Positions 1-39,610 of a stretch of 39,610 bases of DNA are shown one piece after another. Position 1 is the first letter of the stretch. Each line of letters begins with the position of its first letter. The notes beneath the pieces were generated by a model. The model ran no database searches. It saw only the letters and a program-made list of their open reading frames with translations, and was not told the DNA's origin. The stretch comes from Bacteroidales bacterium (GTDB taxonomy: Bacteria; Bacteroidota; Bacteroidia; Bacteroidales; UBA932), in contig JAFZFH010000007.1 in the NCBI GenBank assembly GCA_017555965.1, positions 1 through 39,610 of the forward strand, in the 5' to 3' direction. The position numbers were made by a program, and so were the translations under genes.

Positions 1-67
1 TACCAGGCACAACATAAACGCGAGCGACTGCTGATTTACGTCTTCCAAGGGCGTTTACTACTTTCAT
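1..67 (-). CDS. rpsI: 30S ribosomal protein S9, N-terminal part (cut by window edge)
   Basis: The minus strand from 67 reads MKVVNALGRRKSAVARVYVV and continues off the window after the residues PG. The GRRK(S/T)AVARV block is the diagnostic N-terminal motif of ribosomal protein uS9, a component of the 30S head whose C-terminal tail reaches the P site. It lies 7 nt downstream of the rplM stop codon in the same direction, the usual rplM-rpsI pair, so it is expected to be co-transcribed from the promoter at 594-625. Only 22 codons are visible; the rest of the gene lies outside the window. Confidence 0.95.
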   Translation of the reverse strand, partial: MKVVNALGRRKSAVARVYVVPG

Positions 68-74
68 GCTCTGC

Positions 75-527
75 TTAAATTTCGTTTAATGTAATTGTTC
101 TAGGGTTCTGTGCCTGGTGCGGATGCTCGTTACCTGCGTAAAGATACAGGTTGCCGATAAGTTTCGAACCAAGACGATTCTTAGGAAGCATACCCTTTAC
201 TGCCATCCTTAAGACTTCAGTAGGCTTCTTTGCCATAACCTCCTTCGGAGTAGTGAAGCGCTGGCCACCTGGATAACCAGTATAGCGAACGTACACCTTG
301 TCAGTCATCTTCTTACCAGTGAATCTAACCTTATCCGCGTTGATTACGATGACATTGTCACCGCAGTCCATGTGCGGAGTGAAAGAAGGCTTATTCTTAC
401 CACGAAGAACGAGCGCGAGTCTGGCAGCAAGACGGCCTACTACGAGGTCAGTAGCATCGATCACAACCCACTCCTTCTTGATATCACCTGCCTTGAGGGA
501 TACCGTTTTGTAGCTCTGTGTGTCCAT
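75..527 (-). CDS. rplM: 50S ribosomal protein L13
   Basis: 150 residues, the usual uL13 length. Family motifs are visible: WVVIDATDLVVGRLA near residue 20, LRGKNKPSFTPHMDCGD near residues 41-57, and VKGMLPKNRLG near residue 110. uL13 is an early assembly protein of the large subunit that binds 23S rRNA. It is the first gene of the rplM-rpsI operon. Start chosen at 527 because the codons MDTQSYKTV lead straight into the conserved core and a good promoter lies about 65 nt upstream. The transcript's 5' end can fold into a small hairpin (see the separate entry), so feedback control by a ribosomal protein is possible but unproven. Confidence 0.97.
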   Translation of the reverse strand: MDTQSYKTVSLKAGDIKKEWVVIDATDLVVGRLAARLALVLRGKNKPSFTPHMDCGDNVIVINADKVRFTGKKMTDKVYVRYTGYPGGQRFTTPKEVMAKKPTEVLRMAVKGMLPKNRLGSKLIGNLYLYAGNEHPHQAQNPRTITLNEI

Positions 528-572
528 CTTGTACTTTTAAATGGTTAATACTTAATTAAAAAACTTTGCGAT

Positions 573-589
573 CCCTACACTACATAGGG
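573..589 (-). promoter_or_regulatory. 5'-terminal hairpin in the rplM leader
   Basis: Just downstream of the rplM promoter the minus strand reads CCCTA-TGTAGTG-TAGGG, a 5-bp stem with a 7-nt loop. It would lie at or within a few nt of the expected transcript start (about 587-589). At DNA level a further CTTTGCG/CGCAAAG inverted repeat (564-570 and 592-598) brackets it, but its promoter-side arm lies inside the -7 element and would not be transcribed. It could be a ribosomal-protein leader or simply a 5' stabilising hairpin. Confidence 0.35.
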
Positions 590-593
590 GGCG

Positions 594-625
594 CAAAGAT
601 AGAAATAATTTTTGTATTGACCAAA
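594..625 (-). promoter_or_regulatory. Bacteroidota-type promoter of rplM-rpsI
   Basis: On the minus strand TTTG (622-625), a 20-nt spacer and TATCTTTG (594-601) match the TTTG / TAnnTTTG architecture of the Bacteroidota primary sigma factor. The transcript would start near 587-589, leaving a leader of about 60 nt before rplM. Confidence 0.7.
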
Positions 626-641
626 TTTTTAATAAAATCCG

Positions 642-676
642 CAAAAAACAATCCCCGACCAATGGCCGGGGACTAT
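642..676 (-). terminator. Intrinsic terminator of pfkA
   Basis: On the minus strand TCCCCGGCC-ATT-GGTCGGGGA forms a 9-bp stem with one G-U pair, followed by TTGTTTTTT. It begins about 25 nt after the pfkA stop codon, the classical position for a rho-independent terminator. Confidence 0.85.
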
Positions 677-696
677 TATATTCATATGTATATCAA

Positions 697-1683
697 TTAA
701 ATTGACAGTACATTGAGTACGTTGATGAGCTCACGGTCAATAGGCTTCGCTATACGGATAGCCTTGTTGAAAGGCACGTAAACGATCTGGTCATTCTTGA
801 CACCGATCATGACATTACGCTGGCCGTCCTTAAGCGCCTCAATCGCAGCCACACCCATGCGGCTCGCAAGGATACGGTCGTTCGCAGTAGGAACACCGCC
901 TCGCTGAAGATGACCGAGAATTGTCACGCGGGCCTCGAATTCCGGATACTCGTGTACAAGTCTGTCTGCATACCACTGCGCACCGCCTGTACCGTCCTTC
1001 TTGCTTTCTGACACAAGGACGATCGAGCTGTTCTTACTCTTACGCACACCTCTTCCAATGAATGTAGCCAGCTGGTCTACGTCAGTCTGGTCCTCCGGAA
1101 TGATAGCAGCCTCTGCACCTGTCGCAATCGCTGCATTCTGAGCAAGGAAGCCCGCATCACGGCCCATAACCTCAACGAAGAAGATTCGGTTGTGGGAATT
1201 CGCCGTATCACGGATCTTATCCACACAATCCATGATTGTATTCAACGCTGTATTATATCCGATGGTTGTATCGGTTCCATAGAGGTCATTGTCGATGGTT
1301 CCAGGAAGTCCGACACATGGAATATCATGCTCAGCAGCAATCGCCTGAGCTCCTGCGAGAGAACCGTTACCTCCGATAACCACCAGGGCATCGATTCCGT
1401 GAGTCTTCATGTTTTCATAAGCCTTCAGGCGGCCTTCTTCAGTCAGAAACTCACCGCTTCTTGCAGTACGGAGAATTGTACCGCCTCGATTGATTGTCCC
1501 ACTCACGCTTTCCGAAGTGAAATCCTTGATCTCATTATTGATAAGACCTTCCCAACCTCTGTAAATTCCCTTCACCTTCCAACCGTTGAAGATCGCTGCT
1601 CGTGTCACGGCTCTGATGGCCGCATTCATTCCCGGTGCATCACCTCCAGAGGTAAGGACACCGATTGTATTAATCTTTGCCAT
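697..1683 (-). CDS. pfkA: ATP-dependent 6-phosphofructokinase
   Basis: 328 residues from the ATG at 1683. Phosphorylates fructose 6-phosphate to fructose 1,6-bisphosphate, the committed step of glycolysis, in the cytoplasm. Visible motifs: [17 protein letters not shown] (nucleotide-binding loop, about residues 8-24), GGNGSLAGA (about 103), PGTIDND with catalytic Asp (about 125-131), and [12 protein letters not shown] (about 167-178). The reading frame stays open a further 96 codons upstream, but that part has no family similarity and crosses the promoter TACCTTTG at 1705-1712, so the ATG at 1683 is preferred. Divergent from dusB, monocistronic, and closed by its own terminator. Confidence 0.96.
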
Positions 1684-1704
1684 TTGCTTTCGTTTTATTA
1701 TATG

Positions 1705-1712
1705 CAAAGGTA
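1705..1712 (-). promoter_or_regulatory. -7 element of the pfkA promoter
   Basis: TACCTTTG on the minus strand fits TAnnTTTG, with a weak TTTA at 1732-1735 19 nt upstream. It sits 21 nt before the chosen pfkA start. Confidence 0.55.
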
Positions 1713-1743
1713 CAAAATCCATGAAAATATCTAAATTTATTCG

Positions 1744-1751
1744 TAATTTTG
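1744..1751 (+). promoter_or_regulatory. -7 element of the dusB operon promoter
   Basis: TAATTTTG fits TAnnTTTG, 38 nt before the dusB ATG. No clear TTTG lies at the expected upstream distance. It is back to back with the pfkA promoter. Confidence 0.5.
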
Positions 1752-1789
1752 TCCGATTCCGGCGACAGAAAAAAGAAAGATTGACATAA

Positions 1790-2821
1790 ATGAAGATAGG
1801 TAACATAGAATTGGGAGACAGACCGCTGTTTCTTGCACCGATGGAGGATGTGACTGACGCATCCTTCCGTTTCATATGCAAGGAATTTGGAGCAGACATG
1901 ATGTATACGGAATTCATTTCCTCTGACGGGCTGATCCGTGATGCACGAAAATCTCTTGAAAAGCTTGTCACCTACGACTATGAGGCACCTGTCGGTATCC
2001 AGATTTATGGCAACATCCCCGAAGCCATGGTGGATGCCGCCGTCATGGCGGAAAGGGCTGCTGAAATCGCCGGAGGGCATGGAGCGGACCTCGTGGACAT
2101 CAATTTCGGATGTCCGGTAAACAAGATTGCGCGACGCGGAGCAGGATCCGGAATGATGCGCGAACCGGACAAGATGGTAGAGATCACCCGCCAGGTCGTG
2201 GAAGCGGTGAAGCTCCCCGTAACCGTAAAGACACGCTTAGGCTGGGATGAGGACTCGAAGATCATCGTGGAACTTGCGGAAAGACTCCAGGATGTCGGAA
2301 TCCAGGCATTGACCATACATGGACGCACAAGATGCCAGATGTACACAGGCGAAGCGGACTGGACACTTATCGGAAAGGTGAAGGAAAATCCACGCATGCA
2401 CATACCGATCATCGGTAATGGCGACATAAACTCCCCTCAGAAAGCAAAAGAGTATTTCGACCGTTATGGAGTCGACGCGATAATGATCGGACGCGCGACT
2501 TACGGCCACCCTTGGATATTCAAGGAAATCAAGCATTATCTGCAGACCGGAGAACTGCTTCCGCAGATGAGCGTGAACGACAGAGTGGCCCTTGCAAAGC
2601 GACACCTCGCCAAATCGATCGAGATAAAGGGAGACCGGGTTGGAATCCTGGAAATGCGCAGACACTTGTCATGCTACTTCAAGGGACTCCCCGATTTCAA
2701 GGAGACAAGGTTGAAGCTCGTGACTCTGAACGATCCTGCAGAATTATATTCAACTCTCGACAGCATCGCAGAAAGATGGGGAGAAGAGGCGCCCGAAGCC
2801 TCAAATGTCTATAAAGTCTAG
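1790..2821 (+). CDS. dusB: tRNA-dihydrouridine synthase (DusB-like)
   Basis: 343 residues. FMN-dependent reduction of uridines in the tRNA D-loop using NADPH. Motifs: [13 protein letters not shown] near residue 15 (FMN site), [20 protein letters not shown] near 104-123 carrying the catalytic Cys of the GCP motif, VKTRLGWDE near 146, IHGRTR near 176 and IIGNGDI near 206. The fold is a TIM barrel followed by a helical C-terminal domain (roughly residues 250-335). First gene of a plus-strand run with the DUF5686 protein (22-nt gap) and lpxK. The subgroup name dusB is by similarity; which uridines it modifies cannot be read from sequence. Confidence 0.93.
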
Positions 2822-2843
2822 ACTCAAACCACGAACTTAACTA

Positions 2844-5465
2844 ATGATACGCTTTTTATCATTCCTCATATTCCTTCTTGCAACATATGCTGGCGCATTT
2901 TCACAAGTGCATTCCGCCGGCGGAACTGTCATTGACAGTTCGACCAAAAAACCGATGGAATACATATCCGTATATTTCAAGAACACGGCATCGGGATGCG
3001 TCACCAACTATCGAGGTGAATTCTACGTTCAGGACAAGTCCGGTTCAGATACCCTGATTGTCGAGGCCATCGGTTATGAGAAAGCATACATCAAGCTTAA
3101 GCAAGGTCAGAACACAGGCCTCAAGATCAAGCTCAAGCCGGCACACATCGAGCTTGCCGGTGCTGTCGTAAAACCCAAAAAGGAAAAGTACACAAAGAAG
3201 GAAAACCCGGCAGTAGAACTGATACGCAAGGTGATCGCAAACAAGGACAACAACCGTATCGAGTCAAAGGAATACTTCAAGAGTGACTATCACGAAAAGC
3301 TCACCCTGTCGCTTGACGACTACACTCCAGACCTTGAAAAGAAGAAGAATCTGAGTTTCGTTCAGGAACACATCGATACATCAGAGATCACAGGAAAACC
3401 CATTCTGACATTCTCCATAAGGGAGAAGATCTGTGACTATTATTACAGAAACTCCCCAAAGGCAGAAAAGACCGTGCAGAGGGCACAACGCCATATTGGT
3501 CTGGACGAGGAACTTGACAGAAACGGTGGACTTACCGCCTCTCTCGACCAGCTGTTTACCGGCGTCGACATCTATGACAACGAAATAGCCTTCATTGCTA
3601 ACAGGTTCGTTTCGCCGCTCTCATCTGTGCTGGCTACTTCGTACTATAAATATTATATAATGGACACAGTCAAGGTCGACGGCATCCCATGTACTGACCT
3701 TGCATTTGTTCCGTTCAACAGCCAGAGCTTCGGATTTACCGGAAGATTATACATTACAAGAGACGGCAAGTACTCTGTGAAGAAGGTACAGCTGAACTTC
3801 CCGTCAAGCAGCAACATCAACTGGATCGACAAGCTCCGTATAGACCAGACCTTCGAGCAGACAGCTGAAGGCCTATGGGCAATGACAAGAGAAGACTCAT
3901 ACGTGAACCTTACCCTCATGGAAGGCAGTCAGGGAATCTTTGCCCACCAGACCAGAAGTTTTGACAACTTTGTGACGGACGAAACACTTCTTGCTGCTGA
4001 TCCGGCCTATAAGATAGATGGCCCGACAAAGGTTCTGCAGGAATCAAGAATCCGTGACGAAAAATATTGGCAGACTAACCGAATCACATCGCTGAACAAC
4101 AGAGAGCTCGCCGTAGAGAAGGTAACCAAAGACTTCAGGGAGAATACAAACATCAGCTTCTGGACAAAGGCGATCGATCTTTTTGTGTCAGAGTGGATTC
4201 CTACAGGAAAGTCAAAGGAAGTCTCGAAATTCGACATCGGTCCGGTCCTGAGCTTCTTGAGCTGGGACTACACGGAAGGATGGAGAGTAAGACTTGGAGG
4301 AATGACCACAGCCAACCTCAACGACAGATTGTTTGCAGACGGATACATCGCATACGGATTCAGAGACCGGAAGGTGAAGGGTAACATTCAGCTTACCCAC
4401 AGCTTCAATGCAAAGGAATACCATAAGAACGAGAAGCCTCTCAACAACCTGAGCTTCTCTTACACCTACGATATCTTCAGCCCGGAAACAATCGGAGAAC
4501 AGCACGATATCGTAACGTCATTCAAGACCAAAAGCGCAGTAAAGTACCAGTATATCCAGAAGATTAAACTTAACTACGAAAAGCAGTGGATCAACAGCCT
4601 CCGAAGCAACTTCTGGCTTGAGAATGACACATATAACCCTGCAACAGAATACACTGCTGACGGACTTCCTGCCAACGGAACATTATTCTATAGACTTCAG
4701 GGTTCCGAAGACCCGCTGGCATACATAAGGAACTTCAGGGTGACCGAATTCGGAGCAAGCATCAGATGGGCTCCGGGAGAACACGTGTTCAACGCAGTGT
4801 CTCAGATGATGAACATGGACAAGGACACACCGATCTTCACCCTGACACATCGAGTTGGAACTGCCGGATATGACGGCGGTGAATGGAGCTTTGGAAACGC
4901 AGGCAACAGCTTCCTTTACAACTCGACACAGCTGGAGATATTCAAGCGCTTCCGCATATCGGTGGCAGGATTCCTGGATGCCAAGATTACTGCAGGTAAA
5001 GTATGGGATCAGGTCCCTTACAACCTGCTGATGATGCCTGCTTCGAATCAGTCATTCTCTTATAGAAGGGAGACATTCCACACGATGAACGCCCTCGAGT
5101 TTGTGACTGACCAGTATGTTCAGGCAAACCTCACATGGCATATGAAAGGTCTTATCCTCAACAGAATACCTCTGCTGAAGAGACTGAAGCTACGTGAAGT
5201 CGTATGCTATAACATTGCATACGGAAGCCTTACAGACAAGAACAATCCGGCACTTAACCCGGGCAGATTGTTTGAACTTCCGGAAGGAACCATGGCACTT
5301 GACGGTAAGAAGCCATACATGGAGATCGGAGCCGGACTTGAGAACATATTCCAGTTGTTCAGAGTCGTATATTTTTACAGAATACCAACATATCCTCACC
5401 CTGAAAATGCAGATTTTCTCAGCAAGTGGGGCCGCCTCTGCATCGGAGTGTATGCAGACTTTTAG
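2844..5465 (+). CDS. DUF5686 / carboxypeptidase-regulatory-like outer membrane protein
   Basis: 873 residues. A signal peptide is visible (MIRFLSFLIFLLATYAGAFSQ). Residues about 22-105 form a CarboxypepD_reg-like beta-sandwich (GTVIDSSTKKPMEYISVYFKN, NYRGEFYV), the N-terminal extension common on Bacteroidota outer membrane proteins. The remainder matches the DUF5686 pattern: alternating amphipathic strands rich in aromatic residues and a final aromatic residue (GVYADF) typical of beta-barrels inserted by BAM. The precise role is unknown. Placement between dusB and lpxK, with short gaps (22 and 15 nt), suggests co-transcription but not shared biochemistry. No TonB plug or TonB box is seen, so it is not called a SusC-type transporter. 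Confidence 0.85.
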   Translation: MIRFLSFLIFLLATYAGAFSQVHSAGGTVIDSSTKKPMEYISVYFKNTASGCVTNYRGEFYVQDKSGSDTLIVEAIGYEKAYIKLKQGQNTGLKIKLKPAHIELAGAVVKPKKEKYTKKENPAVELIRKVIANKDNNRIESKEYFKSDYHEKLTLSLDDYTPDLEKKKNLSFVQEHIDTSEITGKPILTFSIREKICDYYYRNSPKAEKTVQRAQRHIGLDEELDRNGGLTASLDQLFTGVDIYDNEIAFIANRFVSPLSSVLATSYYKYYIMDTVKVDGIPCTDLAFVPFNSQSFGFTGRLYITRDGKYSVKKVQLNFPSSSNINWIDKLRIDQTFEQTAEGLWAMTREDSYVNLTLMEGSQGIFAHQTRSFDNFVTDETLLAADPAYKIDGPTKVLQESRIRDEKYWQTNRITSLNNRELAVEKVTKDFRENTNISFWTKAIDLFVSEWIPTGKSKEVSKFDIGPVLSFLSWDYTEGWRVRLGGMTTANLNDRLFADGYIAYGFRDRKVKGNIQLTHSFNAKEYHKNEKPLNNLSFSYTYDIFSPETIGEQHDIVTSFKTKSAVKYQYIQKIKLNYEKQWINSLRSNFWLENDTYNPATEYTADGLPANGTLFYRLQGSEDPLAYIRNFRVTEFGASIRWAPGEHVFNAVSQMMNMDKDTPIFTLTHRVGTAGYDGGEWSFGNAGNSFLYNSTQLEIFKRFRISVAGFLDAKITAGKVWDQVPYNLLMMPASNQSFSYRRETFHTMNALEFVTDQYVQANLTWHMKGLILNRIPLLKRLKLREVVCYNIAYGSLTDKNNPALNPGRLFELPEGTMALDGKKPYMEIGAGLENIFQLFRVVYFYRIPTYPHPENADFLSKWGRLCIGVYADF

Positions 5466-5480
5466 AACCTTTGTACAGAT

Positions 5481-6572
5481 ATGATGATTGATAAGATTTT
5501 ACTCTTCCCCTATTGGGCTACCCTGAAATACAGACATTTCATGTACGATCATGGAATGAAGAAGGTGCATACAGCTGATGTACCCACAATCTGTGTGGGC
5601 AACATTACTGTCGGTGGAACAGGAAAGACTCCTCATACCGAGATGCTGTTGAGAACGCTCCTGCAGAATGTTGACTGGGGCGCAAAGAACATCGCAGTCC
5701 TTTCGAGAGGATACAAGAGAAATACTAAGGGATTCCAGCAGGTGACGGCCGACGGAACCGCACGTCAGTTCGGTGACGAGCCGCTTCAGATAAAGAGAAA
5801 ATTCCCGTTCATCACTGTGGCTGTGGACAAGTCGCGCAAGGAAGGTGCATCCTTCCTGTGTAATCCGGAGCTTGTCCAGACATCAAAAAAGGCTCGTAGA
5901 TGCATCCACAAGGATTTTCCGAAAGCGGATATCATCATTCTTGACGACGCGTTCCAGCACAGGGCACTCAAGCCTACAGTATCCATCGTTCTTGTAGATT
6001 ACAGTCGTCCGACATTCAAGGATCATCTCATGCCGCTCGGAAAACTTCGTGACCTTCCTGAAAGACTGGAGGCTGCGGACATCGTCATTGTATCCAAATG
6101 CCCCAGATATCTTGACGCATGGGAAAGAAGCAAATGGACTGAGGCCCTCAAGATAAAGGACCATCAGCACATATTCTTCACGACCATAGGATACGACAAC
6201 TCACAGGCAGTCTTCCCGGAAGGCGACCCTCGCTATCTGTACACTCAGAGAGCCATCCTGTTCTCCGGAATAGCCAATGACAAGCCGTTAAGAAACTACC
6301 TGAGCGACACCTATAGGATCGTTAGGCACTTCGATTTCCCTGATCACCATAAATTTTCAAGAAGCGACATCTCGAAGATCAATGGTGCAGCACGTACATT
6401 CCCGACATCAGTCATCATGACAACAGAAAAAGATTGCCAGAGACTACGTGACTGCAAGTCTGTCCCTGACAATCTTAAACAAAGGATGTTCTATGCCCCT
6501 ATCAAGGTAGATTTCTTCTCGGAAGAGGAGCAGGAGAACTTTGCATCTATTCTGAACGGTTACCTGAAATAA
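5481..6572 (+). CDS. lpxK: Tetraacyldisaccharide 4'-kinase (lipid A 4'-kinase)
   Basis: 363 residues. Transfers phosphate from ATP to the 4' position of the lipid A disaccharide precursor at the inner membrane, late in lipid A synthesis. The Walker A loop is GNITVGGTGKTP at about residues 40-51, and the family motif LDDAFQHRAL follows near residue 155. The N-terminal hydrophobic stretch KILLFPYWATL fits membrane association. Two adjacent ATG codons (5481 and 5484) could both start translation. Its last 26 bp overlap the convergent DAHP synthase/chorismate mutase gene tail to tail. Confidence 0.95.
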   Translation: MMIDKILLFPYWATLKYRHFMYDHGMKKVHTADVPTICVGNITVGGTGKTPHTEMLLRTLLQNVDWGAKNIAVLSRGYKRNTKGFQQVTADGTARQFGDEPLQIKRKFPFITVAVDKSRKEGASFLCNPELVQTSKKARRCIHKDFPKADIIILDDAFQHRALKPTVSIVLVDYSRPTFKDHLMPLGKLRDLPERLEAADIVIVSKCPRYLDAWERSKWTEALKIKDHQHIFFTTIGYDNSQAVFPEGDPRYLYTQRAILFSGIANDKPLRNYLSDTYRIVRHFDFPDHHKFSRSDISKINGAARTFPTSVIMTTEKDCQRLRDCKSVPDNLKQRMFYAPIKVDFFSEEEQENFASILNGYLK

Positions 6573-7653
6573 TCTCGTTCTGCACATCCACCGATGCCTC
6601 GTGAATTGCATTGAACACGTCCATGACGAACTCTTCCGGCAGGCCGTGCTCCTTTCCGCGTTCCACCACCTTGTCGAGGATGGCATCCCATCTTGAAGTC
6701 TGGAGAATGGCGATATTGTTGTTCTTCTTATATTCACCGATCTTACGGCTTATCTGCATTCTGGTTCCCAGCGTGTAGAGAAGGTTCTCGTCAATCACGT
6801 CGATCTTTGCACGAAGCTGGTCGATGTTGTCCCTCCATTCCTTTGCCTCGGAATCAGCATCCCTTACGACGATCTGGTTGTACAGAAGATCCTTAAGCTG
6901 AGACGGAGTCAGCTGCTGCTTCGCATCACTGAGAGCAGTCGAAGGATTACAGTGAGACTCGATCATCAGTCCCTCGAAGCCAAGGTCAAGAGATCTCTGC
7001 GAGATTTCCTTTATATAATCGACATGACCGCCCATATGGCTAGGATCCACGAAGAACGGAAGTTCAGGGTAACGGCTCCTGAGTTCGATGGCAATTTCCC
7101 AATGCGGGTCATTGCGATACTTTATCTTGTCGAAAGTAGAAAAACCTCTATGAATCACTCCGAGTTTCTTGATTCCTGCGCGATTAAGACGTTCCAATGC
7201 ACCGATCCAAAGATCGAGATCGGGGCTGACCGGATTCTTCACCAGAACCGGAATATCAGAACCTGAAAGTGCGTCTGCAATCTCCTGGACAAGGAACGGA
7301 TTCGCTGTTGTTCTTGCACCCAACCAAACCATATCCACTCCGTGCTTCAGACACTCGTAAACATGTTTCTCGTTGGCAACCTCAGTAGATACCTTAAGAC
7401 CATACTCCTTCTGTACCCTCTGAAGCCACTTAAGACCCGGCACACCTATACCCTCAAAACATCCAGGGTGAGTTCTCGGCTTCCATATTCCGGCACGGAA
7501 TACATTGATGCCCAATTCCTTGAGGCCTTTTGCGGTCTCCATCACCTGCTCTTCTATCTCAGCGCTGCATGGACCGGCCACCACGCTAGGTCTTGGCAGT
7601 GTAAACATACCCCATTCGTACATCGGTACGATATCAAGTTTCTTGTTAGCCAT
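6547..7653 (-). CDS. Bifunctional DAHP synthase / chorismate mutase (type II)
   Basis: 368 residues. Residues about 1-265 are a KDO8P/DAHP-synthase TIM barrel (AGPCSAEIEEQV near 27, FRAGIWKPRTHPG near 52, GARTTANPF, VIHRGFST, DPSHMGGH), condensing phosphoenolpyruvate with erythrose 4-phosphate. Residues about 272-362 are an AroQ-type chorismate mutase helical bundle (LRAKIDVIDENLLYTLGTRMQISRKIGEYK), converting chorismate to prephenate. This barrel-then-mutase order is the common Bacteroidota form. It lies 11 nt downstream of tyrA in the attenuator-controlled operon, so entry into the shikimate pathway and prephenate formation are coupled. No transaminase gene is present here. Confidence 0.94.
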   Translation of the reverse strand: MANKKLDIVPMYEWGMFTLPRPSVVAGPCSAEIEEQVMETAKGLKELGINVFRAGIWKPRTHPGCFEGIGVPGLKWLQRVQKEYGLKVSTEVANEKHVYECLKHGVDMVWLGARTTANPFLVQEIADALSGSDIPVLVKNPVSPDLDLWIGALERLNRAGIKKLGVIHRGFSTFDKIKYRNDPHWEIAIELRSRYPELPFFVDPSHMGGHVDYIKEISQRSLDLGFEGLMIESHCNPSTALSDAKQQLTPSQLKDLLYNQIVVRDADSEAKEWRDNIDQLRAKIDVIDENLLYTLGTRMQISRKIGEYKKNNNIAILQTSRWDAILDKVVERGKEHGLPEEFVMDVFNAIHEASVDVQNEIISGNRSE

Positions 7654-7664
7654 ATGCTTATCAA

Positions 7665-8531
7665 TTATCTGATTATTCTTCTTATTCTGTTTGCATCCTG
7701 AATCAGCTTCCTCAAAGCCTCTTCATCCGCTTCCTCCATCGCCTTGCGGAAAGCATCCAGCATGGAGGTATATGTATCCATCACATGGAGAACATTCTTC
7801 CTGTTCTGCATCAGGATAGGCGTCCACATGTCCGCACTACTCTTTGCAAGTCGCACTGTAGAAGAGAAACCGCCTGAAGCAAGGTCGAAGATATGCTTTT
7901 CATCCTTCTCCTTTTCAAGCACGGTAAGTGCGAGCGCAAACGATATCACATGTGAAAAATGTGACACATAAGCCGTATGCACATCATGACTTGCAGAGTT
8001 CATATGAACCATTCGCATGTTGAGGACATCATAGATTTCCTCGACCGTACGTACTGCCGCCGGCGACGATTCGCTGAAATCACAGATGATGCTCGCCCTG
8101 CCGTCAAAAAGACCGGGAAGCGCAGCCCATGGACCGCTGTATTCGGTTCCCGACATAGGATGCGAAGCCACATAACATTTCCTCATAGGATGGTACTTGA
8201 CCGCCTGTGCAAGACTCTCCTTTGTCGAGCAGACATCCATCAGCACCTTGTCGCATCCTCCATCCGGATAAAGCTCCGCCATTATATCCAGCACCTGAGG
8301 AACAATCCTCAAAGCCGCTCCTACCGGCACCGACACTATTATGACTTCGCTTTCCTTCAAGCATTCATTCACAGTAACCACCGAATCCACGAGTCCGATA
8401 CGCTCTGCTGCAGAGGCATTTACCGGATCATTTTCCACTCCCAGGATCTGTGATGCGTAACCCTTTCTTTTCAAGTCTATCGCCATCGATCCGCCGATGA
8501 GTCCAAGACCGATGATTCCTATCTTCTTCAT
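7665..8531 (-). CDS. tyrA: Prephenate dehydrogenase
   Basis: 288 residues. Oxidative decarboxylation of prephenate to 4-hydroxyphenylpyruvate in tyrosine synthesis. The N-terminal Rossmann fold has the dinucleotide motif IGIIGLGLIGGS (residues 4-15), then VIIVSVPVG near 65 and SHPMSGTEYSG near 123 (substrate site). The C-terminal half is helical and carries SHFSHVISFALAL near 190. It starts 10 nt after the stop of the prephenate dehydratase remnant and is the first intact enzyme gene after the attenuator. Its prephenate would be supplied by the chorismate mutase domain encoded next. Confidence 0.94.
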   Translation of the reverse strand: MKKIGIIGLGLIGGSMAIDLKRKGYASQILGVENDPVNASAAERIGLVDSVVTVNECLKESEVIIVSVPVGAALRIVPQVLDIMAELYPDGGCDKVLMDVCSTKESLAQAVKYHPMRKCYVASHPMSGTEYSGPWAALPGLFDGRASIICDFSESSPAAVRTVEEIYDVLNMRMVHMNSASHDVHTAYVSHFSHVISFALALTVLEKEKDEKHIFDLASGGFSSTVRLAKSSADMWTPILMQNRKNVLHVMDTYTSMLDAFRKAMEEADEEALRKLIQDANRIRRIIR

Positions 8532-8541
8532 ATCATTTCCG

Positions 8542-8658
8542 TTATATTGCTGCCTCGTACTCTCCCAGAATGTTCAAGTCGGTCATAAGAGGCTTCACCG
8601 CTGCCAATGCCTGCTCGTGGAAACATCCCTTGATACCTTGAATCGCTATTCTTTTCAT
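8542..8658 (-). pseudogene. pheA: Internally deleted prephenate dehydratase remnant (38 codons, frame intact)
   Basis: The reading frame starts MKRIAIQGIKGCFHEQ, which is the opening strand and motif of prephenate dehydratase (xxIAIQGxxGSFHxxA). It ends AVKPLMTDLNILGEYEAAI, which matches the last helix and strand of the enzyme's ACT domain (a LxxLT-x-LkILGEY ending). The catalytic domain and most of the ACT domain, normally some 240 residues in between, are absent, yet start, frame and stop are kept. It sits directly after the attenuator and 10 nt before tyrA, where an intact pheA would be expected. The product cannot be an enzyme; translation may still help ribosomes reach tyrA. Family assignment is from memory of conserved termini. 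Alternatives are a chance small peptide or an assembly collapse. Confidence 0.7.
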
Positions 8659-8670
8659 CTTCCGGTTAAA

Positions 8671-8703
8671 TAAAAATGCTGCCCGGTAAATACCGGACAG
8701 CAT
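8671..8703 (-). terminator. Attenuator terminator (3:4 hairpin) of the aromatic operon
   Basis: On the minus strand arms 8691-8703 and 8676-8688 form a 13-bp stem with a single G-U pair and a very short loop, followed at once by TTTTT-A-TTT (8676-8668). This is a strong intrinsic terminator placed before, not after, the first gene (the remnant ATG is at 8658), which marks it as an attenuator. Confidence 0.85.
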
Positions 8704-8784
8704 AACAGATTTCTATATCAGTCGATACACAGCGCCCGGTCCATTACCTTTTCTGGAAATAGAAATAATAAAAACCGAAGCTGT
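8691..8784 (-). promoter_or_regulatory. Alternative leader RNA structures (1:2 and 2:3) of a Phe/Tyr attenuator
   Basis: Region 1 lies inside the leader codons (ACAGC 8784-8780 and CGGT 8777-8774) and can pair with region 2 (GCTGT 8733-8729 and ACCG 8740-8737). Region 2, ACCGGGCG at 8740-8733, can instead pair with region 3, the 5' arm of the terminator (8692-8699), giving 8 contiguous pairs of which two are G-U. Region 2 and region 4 share the identical heptamer ACCGGGC, so they compete for region 3. Region 2 begins 3 nt after the leader stop codon, so a ribosome finishing the leader would mask it and let the terminator form. Confidence 0.8.
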
Positions 8785-8803
8785 TAAATCGATAAGTTCC
8801 CAT
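8744..8803 (-). CDS. Phe/Tyr-rich leader peptide of the aromatic amino acid operon
   Basis: A 19-residue reading frame encodes MGTYRFNSFGFYYFYFQKR and then TAA. Five Phe and four Tyr occur in 19 codons, seven of them within residues 9-16. All Tyr codons are TAT; Phe uses TTT and TTC. The frame ends just before RNA segments that can fold into exclusive antiterminator and terminator hairpins, and is followed by aromatic biosynthesis genes, exactly the arrangement of pheL/trpL-type leaders. A ribosome stalled in the Phe/Tyr run would cover region 1 and favour readthrough. The ATG lies only 8 nt after the presumed -7 element, so the message may be almost leaderless. It is too short for standard gene callers. 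Confidence 0.85.
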   Translation of the reverse strand: MGTYRFNSFGFYYFYFQKR

Positions 8804-8811
8804 AACGGTTA

Positions 8812-8819
8812 CAAATATA
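8812..8819 (-). promoter_or_regulatory. -7 element of the aromatic operon promoter
   Basis: TATATTTG on the minus strand fits TAnnTTTG. It lies between the frr stop codon (8831) and the leader peptide ATG (8803). No TTTG is found at the usual upstream distance, which would fall inside frr. Readthrough from pyrH-frr is also possible, as no terminator separates them. Confidence 0.5.
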
Positions 8820-8830
8820 GATAAATTTCT

Positions 8831-9394
8831 TTAGACTGTCATCATTTCCTTCTCCTTTGCCACCACGAGCTCATCAACCTTCTTGGTGAAAGCGTCAGTC
8901 TCCTTCTGGACAAGCTGCTCGTACTCCCTCTGGAGATCCTCAGGCATACCGTCCTTGTTGGCCTTCTTGAGAAGTTCGATCGCATCACGGCGAGCGTTAC
9001 GAACGCTTACCTTTGCATTCTCACCGGCACCCTTTGCCTTCTTGAGAAGCTCCTTACGACGGTCCTCAGTAAGAGGCGGAACTGTACAGCGGATGCTTTC
9101 ACCGTTGTTTGAAGGAGTTAATCCGAGGTTTGCGTCAATGATCGCCTTCTCGATTACAGGGATCATCTTCTTCTCCCATGGCTGAAGCATGAGTGTCTTT
9201 GCGTCAGGAGTAGTTACAGAAGCAACCTGCGGAACTGGTGTCGGGCTGCCATAGTAGTCAACCATCACAGAGTTGAATACGAGCGGATTTGCCTTACCGG
9301 CACGATATGTCTTGAGTTCCTCGTCAAGATGAGTGACTGCATGTGCCATCTTATCCTTTGCACCTGCAAGAATTTCTTTTGCCTTAGTAATCAT
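8831..9394 (-). CDS. frr: Ribosome recycling factor
   Basis: 187 residues, standard length. With EF-G it splits post-termination ribosomes. Recognisable features: HAVTHLDEELKTYRAGKANP near residues 17-36 (in the place of the usual RTGRA loop), VDYYGSPTPVPQVASVTTPD near 45-64, LGLTPSNNGESIR and PPLTEDRRKELLKKAK near 90-121, and a long helical three-stranded bundle at the C-terminus. It follows pyrH by 32 nt in the same direction, the widespread pyrH-frr pair. No terminator follows; the aromatic operon promoter begins 12 nt after its stop codon. Confidence 0.97.
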   Translation of the reverse strand: MITKAKEILAGAKDKMAHAVTHLDEELKTYRAGKANPLVFNSVMVDYYGSPTPVPQVASVTTPDAKTLMLQPWEKKMIPVIEKAIIDANLGLTPSNNGESIRCTVPPLTEDRRKELLKKAKGAGENAKVSVRNARRDAIELLKKANKDGMPEDLQREYEQLVQKETDAFTKKVDELVVAKEKEMMTV

Positions 9395-9426
9395 AGTATA
9401 GTGTTTTTAAATTTTACTTTTGTAGA

Positions 9427-10137
9427 CTAAACGTGTACGAGAGTGCCGACCTTCTCTCCCTTCACAAGCTTGGTAAGGTTGCCTTTCTGATTCATATCAA
9501 ACACGATGATAGGCATATTTCCCTCACGGCAAAGCGCGAAAGCAGTCTGGTCCATTACCTTGAGACGGTCCTCGATTGCCTTGTCAAAGCTGAGTTCCTC
9601 ATACTTTACAGCTGTAGGATCCTTCTCAGGGTCTGCAGTATAGACACCGTCAACTCTTGTTCCCTTGAGAAGAGCATCTGCTCCGATTTCAAGAGCACGG
9701 AGAGCAGCACCTGAATCTGTTGTGAAATATGGGTTACCTGTACCTCCTGCGATAAGTGCGACGCCGCCCTTCTCCATTACAGCGACAGCATCATCCCTCA
9801 TATAATATCGGGCTACAGGCATCATCGGAGTTGCAGTGAAGACTTCAGCCTCAACACCTGCACTTCTGATCGCCATGGCAAGACCCAATGAGTTGATTAC
9901 GGTCGCAAGCATACCCATCTTGTCTCCGTTAACTCGGTCAAAACCCTTTCCTACGCCCTGAAGACCACGGAAAATGTTACCACCTCCGATAACGATTGCC
10001 ACCTGAAGACCGTTCTTCACAGCCTCGGCAACTTCTTCCGCATATGCAGCGAGCCAATTTTCATCAATACCCTTGCCGGCAGGGCCGCCAAGGCTCTCGC
10101 CGCTCAATTTCAAAAGAACGCGTTTATATGTACCCAT
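9427..10137 (-). CDS. pyrH: UMP kinase
   Basis: 236 residues from the ATG at 10137. Phosphorylates UMP to UDP in pyrimidine nucleotide synthesis; hexameric amino-acid-kinase fold. Motifs: RVLLKLSGESLGG (residues 6-18), IVIGGGNIFRG (about 50-60), MGMLATVINSLGLA, GTGNPYFTTDSGAALRA (about 136-152) and KGTRVDGVYTADPEKDP. The frame is open 27 codons further upstream, but that stretch overlaps the promoter TACTTTTG at 10168-10175 and lacks family similarity. First gene of the pyrH-frr unit and divergent from the cytochrome b gene. Confidence 0.96.
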   Translation of the reverse strand: MGTYKRVLLKLSGESLGGPAGKGIDENWLAAYAEEVAEAVKNGLQVAIVIGGGNIFRGLQGVGKGFDRVNGDKMGMLATVINSLGLAMAIRSAGVEAEVFTATPMMPVARYYMRDDAVAVMEKGGVALIAGGTGNPYFTTDSGAALRALEIGADALLKGTRVDGVYTADPEKDPTAVKYEELSFDKAIEDRLKVMDQTAFALCREGNMPIIVFDMNQKGNLTKLVKGEKVGTLVHV

Positions 10138-10167
10138 AATCAATGATGTTTCTGATTTTACAGCAAA

Positions 10168-10175
10168 CAAAAGTA
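10168..10175 (-). promoter_or_regulatory. -7 element of the pyrH-frr promoter
   Basis: TACTTTTG on the minus strand fits TAnnTTTG, with TTGG at 10195-10198 19 nt upstream as a partial -33 box. It lies 30 nt before the pyrH ATG. Confidence 0.6.
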
Positions 10176-10207
10176 TCGAATTATTATGAAACTTCCAAGA
10201 AAGAATA

Positions 10208-10215
10208 TATCTTTG
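10208..10215 (+). promoter_or_regulatory. -7 element of the cytochrome b subunit promoter
   Basis: TATCTTTG fits TAnnTTTG, 55 nt before the ATG at 10271, giving a leader of about 50 nt. Confidence 0.55.
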
Positions 10216-10270
10216 CATGGCTTAACGGCATATTCTAACTGATATTAACTAAAACAGATTATAAACTATT

Positions 10271-10954
10271 ATGGCACTTTCATCAATTACCAAGAAGCTT
10301 ATCATGAGTATAAGCGGACTGTTCCTTATCGTGTTCCTTCTTCTGCACATGACAATCAACTTCTTCTCAGTGATTGACACAATCAACGGAACTTACGGAT
10401 CAGCTGACGGCCTTTTCCAGGCAGGTTGCGACTTCATGGCGCTCCCTATCGTTACAATCATGGTTCCTGTACTTGCTGCAGGTTTCATTGTACACATCGT
10501 TTACGCTTTCATCCTCTCTTTGGGTAACTACAAAGCACGTGGTACTGAGCGTTACGCTGTTGCCAACAAGACTAAGGCTGAGTCATGGGCTGCTAAGAAC
10601 ATGCTTGTACTTGGAGTAGTTGTTCTTGGTATCGTAGCGTTCCACCTCAACCACTTCTGGGCTGACATGCAGCTCGCAGAGTTCCAGGGACACCACGCAG
10701 AGAACCCTTACACTCTTCTTAACGCAACATTCGGAAGCTGGATCTGGGTTGTAGTTTACATCGTATGGTTCGTAGCCCTCGGTCTTCACCTTTGCCACGG
10801 TTTCTGGAGCGCATTCCAGAGCATGGGTCTCAGCAACAAGAACTGGGAGAAGAGACTTACTTACATCGGTTACGCATTCGTAGCTGTCATCGTTCTCGGC
10901 TTCTCTGTAGTAGCTGTCAACGCTTGCCTCCACGCAAACGGTCTCATCGCATAA
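10271..10954 (+). CDS. Succinate dehydrogenase / fumarate reductase cytochrome b subunit (b558 type)
   Basis: 227 residues with five predicted membrane helices (about 12-32, 56-80, 110-130, 157-180, 200-222). Conserved histidines suited to ligate two haems b are present: LLLHMTINF near residue 25, GFIVHIVYAF near 78, HLNHFW near 122 and LHLCHGFW near 172. The family anchors fumarate reductase or succinate dehydrogenase to the inner membrane and passes electrons from the menaquinone pool. In Bacteroidota this gene is normally followed by the flavoprotein and iron-sulfur genes; here it is followed at once by a strong terminator and an unrelated gene. Codon use is strongly biased, consistent with high expression. 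Confidence 0.9.
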   Translation: MALSSITKKLIMSISGLFLIVFLLLHMTINFFSVIDTINGTYGSADGLFQAGCDFMALPIVTIMVPVLAAGFIVHIVYAFILSLGNYKARGTERYAVANKTKAESWAAKNMLVLGVVVLGIVAFHLNHFWADMQLAEFQGHHAENPYTLLNATFGSWIWVVVYIVWFVALGLHLCHGFWSAFQSMGLSNKNWEKRLTYIGYAFVAVIVLGFSVVAVNACLHANGLIA

Positions 10955-10978
10955 TCAGATCTGACACATAAAAACAGA

Positions 10979-11012
10979 AGGCTGACCTTTCCGGTCAGCC
11001 TTTCGTTTTTTT
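10979..11012 (+). terminator. Strong intrinsic terminator after the cytochrome b gene
   Basis: AGGCTGACC-TTTCC-GGTCAGCCT is a perfect 9-bp stem followed by TTCG and seven T. Its position 25 nt after the stop codon closes a single-gene unit. The mirror strand also has a T-rich tail, so it can serve the convergent aminopeptidase gene, whose stop codon is at 11011. Confidence 0.92.
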
Positions 11013-12819
11013 ATATGGATTGGGTTTTATCTCGGAGCCATGCGGCAACGTCATCCGGAAGATGCGGCGACAGGGTGTTGTAAACCCATTCGTTATACTC
11101 GTTGAGCCAGCTTAGAGCCTCCGGACCAAGAAGTTCCGGCACTACCGCCGACGTATCGAAGTGGCAGCAGGTAAGGGTCTCGAAATCGAGCCAGTCGCCG
11201 AATTCGCTGATTCCGGCCTCTCGGCAGAGGATTATGTTCTCATGTCTGATTCCGTGCATTCCTTCTCTGTACAGGGCAGGTTCATTCGATGTCACCATAC
11301 CAGGGAGGAGCGGCTGCGGATTGTACTGATATCTGATGGACTGCGGTCCTTCATGAACACAAAGATAGTATCCGACTCCATGACCCGTTCCATGTCCGAA
11401 ATTTCGTCTCGCCTTCCATAGAGGCATTCGTGCCAAGGCATCAAGCTGATGTCCTGTGGTTCCGCGAGGGAAGACTGCCATCGAAAGGTCGATCATTCCC
11501 TTCAGGACGAGAGTATAGTCTTCCTTTTCAAGGTCAGTACACTCTCCCATCGGCACAGTACGGGTTATATCCGTTGTTCCTGCGAGATATTGTCCACCAG
11601 AATCCACGAGATAAAGTCCGGACTGACGGATTACTGCCGACCCTACTTTCGGCGTCGAATAATGCGGCAAAGCACCTCCCGGTCCGTATGCAGAGATGTT
11701 CTCAAAGCTGTTTCCTCTGTATCCCGGAATCTGTGACCGGAACCATGTAAGCTTCTCAGAAGCCTCCCATTCGTCGACTTCTCTTCCGGACGCAAGCTCT
11801 GTCTCAAGCCAATGGAGGAAACATTCCATCGCAACACCGTCGTCTATATGGGTCTGACGAAGGTTCTCTATTTCCGACGAGGTCTTCACTGATTTCTCAA
11901 GAATTACCGGCGATGTTCCGAAAACGACTCTGTCTTCAGGATATGAATCGGTGATATAGGAATACAGATGGTGGCTCAATGTGGACGGATCCACAAAGAC
12001 AGTCACAGGAGACTGTTCTTCACTGAAGTCAGAAAGTCCGAAGAATACAGCATCATAATCATCGACCGCCACTCCGTCCATCTCCAGCTCGTTAAAGCTG
12101 TCCAATGTGTCCGGATCGTCCGTCACACCCTTCTTGACAAACCATCTTACGCTTTCCTGTGACACAAGAAGATATGATATCACAAGCGGGTTATAATCGA
12201 TGTCGCTTCCTCTGACATTGAGAATCCATGCAATCTCGTCCAGTGACGAAAGAAGCACTCTGTCGACACCCTGAAGAAGCATCCATTTCCTGAGCCCTGT
12301 AATCTTTTCCGCACGAGGAGTTCCTCCGAATGTATCTACATCGAGGGTTGTGACCGGAGTCACAGGCACCTGAGGACGACCTTCCCATAGTTCTTCCAAC
12401 ATATCCGGCGCATTGACCACAAGACCGCCTTCTCCAAGGGCGTCATTAATTTCCCTCACAGCATCGACATTCCAGCAGAGTCCGTCCACAGCAACGGTCT
12501 TTGCCTTACCGGACAACCACTGTGGTATGCCGACAGCACCCGGCACTCTGGTCTTATGGAGTTCCACTCCTGTTCCTTCAAGCTGGGTAAGTGCCTGAAT
12601 GAAATATCTCGAATCTGTCCAAAGACCTGCATGATCCTGTGTTATCACAAGATCTCCTGCCTCTCCGGTGAATCCGCTGAGCCATTTTACCTGCTGCCAT
12701 CTTGGAGCAGGATATTCGCTGCTATGAGGATCGGAACCGCTTACCACTACGGCATCCCAACCGTTTCTTTCCATCAAGCCTCTCAGGGCGGTTATTCGTT
12801 CTGCAAAGACGTTTATCAT
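11011..12819 (-). CDS. pepP: Xaa-Pro aminopeptidase (M24 family)
   Basis: 602 residues, the long eukaryote-like APP form. Two creatinase-like N-terminal domains (about 1-150 and 160-310) precede the pita-bread catalytic domain (about 315-540) and a C-terminal extension. The five metal ligands are all present: D406 (LVDSGG), D417 (TTDITR), H480 (GTGHGVG), E513 (SNEP) and E527 (RHENI), so an active dimetal enzyme that removes an N-terminal residue before proline is predicted. No signal peptide, hence cytoplasmic. The gene starts 6 nt after the hemW stop and is the last gene of a three-gene unit. The symbol is by family only. Confidence 0.92.
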   Translation of the reverse strand: MINVFAERITALRGLMERNGWDAVVVSGSDPHSSEYPAPRWQQVKWLSGFTGEAGDLVITQDHAGLWTDSRYFIQALTQLEGTGVELHKTRVPGAVGIPQWLSGKAKTVAVDGLCWNVDAVREINDALGEGGLVVNAPDMLEELWEGRPQVPVTPVTTLDVDTFGGTPRAEKITGLRKWMLLQGVDRVLLSSLDEIAWILNVRGSDIDYNPLVISYLLVSQESVRWFVKKGVTDDPDTLDSFNELEMDGVAVDDYDAVFFGLSDFSEEQSPVTVFVDPSTLSHHLYSYITDSYPEDRVVFGTSPVILEKSVKTSSEIENLRQTHIDDGVAMECFLHWLETELASGREVDEWEASEKLTWFRSQIPGYRGNSFENISAYGPGGALPHYSTPKVGSAVIRQSGLYLVDSGGQYLAGTTDITRTVPMGECTDLEKEDYTLVLKGMIDLSMAVFPRGTTGHQLDALARMPLWKARRNFGHGTGHGVGYYLCVHEGPQSIRYQYNPQPLLPGMVTSNEPALYREGMHGIRHENIILCREAGISEFGDWLDFETLTCCHFDTSAVVPELLGPEALSWLNEYNEWVYNTLSPHLPDDVAAWLRDKTQSI

Positions 12820-12825
12820 ATTGTT

Positions 12826-14019
12826 TCAGATTATGTCTGTTATTATACTGTCCGAGATAAAAAAGCATTTTTCAGGAATACGGACACGACCGTCTTCCGT
12901 TCTTGTCAGATTGCCCACGGCAAAGGCTCTTTCAAGTTCCTGGGGATCCACATGGGCCTTGAGGTAGTCTTCGGAGATTCCTTCTGAAGTACGGAGAGCC
13001 AGCATTATGCGCTCGAGGACTACCTGCTCTTCTGTCAGTTCTTCACCGTCCTGCACCGACAACGGATCTTCAACATACTTGTTCAGATCCGGTTCATTCC
13101 ATCGGCGCTTATATAAACCCGCCTCATCAGAGGCGCGACCTGGCCGGGTGTCTGACTGTGGGGAAATAAGGCTGTGCGCTCCGGGGCCGAGGCCGATGTA
13201 AGGGACGTGACGCCAATAGGCGGAATTGTGACGGGCCTCATAACCGGGAAGAGCGAAATTGGAGATTTCATAGTGGCTGTAGCCGGCACTGCGAAGAGCA
13301 TCACAAAGCATTGCATACTGCCGTTCGCAAAGTTCGTCGGAAGCCTCCTCCCACTTCCCACGTTTCACCAGCCTGGCAAGCATGCTGCCTGGTTCGACAG
13401 AAAGCTGATATGAGGATATGTGCTGCGGCAGTCGTCCTGACGGAGAGATGGACAAAGCTTCATTCAAGCTCTCCTTCCACTGGGAATCAGTCAGTTGCGA
13501 AAGTCCGAAGATAAGATCTATGCTTATATTCATGACTCCTGCATTCTCAAGGATTGCATAGGCCCGTCTTGCCGTCTGAGCATCATGTCTGCGGTTCATG
13601 AACTTGAGGATTCCGTCATCGAAAGACTGCACCCCCATGCTTATACGGTTTACACCCAGTTCCAGCAGACCCTTGACATATTCTTCCCCTTTTTCAACGA
13701 TGTCTTCAGGATTCACCTCCACGGTAAACTCGTCATATGGGCCTCCGTGCCCAACGTCTTTAAGGATCTGAAGTATCCGTTCAAAAACACAAAGGGGCAG
13801 CACCGATGGGGTGCCGCCTCCTATGTACAATGTATTTACCTCATTTGAAATCTCATCTGCACGATGCCTCATCTCCAGGACAAGAGCATCTGCAAATTTT
13901 CCGAACATAGCCTCCTGCTTGAGGACATCCTCTGCACCGCGGCATTTCGCGGCAACCTCCGAATAGAAGTCACAATATGTGCAGAAGCTCCTGCAGAAAG
14001 GTATGTGGACGTATATCAC
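12826..14019 (-). CDS. hemW: Radical SAM haem chaperone HemW-like protein
   Basis: 397 residues. The radical SAM cysteine motif C-x3-C-x2-C (C9, C13, C16 in IPFCRSFCTYCDFYSE) lies at the extreme N-terminus. YIGGGTPSVLP near 67, VEVNPEDI near 101, NRISMGVQSF near 125 and SIDLIFGL near 167 are family motifs, and a HemN C-terminal domain follows. The Phe after the third Cys-Asp places it with HemW (haem binding and delivery) rather than coproporphyrinogen dehydrogenase HemN, which has a fourth nearby Cys. It is separated by 2 nt from the upstream coiled-coil gene and by 6 nt from pepP. Confidence 0.9.
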   Translation of the reverse strand: MIYVHIPFCRSFCTYCDFYSEVAAKCRGAEDVLKQEAMFGKFADALVLEMRHRADEISNEVNTLYIGGGTPSVLPLCVFERILQILKDVGHGGPYDEFTVEVNPEDIVEKGEEYVKGLLELGVNRISMGVQSFDDGILKFMNRRHDAQTARRAYAILENAGVMNISIDLIFGLSQLTDSQWKESLNEALSISPSGRLPQHISSYQLSVEPGSMLARLVKRGKWEEASDELCERQYAMLCDALRSAGYSHYEISNFALPGYEARHNSAYWRHVPYIGLGPGAHSLISPQSDTRPGRASDEAGLYKRRWNEPDLNKYVEDPLSVQDGEELTEEQVVLERIMLALRTSEGISEDYLKAHVDPQELERAFAVGNLTRTEDGRVRIPEKCFFISDSIITDII

Positions 14020-14021
14020 GG

Positions 14022-14885
14022 CTATCGAAGCATCAGTTCTGATGAACCGAGCATTGTCTGCTCAGTATATGCCTCAACAGTGTAGATACCCTTCACATAC
14101 TCCGGAATATCATTCAGGTAGATGCTGAGCTCAACCTCCTTGCCCTGATAATCAACCTCTCGTGATGCAGAGCAGATCATTGGCTCGCCATTTACTTCAA
14201 ATGTTCTCTGAGTGCCATTGGTAAGGAGAATGTCATCCGGTCCCTTGACTCTGATGTACACTCTTACCGGACCCTTTGGAGCAAGGTCATTCTCAACGAG
14301 GCTGAGAGAAGTGAGAAGTCTCACAACTCGGCTGCTTCTGTCGGTAACCTTGTCAGATGCATTATACGCTTCTATCTTGATTCCACGCGCCTTGATCACA
14401 GAACCTGCCGCAACCTGACCTGAAAGGTCCTCCACTGTCTTGTTGAGAGCAGCCTCTCTCTTTCTGCTTTCTGCAGCCTCACGTCTTGCTGCCGCAGCAT
14501 CTGCAGTAAGCTTCTTGTTAAGGGTGTTGAGAGAGTCGATCTGTACGATATAGCTCTTCATGATGCTTCTGAGCGTACCGAGCTCCTTCTCATACTGGCG
14601 CATCTTGCTGCGGTTGGTAGCCTCAGTCTTCTGAATTCTTTCAATAAGCTGAGAAACCTCCTCGCGTGATGAATCGAGCTGAGAGTTGATGGTATCGTAA
14701 TCCGAAGACAACGAGGCGTAATCGTTCTGGAGTTCAATCATCTGAGCAGTAAGCTCTTCCTTATCGATAGTCAATTCGTTTACAAGGGTTGTCTTCTGAT
14801 ACCATATGTATGCGAGAGTGCCCATAAGCAGTACTGTCACTGCAATCAGTGCATACATGATCTTTTTCAGAGTGCTGTTTTCCAT
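14022..14885 (-). CDS. Single-pass membrane protein with long coiled coil, unknown function
   Basis: 287 residues, family not recognised beyond being Bacteroidota-like. Residues about 8-29 form one membrane helix (IMYALIAVTVLLMGTLAYIW). Residues about 34-155 are a heptad-rich coiled coil, and residues about 165-287 look like a compact beta domain (VRVYIRVKGPDDILL, EVELSIYLNDIPEYVKG, YTVEAYT). Topology is probably N-in with the coiled coil and C-terminal domain in the periplasm. It is the promoter-proximal gene of a unit with hemW (2-nt gap) and pepP. Confidence 0.75.
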   Translation of the reverse strand: MENSTLKKIMYALIAVTVLLMGTLAYIWYQKTTLVNELTIDKEELTAQMIELQNDYASLSSDYDTINSQLDSSREEVSQLIERIQKTEATNRSKMRQYEKELGTLRSIMKSYIVQIDSLNTLNKKLTADAAAARREAAESRKREAALNKTVEDLSGQVAAGSVIKARGIKIEAYNASDKVTDRSSRVVRLLTSLSLVENDLAPKGPVRVYIRVKGPDDILLTNGTQRTFEVNGEPMICSASREVDYQGKEVELSIYLNDIPEYVKGIYTVEAYTEQTMLGSSELMLR

Positions 14886-14946
14886 ATCAATAGTATTTTT
14901 GTTTCTTTCGATGAATATACTTTACCATGCCTGGGATGGTAACACG

Positions 14947-14954
14947 CAAAGATA
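14947..14954 (-). promoter_or_regulatory. -7 element for the coiled-coil protein / hemW / pepP unit
   Basis: TATCTTTG on the minus strand fits TAnnTTTG, 61 nt before the ATG at 14885. Confidence 0.6.
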
Positions 14955-14965
14955 AGAAATTTTCG

Positions 14966-14973
14966 TATATTTG
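14966..14973 (+). promoter_or_regulatory. -7 element for the 15023 gene
   Basis: TATATTTG fits TAnnTTTG, 49 nt before the ATG at 15023. It is back to back with the minus-strand promoter at 14947. Confidence 0.55.
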
Positions 14974-15022
14974 TGAGTCGTCCATAGGGACATAACCATG
15001 TTTAACCTGCAAATATAAAGCC

Positions 15023-15481
15023 ATGAAATACTTAATCAGAGCAGTCAAATACTTCTTCTATTTCGCAATTCTCACTACAGCCATCGTATATGCGCTCATC
15101 CTGATCGGAGCAGTCGAGGGCGGAATTGAAAACATTTTTGAAGATGGCTACAACTCTTTGTACAAGATTGCCATATTTTTTGCAATAGTGGCAGCTGTAT
15201 ATCCAAAATTCGGATTCGTTACCAGAAAACTGGAAACTGAAGCAGATTGGGATACAGTCAAGGTTGCTGCCAAAGCTTATTTCCAGGAGAAACCGTTCAA
15301 GGTGGAAAGTGAAGGCACTGACTCCATCTCATTCCGACGCAGAGATCCTATCGGAAGACTGACCAAGATGTGCGAGGACCGCATAACGATCAGCCGCACC
15401 GAAAACGGATACTCCATGGAAGGTTTGAGAAAAGATGTATTCCTTTATGCTACCGGAGTGGAGATAAAGATTAACAATTAA
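15023..15481 (+). CDS. Small membrane protein of unknown function
   Basis: 152 residues. Two membrane helices are visible, about residues 8-29 (YFFYFAILTTAIVYALILIG) and 47-62 (IAIFFAIVAAVYPKFGF). A soluble tail of about 85 residues follows, with charged and beta-prone segments (FKVESEGTDSISFRRRD, DRITISRTENGYSMEG). No catalytic motif or known family was recognised. It is followed after 12 nt by the DUF2007 gene, so the two are probably co-transcribed. Confidence 0.7.
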   Translation: MKYLIRAVKYFFYFAILTTAIVYALILIGAVEGGIENIFEDGYNSLYKIAIFFAIVAAVYPKFGFVTRKLETEADWDTVKVAAKAYFQEKPFKVESEGTDSISFRRRDPIGRLTKMCEDRITISRTENGYSMEGLRKDVFLYATGVEIKINN

Positions 15482-15493
15482 AGCTCATCAACT

Positions 15494-15712
15494 ATGGAAG
15501 AGTTGAAAACAGTGGCAACGTTCGCCGACCCGATGCTTGCCAGCATCACCAAAGGTCTTCTCGAATCCAACGGGATAATGGCGGAAATATTCGGAGAGTT
15601 CTCTTCGTATCCGTCGGTCAACGTCGTTGAAGAGAACATCGAATTGAAAGTCAATGCTTCAGACTACGAATCTGCATTAAGCATCTTGGCCGCCTCTGAC
15701 AAGGCAGAGTAG
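15494..15712 (+). CDS. DUF2007-family small protein
   Basis: 72 residues. The layout is that of DUF2007, sometimes annotated as putative signal-transducing protein: LKTVATFADPMLASITKGLLESNGI (strand-helix), a central loop, then IELKVNASDYESALSIL, where a strand and helix end the fold. No enzymatic residues are evident. Its last 49 bp overlap the convergent DUF3109 gene. Confidence 0.8.
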   Translation: MEELKTVATFADPMLASITKGLLESNGIMAEIFGEFSSYPSVNVVEENIELKVNASDYESALSILAASDKAE

Positions 15713-16260
15713 AAAGCCTCGCCGAAATAACGCTCTATAGGTTCGCGTAAAAACTCATATACGCGGACCTTTTCTTTTTTACCTTTTGCAAATGCATCCT
15801 GGCAGATGTGCCATCTGTGAAGGTTAAGAGCCCTCATTCCGTTACGGAGGGTTGTTATGCGGATCGGATAGAGCCAGCATGAAATCGGCTTACGGAAGTC
15901 GCCCTTACCCTGGAACCAGCATCTCTCCATCGAGCAGAAGCAGTTTCCCGCATCGTCAAAGAGGGTATATACGCATTCCTCGCTTCCAGGGACCAGCGGA
16001 GTGACCATATCGCCATCCATATCGATCTCGTAGAAGCCCTTCTTCGCAACGCTGGCGCGACCTTCTTCAGACATTATAGGGGAGAATATCGGATAGTTCT
16101 TCTCGATAGCCTCAGCCTCACATTCTTCCAGAGGAGCACCACTGTCTCCGATAACACAACAGCAACCCTTGCATTTTTCGTAGTCGCATGCGAAATACTC
16201 GGTCAGAATCTCCTCTGACACCAGACAATCGTCTATCTCAATAATTGTTCCGTGATACAT
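15664..16260 (-). CDS. DUF3109-family cysteine-rich protein
   Basis: 198 residues. Cysteines are clustered as in a metal-binding protein: C24 and C30, then GCCCVIGDSG near residues 32-41, C96, CFC near 107-109, and C114, C128 and C152. DUF3109 is widespread in Bacteroidota; cysteine spacing resembles the zinc/iron-cluster CxxCxxCC (UPF0153/YkgJ) proteins, but the function is unknown. The gene begins 6 nt after the M16 homologue's stop codon and ends inside the convergent DUF2007 gene. Confidence 0.85.
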   Translation of the reverse strand: MYHGTIIEIDDCLVSEEILTEYFACDYEKCKGCCCVIGDSGAPLEECEAEAIEKNYPIFSPIMSEEGRASVAKKGFYEIDMDGDMVTPLVPGSEECVYTLFDDAGNCFCSMERCWFQGKGDFRKPISCWLYPIRITTLRNGMRALNLHRWHICQDAFAKGKKEKVRVYEFLREPIERYFGEAFYSALSEAAKMLNADS

Positions 16261-16266
16261 AACTTA

Positions 16267-18894
16267 TTATCTGCTTACTATATATTCAACTCGTGTTCCA
16301 TTGTTAAGCCCCGACAGTATCGACTTGACCTTTTCTACGGTCACTGCCTTTATGCGGGCTTCATAATTTGTCGTGAAATCCTTTCCTGCCAGATGACGTC
16401 TCGATATGACATTGAGCCAATAGAACGGCACCTTCATTTCCATTTCGAGCCCCGCCTTAAGCTGAGACTTGAAAGTCTCCACATCTTCACTGCTGACCTC
16501 ATGACCACCCACACCGGAAAGAACTGAACGGACAACAGCGAGAGCCGCCATCGGACCCGAATTTTCTACGTCCGAAGCAAAGCCGTCCGAAGAGATCTCA
16601 TTGATTGAGATATGGAAGTTAATTCTCTCGTTAGGATAAATCCTGCATTCGTGAGATATGTCAAGATACATTCCGGTTCCTATGATGGCTTCAGAAAGCT
16701 TCTTCTTCAGCACCAGAGCAGCTACTTCTGCCGCCATGTAGTTTTCTGCCGTCAATGTAAGCGGGACGGACAATGCAATATCCACGCTGTTCTTCGCGCC
16801 GACCGTGGTATATGTAGACCATCCTGAAGCCGGCTGATATCTGACCACCGGTCTGCGGAATGCCCTGTCTGTTGTCCTGAATCCGCTGATATGAGGAGCG
16901 AGCGCCTTCTTGAGCACTGCAGGGTCAAGATCTCCAAGAAGAATCAGCACACCATCATTGGTCTTGCCAAGAATATCACTGTAGAAAGCCTCGGTCTTAT
17001 GTGCCAGATCCGGAGAAAGCGTATCCAACATCTTATAGGACACATACTTATAGTCCGGACACATTATATCATTGACCTTTGCCACCATCTCAAGGACAGT
17101 TCCCTTCCTCATTGCATTGCGCAACGGCTCGCAGGCCTCATAATACCTGACAGCATCTTCATCAGTCTGCCGGCAGTTTACTGCAGTCTGCAGAGCACGC
17201 AACATGAAGTCCACATCGGTTTCATCAGCAGTACCGCTGATCATTGTCGCATACAGTCCCGCATGAATATCCATGGACATGCCTTCTGCAGCTATGGCCT
17301 TGATAAACTCTGAAGACGGGACGCCGGATATCCTGCTCAGCAGGAAGTAGTCAGACACATATCCGCCCTCGCCTTTTTCAATATCATCAAATGAACTGAA
17401 TCCTCCGTTGAGGGCCAATGTATAATGGAGTCTTCCTCCCGTCGGCATACGACGGTAGACAACCTTGAAGCCATTGGCATATGTCCACTCCATACCCTTC
17501 GACATATGGTCAGTCTTTTCAGACTTAATCCTGACCTTGACCTCATCATTGGTAAAATAACGGAGCCCGATTCTGTCAGAAGATTCGGATTTCTCAAAGT
17601 CACTCGAAGCATTCCACGCCTGCGACACTATCGTCCTGAGCGAATCCTCTGGCATCGTGTGCGAATACACCGCCGTCATATTCCTTTCCGGATCAAGCAA
17701 AGCTGTTGTCACACTGTTGAAAAGACGAAATTCCGTTGTATCTGCAAGCACACGCCCGGCCAGGAAGTCCGCCTTGTCCTGCATTGTAGAAAGGCTGCCA
17801 TTATAGATAAAGGATGCAACACATCTGTCCACATGTTCAGAATTATTCACTATCGGCTTGATTGCCAGCTCCTTCGCCTGATTCATACAGACCTTCTTCA
17901 GTCGCATCAGATCAAGAATATCTGCCTTGCCGACGTCTATTCTTCCCATGACTGTGGCGACAACACGGACTGCTGTCGGAAAATCCTTCTCGGCAACTGA
18001 TACACTCACAGAAAACGCCTCGTCGCCTGTTGATTGAAGGCTGGTCCTGTGATTGCATGAAACTTCCGCAACAGGGATATTCAGTTCTCTCAGGTCCTCT
18101 GAAATATACTCCTTTGCCATCATACCCAACTCCGCAAGAAAGTGTTCATAAACAGCAGGCTGAACGGTATTCATGTACTCCCATGGAGTCCTGGCAGAAT
18201 TCCAGACAAGGGTAAAGGACGACAAGCCCTGATGTGCAGCAGGGACCTTGACATATCGAGCCGTATCCCTCTCTGTCCACACATACTCCTTTCTGGCAGA
18301 AGACTCTACAGACGGAGTCATGTACGACATCATCTTCAGCTTATCAGCCACCTTGGCGACGTCGACATCTCCTGCAACGACAATGGCCTGATCGGATGGC
18401 GAATACCATTTTTTCAAGAACGGATCAGCTGTCACAGAGACCCTGTCGACAATATCCAGCAGGACCAGAAGAGTAGAATCCAGAACCTCCGGTCTTGACA
18501 GCAGCACATTGCTGAAACGGAACTCTGTCGCATTGTCGGAAACCCTTACGAAACCATTCTCTCCCGGAGTTACGCCATGAGAGGTAAAGAAGTCCTGCAC
18601 GGTCCCTCCGGAACAACGAGGAAGAGCGGACAGCGACTCTCTGGAAACAGCGACTGCTCTTGTCGATGACGTATCTGATATGTTCTCGGTTCCTACCTTC
18701 TGCACTAAAGCAAAATCAGCCACTCCCTTGGAGGAGGGATTGGCAACTATGTAATATGTCATTCCGTTCGGAAGCACCCCTGTCTTTATTGCCTTGTCCG
18801 GAGTCAGAACCGGCAGATTCTGGGCAAAAACAGCTGTCACAAAAAACAGCCCCAAAAGTGACAAAAGTGCTAGTTTACAGTATGATTTGATCAT
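16267..18894 (-). CDS. Degenerate M16 (insulinase-family) peptidase homologue, probably exported and inactive
   Basis: 875 residues from the ATG at 18894, chosen because the -7 element at 18913-18920 puts the transcript start near 18906 and because MIKSYCKLALLSLLGLFFVT... to VFAQ is a clean signal peptide. The M16 pattern is clear: VLPNGMTYYIVANPSSKGVADFAL with QKVG opens the first domain and KWYSPSDQAIVVAGDVDV resembles the end of the first subdomain. The zinc motif HxxEH is replaced by VSRES (residues 83-87), and about 60 residues that normally carry the third ligand (an xREEWR helix) are missing before KKWYSP. The second half has no HxxEH either. A periplasmic pseudoprotease, perhaps a partner of an active M16 enzyme, is the likely reading. 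Confidence 0.85.
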   Translation of the reverse strand: MIKSYCKLALLSLLGLFFVTAVFAQNLPVLTPDKAIKTGVLPNGMTYYIVANPSSKGVADFALVQKVGTENISDTSSTRAVAVSRESLSALPRCSGGTVQDFFTSHGVTPGENGFVRVSDNATEFRFSNVLLSRPEVLDSTLLVLLDIVDRVSVTADPFLKKWYSPSDQAIVVAGDVDVAKVADKLKMMSYMTPSVESSARKEYVWTERDTARYVKVPAAHQGLSSFTLVWNSARTPWEYMNTVQPAVYEHFLAELGMMAKEYISEDLRELNIPVAEVSCNHRTSLQSTGDEAFSVSVSVAEKDFPTAVRVVATVMGRIDVGKADILDLMRLKKVCMNQAKELAIKPIVNNSEHVDRCVASFIYNGSLSTMQDKADFLAGRVLADTTEFRLFNSVTTALLDPERNMTAVYSHTMPEDSLRTIVSQAWNASSDFEKSESSDRIGLRYFTNDEVKVRIKSEKTDHMSKGMEWTYANGFKVVYRRMPTGGRLHYTLALNGGFSSFDDIEKGEGGYVSDYFLLSRISGVPSSEFIKAIAAEGMSMDIHAGLYATMISGTADETDVDFMLRALQTAVNCRQTDEDAVRYYEACEPLRNAMRKGTVLEMVAKVNDIMCPDYKYVSYKMLDTLSPDLAHKTEAFYSDILGKTNDGVLILLGDLDPAVLKKALAPHISGFRTTDRAFRRPVVRYQPASGWSTYTTVGAKNSVDIALSVPLTLTAENYMAAEVAALVLKKKLSEAIIGTGMYLDISHECRIYPNERINFHISINEISSDGFASDVENSGPMAALAVVRSVLSGVGGHEVSSEDVETFKSQLKAGLEMEMKVPFYWLNVISRRHLAGKDFTTNYEARIKAVTVEKVKSILSGLNNGTRVEYIVSR

Positions 18895-18912
18895 TAAATG
18901 CATATTCATTTG

Positions 18913-18920
18913 CAAAAATA
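18913..18920 (-). promoter_or_regulatory. -7 element for the M16 homologue / DUF3109 unit
   Basis: TATTTTTG on the minus strand fits TAnnTTTG, 18 nt before the chosen ATG. ATG codons further upstream (18909, 18915) would lie at or before the transcript start. Confidence 0.55.
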
Positions 18921-18934
18921 CGACTTTTTTTTCC

Positions 18935-18942
18935 TACTTTTG
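18935..18942 (+). promoter_or_regulatory. -7 element for the TPR protein / U32 unit
   Basis: TACTTTTG fits TAnnTTTG, with TTTG at 18909-18912 22 nt upstream. It leaves a leader of about 45 nt before the ATG at 18994. Confidence 0.6.
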
Positions 18943-18993
18943 CACTCTATGTGACTTTAAAGCAATTAATTATTTAAAACACAAATATCAGTT

Positions 18994-19923
18994 ATGAAGA
19001 AGATTTTCCTTTTGTTCGTTGCTGTCGCTATGTCGGCAGGCATGATGTACGCACAGGACATCAATCAGGCAACAGAAAATTACAACAACGGTGCTATGGA
19101 GCTCCAGATGGGCAACAATGAGGCTGCCATCGGTTACTTCCAGAGCGCACTCGAGATGGCAGAGGCTCTCGGCGAGGAGGGTGCAGATGTTGCTGCAAAC
19201 TGCCGCAATATCATCCCTGCAATCTTCCTTTCATCAGCAAAGGAGCTTATCAAGGGTGAGCAGTATGACGCTGCTGTAGAGCAGTTGAACAAGGCTATCG
19301 AGGCTGCAGGCAAGTATGAGACTCCAGAAGTTGCAGACAACGCAAACGAGCTCATGCCGCAGGTTTATGTTTCAAAGGGTAACGGTTTCCTCAACGCAAA
19401 GAGCTTCCCAGAGGCTGAGGCTGCATACAAGCAGGCTCTCGAGCTCGACGCAACAAACGGCATGGCTGCTTTCCGTCTCGGACAGGCACTCGCTTCACAG
19501 AACAAGGTAGAGGAGGCTGAGGCTGCATATCTTCAGGCTGCTGCAAACGGCCAGGAGAAGAATGCTTACAAGCAGCTTTCTAACGTATATGTAAAGCTCG
19601 CTCAGGCTGCAAGCAAGGCTAAGAAGTATCAGGAGACTATCGACTACGCTGCAAAATCTAACCAGTACCTTGAGAACGCAAACGCATACCGTTTCGCTGC
19701 AAGTGCTGCACAGCAGCTCGGCAAGAACGCTGACTGTATCGCAAACTACGAGAAGTACCTCGAGCTCAGCCCTAACGCAAAGGATGCTGCCGGTGTGAAG
19801 TTCACTATCGCAGCTCTTTATCAGCAGGCTGGTGACAAGGCTAAGGCAAAGGAGTACTACCAGGCAGTTTCAACTGACCCACAGTACGGTCCTAGCGCAC
19901 AGGAGCAGTTGAAGACTCTCTAA
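18994..19923 (+). CDS. Exported tetratricopeptide-repeat protein
   Basis: 309 residues. Signal peptide MKKIFLLFVAVAMSAGMMYAQ, so periplasmic or outer-membrane associated. The mature part is a series of TPR-like helix pairs, for example NYNNGAMELQMGNNEAAIGYFQSAL near residue 30, YDAAVEQLNKAIEAAGKY near 90, FPEAEAAYKQALELDATNGMAAF near 142-164, KVEEAEAAYLQAAANG near 171 and CIANYEKYLELSPNAKDAAGV near 247. It is likely a protein-interaction scaffold; no enzymatic domain is seen. Gene composition is rich in GCT/GCA, GAG and AAG codons, suggesting high expression. It is followed by the U32 gene after only 5 nt. Confidence 0.88.
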   Translation: MKKIFLLFVAVAMSAGMMYAQDINQATENYNNGAMELQMGNNEAAIGYFQSALEMAEALGEEGADVAANCRNIIPAIFLSSAKELIKGEQYDAAVEQLNKAIEAAGKYETPEVADNANELMPQVYVSKGNGFLNAKSFPEAEAAYKQALELDATNGMAAFRLGQALASQNKVEEAEAAYLQAAANGQEKNAYKQLSNVYVKLAQAASKAKKYQETIDYAAKSNQYLENANAYRFAASAAQQLGKNADCIANYEKYLELSPNAKDAAGVKFTIAALYQQAGDKAKAKEYYQAVSTDPQYGPSAQEQLKTL

Positions 19924-19928
19924 TCCAG

Positions 19929-21803
19929 ATGAGACAGCTTGAACTGCTTGCTCCGGCAAGAGATATACAAGTCGGCATCGCAGCAATTGACTGCGGTGCC
20001 GATGCTGTGTATATAGCCGGTCCACAGTTCGGAGCACGCCAGGCTGCAGGAAACTCAATCGAAGACATCAGGAATCTTTGCACATATGCGCATAAGTTCG
20101 GAGCACGAATATTCGTAGCCCTCAACACAATCCTATATAACGAGGAGCTTGAACCGGCCTACAGGCAGATATTGGCCGTGCAGGAAGCAGGGGTAGATGC
20201 AATCATAGTGCAGGACATGGCAATAATGGAAATGGCCCGTAACGGCATCGGCAATATCCGAGAGGAAATCCGCGTACCCCTTCATGCCTCCACCCAATGC
20301 GCCATCAGGACTCCCGAGCAGGCACGATTCCTTGAAAGTCTTGGATTTTCGAGACTGATCCTCGAAAGAGAGTTGTCTCTGGAACAGATACTCGCCATCC
20401 GTAAGGCTGTCACATGCGAACTTGAATTCTTTGTACACGGCGCGCTCTGCGTGTGCTACAGCGGCCAGTGTTATCTTTCTGAAAAGATCGCAGGACGTAG
20501 CGCAAACAGAGGTGCATGCATCCAGGCATGCCGCTCACGTTACGACCTTGCTGATGCTTCCGGAAACATCCTTGTAAGGGACAAGGCTCTGCTTTCCCTT
20601 AAGGACTACAACCTCCGAAACAGGCTGGAGGAACTCGCTGAAGCAGGAATAACCTCATTCAAGATTGAAGGCCGTCTGAAGAACATCTCATACGTCAAGA
20701 ACGTCGTTCGCGACTACTCGCTTGCTCTTGACAATCTCATTGCCAAGAACCCGTCAGAATACGAAAGAGGTTCATACGGCACCATCAACGGCGGATTTAC
20801 ACCGGATACGGCAAAGACCTTCAACAGAGGATATACAGAGCTCTTCCTCGACGGACGCAGAGAAAGATGGGCAGCAATGGATGCCGCAAAGTCCATGGGA
20901 GAAGAGGTCGGAACAATCATAAGCCTCAACAGGGACAAGTCCGCAATAACTATACGTCCGTCACGCAAGGACATTGTTCTTAACAACGGAGACGGATTTT
21001 CATTTGTTGCCAGAAATGGAGACATCTGTGGCTTCAGAGGCGATGTCTGCGATGGCAATTCAATAAAGAGCAAGGCTGTACCTGATGCATACACAGGAGC
21101 AACCTTATATCGCAACATCAATGCTGCATTTGAAAAAGAGCTTGAAAAGAACTCCTGCACAAGGATGCTGTCCGTTGATGTTTCCTTCGAACTGGTAAAG
21201 GAGGCCGAATGGCTGGTATCCGCTCTCGCTGTAAGCGAAGACGGACGCAGGATCTCATGCAGCTACAACGCAGGAGATCAGAACGCCAACAACCTGGAGA
21301 GAATGTTGGAAATGGTGAAAGGCCAGATCGGCAAGAACACCGGAATCTATTCTTTCCATGTCACTGACATCGCTTATTCGGATGCTCTTCCTTTCATGAG
21401 TGCCTCTTTCCTCAATTCCATCAGAAGAGACATAGCCGAGAAGCTTGATTGTATGCCTTGTGGGAAAAAAGATCTCCTCCTGAGGGACCTAGAGAATGTC
21501 GACAAAGGCGAAGACATGCTCCCTCAGAAGAAAATCTGCTACAAAAAAAACACCTCTAATTTATTATCTGAAAAAGTTTATATGTCATGCGGTGCAGAAT
21601 CTGTCGAACCGGCATATGAATTAAAACACGTGGCAGATGCAGAGCTGATGAGGACAAAGTACTGTATCAGATATGAACTCGGCATGTGTCCTAAACATCA
21701 CGGAAACAGAAACACAGGAGACTTGTTCCTTCTGAATAACGGACAGAGATTCGCCCTTCATTTTGACTGCCGCAATTGCGAGATGACCGTATCAGAAGCC
21801 TAG
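19929..21803 (+). CDS. U32 peptidase-family protein (RlhA/TrhP-like RNA hydroxylation factor)
   Basis: 624 residues. The N-terminal TIM-barrel-like U32 domain begins LELLAPARDIQVGIAAIDCGADAVYIAGPQFGAR and contains PLHASTQCAIRT, ELEFFVHGALCVCYSGQCYLS and SANRGACIQACRSRY (about residues 118-205), whose four conserved Cys are of the kind proposed to hold an Fe-S cluster. A DUF3656-like middle part follows, then a C-terminal Cys segment (CGAES near 556, KYCIRYELGMCPKH near 577-590, DCRNCEM near 615). E. coli homologues act in 23S rRNA and tRNA hydroxylation rather than proteolysis, so an RNA-modification role is inferred. Its stop codon overlaps that of the convergent lipoprotein gene in the tetramer CTAG. 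Confidence 0.88.
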   Translation: MRQLELLAPARDIQVGIAAIDCGADAVYIAGPQFGARQAAGNSIEDIRNLCTYAHKFGARIFVALNTILYNEELEPAYRQILAVQEAGVDAIIVQDMAIMEMARNGIGNIREEIRVPLHASTQCAIRTPEQARFLESLGFSRLILERELSLEQILAIRKAVTCELEFFVHGALCVCYSGQCYLSEKIAGRSANRGACIQACRSRYDLADASGNILVRDKALLSLKDYNLRNRLEELAEAGITSFKIEGRLKNISYVKNVVRDYSLALDNLIAKNPSEYERGSYGTINGGFTPDTAKTFNRGYTELFLDGRRERWAAMDAAKSMGEEVGTIISLNRDKSAITIRPSRKDIVLNNGDGFSFVARNGDICGFRGDVCDGNSIKSKAVPDAYTGATLYRNINAAFEKELEKNSCTRMLSVDVSFELVKEAEWLVSALAVSEDGRRISCSYNAGDQNANNLERMLEMVKGQIGKNTGIYSFHVTDIAYSDALPFMSASFLNSIRRDIAEKLDCMPCGKKDLLLRDLENVDKGEDMLPQKKICYKKNTSNLLSEKVYMSCGAESVEPAYELKHVADAELMRTKYCIRYELGMCPKHHGNRNTGDLFLLNNGQRFALHFDCRNCEMTVSEA

Positions 21804-23020
21804 TGCTCGATTATCTCGAAGGTCAGAGCAACATCACCGAAAGGCCACGACTGACCGCTGCACTCCTCGAACCAACTGTAAGGAAGCTTTCCTCTCCAGA
21901 CAATATCATCACGGACATTCAGAGGTATGGTAATTTCTGCACCATAGCTTTTACCTGCCACAAACACCTTTGCCTTTGTGGTCCATTCTGTCTGAGTGCC
22001 ACCGTCATCTTCCGTTATCATAAAGGCGCAGTAACTACCATCGTCGGCTGATACGTCCGAGTTCAGATCAGATATCAGGATGGCATTGAAATTCTGCGGT
22101 ATACCGACCTGGTTCCTCTTTACAACAATCATGAAGTCTGTCACCATCGGATTATAGACTCTCAACTCTGCCTCTGTCGAAGCCGTAAAATCCTCCATAT
22201 AGCCTATCTTTACGAAGAATTCAGACGCGCCGGCAAACCAGGAATCATAGTTCCTGTTCATTATGAAATCCTTAAGCACCAAGGTGCGGAGGCCGGACTT
22301 TGTCCCATATGACGCAGGAGCACTTCTGTCCGGATTGATAATGATGGCACCGCCTCCTTCGCCCCAATTCGGATCTTCCCTCCTCAACATCTCCAGTGAA
22401 GTGAAACCGGCATCATCGTTCCTGTTGACAACCCAGACCGGTACATCTTTAGCCATCGCCTCATCTACCACAACTTCTTCCACATGGCGGGAACCATCAT
22501 TTTCAACCTTTAACCTATAACCTGTATTTACTGATGCACCATCTTCGGGATCGAATGTTATGACGGGAAAGGTTTCCCCATCCCACTGATCCGAAAAAGG
22601 CCAATATATCTGCACATCCGACGCTGTCAACGTTTCAAGAAACCTGTCAGGATCCATCGACAAGGCCTTAGTCGCGGACATGGACCTGACCTGATGCTCA
22701 ATAAGCTTCCACATCGGTATGTCATATGACTTTCCCGAACGTACTTCATTATCTCCGACTCCGGCGCCGGGAGTTTCGAACAGATGCTTCATCGTGTACT
22801 CCTCATCATATCCATTCACGGAAGAGGAGGTCACAGCATCATGAACCTCTTCCATATGGGCTGTCTGTATCGGAAGCATTGACAAGATTTCCGCGACCTC
22901 ATCCAGACGGACGGACACCACTTGTTCATTTATGATGGGAGCATCCTCATTGTATGCAACCTCGCACGATGCAGCCAGAACTACAGATACCAATAACCCT
23001 ACTAAACTGTTCTTTGTCAT
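21800..23020 (-). CDS. Predicted lipoprotein of unknown function
   Basis: 406 residues. The N-terminus MTKNSLVGLLVSVVLAASC is a lipoprotein signal with the lipobox LAASC (Cys19), followed by EVAYNEDAP, so it is probably anchored to the outer membrane. The remainder contains many Asp/Glu and aromatic residues, IYWPFSDQWDGETFPVITFDPEDG near 155-178, a Gly-rich WGEGGGAIIINP near 235, and a C-terminal beta-rich part (AEITIPLNVRDDIVW, ALTFEIIEH). No family was recognised with confidence. It is a single-gene unit. Confidence 0.75.
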   Translation of the reverse strand: MTKNSLVGLLVSVVLAASCEVAYNEDAPIINEQVVSVRLDEVAEILSMLPIQTAHMEEVHDAVTSSSVNGYDEEYTMKHLFETPGAGVGDNEVRSGKSYDIPMWKLIEHQVRSMSATKALSMDPDRFLETLTASDVQIYWPFSDQWDGETFPVITFDPEDGASVNTGYRLKVENDGSRHVEEVVVDEAMAKDVPVWVVNRNDDAGFTSLEMLRREDPNWGEGGGAIIINPDRSAPASYGTKSGLRTLVLKDFIMNRNYDSWFAGASEFFVKIGYMEDFTASTEAELRVYNPMVTDFMIVVKRNQVGIPQNFNAILISDLNSDVSADDGSYCAFMITEDDGGTQTEWTTKAKVFVAGKSYGAEITIPLNVRDDIVWRGKLPYSWFEECSGQSWPFGDVALTFEIIEH

Positions 23021-23041
23021 ACTCTGAAAATTTTAACACTG

Positions 23042-23049
23042 CAAAGGTC
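23042..23049 (-). promoter_or_regulatory. Weak -7 element for the lipoprotein gene
   Basis: GACCTTTG on the minus strand differs from TAnnTTTG at the first base. It is 21 nt before the ATG at 23020. Confidence 0.35.
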
Positions 23050-23060
23050 CATAGTATTAT

Positions 23061-23083
23061 CCGCATACCGAAAAAGTATGCGG
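23061..23083. repeat. Perfect 8-bp inverted repeat upstream of the lipoprotein gene
   Basis: CCGCATAC (23061-23068), 7-nt loop, GTATGCGG (23076-23083). Relative to the weak promoter at 23042-23049 it covers the -33 region, so it could be an operator. It could also be a second terminator-like hairpin downstream of prmC, but no T-run follows on the minus strand. Confidence 0.6.
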
Positions 23084-23092
23084 ATAAATTTA

Positions 23093-23128
23093 AAAATCGC
23101 CCTCCCAGCTACCTGAGAGAGCGATTTT
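23093..23128 (-). terminator. Intrinsic terminator downstream of prmC
   Basis: AAAATCGC and GCGATTTT (23093-23100, 23121-23128) form an 8-bp base with an imperfect inner stem of about six pairs. On the minus strand it is followed by TTTTTAAATTT. It is 54 nt after the prmC stop codon at 23182. Confidence 0.75.
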
Positions 23129-23181
23129 CTATCTAAAATTTGTTTGATTTTTCAAAAAAATGGAACAAAATTTCGTTTTAT

Positions 23182-24054
23182 TTATCTACGAAAGGAGACA
23201 AAACGGTCGCGGTCGGAGAGGTCACGGATGACGTTGACACAGCGGAAGCCTGCGTTGATATAGATCTGGGCAGTTTCCTGACCAAGGGCCTCATTGATCT
23301 CGACGATACAGTAGCCGTCCGGCTTGAGAAGGGCCTGAGCCCACTGCGCAATGGCGCGATAGAAGATAAGAGGGTCGTCGTCAGAGACAAACAAGGCGAG
23401 ATGCGGTTCATGATCAAGAACATTCGTACGCATAAGGACCTTTTCCTTGTCCATCACATATGGAGGATTGCTGACGAGGATATCGTACTGCTGCGTAAGC
23501 GACGGGCCGGCAAGAACATCTGCTTTTATAAAGGTAGGAGAGCATGCTCCGGTACGTGCGATCTCCTGCGCAAAATCCTGCGAAGAAGACACAGCCAAAG
23601 CCCCGTCAGAAATATCAACTGCTGTCACCTCTGCTCCCGGCATCTCCAGTGCCAATGTCCATGCTATGCATCCGCTTCCAGTACACAGATCCAGAATCCT
23701 GAGGGATTCTAACCCATCTGACGACGTCCTGTCAATAATGGCCTCTCTACAGAGCAGTTCGGTTTCAGGGCGCGGTATGAGCACATCCGGAGTCACACGA
23801 AACTGACGACCGTAAAAATCGGCCACACCGACTACATACTGCATCGGCTCACCTGCAGCCATCCTTTCGAAAGCCGCAACAGCCTGAAGCGCCTTCTCCT
23901 GCGGCACCTCATATGCCGGCTCTATGATATGGGTATGCCTCTTCGTCCCGACATGGTGCTCTAAAAAAGCATAGACCATCTCCTTCGCCTCCCCCTCAGG
24001 GTACAGCGCCGAAATGGCCTCCACTCCTTTATTTATCAACTGCGTCAGTAACAT
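23182..24054 (-). CDS. prmC: Peptide chain release factor N5-glutamine methyltransferase
   Basis: 290 residues from the ATG at 24054. SAM-dependent methylation of the Gln in the GGQ loop of release factors RF1 and RF2. An N-terminal helical domain (about 1-75) is followed by the PrmC signature VLIPRPETE (about 93-101), the SAM site ILDLCTGSGCIAWTLA (about 120-135), and the catalytic NPPY motif in DILVSNPPYV near 192-201. The frame runs 42 codons further upstream, but this extension is translated from the palindromic intergenic element and is rejected. It follows ddl in the same direction with 143 nt between. Confidence 0.95.
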   Translation of the reverse strand: MLLTQLINKGVEAISALYPEGEAKEMVYAFLEHHVGTKRHTHIIEPAYEVPQEKALQAVAAFERMAAGEPMQYVVGVADFYGRQFRVTPDVLIPRPETELLCREAIIDRTSSDGLESLRILDLCTGSGCIAWTLALEMPGAEVTAVDISDGALAVSSSQDFAQEIARTGACSPTFIKADVLAGPSLTQQYDILVSNPPYVMDKEKVLMRTNVLDHEPHLALFVSDDDPLIFYRAIAQWAQALLKPDGYCIVEINEALGQETAQIYINAGFRCVNVIRDLSDRDRFVSFRR

Positions 24055-24090
24055 GGCTGATTTTATTACCACAAAAAATCTTTGTAACTG

Positions 24091-24194
24091 AAATTGTTGT
24101 TGCCGATGAATGGAGGAGACATGCCACCCCCGGCTAGGGGGTGCCGGAGCGAAGCGGAGGCGGGGGTCTCCGGAATTCACGGGAACAACAATTT
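24091..24194. repeat. GC-rich palindromic intergenic element (REP/MITE-like)
   Basis: Outer arms 24091-24120 and 24166-24194 are inverted copies (25 of 29 positions match, beginning AAATTGTTGTT and ending GGAGAC). They enclose a C/G-rich core with a 7-bp hairpin CACCCCC-GGCTA-GGGGGTG (24125-24143), an alternative partner GGGGGT at 24162-24167, and the short repeat-like GGAGCGAAGCGGAGG. The core is far richer in G+C than its surroundings. It begins 3 nt after the ddl stop and carries no coding capacity of its own. No target-site duplication is obvious. Confidence 0.7.
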
Positions 24195-24197
24195 TAT

Positions 24198-25211
24198 TTA
24201 TGAATTTTCAATGATTGTCGTAAGAAAATCATTCATAGAAAGTCCTGCGGCACGCACCATCTGCGGCACAAGCGAAGCAGAAGTCATACCCGGAATCGTA
24301 TTCACCTCAAGGAAGTACAGACCCTCCTCAGAAGCGATATAATCGACACGAACCAGTCCCGCACATCCAAGATGCGCATAAATCTTCTTCGAAACCTCCT
24401 GGATCTCATCACGAAGAGTATCAGGAATCTGAGCAGGACACACCTCACGGCTATGACCGTTATACTTCGCCTCATAATCGAAGAACTCATTATCTGTAAG
24501 AATCTCGATCACAGGAAGCGCAACGTTCTCTGTACCGTTGAAATATACTGCACATGTAAGCTCACGACCGACGATTGCACCTTCAGCCATGACGGTCTTG
24601 CCCTCTGCAAAGGCAGCCTCTACAGCAGCATTAAAATCCTCAACCTTCTTCACCTTGGTAACACCGAAGCTGCTTCCGCCGTCAGTAGGCTTCACAAACA
24701 TCGGCAGACCGAGTCTCTCGACAGCCTTCTGCGCGACATCCGGAGCAACCTCACCCTTACGGAAGAACATGTCATCTGCACATTTCACGAAATCAACGTC
24801 CTTGAGATAGCTCTTGCATGAGAACTTGTCGAAAGTGATGGCAGCAACGAATGCATCACATCCGCTATGAGGCACACCGATCATTTCAAGATAGCCCTGC
24901 ATGAGTCCGTTTTCGCCAGGAGTACCGTGCTGCATGATGTAGGCATAGTCCATCTTCACCTTACAGCCGTCCACCATCACTGAAAAATCGGACTTATCGA
25001 CTGCCGGACGCTCATTCTCCGGAATCACAACCCTGCCTTCGCCACGCTTTCTGTAAGCCACAAGCGACCAATTGCCGAAACGGGCAAAGATCTCATATAC
25101 GTCGTACTTCTGGCCATCTATCTGAGATGCGGTGAACTCACCGCTTCGCACCGACACTTCCCACTCGGAAGAGTCGCTGCCATATATAACTGCTATTGCT
25201 TTATATTCCAT
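24198..25211 (-). CDS. ddl: D-alanine--D-alanine ligase
   Basis: 337 residues. ATP-grasp enzyme joining two D-Ala for the peptidoglycan pentapeptide, in the cytoplasm. Motifs: HGTPGENG (residues 95-102), FVKPTDGGSSFGVTKV (about 172-187), EAKY (247-250) in the omega loop, and VRVDYIASEEGLYFLEVNTIPGMT near the C-terminus with the Mg ligands Asp, Glu and Asn. The Tyr of EAKY corresponds to the residue that is Phe in known D-Ala-D-Lac ligases, so ordinary D-Ala-D-Ala specificity is predicted. It starts 5 nt after the PBP1A stop codon, an operon of peptidoglycan genes. Confidence 0.95.
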   Translation of the reverse strand: MEYKAIAVIYGSDSSEWEVSVRSGEFTASQIDGQKYDVYEIFARFGNWSLVAYRKRGEGRVVIPENERPAVDKSDFSVMVDGCKVKMDYAYIMQHGTPGENGLMQGYLEMIGVPHSGCDAFVAAITFDKFSCKSYLKDVDFVKCADDMFFRKGEVAPDVAQKAVERLGLPMFVKPTDGGSSFGVTKVKKVEDFNAAVEAAFAEGKTVMAEGAIVGRELTCAVYFNGTENVALPVIEILTDNEFFDYEAKYNGHSREVCPAQIPDTLRDEIQEVSKKIYAHLGCAGLVRVDYIASEEGLYFLEVNTIPGMTSASLVPQMVRAAGLSMNDFLTTIIENS

Positions 25212-25216
25212 ACTGT

Positions 25217-27553
25217 CTATTCAAAGAAATAATCTTCATCTTCCTCCGCCTTCATCACGGCATCTGCATCACTTCCGTCACAATTGAGATTCAGCTCAAT
25301 ACCCATAGGCTTGACAAACCTGTCGGTCTCATACACTCCGAGAGTTCCGTCCTCCAGCACCTTCTGCATGAAGATACCCCAGATAGGAAGGGCCATGTTA
25401 GATCCACCACCGAGAGAAAGGGATTCGAAGTGGACCTGACGGTCTTCGGCTCCGACCCATACTCCTGCAGTAAGAGACGGAGTATATCCGATGAACCATC
25501 CGTCCGATTGATCGTTGGTGGTTCCTGTCTTTCCTGCAATCTCTCCCTTGAGCTGATATTTAGATCTCAAGCGGACACCTGTTCCGCTGTTCACGACACC
25601 CTGCATGAGGTTCGCCATCAGATAGGCCGTATAATCGCTGATCGCCTCCTTCTTCTTATTGTTGAACTCGCCGAGCACATTACCCATGCTGTCCTCTATT
25701 CGGGTCACGAAAATAGGTTCAACATAGACACCCTTCGACGGGAAGGTATTATATGCGGCAACCATCTCAAAGACAGAGATGTCGGCAGATCCTACACAGA
25801 GAGGATTCACGGCATCGAGATAACATCCGACACCCATCTTCCTCATCATCTCCACCATCGCCTCCGGTCCATACTGCTTCATCAGGTATGCGGAGATGTT
25901 GTTGGAACTCTTGGTAAGTCCCCATTTCAGAGTCACGGTCTGACCGATCCACTCATCCGCATCCGTACTCTTCGGAGTCCATGTCGTATCGCCTACCATG
26001 AAGGTCTGAGGTACATTAACGACCTTATCGCATGGGCTCATGCCCTCCTGCATCGCCAATGTATAAAGGAACGGCTTGATGGTAGAACCGACCTGACGCT
26101 TTCCCTGACGGACGTTGTCATACTTGAAGTAACGGTAGTTCGGTCCTCCTACATATGCCTTGATATGTCCTGTATTCGGCTCTATCGCCATGAATGCCGC
26201 ACGGAGATGACGCTTGTAATACTTGATAGAGTCATCCGGAGTCATCACTGTGTCGACATAACCCTGCTTGTTCCATGAGAACAGACGCATCTTCACCGGC
26301 TCAGAGAAGCTCTTCACGATTTCCTTTTCCGAAGCACCGTTGTTCTTCATTATGCGGTAACGGTCGCTCCATCTGCGTGCCTGTCTCATCAGCTGATCGA
26401 TCATTTCAGGCTCAACATCACTCGCAAACGGCTTGTTCTTATTCCATCTGATATGTCTGTCGAAAGTCTTCTGAAGATCCTTGCCAAGATGTTCGGCAAC
26501 AGCTTCTTCTGCATACTGCTGCATCTTGTAGTTGATGGTCGTGTAGATACGGAGACCGTCTCTGTCAAGATTGTATTTAGAACCGTCTGCCTTGGTGTTC
26601 TTGTTCAGCCATCCATAGAATGCATCATCTGCCCAGAGAAGCGAATCAACCACATAGTCTTCATACTGATTATAAGAAGAGCGCTTAGGCTCTTTCGCAT
26701 TCATCGTACGACGGAGCATATCTCTGAAATATGGACCTATACCGGCATTGTGGTCCTGCACCTGATAAGACAGGGTGATCGGAACCTGCTGGATGGAATC
26801 ACATTCCTCCTTGGTAAGAAAACCGTTCTGCTGCATTCTGGAAATGACCAGATTTCTTCTCTGAAGCGACCTCTCAGGGTTGAGGGCCGGATTGTATCTT
26901 GTAGGCTTGTTGACCATTCCCACAAGAGTCGCAGCCTCCTCGACCGTCAGATCTATCGGCGCCTTGCCGAAGAATGTCTGGGCAGCCGCCTTGATGCCAT
27001 ATGCATTACTTCCGAAGAAGACCTGGTTCATGTACATGTTCATGATCTCATCCTTGGTATAGCTGCGCTCGAGCTTGACCGCAGTCACCCATTCCTTGAG
27101 CTTGGTCCATACCATCTTGAACTTGGATCCGCCCATATCTTCACGAGGATAGAGTGTCTTGGCAAGCTGCTGCGTGATGGTACTACCTCCTCCCTGGCTC
27201 GAACTTCCTCCGAGAAGCGTCTTGACAAGCACTCGGGCAAGGCTCTCGAAGTCGATTCCCGAATGTCTGTAAAAACGGGAATCCTCGGTGGCTACAGCCG
27301 CATGCACAAGATTCGGCGAAAGCTCCTCATAGCTTACATATGATCTGTTCTCAATATGGAATGTGGTCAGGATCTCACCGTCTTCAGCAATCACCTGAGT
27401 GGCCAGCTTGCTGTCCGGGTTCTCAAGCTCTTCGAAAGACGGTATGTCAGCAAGGGCCCATACAAGACCGATAAGAGACACGACAAGTACCACCGGAACC
27501 GCAAAAAGGATCCAGAACCATCTGATTATCTTCTTTCTCGTTACTTCTGTCAT
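25217..27553 (-). CDS. mrcA: Class A penicillin-binding protein 1A (glycosyltransferase/transpeptidase)
   Basis: 778 residues. One membrane helix (about 11-34), then a GT51 glycosyltransferase domain with catalytic Glu90 in ATEDSRFYRH and the motif GGSTITQQLAK (122-132), and a transpeptidase domain with S490-T-I-K493, S549-S-N551 and KTG at 675-677. All catalytic residues are present. It polymerises lipid II and cross-links stem peptides in the periplasm. The C-terminus ends in an acidic tail (KAEEDEDYFFE). It is transcribed with ddl; divergent from topA across a spacer with two palindromes. The symbol is by family. Confidence 0.95.
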   Translation of the reverse strand: MTEVTRKKIIRWFWILFAVPVVLVVSLIGLVWALADIPSFEELENPDSKLATQVIAEDGEILTTFHIENRSYVSYEELSPNLVHAAVATEDSRFYRHSGIDFESLARVLVKTLLGGSSSQGGGSTITQQLAKTLYPREDMGGSKFKMVWTKLKEWVTAVKLERSYTKDEIMNMYMNQVFFGSNAYGIKAAAQTFFGKAPIDLTVEEAATLVGMVNKPTRYNPALNPERSLQRRNLVISRMQQNGFLTKEECDSIQQVPITLSYQVQDHNAGIGPYFRDMLRRTMNAKEPKRSSYNQYEDYVVDSLLWADDAFYGWLNKNTKADGSKYNLDRDGLRIYTTINYKMQQYAEEAVAEHLGKDLQKTFDRHIRWNKNKPFASDVEPEMIDQLMRQARRWSDRYRIMKNNGASEKEIVKSFSEPVKMRLFSWNKQGYVDTVMTPDDSIKYYKRHLRAAFMAIEPNTGHIKAYVGGPNYRYFKYDNVRQGKRQVGSTIKPFLYTLAMQEGMSPCDKVVNVPQTFMVGDTTWTPKSTDADEWIGQTVTLKWGLTKSSNNISAYLMKQYGPEAMVEMMRKMGVGCYLDAVNPLCVGSADISVFEMVAAYNTFPSKGVYVEPIFVTRIEDSMGNVLGEFNNKKKEAISDYTAYLMANLMQGVVNSGTGVRLRSKYQLKGEIAGKTGTTNDQSDGWFIGYTPSLTAGVWVGAEDRQVHFESLSLGGGSNMALPIWGIFMQKVLEDGTLGVYETDRFVKPMGIELNLNCDGSDADAVMKAEEDEDYFFE

Positions 27554-27567
27554 AAATGTATGATGGA

Positions 27568-27575
27568 CAAAAATA
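27568..27575 (-). promoter_or_regulatory. -7 element for the PBP1A-ddl unit
   Basis: TATTTTTG on the minus strand fits TAnnTTTG, 14 nt before the ATG at 27553. Instead of a TTTG box the upstream position holds a palindrome (27587-27602). Confidence 0.55.
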
Positions 27576-27586
27576 TTTATAAATAT

Positions 27587-27617
27587 GTCACCTTTAGGTG
27601 ACCCCTTTATATAGAGG
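27587..27617. repeat. Two adjacent palindromes in the PBP1A/topA spacer
   Basis: GTCACC-TTTA-GGTGAC (27587-27602) is a perfect 6-bp inverted repeat, followed after 1 nt by the quasi-palindrome CCTTTATATAGAGG (27604-27617, two mismatched positions). Both lie at about -26 to -56 relative to the presumed PBP1A start and 55-85 nt before the topA promoter. Confidence 0.6.
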
Positions 27618-27646
27618 TCTTCAAACTGACAAAATTAACAACAAAA

Positions 27647-27679
27647 TTTGGAAAATTGCCTCAAAAGTGGCTTACTTTG
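27647..27679 (+). promoter_or_regulatory. topA promoter
   Basis: TTTG (27647-27650), a 21-nt spacer and TTACTTTG (27672-27679, one mismatch to TAnnTTTG). The start codon at 27711 also has an unusual Shine-Dalgarno-like GGAGG (27700-27704). Confidence 0.55.
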
Positions 27680-27710
27680 CACTTTCTTTTGAAAAATTGG
27701 AGGAAAGCGA

Positions 27711-30023
27711 ATGAAGGAAGGACAGAATCTTGTAATTGTAGAGTCTCCGGCGAAAGCTGGAACCATTCAGAAATATCTCGGAAGTGACTATATCGTAAAA
27801 TCCAGCTTCGGACATATCAGAGATCTTCAGGACAACGAGTTGAGTATTGATGTAAAGAACGGTTTCGCACCGGAATACGTCATACCGTCAGACAAGAAGA
27901 AGGTAGTATCGGAACTGAAGAAGGCAGCAAAAGAGGCGTCGACAGTATGGCTCGCATCCGATGAAGACCGCGAAGGAGAAGCTATCTCATGGCATCTTTT
28001 CGAGACACTCGATCTGAAGAAGGAAAACACAAAACGTATTGTCTTCCACGAAATTACAAAACCTGCCATCCTCAACGCAATCGCAAATCCACGTGAAATC
28101 GACATGAGCCTGGTCAATGCGCAGCAGGCACGCCGCGTACTCGACCGCCTAGTGGGATTCGAGCTTTCTCCTGTTCTCTGGAGAAAGATTCAGCCGAAGC
28201 TCTCGGCAGGTAGAGTCCAGTCTGTTGCCCTCCGACTTGTAGTCGACAGGGAGAGGGAGATCCTTTCGTTCAACAGCGAACAATATTATAAGGTAGATGC
28301 TCTTTTCCATCCGGAAGGAACACCGGAAAAGACCCTGGTCAAGGCAACTCTCGACCGCAGATTCCCGGACATCGAATCAGCACAGGCATTCCTTGAAAGA
28401 TGCATCGGAGCATCGTTCTCAATCTGCGGAATCGAGAAGAAGGAAGGTAACCGCTATCCTGCAGCTCCATTCACAACTTCTACCCTTCAGCAGGAAGCCG
28501 CAAGAAAGCTCAGAATGTCTGTAAGCCAGACTATGAGCGTGGCTCAGAGACTTTACGAGCACGGACTCATCACTTACATGCGTACCGACTCGACCAACCT
28601 CTCTTCACTCGCCATAAACACTGCCAAGCAGTTCATCTGCGAGAACTTCGGAGAAGAATACTCGAAGGTAAGACAGTACAAGACAAAGGCAAAGGGCGCA
28701 CAGGAGGCGCACGAGGCCATCCGCCCTACCTATATAGAGAATACGTCAATAGAGGGAACTCCTCAGGAGCAGAAACTCTACGAGCTTATCTGGAAGCGCA
28801 CAGTTGCATCACAGATGGCAGATGCACGTATCCTCAAGACCGACATCAAGGTATCATCGGACAAGGGAGATGAGAAGTTCAACGTACAGGCAAGCCAGGT
28901 GCTCTTTGACGGATTCCTGAAGCTGTATATGGAAAGCTCGGATGAGCCGCAGCAGGACGACGAAATGGTAATCCTCCCTGAGATGAATATCGGAGACAGG
29001 ATGTTTGACCAAGAGATCACTGCAGAATGCAAGTTCACTTCCGCTCCTTCGAGATATTCTGAGGCAACCCTCGTAAAGAAGCTTGAAGAACTCGGTATCG
29101 GACGTCCTTCAACATACGCACCGACCATCTCAACCCTGACAAAGGGCCGCGGTTACATCGTAAAGGGCGACAAGACCGGCGAAAAGAGAAGCGTAACCAA
29201 CCTTACACTTAAGAACGGCGCGATCAAGACTGTCGCAAAGTCAGAAAATGTAGGCACCGAGAAGGGCAGACTTCTTCCTCAGGACATCGGTATGATTGTG
29301 GCTGATTATCTTGTGAAGAACTTCCCTGATGTTCTGGACTACAGATTCACTGCAAACGTCGAGGAGGACTTCGACAAGATTGCGGATGGAGAAATGGTAT
29401 GGAACAGCGCGATATCCGAGTTCTACGGACCATTCCACTCCAGGGTACAGGAGACTCTCAGCAACAAGGAGTACAGCAATGTAAGCCGCGAACTTGGAGT
29501 CGACCCTAAGGACGGACAGCCGCTGGTAGCACGATTCGGACAGTACGGTCCATATGTACAGAAAGGCGACGGAGACAGCAAGCAGTATGCAAGCCTTGCA
29601 CCAGGTCAGCTTATCGAGAGCATCACTCTGGAAGAGGCCCTCAAGCTCTTCGAACTGCCACGTACAGTAGGCCAGCATAACGGCATCGATATCATCTGCA
29701 CAAAGGGACGTTTCGGCCCATACATCAAGTATGGTGACAAGAACATTTCACTTCCTCGCGGAACAGACCCTCTCAAGGTGGACCTCGCGACATGCACAAG
29801 CCTCATTGAGGACAGCCTCAACAAGAAGACCGGCGGTATACTTGCAGAATATAAGGAAAGCGACATTCAGGTAATCGACGGTAGTTATGGACCTTACATC
29901 AAGCATGCAGGCAATAACTATAAGATTCCTAAGGATACAGAGCCTGCAACGCTTACAGAAGATAAGTGTAAGGAGATTATAGCGAATTCTGAGCCTACAG
30001 GACGTAAAAAAAGACGCAAATAA
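27711..30023 (+). CDS. topA: DNA topoisomerase I (type IA)
   Basis: 770 residues. Relaxes negative supercoils by transient single-strand cleavage. The Toprim domain contains Glu11 (VESPAKA) and the acidic triad D84-x-D86-x-E88 (ASDEDREGE). The nucleophile is Tyr289 in GLITYMRTDSTNLS, and LEELGIGRPSTYAPTI near 457-472 is typical of the gate domain. The C-terminus has TOPRIM_C-type repeats (RFGQYGPYVQKGD, RFGPYIKYGDKN, SYGPYIKHAGNNYKIPK) instead of zinc fingers, as usual in Bacteroidota, and a basic tail (GRKKRRK). A long hairpin terminator follows. Confidence 0.97.
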   Translation: MKEGQNLVIVESPAKAGTIQKYLGSDYIVKSSFGHIRDLQDNELSIDVKNGFAPEYVIPSDKKKVVSELKKAAKEASTVWLASDEDREGEAISWHLFETLDLKKENTKRIVFHEITKPAILNAIANPREIDMSLVNAQQARRVLDRLVGFELSPVLWRKIQPKLSAGRVQSVALRLVVDREREILSFNSEQYYKVDALFHPEGTPEKTLVKATLDRRFPDIESAQAFLERCIGASFSICGIEKKEGNRYPAAPFTTSTLQQEAARKLRMSVSQTMSVAQRLYEHGLITYMRTDSTNLSSLAINTAKQFICENFGEEYSKVRQYKTKAKGAQEAHEAIRPTYIENTSIEGTPQEQKLYELIWKRTVASQMADARILKTDIKVSSDKGDEKFNVQASQVLFDGFLKLYMESSDEPQQDDEMVILPEMNIGDRMFDQEITAECKFTSAPSRYSEATLVKKLEELGIGRPSTYAPTISTLTKGRGYIVKGDKTGEKRSVTNLTLKNGAIKTVAKSENVGTEKGRLLPQDIGMIVADYLVKNFPDVLDYRFTANVEEDFDKIADGEMVWNSAISEFYGPFHSRVQETLSNKEYSNVSRELGVDPKDGQPLVARFGQYGPYVQKGDGDSKQYASLAPGQLIESITLEEALKLFELPRTVGQHNGIDIICTKGRFGPYIKYGDKNISLPRGTDPLKVDLATCTSLIEDSLNKKTGGILAEYKESDIQVIDGSYGPYIKHAGNNYKIPKDTEPATLTEDKCKEIIANSEPTGRKKRRK

Positions 30024-30041
30024 GGTTTAAATGTGTAAATT

Positions 30042-30102
30042 TCCGACCGCATTTATTGACATTTTAATATTTGTCATTAAATTCGCGGTCGGATTTTCTT
30101 TT
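30042..30102 (+). terminator. Long hairpin terminator between topA and the Lrp gene
   Basis: TCCGACCGC (30042-30050) pairs with GCGGTCGGA (30085-30093). The intervening sequence continues the stem with ATTTA/TAAAT and TGACA/TGTCA, interrupted by single mismatches, around a loop TTTTAATATT. TTTTCTTTT follows. It ends 14 nt before the Lrp-family start codon, so it either ends topA transcription or also acts as a control element for the regulator gene. Confidence 0.75.
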
Positions 30103-30115
30103 AAACTATCAGGCT

Positions 30116-30634
30116 ATGTCTAACTATCAGCTCGACCAGATCGACCAGAAGATTCTTTCTTTCCTGGTCAAGAATGCAAGAATGCCGTTTCTTGAGATTG
30201 CCCGTGAGTGCAATGTCTCAGGAGCCGCTATCCATCAGAGAGTTAAGAGACTTGAATCCAATGGTGTGATCACAGGATCGCGCCTGCTGGTAAAGCCTCA
30301 GGCTCTCGGTCTCAATGTATGCGCTTATGTAAGCGTATCTCTCTCGGAGGCTAACAAATACCCTGAAGTCATCGAGGCGTTCAAGAAGATTTCAGAGATT
30401 GTTGAGTGTCATTTCGTAACCGGCAAGCACAACCTCCTCATCAAGATCTTCTGTTTCGACCATGACCACCTCATGCAGGTGCTCCTGAACACGATCCAGA
30501 GAATCCCTTATGTACAGCAGACCGAGACACAGATATCGCTTGATCAGGCGATAGAGCGTCAGGTATGGGTTAAGGAATATCAGAATACCAGCTTCTCGGC
30601 AAGCGTCAAGAAAAAGAAGAAAGAGACAAAATAG
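30116..30634 (+). CDS. Lrp/AsnC-family transcriptional regulator
   Basis: 172 residues from the ATG at 30116. The N-terminal winged helix-turn-helix spans about residues 4-60 (LDQIDQKILSFLVKNARMPFLEIAREC, VSGAAIHQRVKRLESNGVITG). A RAM/ACT-like ligand domain follows (LGLNVCAYVSVSLSEA, VECHFVTGKHNLLIKIFCFDHDHL). It probably senses an amino acid and regulates transcription as an oligomer. The frame extends 15 codons upstream into the terminator stem; that start is rejected. The Lys-rich tail SVKKKKKETK is encoded in the 29-bp region overlapping the convergent ispD gene. Ligand and targets cannot be read from sequence. Confidence 0.9.
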   Translation: MSNYQLDQIDQKILSFLVKNARMPFLEIARECNVSGAAIHQRVKRLESNGVITGSRLLVKPQALGLNVCAYVSVSLSEANKYPEVIEAFKKISEIVECHFVTGKHNLLIKIFCFDHDHLMQVLLNTIQRIPYVQQTETQISLDQAIERQVWVKEYQNTSFSASVKKKKKETK

Positions 30635-31310
30635 CACGTGCAAGAAGAAGATCGTCTTGCGTCGTTATCTTGATATTGAACCTCTCCCCGATTACGTAGG
30701 AGAGGTTTTTTCCGTATTTATCCACGACAGAAGCGTCGTCTGTGAAGGATGTGTCGTACGCAAGGGAATATGCCTCCTTTATGACTTCCGAATGGAAGAC
30801 CTGCGGCGTCTGGGCGCCGAACAGCATCGAGCGGTCGACCGAAGCACCTGGAACGGTAACCAGCTCGTCTCCACAGGTTTCAAGTACCTTCATGGTATCG
30901 ACGCACGGAATCACCGGAATAACGGCAGGAACAGTCTCTGCCTTCTCGAATATGCTGCGTATCAGATTCTGGGATATGAGAGGGCGGACACCGTCATGAA
31001 CGGCAACGACCGCTCCTTCAGGGATTCTTTCAAGCGCATTCCTTACAGAATGAAAGCGCGTTATTCCGCCTTTGACAAGCACCTGCGGGCAGGTGAAGTT
31101 TCTTTCCAGGCAATACTGCCTCCAATATGCCATGTGTGCTTCCGGGAGTACGGTGACCACAGACACGTCCGGACACGCCTGCGTGAACGCTTCGATCGTC
31201 TTCTGTAGAATCGCCTTTCCGTCGAGTTCGATGAACTGTTTCGGCAGCTCCGATCCCATTCTTGTGCCGCTTCCTGCGGCCATCACTATGACATATTTCT
31301 TTCTGCCCAT
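30606..31310 (-). CDS. ispD: 2-C-methyl-D-erythritol 4-phosphate cytidylyltransferase
   Basis: 234 residues. Couples CTP with methylerythritol 4-phosphate in the MEP isoprenoid pathway, supplying undecaprenyl phosphate and menaquinone precursors. Signature loop VIVMAAGSGTRMGSELPKQF (residues 7-26), VAVHDGVRPLIS near 102-113, QTPQVF near 164 and DDASVVDKYG near 186 are all present. Length is standard. It is transcribed alone and overlaps the end of the Lrp-family gene by 29 bp tail to tail. Confidence 0.95.
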   Translation of the reverse strand: MGRKKYVIVMAAGSGTRMGSELPKQFIELDGKAILQKTIEAFTQACPDVSVVTVLPEAHMAYWRQYCLERNFTCPQVLVKGGITRFHSVRNALERIPEGAVVAVHDGVRPLISQNLIRSIFEKAETVPAVIPVIPCVDTMKVLETCGDELVTVPGASVDRSMLFGAQTPQVFHSEVIKEAYSLAYDTSFTDDASVVDKYGKNLSYVIGERFNIKITTQDDLLLARAILSLSSFS

Positions 31311-31329
31311 AAGTCGAAAAAAGTTTTCA

Positions 31330-31337
31330 CAAAAATA
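31330..31337 (-). promoter_or_regulatory. -7 element of the ispD promoter
   Basis: TATTTTTG on the minus strand fits TAnnTTTG, 19 nt before the ispD ATG. On the other strand only a near match TAATTTTA (31348-31355) is seen for the mreB operon. Confidence 0.5.
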
Positions 31338-31393
31338 ATAAATTTTGTAATTTTACGCCCTAATATCGAAACCAGAAAAAACGAATAATAAAT

Positions 31394-32416
31394 ATGGCAT
31401 TTTCATTCTTGACACAGGAGATTGCGATGGACCTCGGAACGGCCAACACCGTCATTTTCCAGAACGACCAGATCGTTCTCGACGAGCCGAGCATCGTGGC
31501 AATCGACAACAATACAGGCAAGGCTATTGCTCTCGGACAGAAGGCAAAGCTCATGCAGGAAAGAGAGAATCCGGGCATCAAGACAGTCCGTCCGATGAAG
31601 GATGGAGTGATTGCAGACTTCAACGCTGCAGAGATGATGATCCGCGGATTCATCAAACAGGTAAACAGCAAGCGCAGATCACTCTTCACTCCAAACATCA
31701 AGATGGTGGTCGGCATCCCTTCAGGATCTACAGAAGTTGAGATCCGTGCGGTACGCGACTCATCGGAGCATGCCGGCGGACGTGACGTATATCTGATCTA
31801 TGAGCCGATGGCTTCTGCCCTCGGTATCGGCCTCGACGTTGAGGCACCTAAGGGTAACATGGTCGTGGACATAGGTGGAGGTACAACTGAGATCGCAGTA
31901 ATCTCTCTCGGAGGTATCGTTGTCCAGGATTCGATCAAGGTTGCCGGAGACGTATTCACAAGCGACATCCAGCAGCACCTTCGTCAGCAGCACAACATCA
32001 GAGTGGGACAGATCACTGCAGAGAAGATCAAGATCGCTATCGGAGCAGTGCTTCCTGACCTCGATGAGGAACCGGAGCCATATGCAATCACTGGTCCTAA
32101 CCTCATGACAGCTCACCCTGTCCATGCTACAATCACTTATCAGGAGATTGCACATTGCCTCGACAAGTCTGTGGCAAGAATCGAAAGCGGAATCATCCAT
32201 GTGCTCGAGCAGACTCCACCTGAGCTCTACTCTGACATCGTTGAAAACGGAATTCACCTCGCAGGTGGCGGATCACTCCTCAGAGGACTCGCAAAACGTC
32301 TCACAGAGAAGATCAACATTCCTTTCTATGTGGCAGACGATCCGCTCAGAGCGGTAGCAAGAGGTACATGCCTCGCACTCAAGAATACAGAGAATTACAC
32401 ATTCCTCATGAGATAG
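31394..32416 (+). CDS. mreB: Rod shape-determining actin homologue MreB
   Basis: 340 residues. Actin/Hsp70-fold ATPase forming membrane-associated filaments that direct lateral wall synthesis. Phosphate-1 motif MDLGTANTVIF (residues 12-22), phosphate-2 NMVVDIGGGTTEIAVI near 156-171, and the adenosine motif HLAGGGSLLRGL near 293 are visible. An N-terminal hydrophobic stretch (MAFSFLTQEI) fits membrane anchoring. First gene of the five-gene mreB-mreC-mreD-PBP2-rodA run. Confidence 0.97.
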   Translation: MAFSFLTQEIAMDLGTANTVIFQNDQIVLDEPSIVAIDNNTGKAIALGQKAKLMQERENPGIKTVRPMKDGVIADFNAAEMMIRGFIKQVNSKRRSLFTPNIKMVVGIPSGSTEVEIRAVRDSSEHAGGRDVYLIYEPMASALGIGLDVEAPKGNMVVDIGGGTTEIAVISLGGIVVQDSIKVAGDVFTSDIQQHLRQQHNIRVGQITAEKIKIAIGAVLPDLDEEPEPYAITGPNLMTAHPVHATITYQEIAHCLDKSVARIESGIIHVLEQTPPELYSDIVENGIHLAGGGSLLRGLAKRLTEKINIPFYVADDPLRAVARGTCLALKNTENYTFLMR

Positions 32417-32420
32417 TATC

Positions 32421-33236
32421 TTGAGAAAAAACAATTTCATATATCATCTGATTAATGCAGTCATCTTCGTCATTCTGGAGGTGACTGCATTGAATATGCT
32501 CGGAAACAACGGAGAACTTCAGGGCACCTGGATGTCACAGGGAGCCCAGAACATAATGGGATTCTTCTGGGGAGGTTCGCAGAAGATTTCCGACTACTTC
32601 TCACTGAAGGAGCAGAACGACGCCCTTGCACTTGAGAACATCGAGCTCCGTCTGCGCCTGGAGGCCCTTGAGAGCGCGCTTCCCGAAGAGGCCAGGACGA
32701 CATTTACAGGCAGCAACACCGGAAACTACATCTATACGCCGGCTGAAATCGTCAAGATCAGCAACAACAGCCAGCACAACTACATGATCATCGGCAAAGG
32801 TTATGAAGAGGGCGTTACAGAAGGTGCTGGCGTAGTGACAGGTAAAGGTGCCGTAGGTATCATAGACGCCGTCAGCAGACATCACTCATATGCAAGATCG
32901 TTCAAGAACCACGAGATGAACATCAGTGCCCGCCTTGGCAAGGAAGGTGCTGTCGGCCCGTTGTCATGGGACGGAATCACCAGTGATGGAGCAATACTCA
33001 AGGAGATTCCTCACCACGTGGTGTTCGAGAAGGGAGACACCGTCTTCACAAGCGGATACTCATCCATCTTCCCGCCAGACATCCCTCTTGGAGAAGTCGG
33101 CGAGTCAAAGATTGTGAACGGTGCGACATACGAGATCAAGATCCGACTTTTTGAAGACTTCGGAGCGTTGAGATATGTCACTGTCGTGGAGAACAAGAGT
33201 AAGGGAGAACTGAAGGAATTGGAGGACAGACGATGA
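32421..33236 (+). CDS. mreC: Rod shape-determining protein MreC (TTG start)
   Basis: 271 residues. One N-terminal membrane helix (about 8-27), a short coiled coil (about 50-75, SLKEQNDALALENIELRLRLEALE) and a periplasmic double beta-barrel (YTPAEIVKISNNSQHNYMIIGKG, VTGKGAVGIIDAV, SSIFPPDIPLGEV). It activates PBP2-RodA in the elongasome. The start is TTG at 32421, 4 nt after the mreB stop codon; the first in-frame ATG would remove the membrane anchor, so TTG is preferred. It overlaps mreD by 4 bp. Confidence 0.93.
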   Translation: MRKNNFIYHLINAVIFVILEVTALNMLGNNGELQGTWMSQGAQNIMGFFWGGSQKISDYFSLKEQNDALALENIELRLRLEALESALPEEARTTFTGSNTGNYIYTPAEIVKISNNSQHNYMIIGKGYEEGVTEGAGVVTGKGAVGIIDAVSRHHSYARSFKNHEMNISARLGKEGAVGPLSWDGITSDGAILKEIPHHVVFEKGDTVFTSGYSSIFPPDIPLGEVGESKIVNGATYEIKIRLFEDFGALRYVTVVENKSKGELKELEDRR

Positions 33237-33745
33237 AGACACAGAATTTCGGATTGTTTTTTTTCTTGATGGTACTCGGCCAGATGGCATTATGCAATTT
33301 CGCCAACTTCAGCCCCTTTGTGATGCTGAGTATGCTTCCGGCAATGATCATTTGTGTGCCACTTACAGTCAGCACGCCTCTCTGCATGGTTCTCGCCTTT
33401 GCGACAGGACTGTCTGTAGACTGGCTTTCTGAGGGCCTTATAGGCATAAACACGGCATCCCTCATCCCGGTTGCCCTTATGCGTAAACCGCTGATCAGAT
33501 TCTTCCTCGGAGAGGACATAATCACAAGAAGCGACAGCTTCTCGTTCAGAAAGAACGGTATAGGAAAGATTTCATTCGTACTTCTGCTGTCCATTCTGAT
33601 TTTCCTCGGTGTATACGTATTCCTCGACGGCGCAGGCACAAGACCGACATGGTTCAACCTGACCAGACTTGGAGTGTCGCTCATATGCAATTATGTCCTT
33701 GCCCTCATCGTGACGAACATTCTTACGGCAGACGACCGAAAATAG
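33233..33745 (+). CDS. mreD: Rod shape-determining protein MreD
   Basis: 170 residues, five to six membrane helices (for example FGLFFFLMVLGQMALCNFA, MLSMLPAMIICVPLTV, SFVLLLSILIFLGVYVFL). An integral partner of MreC. It overlaps the mreC end (ATGA at 33233-33236), implying translational coupling. Sequence is weakly conserved in this family, so the call rests largely on topology and the strict mreC-mreD order. Confidence 0.9.
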   Translation: MKTQNFGLFFFLMVLGQMALCNFANFSPFVMLSMLPAMIICVPLTVSTPLCMVLAFATGLSVDWLSEGLIGINTASLIPVALMRKPLIRFFLGEDIITRSDSFSFRKNGIGKISFVLLLSILIFLGVYVFLDGAGTRPTWFNLTRLGVSLICNYVLALIVTNILTADDRK

Positions 33746-33759
33746 GAGGATCCTGAAAC

Positions 33760-35601
33760 ATGAAGCTCAACAGAGAAAATAAACTCCTTATCGGTCTCTG
33801 TACTGCAGCAGTAATCCTGATTGCCAAACTTTTCAGCATTCAGATTCTGGATGACAAGTACAAGATGTCTGCAGATAACAACACCATGGTCTATGCGACC
33901 ATATATCCGACCAGAGGAATCATCAATGACCGAAACGGAAACATTCTCGTAGGTAACAAGGTTGCCTACGACCTTATGGTCACACCTAAGGAAGTCGAAC
34001 CATTCGACACTCTCGCCCTCTGCGAAGTACTTGACATCACTCCTGAGTTCGTAAGGGAGAAGATGGACGAATTCTACAGAAACCGTCGAAGAATCGGATA
34101 TCAGTCCGTGGTCATGATCAAGCAGATCCCACCTGAGACATACATGAAGTTCGCCGAGGTTGCTTACAAGTTCCCGGGTTTCCGTGGTCAGGCAAGAAGT
34201 ATCAGAGAATACCCGTTCAATGCGGGAGGAAACCTTCTGGGATATGTTTCCGAGGTCAATGCCAAATACATAGAGAATCACCCTGGAGAATACAAGTCAG
34301 GAGACTATGCCGGCATGACCGGTATCGAGGCTGCACGCGAAACCGAACTTCGTGGAGAAAAGGGATACAACATCTGGCTGAGAAACTCACGAAACAAGAT
34401 CGAATCAAGATACAGGGACGGTGAACTCGACAAGGAGGCAGTTCCTGGAGACGACATCATGACCACCATCGATGCAGAACTCCAGCGTTACGGACAGATG
34501 CTGATGGCAAACAAGGTGGGCAGTCTTGTTGCTATCGAGCCGTCTACAGGAGAGATCCTCACTCTGGTTTCCAGCCCGGGTATTGACGTCGACCAGCTTG
34601 CGAATATCGGACAGCACTACAAGGACATCTCTACAGACCCATACAAACCGATGTTCAACAGAGCCGTACAGGCCTCATATCCTCCGGGATCAGTGTTCAA
34701 GCTTGTAAACGGACTCATCGGCCTGCAGGAAGAAGTGTTCAGCCCAAATACCCTTTATCCGTGCAACATGGGATACCATTTCGGACGCAACAAGCTCGGA
34801 TGCCATGCCCACAAGTCGCCTCTGAACTTTGAGGAATCCATAATGATGTCCTGCAACGCATATTACTGTTATGTGCTGCGCTCATTGCTTGAAAATCCCA
34901 AGTATGCTTCAATTGACGAAGCGATGGACAAGTGGAACGAATACGTGAAGAGCTTCGGTTTCGGACAGAAGCTCGGAAGTGACTTCCCGTCCGAACTGGG
35001 AGGTAACATTCCGGACTCGAAATATTACAACAGAGTCTATCGCAAGGGCGGATGGAAGGCCACCACCGTCATTTCCCTTTCAATCGGTCAGGGAGAGATC
35101 GGATGTACTCCATTGCACCTTGCCAATCTTTGCGCGACGATCGCAAACCGCGGATTCTATTATACGCCTCATATCATCAAGGACTCCGAGAACGTCACCA
35201 TTGACCCGAAATACAAGGAGAAGAATTACACGATGGTGGACACGACCCATTTCCACAAGGTCATCGGAGGTATGTATAAGGCCGTCAACAGCGGATACGG
35301 ATCCGGAGGTACAGCAAGTGTTGCGGCAGTCGAAGGCCTCGACATATGTGGAAAGACAGGAACGGCGCAGAACCCACACGGAAACGATCACTCCGTATTC
35401 ATCTGCTTCGCTCCAAGAGACAATCCGAAGATTGCGGTTGCCGCCTATGTTGAAAATGGCGGATTCGGAGCGACATGGGCAGCACCTATCGCATCTCTGC
35501 TTACGGAGAAATATCTTAACGGTGAAATATCCAAGGACAGAAAGTCATTGGAAGACAGAATGTTGAAAGGAAACCTGATGGACAGGGTAAAGGTAAAATA
35601 A
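33760..35601 (+). CDS. mrdA: Penicillin-binding protein 2 (elongasome transpeptidase)
   Basis: 613 residues. Membrane helix about 9-28, PBP dimer domain (about 45-225, with TRGIINDRNGNIL), then transpeptidase domain with S311-V-F-K314 in YPPGSVFK, S-C-N in MMSCNAYY near 366-368, and KTGTAQ near 530. It cross-links peptidoglycan during side-wall growth with RodA. The start codon is preceded by a true Shine-Dalgarno AGGAGG (33744-33749) overlapping the mreD stop, unusual in this window. Confidence 0.95.
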   Translation: MKLNRENKLLIGLCTAAVILIAKLFSIQILDDKYKMSADNNTMVYATIYPTRGIINDRNGNILVGNKVAYDLMVTPKEVEPFDTLALCEVLDITPEFVREKMDEFYRNRRRIGYQSVVMIKQIPPETYMKFAEVAYKFPGFRGQARSIREYPFNAGGNLLGYVSEVNAKYIENHPGEYKSGDYAGMTGIEAARETELRGEKGYNIWLRNSRNKIESRYRDGELDKEAVPGDDIMTTIDAELQRYGQMLMANKVGSLVAIEPSTGEILTLVSSPGIDVDQLANIGQHYKDISTDPYKPMFNRAVQASYPPGSVFKLVNGLIGLQEEVFSPNTLYPCNMGYHFGRNKLGCHAHKSPLNFEESIMMSCNAYYCYVLRSLLENPKYASIDEAMDKWNEYVKSFGFGQKLGSDFPSELGGNIPDSKYYNRVYRKGGWKATTVISLSIGQGEIGCTPLHLANLCATIANRGFYYTPHIIKDSENVTIDPKYKEKNYTMVDTTHFHKVIGGMYKAVNSGYGSGGTASVAAVEGLDICGKTGTAQNPHGNDHSVFICFAPRDNPKIAVAAYVENGGFGATWAAPIASLLTEKYLNGEISKDRKSLEDRMLKGNLMDRVKVK

Positions 35602-35602
35602 G

Positions 35603-37099
35603 ATGAGAAGTGCAGGAGGATACAGAAACAGAGGCATAGCGAAGACCATAGACTGGAGTCTGGTCTTCTGTTGGCTTATACTCATCCTGATCGGATGGGC
35701 AAACATCTATGCATCAGTACATTCCTCAGAACCTGCATCCATCTTTGATTTTGCCAGCAGAAGCGGCAAACAGTTCGTATGGATGGCAACGGCCTTAGGC
35801 ATTGCCTTATTCATCCTTTTTGTAGTGCCACCCCGAATATACGAAGGAGCCTCTGTTCCGATATATGCGTTCGTCCTGTTCCTGCTGGTGGCAGTAATTT
35901 TCCTGGGTATTGAGGTTAAAGGTTCCCGATCCTGGTTTGAGTTCGGTCCCGTGCGATTCCAGCCGGCAGAGATATCCAAAATCTCCACGTCGTTGATGCT
36001 GGCAACCGTCATGAGTCAGTTGGGATATAAGATCGGCCGTCTGAAGGACTTCATCATCACGGCCCTGATAATCCTGGTTCCGATGCTGATCATCGTAGGC
36101 CAGAGCGAGACCGGTTCTGCACTCGTATATGTCGGATTCATATTCATGCTCTATAGGGAAGGACTGACCGGATGGCTGATCTTCATGGTGGGAATGGCCA
36201 TTCTCCTGTTCATCCTGACCCTCACGGCATCGCCTTTTGTTGCCATACTGGTGCTTGCCGGAGTCGCCTCATTATGTATCTGCCTCTATTCGGGAAGATT
36301 CAGATGGTGGCTGATACTCTGTGTACCTGCAATAATCCTCATGGCCTTTGTACCGAACATTCTTGAAGCCCTGACTCCTGTTCCGATCGAAGGAGAACTG
36401 CCGGCTGAAGAGATTGTGGAGGCATCACTGATATCCAAGATAAAGCCGCTCTATGTGCTTTTAGGATTCATCGGTCTATCAATCCCTTTCGCTGCTTTCC
36501 ATGCCTTCAGAGAAAGGAACCGATTCACCCAGCTTGCCATCGTTTCTGCCATCGCTGGCATCGCTTTGGTATTCTCCGTAGACTTTCTGTTCAACGAAGT
36601 GCTTCAGGACCATCAGAGAAAGAGAATCGAGGTGCTCCTGGGTATGAAGGAAGACCCTTCCGGAGTCGGATATAATGTGAACCAGTCCATGATTGCGATC
36701 GGTTCCGGAGGATTCTCGGGAAAGGGCTATCTCAATGGAACACAGACCACATATGGATTCGTTCCTGAGCAGAGTACGGACTTCATCTTCTGTACCATCG
36801 GTGAAGAGTGGGGATTCATGGGATGTACCATAGTAATCCTGCTGTACGTATTCCTTATGTGGCGCATAATAAAGGATGCAGAACGAAGCAGGGAGGCGTT
36901 TACCCGTATCTACGGATACTGCGTGGCCTGCTGTATCTTCATGCATCTCTTCATCAACATCGGTATGACCATAGGCCTTATGCCTGTCATCGGTATTCCA
37001 CTGCCATTTATAAGTTATGGCGGCTCATCCCTCTGGGGATTCACCGCCTTACTATTCATTTTCATCGCTCTCGACAGGAACGAGAAGAAGTATTTCTAA
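35603..37099 (+). CDS. rodA: Rod shape-determining SEDS glycosyltransferase RodA
   Basis: 498 residues, longer than the about 370 of E. coli RodA because of an enlarged central region, as seen in other Bacteroidota. About ten to eleven membrane helices. SEDS motifs are visible: VKGSRSWFEFGPVRFQPAEISKI near residues 107-127, QSETGSALVY near 175, the large loop with GSGGFSGKGYLNGTQT near 370-385, VPEQSTDFIF near 390 and LPFISYGGSS near 470. It polymerises lipid II glycan chains together with PBP2. It begins 1 nt after the mrdA stop and ends 5 nt from the convergent ahcY stop with no visible terminator. Confidence 0.95.
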   Translation: MRSAGGYRNRGIAKTIDWSLVFCWLILILIGWANIYASVHSSEPASIFDFASRSGKQFVWMATALGIALFILFVVPPRIYEGASVPIYAFVLFLLVAVIFLGIEVKGSRSWFEFGPVRFQPAEISKISTSLMLATVMSQLGYKIGRLKDFIITALIILVPMLIIVGQSETGSALVYVGFIFMLYREGLTGWLIFMVGMAILLFILTLTASPFVAILVLAGVASLCICLYSGRFRWWLILCVPAIILMAFVPNILEALTPVPIEGELPAEEIVEASLISKIKPLYVLLGFIGLSIPFAAFHAFRERNRFTQLAIVSAIAGIALVFSVDFLFNEVLQDHQRKRIEVLLGMKEDPSGVGYNVNQSMIAIGSGGFSGKGYLNGTQTTYGFVPEQSTDFIFCTIGEEWGFMGCTIVILLYVFLMWRIIKDAERSREAFTRIYGYCVACCIFMHLFINIGMTIGLMPVIGIPLPFISYGGSSLWGFTALLFIFIALDRNEKKYF

Positions 37100-37104
37100 G
37101 AGAT

Positions 37105-38358
37105 TTATTCTCCGAAGAGATATTTGTGCTGCTCCGGTGTCAGAGTATCGATCTCGCATCCCCAGTAAGAAAGCTTGCGTGCAGCGACTTCCTGATCGAT
37201 TTCAAGAGGAACATCGTTAACCATCTGACCTGGCTCGCGACTTACCTTGTCAAAGTTGTCTACAAGATATTTCGCACTGAGAGCCTGGATAGCGAATGAC
37301 ATATCCATGATTTCAGCAGGGTGACCGTCTCCCGCCGCAAGGTTTACAAGACGTCCTTCTGCGATGATATAGATTCTGTTACCGTTTTCAAGGGTATATC
37401 CTACAATGTTCTTACGTGCCGGCTTTGCCTCAACAGCGATCTGTGCAAGTCCTGCAACATCCACCTCGCAATCGAAGTGACCTGCATTACAGCAGATTGC
37501 TCCATCCTTCATGCTGAGGAAATGCTCCTTCACGATCACTCCGTCGCAACCTGTCACTGTCACAAAGATATCACCGACCTTTGCGGCCTGCTCCATCTTC
37601 ATCACCTTGAAGCCGTCCATTACAGCCTCCATGGCCTTGATAGGATCAACCTCAGTAACGATCACTTCAGCTCCAAGTCCTTTAGCACGCATTGCAACAC
37701 CCTTTCCGCACCATCCGTATCCGGCAACAACTACATTCTTTCCGGCTACGATAAGGTTGGTGGTTCTGTTGATACCGTCCCATACTGACTGACCTGTACC
37801 ATATCTGTTGTCAAAAAGATGCTTGCAGTCTGCGTTGTTCACGAGCATCATAGGGAAACGGAGGGCCTTGGCCTTGTTCAGCTGCACTAGACGAAGGATA
37901 CCTGTAGTTGTTTCCTCGCATCCACCGATGACGTTAGGGATAAGATCTGTATATTCTGTATGCATAAGGTTCACGAGGTCGCCTCCATCATCGATGATGA
38001 TGTGCGGTCCGACTTCAAGAACTCTGCGGATATGAGCTTCGTACTCCTGAGGTGTCGCATCGTACCATGCAAACACATTAAGACCTGCCTGAACAAGGGC
38101 AGCAGCAACGTCGTCCTGAGTAGAAAGAGGGTTACTTCCTGTCACATACATTTCAGCTCCACCTGCTGCGAGGACTTCGCAAAGGTATGCTGTCTTTGCC
38201 TCCAGATGCACTGAAAGCGCCACCTTCTTTCCTTTGAAAGGAAGGGTCTGTCTGAACTCTTCTTCGAGTCCGTTGAGAAGCGGCATATGATGCCTTACCC
38301 AATCAATTTTCAATCGGCCATCCTGCCAAAGTTCCGGATTTCTGATCTCGCTTGCCAT
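37105..38358 (-). CDS. ahcY: S-adenosylhomocysteine hydrolase, archaeal/Thermotoga-type
   Basis: 417 residues. Hydrolyses S-adenosylhomocysteine to adenosine and homocysteine, regenerating methylation capacity. Visible: SVHLEAKTAYL near residue 49, DDGGDL near 122, GGCEETTTGILRL near 145, the Rossmann motif VVAGYGWCGKGVAMRAKGLGA near 210-230, and CNAGHFDCEVD near 291. HLEAKTA replaces the HMTxQTA of the common bacterial/eukaryotic enzyme, and the protein is shorter and ends in LTPEQHKYLFGE rather than a KPxxYRY tail. Both traits fit the archaeal/Thermotoga subfamily. In one methanogen a related enzyme prefers the inosyl analogue, so substrate should not be assumed. Confidence 0.88.
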   Translation of the reverse strand: MASEIRNPELWQDGRLKIDWVRHHMPLLNGLEEEFRQTLPFKGKKVALSVHLEAKTAYLCEVLAAGGAEMYVTGSNPLSTQDDVAAALVQAGLNVFAWYDATPQEYEAHIRRVLEVGPHIIIDDGGDLVNLMHTEYTDLIPNVIGGCEETTTGILRLVQLNKAKALRFPMMLVNNADCKHLFDNRYGTGQSVWDGINRTTNLIVAGKNVVVAGYGWCGKGVAMRAKGLGAEVIVTEVDPIKAMEAVMDGFKVMKMEQAAKVGDIFVTVTGCDGVIVKEHFLSMKDGAICCNAGHFDCEVDVAGLAQIAVEAKPARKNIVGYTLENGNRIYIIAEGRLVNLAAGDGHPAEIMDMSFAIQALSAKYLVDNFDKVSREPGQMVNDVPLEIDQEVAARKLSYWGCEIDTLTPEQHKYLFGE

Positions 38359-38390
38359 GTTTTTTCTGTTGTTTTATATCGTTTCGGCCG

Positions 38391-38398
38391 CAAAGATA
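38391..38398 (-). promoter_or_regulatory. -7 element of the ahcY promoter
   Basis: TATCTTTG on the minus strand fits TAnnTTTG, 32 nt before the ATG at 38358. The short leader leaves no room for a SAM or SAH riboswitch. Confidence 0.6.
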
Positions 38399-38468
38399 GT
38401 CTTTTTTGACCACACTAGCTCTGTTTTTGCCACATTAGCAGATATTTTACGGCATGCCGATGAAATGT

Positions 38469-38500
38469 TTTGGGATTTATGGGAGAAGAGGGTATTTTTG
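38469..38500 (+). promoter_or_regulatory. fabG promoter
   Basis: TTTG (38469-38472), 20-nt spacer, TATTTTTG (38493-38500): a full match to the two-box Bacteroidota consensus. The expected transcript start near 38507 lies after the more upstream in-frame ATG codons and so supports the ATG at 38521. Confidence 0.7.
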
Positions 38501-38520
38501 CGGAAACAAACTTTGACGCC

Positions 38521-39267
38521 ATGGGACTTCTTACAGGAAAGACTGCCCTTGTGACAGGAGCTACAAGAGGCATCGGCAGAGCTATCGCGCTCAGATTTGC
38601 TGCGGAAGGCGCAGATGTAGCTTTCACATACAGATCACAGCATGAAGCGGCGCAGTCGCTCATTGCGGAACTTGAGGCGGCAGGAGTAAAGGCGGTAGCC
38701 TTCGCATCGGATGCAGCATCATTTGAGGATGCGCACAAGGTCGTCGAAGAAGTCAAGACAGCGTTCGGCCGTATAGACATTCTCGTAAACAACGCGGGAA
38801 TAACAAAGGACGGTCTGATGATGAGGATGGATGAGGCACAGTGGGATGCAGTCATAGACACAAACCTCAAGTCTGCATTCAACTTCATACATGCCTGCAC
38901 ACCGGTCATGGCAAGACAGAGATGCGGAAGCATCATCAACATGTCTTCTGTGGTTGGAGTTGCAGGAAATGCAGGACAGTGCAACTATTCTGCGTCAAAG
39001 GCAGGACTGATCGGACTTTCGAAGTCCATCGCAAAGGAGATGGGACCTCGCGGGATCAGATCAAACTGCATAGCGCCTGGATTTATTGAAACAGATATGA
39101 CAGGAGTTCTTCCGGAAAATGTGAAGACTGAATGGGAGAAACAGATTCCGTTAAGAAGGACAGGCAAGGCAGATGACGTTGCCTCAGTCGCAGTTTTCCT
39201 GGCGAGTGACATGTCTTCATACGTGACAGGACAGGTGATCAACTGTTGCGGAGGAATGAACTGCTGA
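38521..39267 (+). CDS. fabG: 3-oxoacyl-[acyl-carrier-protein] reductase
   Basis: 248 residues. NADPH-dependent short-chain dehydrogenase of fatty acid elongation. NVTGATRGIG-type cofactor motif TGATRGIGRA (residues 12-21), NNAGIT near 89, catalytic Ser in INMSSVVG near 140 and YSASKAG (Tyr and Lys about 153 and 157), and the C-terminal YVTGQVINCCGGMNC typical of FabG (YxTGQxxxVxGG). An upstream in-frame extension of 17 codons is not used because the promoter lies within it. A terminator follows at 39319. The C-terminus has three Cys. Confidence 0.93.
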   Translation: MGLLTGKTALVTGATRGIGRAIALRFAAEGADVAFTYRSQHEAAQSLIAELEAAGVKAVAFASDAASFEDAHKVVEEVKTAFGRIDILVNNAGITKDGLMMRMDEAQWDAVIDTNLKSAFNFIHACTPVMARQRCGSIINMSSVVGVAGNAGQCNYSASKAGLIGLSKSIAKEMGPRGIRSNCIAPGFIETDMTGVLPENVKTEWEKQIPLRRTGKADDVASVAVFLASDMSSYVTGQVINCCGGMNC

Positions 39268-39318
39268 TATTTCGATTCTTAAATACACACAATAATAAAA
39301 TTACAAAACCTAAACCTG

Positions 39319-39353
39319 ACGGTCTGCAGATGTGAATCTTCGGACCGTTTTTT
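39319..39353 (+). terminator. Intrinsic terminator of fabG
   Basis: Arms 39319-39331 and 39336-39348 form a 13-bp stem (ACGGTC...GACCGT) with one mismatch and one G-U pair around GTGA, followed by six T. It immediately precedes the comF promoter. Confidence 0.85.
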
Positions 39354-39355
39354 CG

Positions 39356-39363
39356 TATATTTG
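39356..39363 (+). promoter_or_regulatory. -7 element of the comF-like gene
   Basis: TATATTTG fits TAnnTTTG and lies only 4 nt before the ATG at 39368, so the message may start at the initiation codon itself. Confidence 0.5.
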
Positions 39364-39367
39364 AGGC

Positions 39368-39610
39368 ATGAAAGGGATTATATTGAGGGGATTGAGAGCG
39401 GCGAGTGATATCCTGCAGCCCCGCTTATGCATAGTATGCGGAGAAAAGCTTCTTCTTGACGAGGCACACCTATGTCTGAACTGCCTGGCAGAAATGCCAC
39501 TGACATTCTTCTGGAACAGGAGCCACAATCCGATGGCAGACAGATTCAATGAGATCATACAGGCAGCCAGCGATTTCGAAAAAGGACGAGAATGCTATGC
39601 CTGTGCAGCA
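39368..39610 (+). CDS. comF: ComF-family protein, N-terminal part (cut by window edge)
   Basis: 81 codons run to the window end: MKGIILRGLRAASDILQPRL, then CIVCGEKLLLDEAHLCLNCL and AEMPLTFF. The two CxxC pairs (Cys-x2-Cys-Gly and Cys-x2-Cys-Leu) and the following LPxT-like segment are the N-terminal zinc-finger region of ComF/GntX proteins; the phosphoribosyltransferase domain would follow outside the window. ComF proteins act in DNA uptake in naturally competent species, but many non-competent bacteria keep one and its exact reaction is unsettled. A later pair of Cys (CYACAA) lies at the window edge. Confidence 0.85.
   Translation, partial: MKGIILRGLRAASDILQPRLCIVCGEKLLLDEAHLCLNCLAEMPLTFFWNRSHNPMADRFNEIIQAASDFEKGRECYACAA

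Follow-up and report, generated by a model that had tools for sequence, protein, structure and literature searches.

A putative Phe/Tyr leader-peptide attenuator upstream of a tyrA operon that carries a pheA deletion scar in a Bacteroidales bacterium

The window, by which we mean the whole stretch of 39,610 nucleotides that was analyzed, comes from a Bacteroidales bacterium. On its minus strand, downstream of frr, it carries a short reading frame rich in Phe and Tyr codons, followed by a set of mutually pairing arms, an intrinsic terminator, a remnant of pheA and two further genes, namely, tyrA and a gene coding for a fused DAHP synthase-chorismate mutase. The features are given below in the direction of transcription, with the basis of each assignment in parentheses.

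8831 to 9394, minus strand: frr (ribosome recycling factor), the upstream neighbor (profile and annotation matches; by eye, the leaders of L032 and L036 likewise follow frr-like ends)
8812 to 8819, minus strand: candidate promoter box TATATTTG of the Bacteroidota -7 type, consensus TAnnTTTG, with the leader ATG 8 bases downstream (consensus from PMC7366714)
8744 to 8803, minus strand: leader peptide ORF MGTYRFNSFGFYYFYFQKR and stop, 19 codons, of which 5 encode Phe and 4 encode Tyr
8761 to 8792, minus strand: region 1, within the leader codons, pairing with region 2 (fold of the fragment, -25.8 kcal/mol; pair counts)
8722 to 8754, minus strand: 3' side of the 1:2 hairpin, overlapping the end of the leader ORF (folds)
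8740 to 8734, minus strand: core heptamer ACCGGGC of region 2, starting 3 bases past the leader stop
8692 to 8703, minus strand: region 3, ATGCTGTCCGGT, which can pair with region 2 and otherwise forms the 5' arm of the terminator (folds)
8698 to 8692, minus strand: GTCCGGT within region 3 (sequence)
8676 to 8687, minus strand: region 4, ACCGGGCAGCAT, the 3' arm of the terminator, repeating the region 2 heptamer (folds)
8687 to 8681, minus strand: second copy of ACCGGGC, at the start of region 4 (sequence)
8671 to 8675, minus strand: T-tract of the intrinsic terminator, TTTTT (sequence)
8542 to 8658, minus strand: pheA (prephenate dehydratase) remnant of 38 aa (alignment to the relatives L051 and L052)
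8609 to 8616, minus strand: deletion junction with one copy of GAGCAGGC (alignment to L051 and L052)
7665 to 8531, minus strand: tyrA, prephenate dehydrogenase (NF006307, 322.7 bits)
6547 to 7653, minus strand: fused DAHP synthase-chorismate mutase (PF00793, PF01817)

The promoter-like box and the 19-codon frame with five Phe and four Tyr lie where an earlier note on this DNA had placed them, and region 2 does begin 3 nt past the leader stop and has ACCGGGC in common with region 4. The terminator described there is likewise present with its T-tract, although its stem (8703 to 8676) has 12 bp before TTTTT rather than 13. A scan of the short ORFs of the window (10 to 45 codons, ATG or GTG start, one per stop) revealed that, among 674 such frames, the leader ORF alone has at least 6 Phe or Tyr residues within 10 codons. 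The terminator stands between a short ORF with clustered codons and the first gene, though only the Tyr codons of the cluster still match genes of the operon.

This mismatch results from the state of pheA. The first frame after the terminator is not tyrA but the 38-aa pheA remnant (8658 to 8542), in which 17 N-terminal and 21 C-terminal residues are fused in frame to read MKRIAIQGIKGCFHEQA...LNILGEYEAAI; the window therefore lacks the intact pheA after the leader that would make a complete Phe/Tyr operon. The nearest relatives found, L051 (tyrA 90%) and L052 (tyrA 86%), have the gene order leader, full pheA, tyrA and DAHP synthase/chorismate mutase, and their leader peptides differ from that of the window by one residue in L051 and by none in L052. 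In the pheA gene of L052 the segment missing from the window is flanked on either side by the 8-mer GAGCAGGC, both copies being read in the same frame, and the second copy in L051 has one base changed. Since two copies are found in L052 and one in the window, the in-frame loss of approximately 238 codons (counted against L051) looks like a short-repeat deletion at the 8-bp repeat. Misassembly is unlikely to have produced the scar, since a repeat of only 8 bp would hardly confuse an assembler. Over 35 codons, the scar differs from L051 by 11 synonymous and 2 nonsynonymous changes and from L052 by 11 and 3, respectively; such mostly synonymous changes suggest that the loss is recent and has left little time for decay.

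Profile searches with PF00800 (prephenate dehydratase) retrieved no match in the assembly of the window (165 contigs, 86% complete), in which chorismate synthase is present along with six Aminotran_1_2 matches; we infer Phe auxotrophy of the organism. PF00800 was found in only 60 of the 149 genomes sampled from the order versus 127 of the 148 sampled from the phylum, and Phe auxotrophy may be widespread within the order. In most of the other tabulated relatives pheA is followed by an aminotransferase gene; L051 and L052 have no such gene between pheA and tyrA, and the operon of the window lacks it too. The stop of the scar ORF lies 10 bases before the tyrA ATG (8531 to 8544), and the two genes of L051 overlap at the pheA stop and tyrA start; judged from this arrangement, the in-frame scar may preserve translational coupling.

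Short Phe/Tyr frames recur in relatives, as the earlier note had proposed to check, and they do so before pheA. We fetched the upstream regions of 80 pheA genes, from 40 of 60 PDT genomes of the order and 40 of 49 of the genus to which the window belongs, and scored as a leader any ORF with at least 6 Phe/Tyr in 10 codons upstream of pheA. With one order region left out (L147, 15 nt upstream), such a leader is present in 36/39 order regions, compared with 36/1,950 shuffles (1.8%) and 2/39 reverse strands. In the genus, 17/40 regions have one, against 4/2,000 shuffles and 0/40 reverse strands; the other 23 of these 40 (L080 to L119) lack a Phe/Tyr leader over 420 nt of upstream sequence (132 nt in L083). 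A phylum set of 38 of 127 PDT genomes, picked by hand for family spread and comprising 17 of class Bacteroidia and 21 others, was scanned over ~560 nt upstream (251 nt in L286) with TTG starts allowed, arms and shuffles being confined to the order and genus sets; in this hand-picked set a Phe/Tyr ORF precedes pheA in 15/17 of the other Bacteroidia and 1/21 of the rest of the phylum. In total, 68 of the 96 Bacteroidia pheA regions examined have the leader. A terminator lies between the leader and the first gene for 59/63 leaders; the arm tests were run on these 59, the other four having no terminator by the criterion used. A leader model (R1), trained on pheA-backed leaders plus that of the window, so that strongly Tyr-shifted leaders may be undercounted, matched 84/300 genus genomes, 80 of them strongly.

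Folding supports the proposed arms. The 152-nt leader RNA has a folding energy of -49.3 kcal/mol, compared with an average of -31.5 for its shuffles (z = -4.48; 0/200 shuffles as good), the terminator hairpin reaches -20.2 kcal/mol, and all three pairings that the earlier note had put forward for folding, 1:2, 2:3 and 3:4, form. When a ribosome was placed on the leader of the window with its A-site at codons 3 to 17, 2:3 pairs formed (7 at codons 3 to 11 and 8 at codons 12 to 17); at codons 1 and 2 only 1:2 formed, and at the leader stop codon the number of 2:3 pairs was 0. In these modeled folds, a stalled ribosome would free region 2 and one at the stop would mask it. With the ribosome at the stop, 9 nt of arm 3 are still paired upstream, not with region 2, and the energy of the free RNA is -6.0 kcal/mol, versus -16.6 at a stall. 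A version of the test applied to 59 leaders, which counts any upstream pairing of arm 3 and not that with region 2 alone, found at least 5 nt of arm 3 paired upstream in 59/59 at Phe/Tyr stalls. At the stop, arm 3 was paired upstream in 6/41 order and 15/18 genus leaders; in 40/41 and 16/18, respectively, a ribosome at the stop left less of arm 3 paired than a stalled one did.

The arms also change together between lineages. Among the order leaders, pairing is better with a leader's own arm than with the median arm swapped in from others in 41/41 cases for 2:3, 38/41 for 1:2 and 41/41 for 3:4, and the exclusive alternatives 2:3 and 3:4 are thus both kept by co-change there. In the genus the corresponding counts are 8/18 (P = 0.32), 16/18 and 15/18, the 2:3 test being powerless within the genus because region 3 is nearly invariant; the covariation that the earlier note had asked for is hence found between lineages, with no signal from this 2:3 test inside the genus. 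Shuffled versions of region 2 were as good as the real one in at most 5/100 trials for 33/41 order and 12/18 genus leaders (4/100 for the window) and in more than 5/100 for 8/41 and 6/18. An alignment of 27 genus leaders has standard pairs at 91.6% (3:4), 90.2% (2:3) and 76.8% (1:2) of the paired cells, with slid controls in the same alignment giving at most 45%, 52% and 49%, and these levels were reached by 0, 7 and 1 of 500 column shuffles. Double-change pairs in this alignment do not exceed column shuffles, which reached them in 131, 240 and 174 of 500 cases (3:4, 2:3 and 1:2). In L034 arm 4 of the terminator is without CCGG, yet CCGGGC in region 2 and GTCCGG in region 3 are retained; L031 keeps CCGG in arm 4. 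Judged from these comparisons, the arms differ in sequence between lineages with their predicted pairing kept.

Among the genus leaders, the gap between the TAnnTTTG box and the ATG is 8 bases in 43/79, at most 11 in 49/79 and 15 to 41 in 25/79, with no box in 5/79; among the order leaders it is 17 to 46 in 26/41, with no box in 15/41. In the window, where 8 bases separate the box from the leader AUG, transcription of the leader may begin just a few bases upstream of that codon; a box placed near -7 would leave a 5' UTR of only ~2 to 6 nt. For comparison, the commonest 5' UTR length in Bacteroides thetaiotaomicron is 23 nt, and ~3.7% are under 10 nt (PMC7366714). A scan for sigma-70 promoters was uninformative here because these bacteria use TAnnTTTG.

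On the strength of this anatomy, the modeled folds, the co-change of the arms and the breadth of the family, we consider it very probable that the window holds a transcription attenuator of the ribosome-mediated type, which senses the charging of tRNA-Phe and tRNA-Tyr and was inherited from a pheA operon. The 5' end of the transcript would lie a few bases upstream of the leader AUG, with a ribosome trailing the polymerase over the 19 codons. A shortage of either Phe-tRNA or Tyr-tRNA would stall this ribosome among codons 4 to 16, covering region 1 so that 2:3 pairs, and the formation of 2:3 would block the terminator and allow the operon to be transcribed. If both charged tRNAs were plentiful, the ribosome would reach the stop and cover region 2, and 3:4 would terminate transcription; on an untranslated leader, 1:2 would form and 3:4 would again terminate. 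The switch inherited from the pheA operon would now govern tyrA and the DAHP synthase-chorismate mutase with its five Phe codons kept. The suggestion that a Phe-plus-Tyr leader fits its operon holds for the Tyr codons, which match tyrA; since pheA is a scar, the Phe codons no longer match the downstream enzymes.

Codon content can be compared with gene content across the family. Our table of 80 leaders takes in 78 of the model's 80 strong matches and adds G041 and G118; it leaves out G402 (ORF not found at the site), G397 (contig end) and nine weak matches (E above 1e-4), five of which (L217 to L221) have no operon gene in their surroundings. The 75 leaders with pheA behind them, of which seven (G306, G307, G319, G327, G296, G297 and G324) were entered as pheA positive without re-annotation, average 4.09 Phe and 4.03 Tyr. 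At most one Phe codon is found in 3/5 leaders without an intact pheA versus 2/75 with it (Fisher P = 0.0012, by genome) or, by leader type, in 2/4 versus 2/75 (P = 0.011), these being raw counts of small numbers. The leaders of G509 (G509:C45, L224; 1 Phe, 7 Tyr) and G374 (G374:C3, L211; 1 Phe, 4 Tyr) stayed before tyrA or an aminotransferase gene and are Tyr dominated; pheA lies elsewhere in both genomes, and these detached copies have no Phe/Tyr ORF upstream. The genome of G314, 80% complete and with no PF00800 match found, has a leader (1 Phe, 3 Tyr) closely resembling the G374 one. PF00800 was also not found in G560 (84% complete), the leader of which (G560:C189, L215) has 4 Phe and 2 Tyr and lies directly before tyrA, with ~125 bases between terminator and tyrA that hold no clear pheA scar. 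From these leaders it appears that the departure of pheA was accompanied by a Tyr-dominated leader (1 Phe, 3 to 7 Tyr) in two leader types but not in G560 or in the window, which still has 5 Phe and 4 Tyr despite the loss of pheA.

Several other explanations of the locus were weighed against attenuation. The hairpin might be the plain intrinsic terminator of frr next to a chance Phe/Tyr ORF, without any regulation, as its position downstream of frr and the favoring of Phe/Tyr codons by T-rich stretches would allow. We judge this highly improbable: the leader frequency in order regions far exceeds that in shuffles, region 2, for which a plain terminator has no need, changes in step with region 3, the interval from frr to the leader contains a candidate promoter box, and by eye the upstream sequence varies in some relatives, e.g., L033, L042 and L049. 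Short leader genes near start codons have been proposed to raise translation through reinitiation (PMC4833913), and the ORF could accordingly be a reinitiation helper, or else encode a functional small peptide, with the terminator independent of it. However, the leader stop is 61 to 128 nt from pheA in 16/17 genus leader regions and 203 nt in the remaining one, with the terminator in between, peptides differ between families outside the Phe/Tyr block (by eye), and nothing in this explanation accounts for why region 2 should pair with region 3, which makes it, too, very improbable. Direct sensing of amino acids by a riboswitch or T-box, with the ORF incidental, has a parallel in the tyrosine genes that are under T-boxes in other bacteria (PMC1262725). 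It is the least credible of these explanations, as covariance-model searches with Rfam 15 (including Bacteroid-trp, RF01692) gave no match in the window at gathering score; the seven sub-threshold matches at E up to 10 are all unrelated, none is an amino-acid leader, and the best is a Bacillus sRNA at 24.6 bits against a cut-off of 60.

A decaying relic deserves more weight, although we still regard it as unlikely. Under this explanation, the ancestral attenuator worked, and since the pheA deletion the leader and terminator have been drifting and merely lower or fix tyrA expression. The reduction of pheA to a 38-aa scar, the lack of PDT in the assembly and the retention of five Phe codons that no longer fit the enzymes would all agree with it. 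Against it, the leader peptide is the same as that of L052 and all arms are intact, the mostly synonymous scar changes point to a recent loss with little time for decay, and the Tyr codons still suit tyrA. We return to a working attenuator and tentatively offer, as quite possible, a joint reading in which the window holds a near-leaderless Phe/Tyr attenuator caught just after the deletion of pheA and still reading Phe, within a family in which codon content tracks gene content. If so, Phe shortage would switch on tyrosine synthesis in a cell unable to make Phe, the exit of pheA would be followed by a drift of the leader from about 4 Phe and 4 Tyr to 1 Phe and 3 to 7 Tyr, and sensor specificity would evolve through simple codon replacement after operon breakage.

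Leader-peptide attenuation is a textbook mechanism. The attenuators of Proteobacteria, such as pheL-pheA, trpL and hisL, resemble the window in having a leader ORF with regulatory codons, 1:2, 2:3 and 3:4 arms and a terminator with a T-tract; in contrast to them, the window has mixed Phe and Tyr codons before what was a combined Phe/Tyr operon, a predicted transcript start that adjoins the AUG and no Rfam match. The enteric ilvG and thr leaders likewise carry codons for more than one amino acid in one leader, although their amino acids and operons differ from those of the window. The earlier note had described this trp/phe logic as best known from Proteobacteria; the folds bear out the logic, and a precedent within Bacteroidota exists in Flavobacteriaceae, in which a 5' element upstream of pheA was described in Flavobacterium psychrophilum and other members and leader-peptide attenuation was suggested for amino-acid operons (PMC9723704). 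That element is similar to ours in gene, class of bacteria and absence of an Rfam hit; the passages on it cited here (PMC9723704) specify neither a peptide nor arms nor codons. Control of phenylalanine genes by attenuators is also stated for other species (PMC1262725). The Bacteroid-trp motif (RF01692; PMC2864571) is likewise a predicted cis-regulatory RNA of Bacteroidetes, but its name points to trp genes, and the window does not match it. In B. thetaiotaomicron, sORFs reminiscent of leaders have been noted, Bacteroidota mRNAs are without a Shine-Dalgarno sequence, and posttranscriptional control is described as little known (PMC7366714). Among the matches listed in our literature search, there was no description of a Phe/Tyr leader of Bacteroidota.

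The mechanism and the flavobacterial pheA element being known, the points of interest here are the dual Phe/Tyr codons, the predicted near-leaderless start and the loss of pheA. The arms and ribosome positions described above provide a testable model for a Phe/Tyr attenuator before pheA in the 68 Bacteroidia regions with the leader. Genomes in which pheA has gone from the operon amount to a natural experiment on change in sensor specificity, of which the window may show the first step.

Tandem Phe/Tyr leader ORFs were also observed upstream of pheA in 9/80 regions, from eight families of the order. Each leader of the pair has a terminator in L124, L142, L145, L150, L158 and L159, and one of them is without a terminator by the criterion used in L122, L133 and L151. 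Tandem Phe/Tyr leader ORFs occur as well in L068 and L069, two records titled Chlorobiota.
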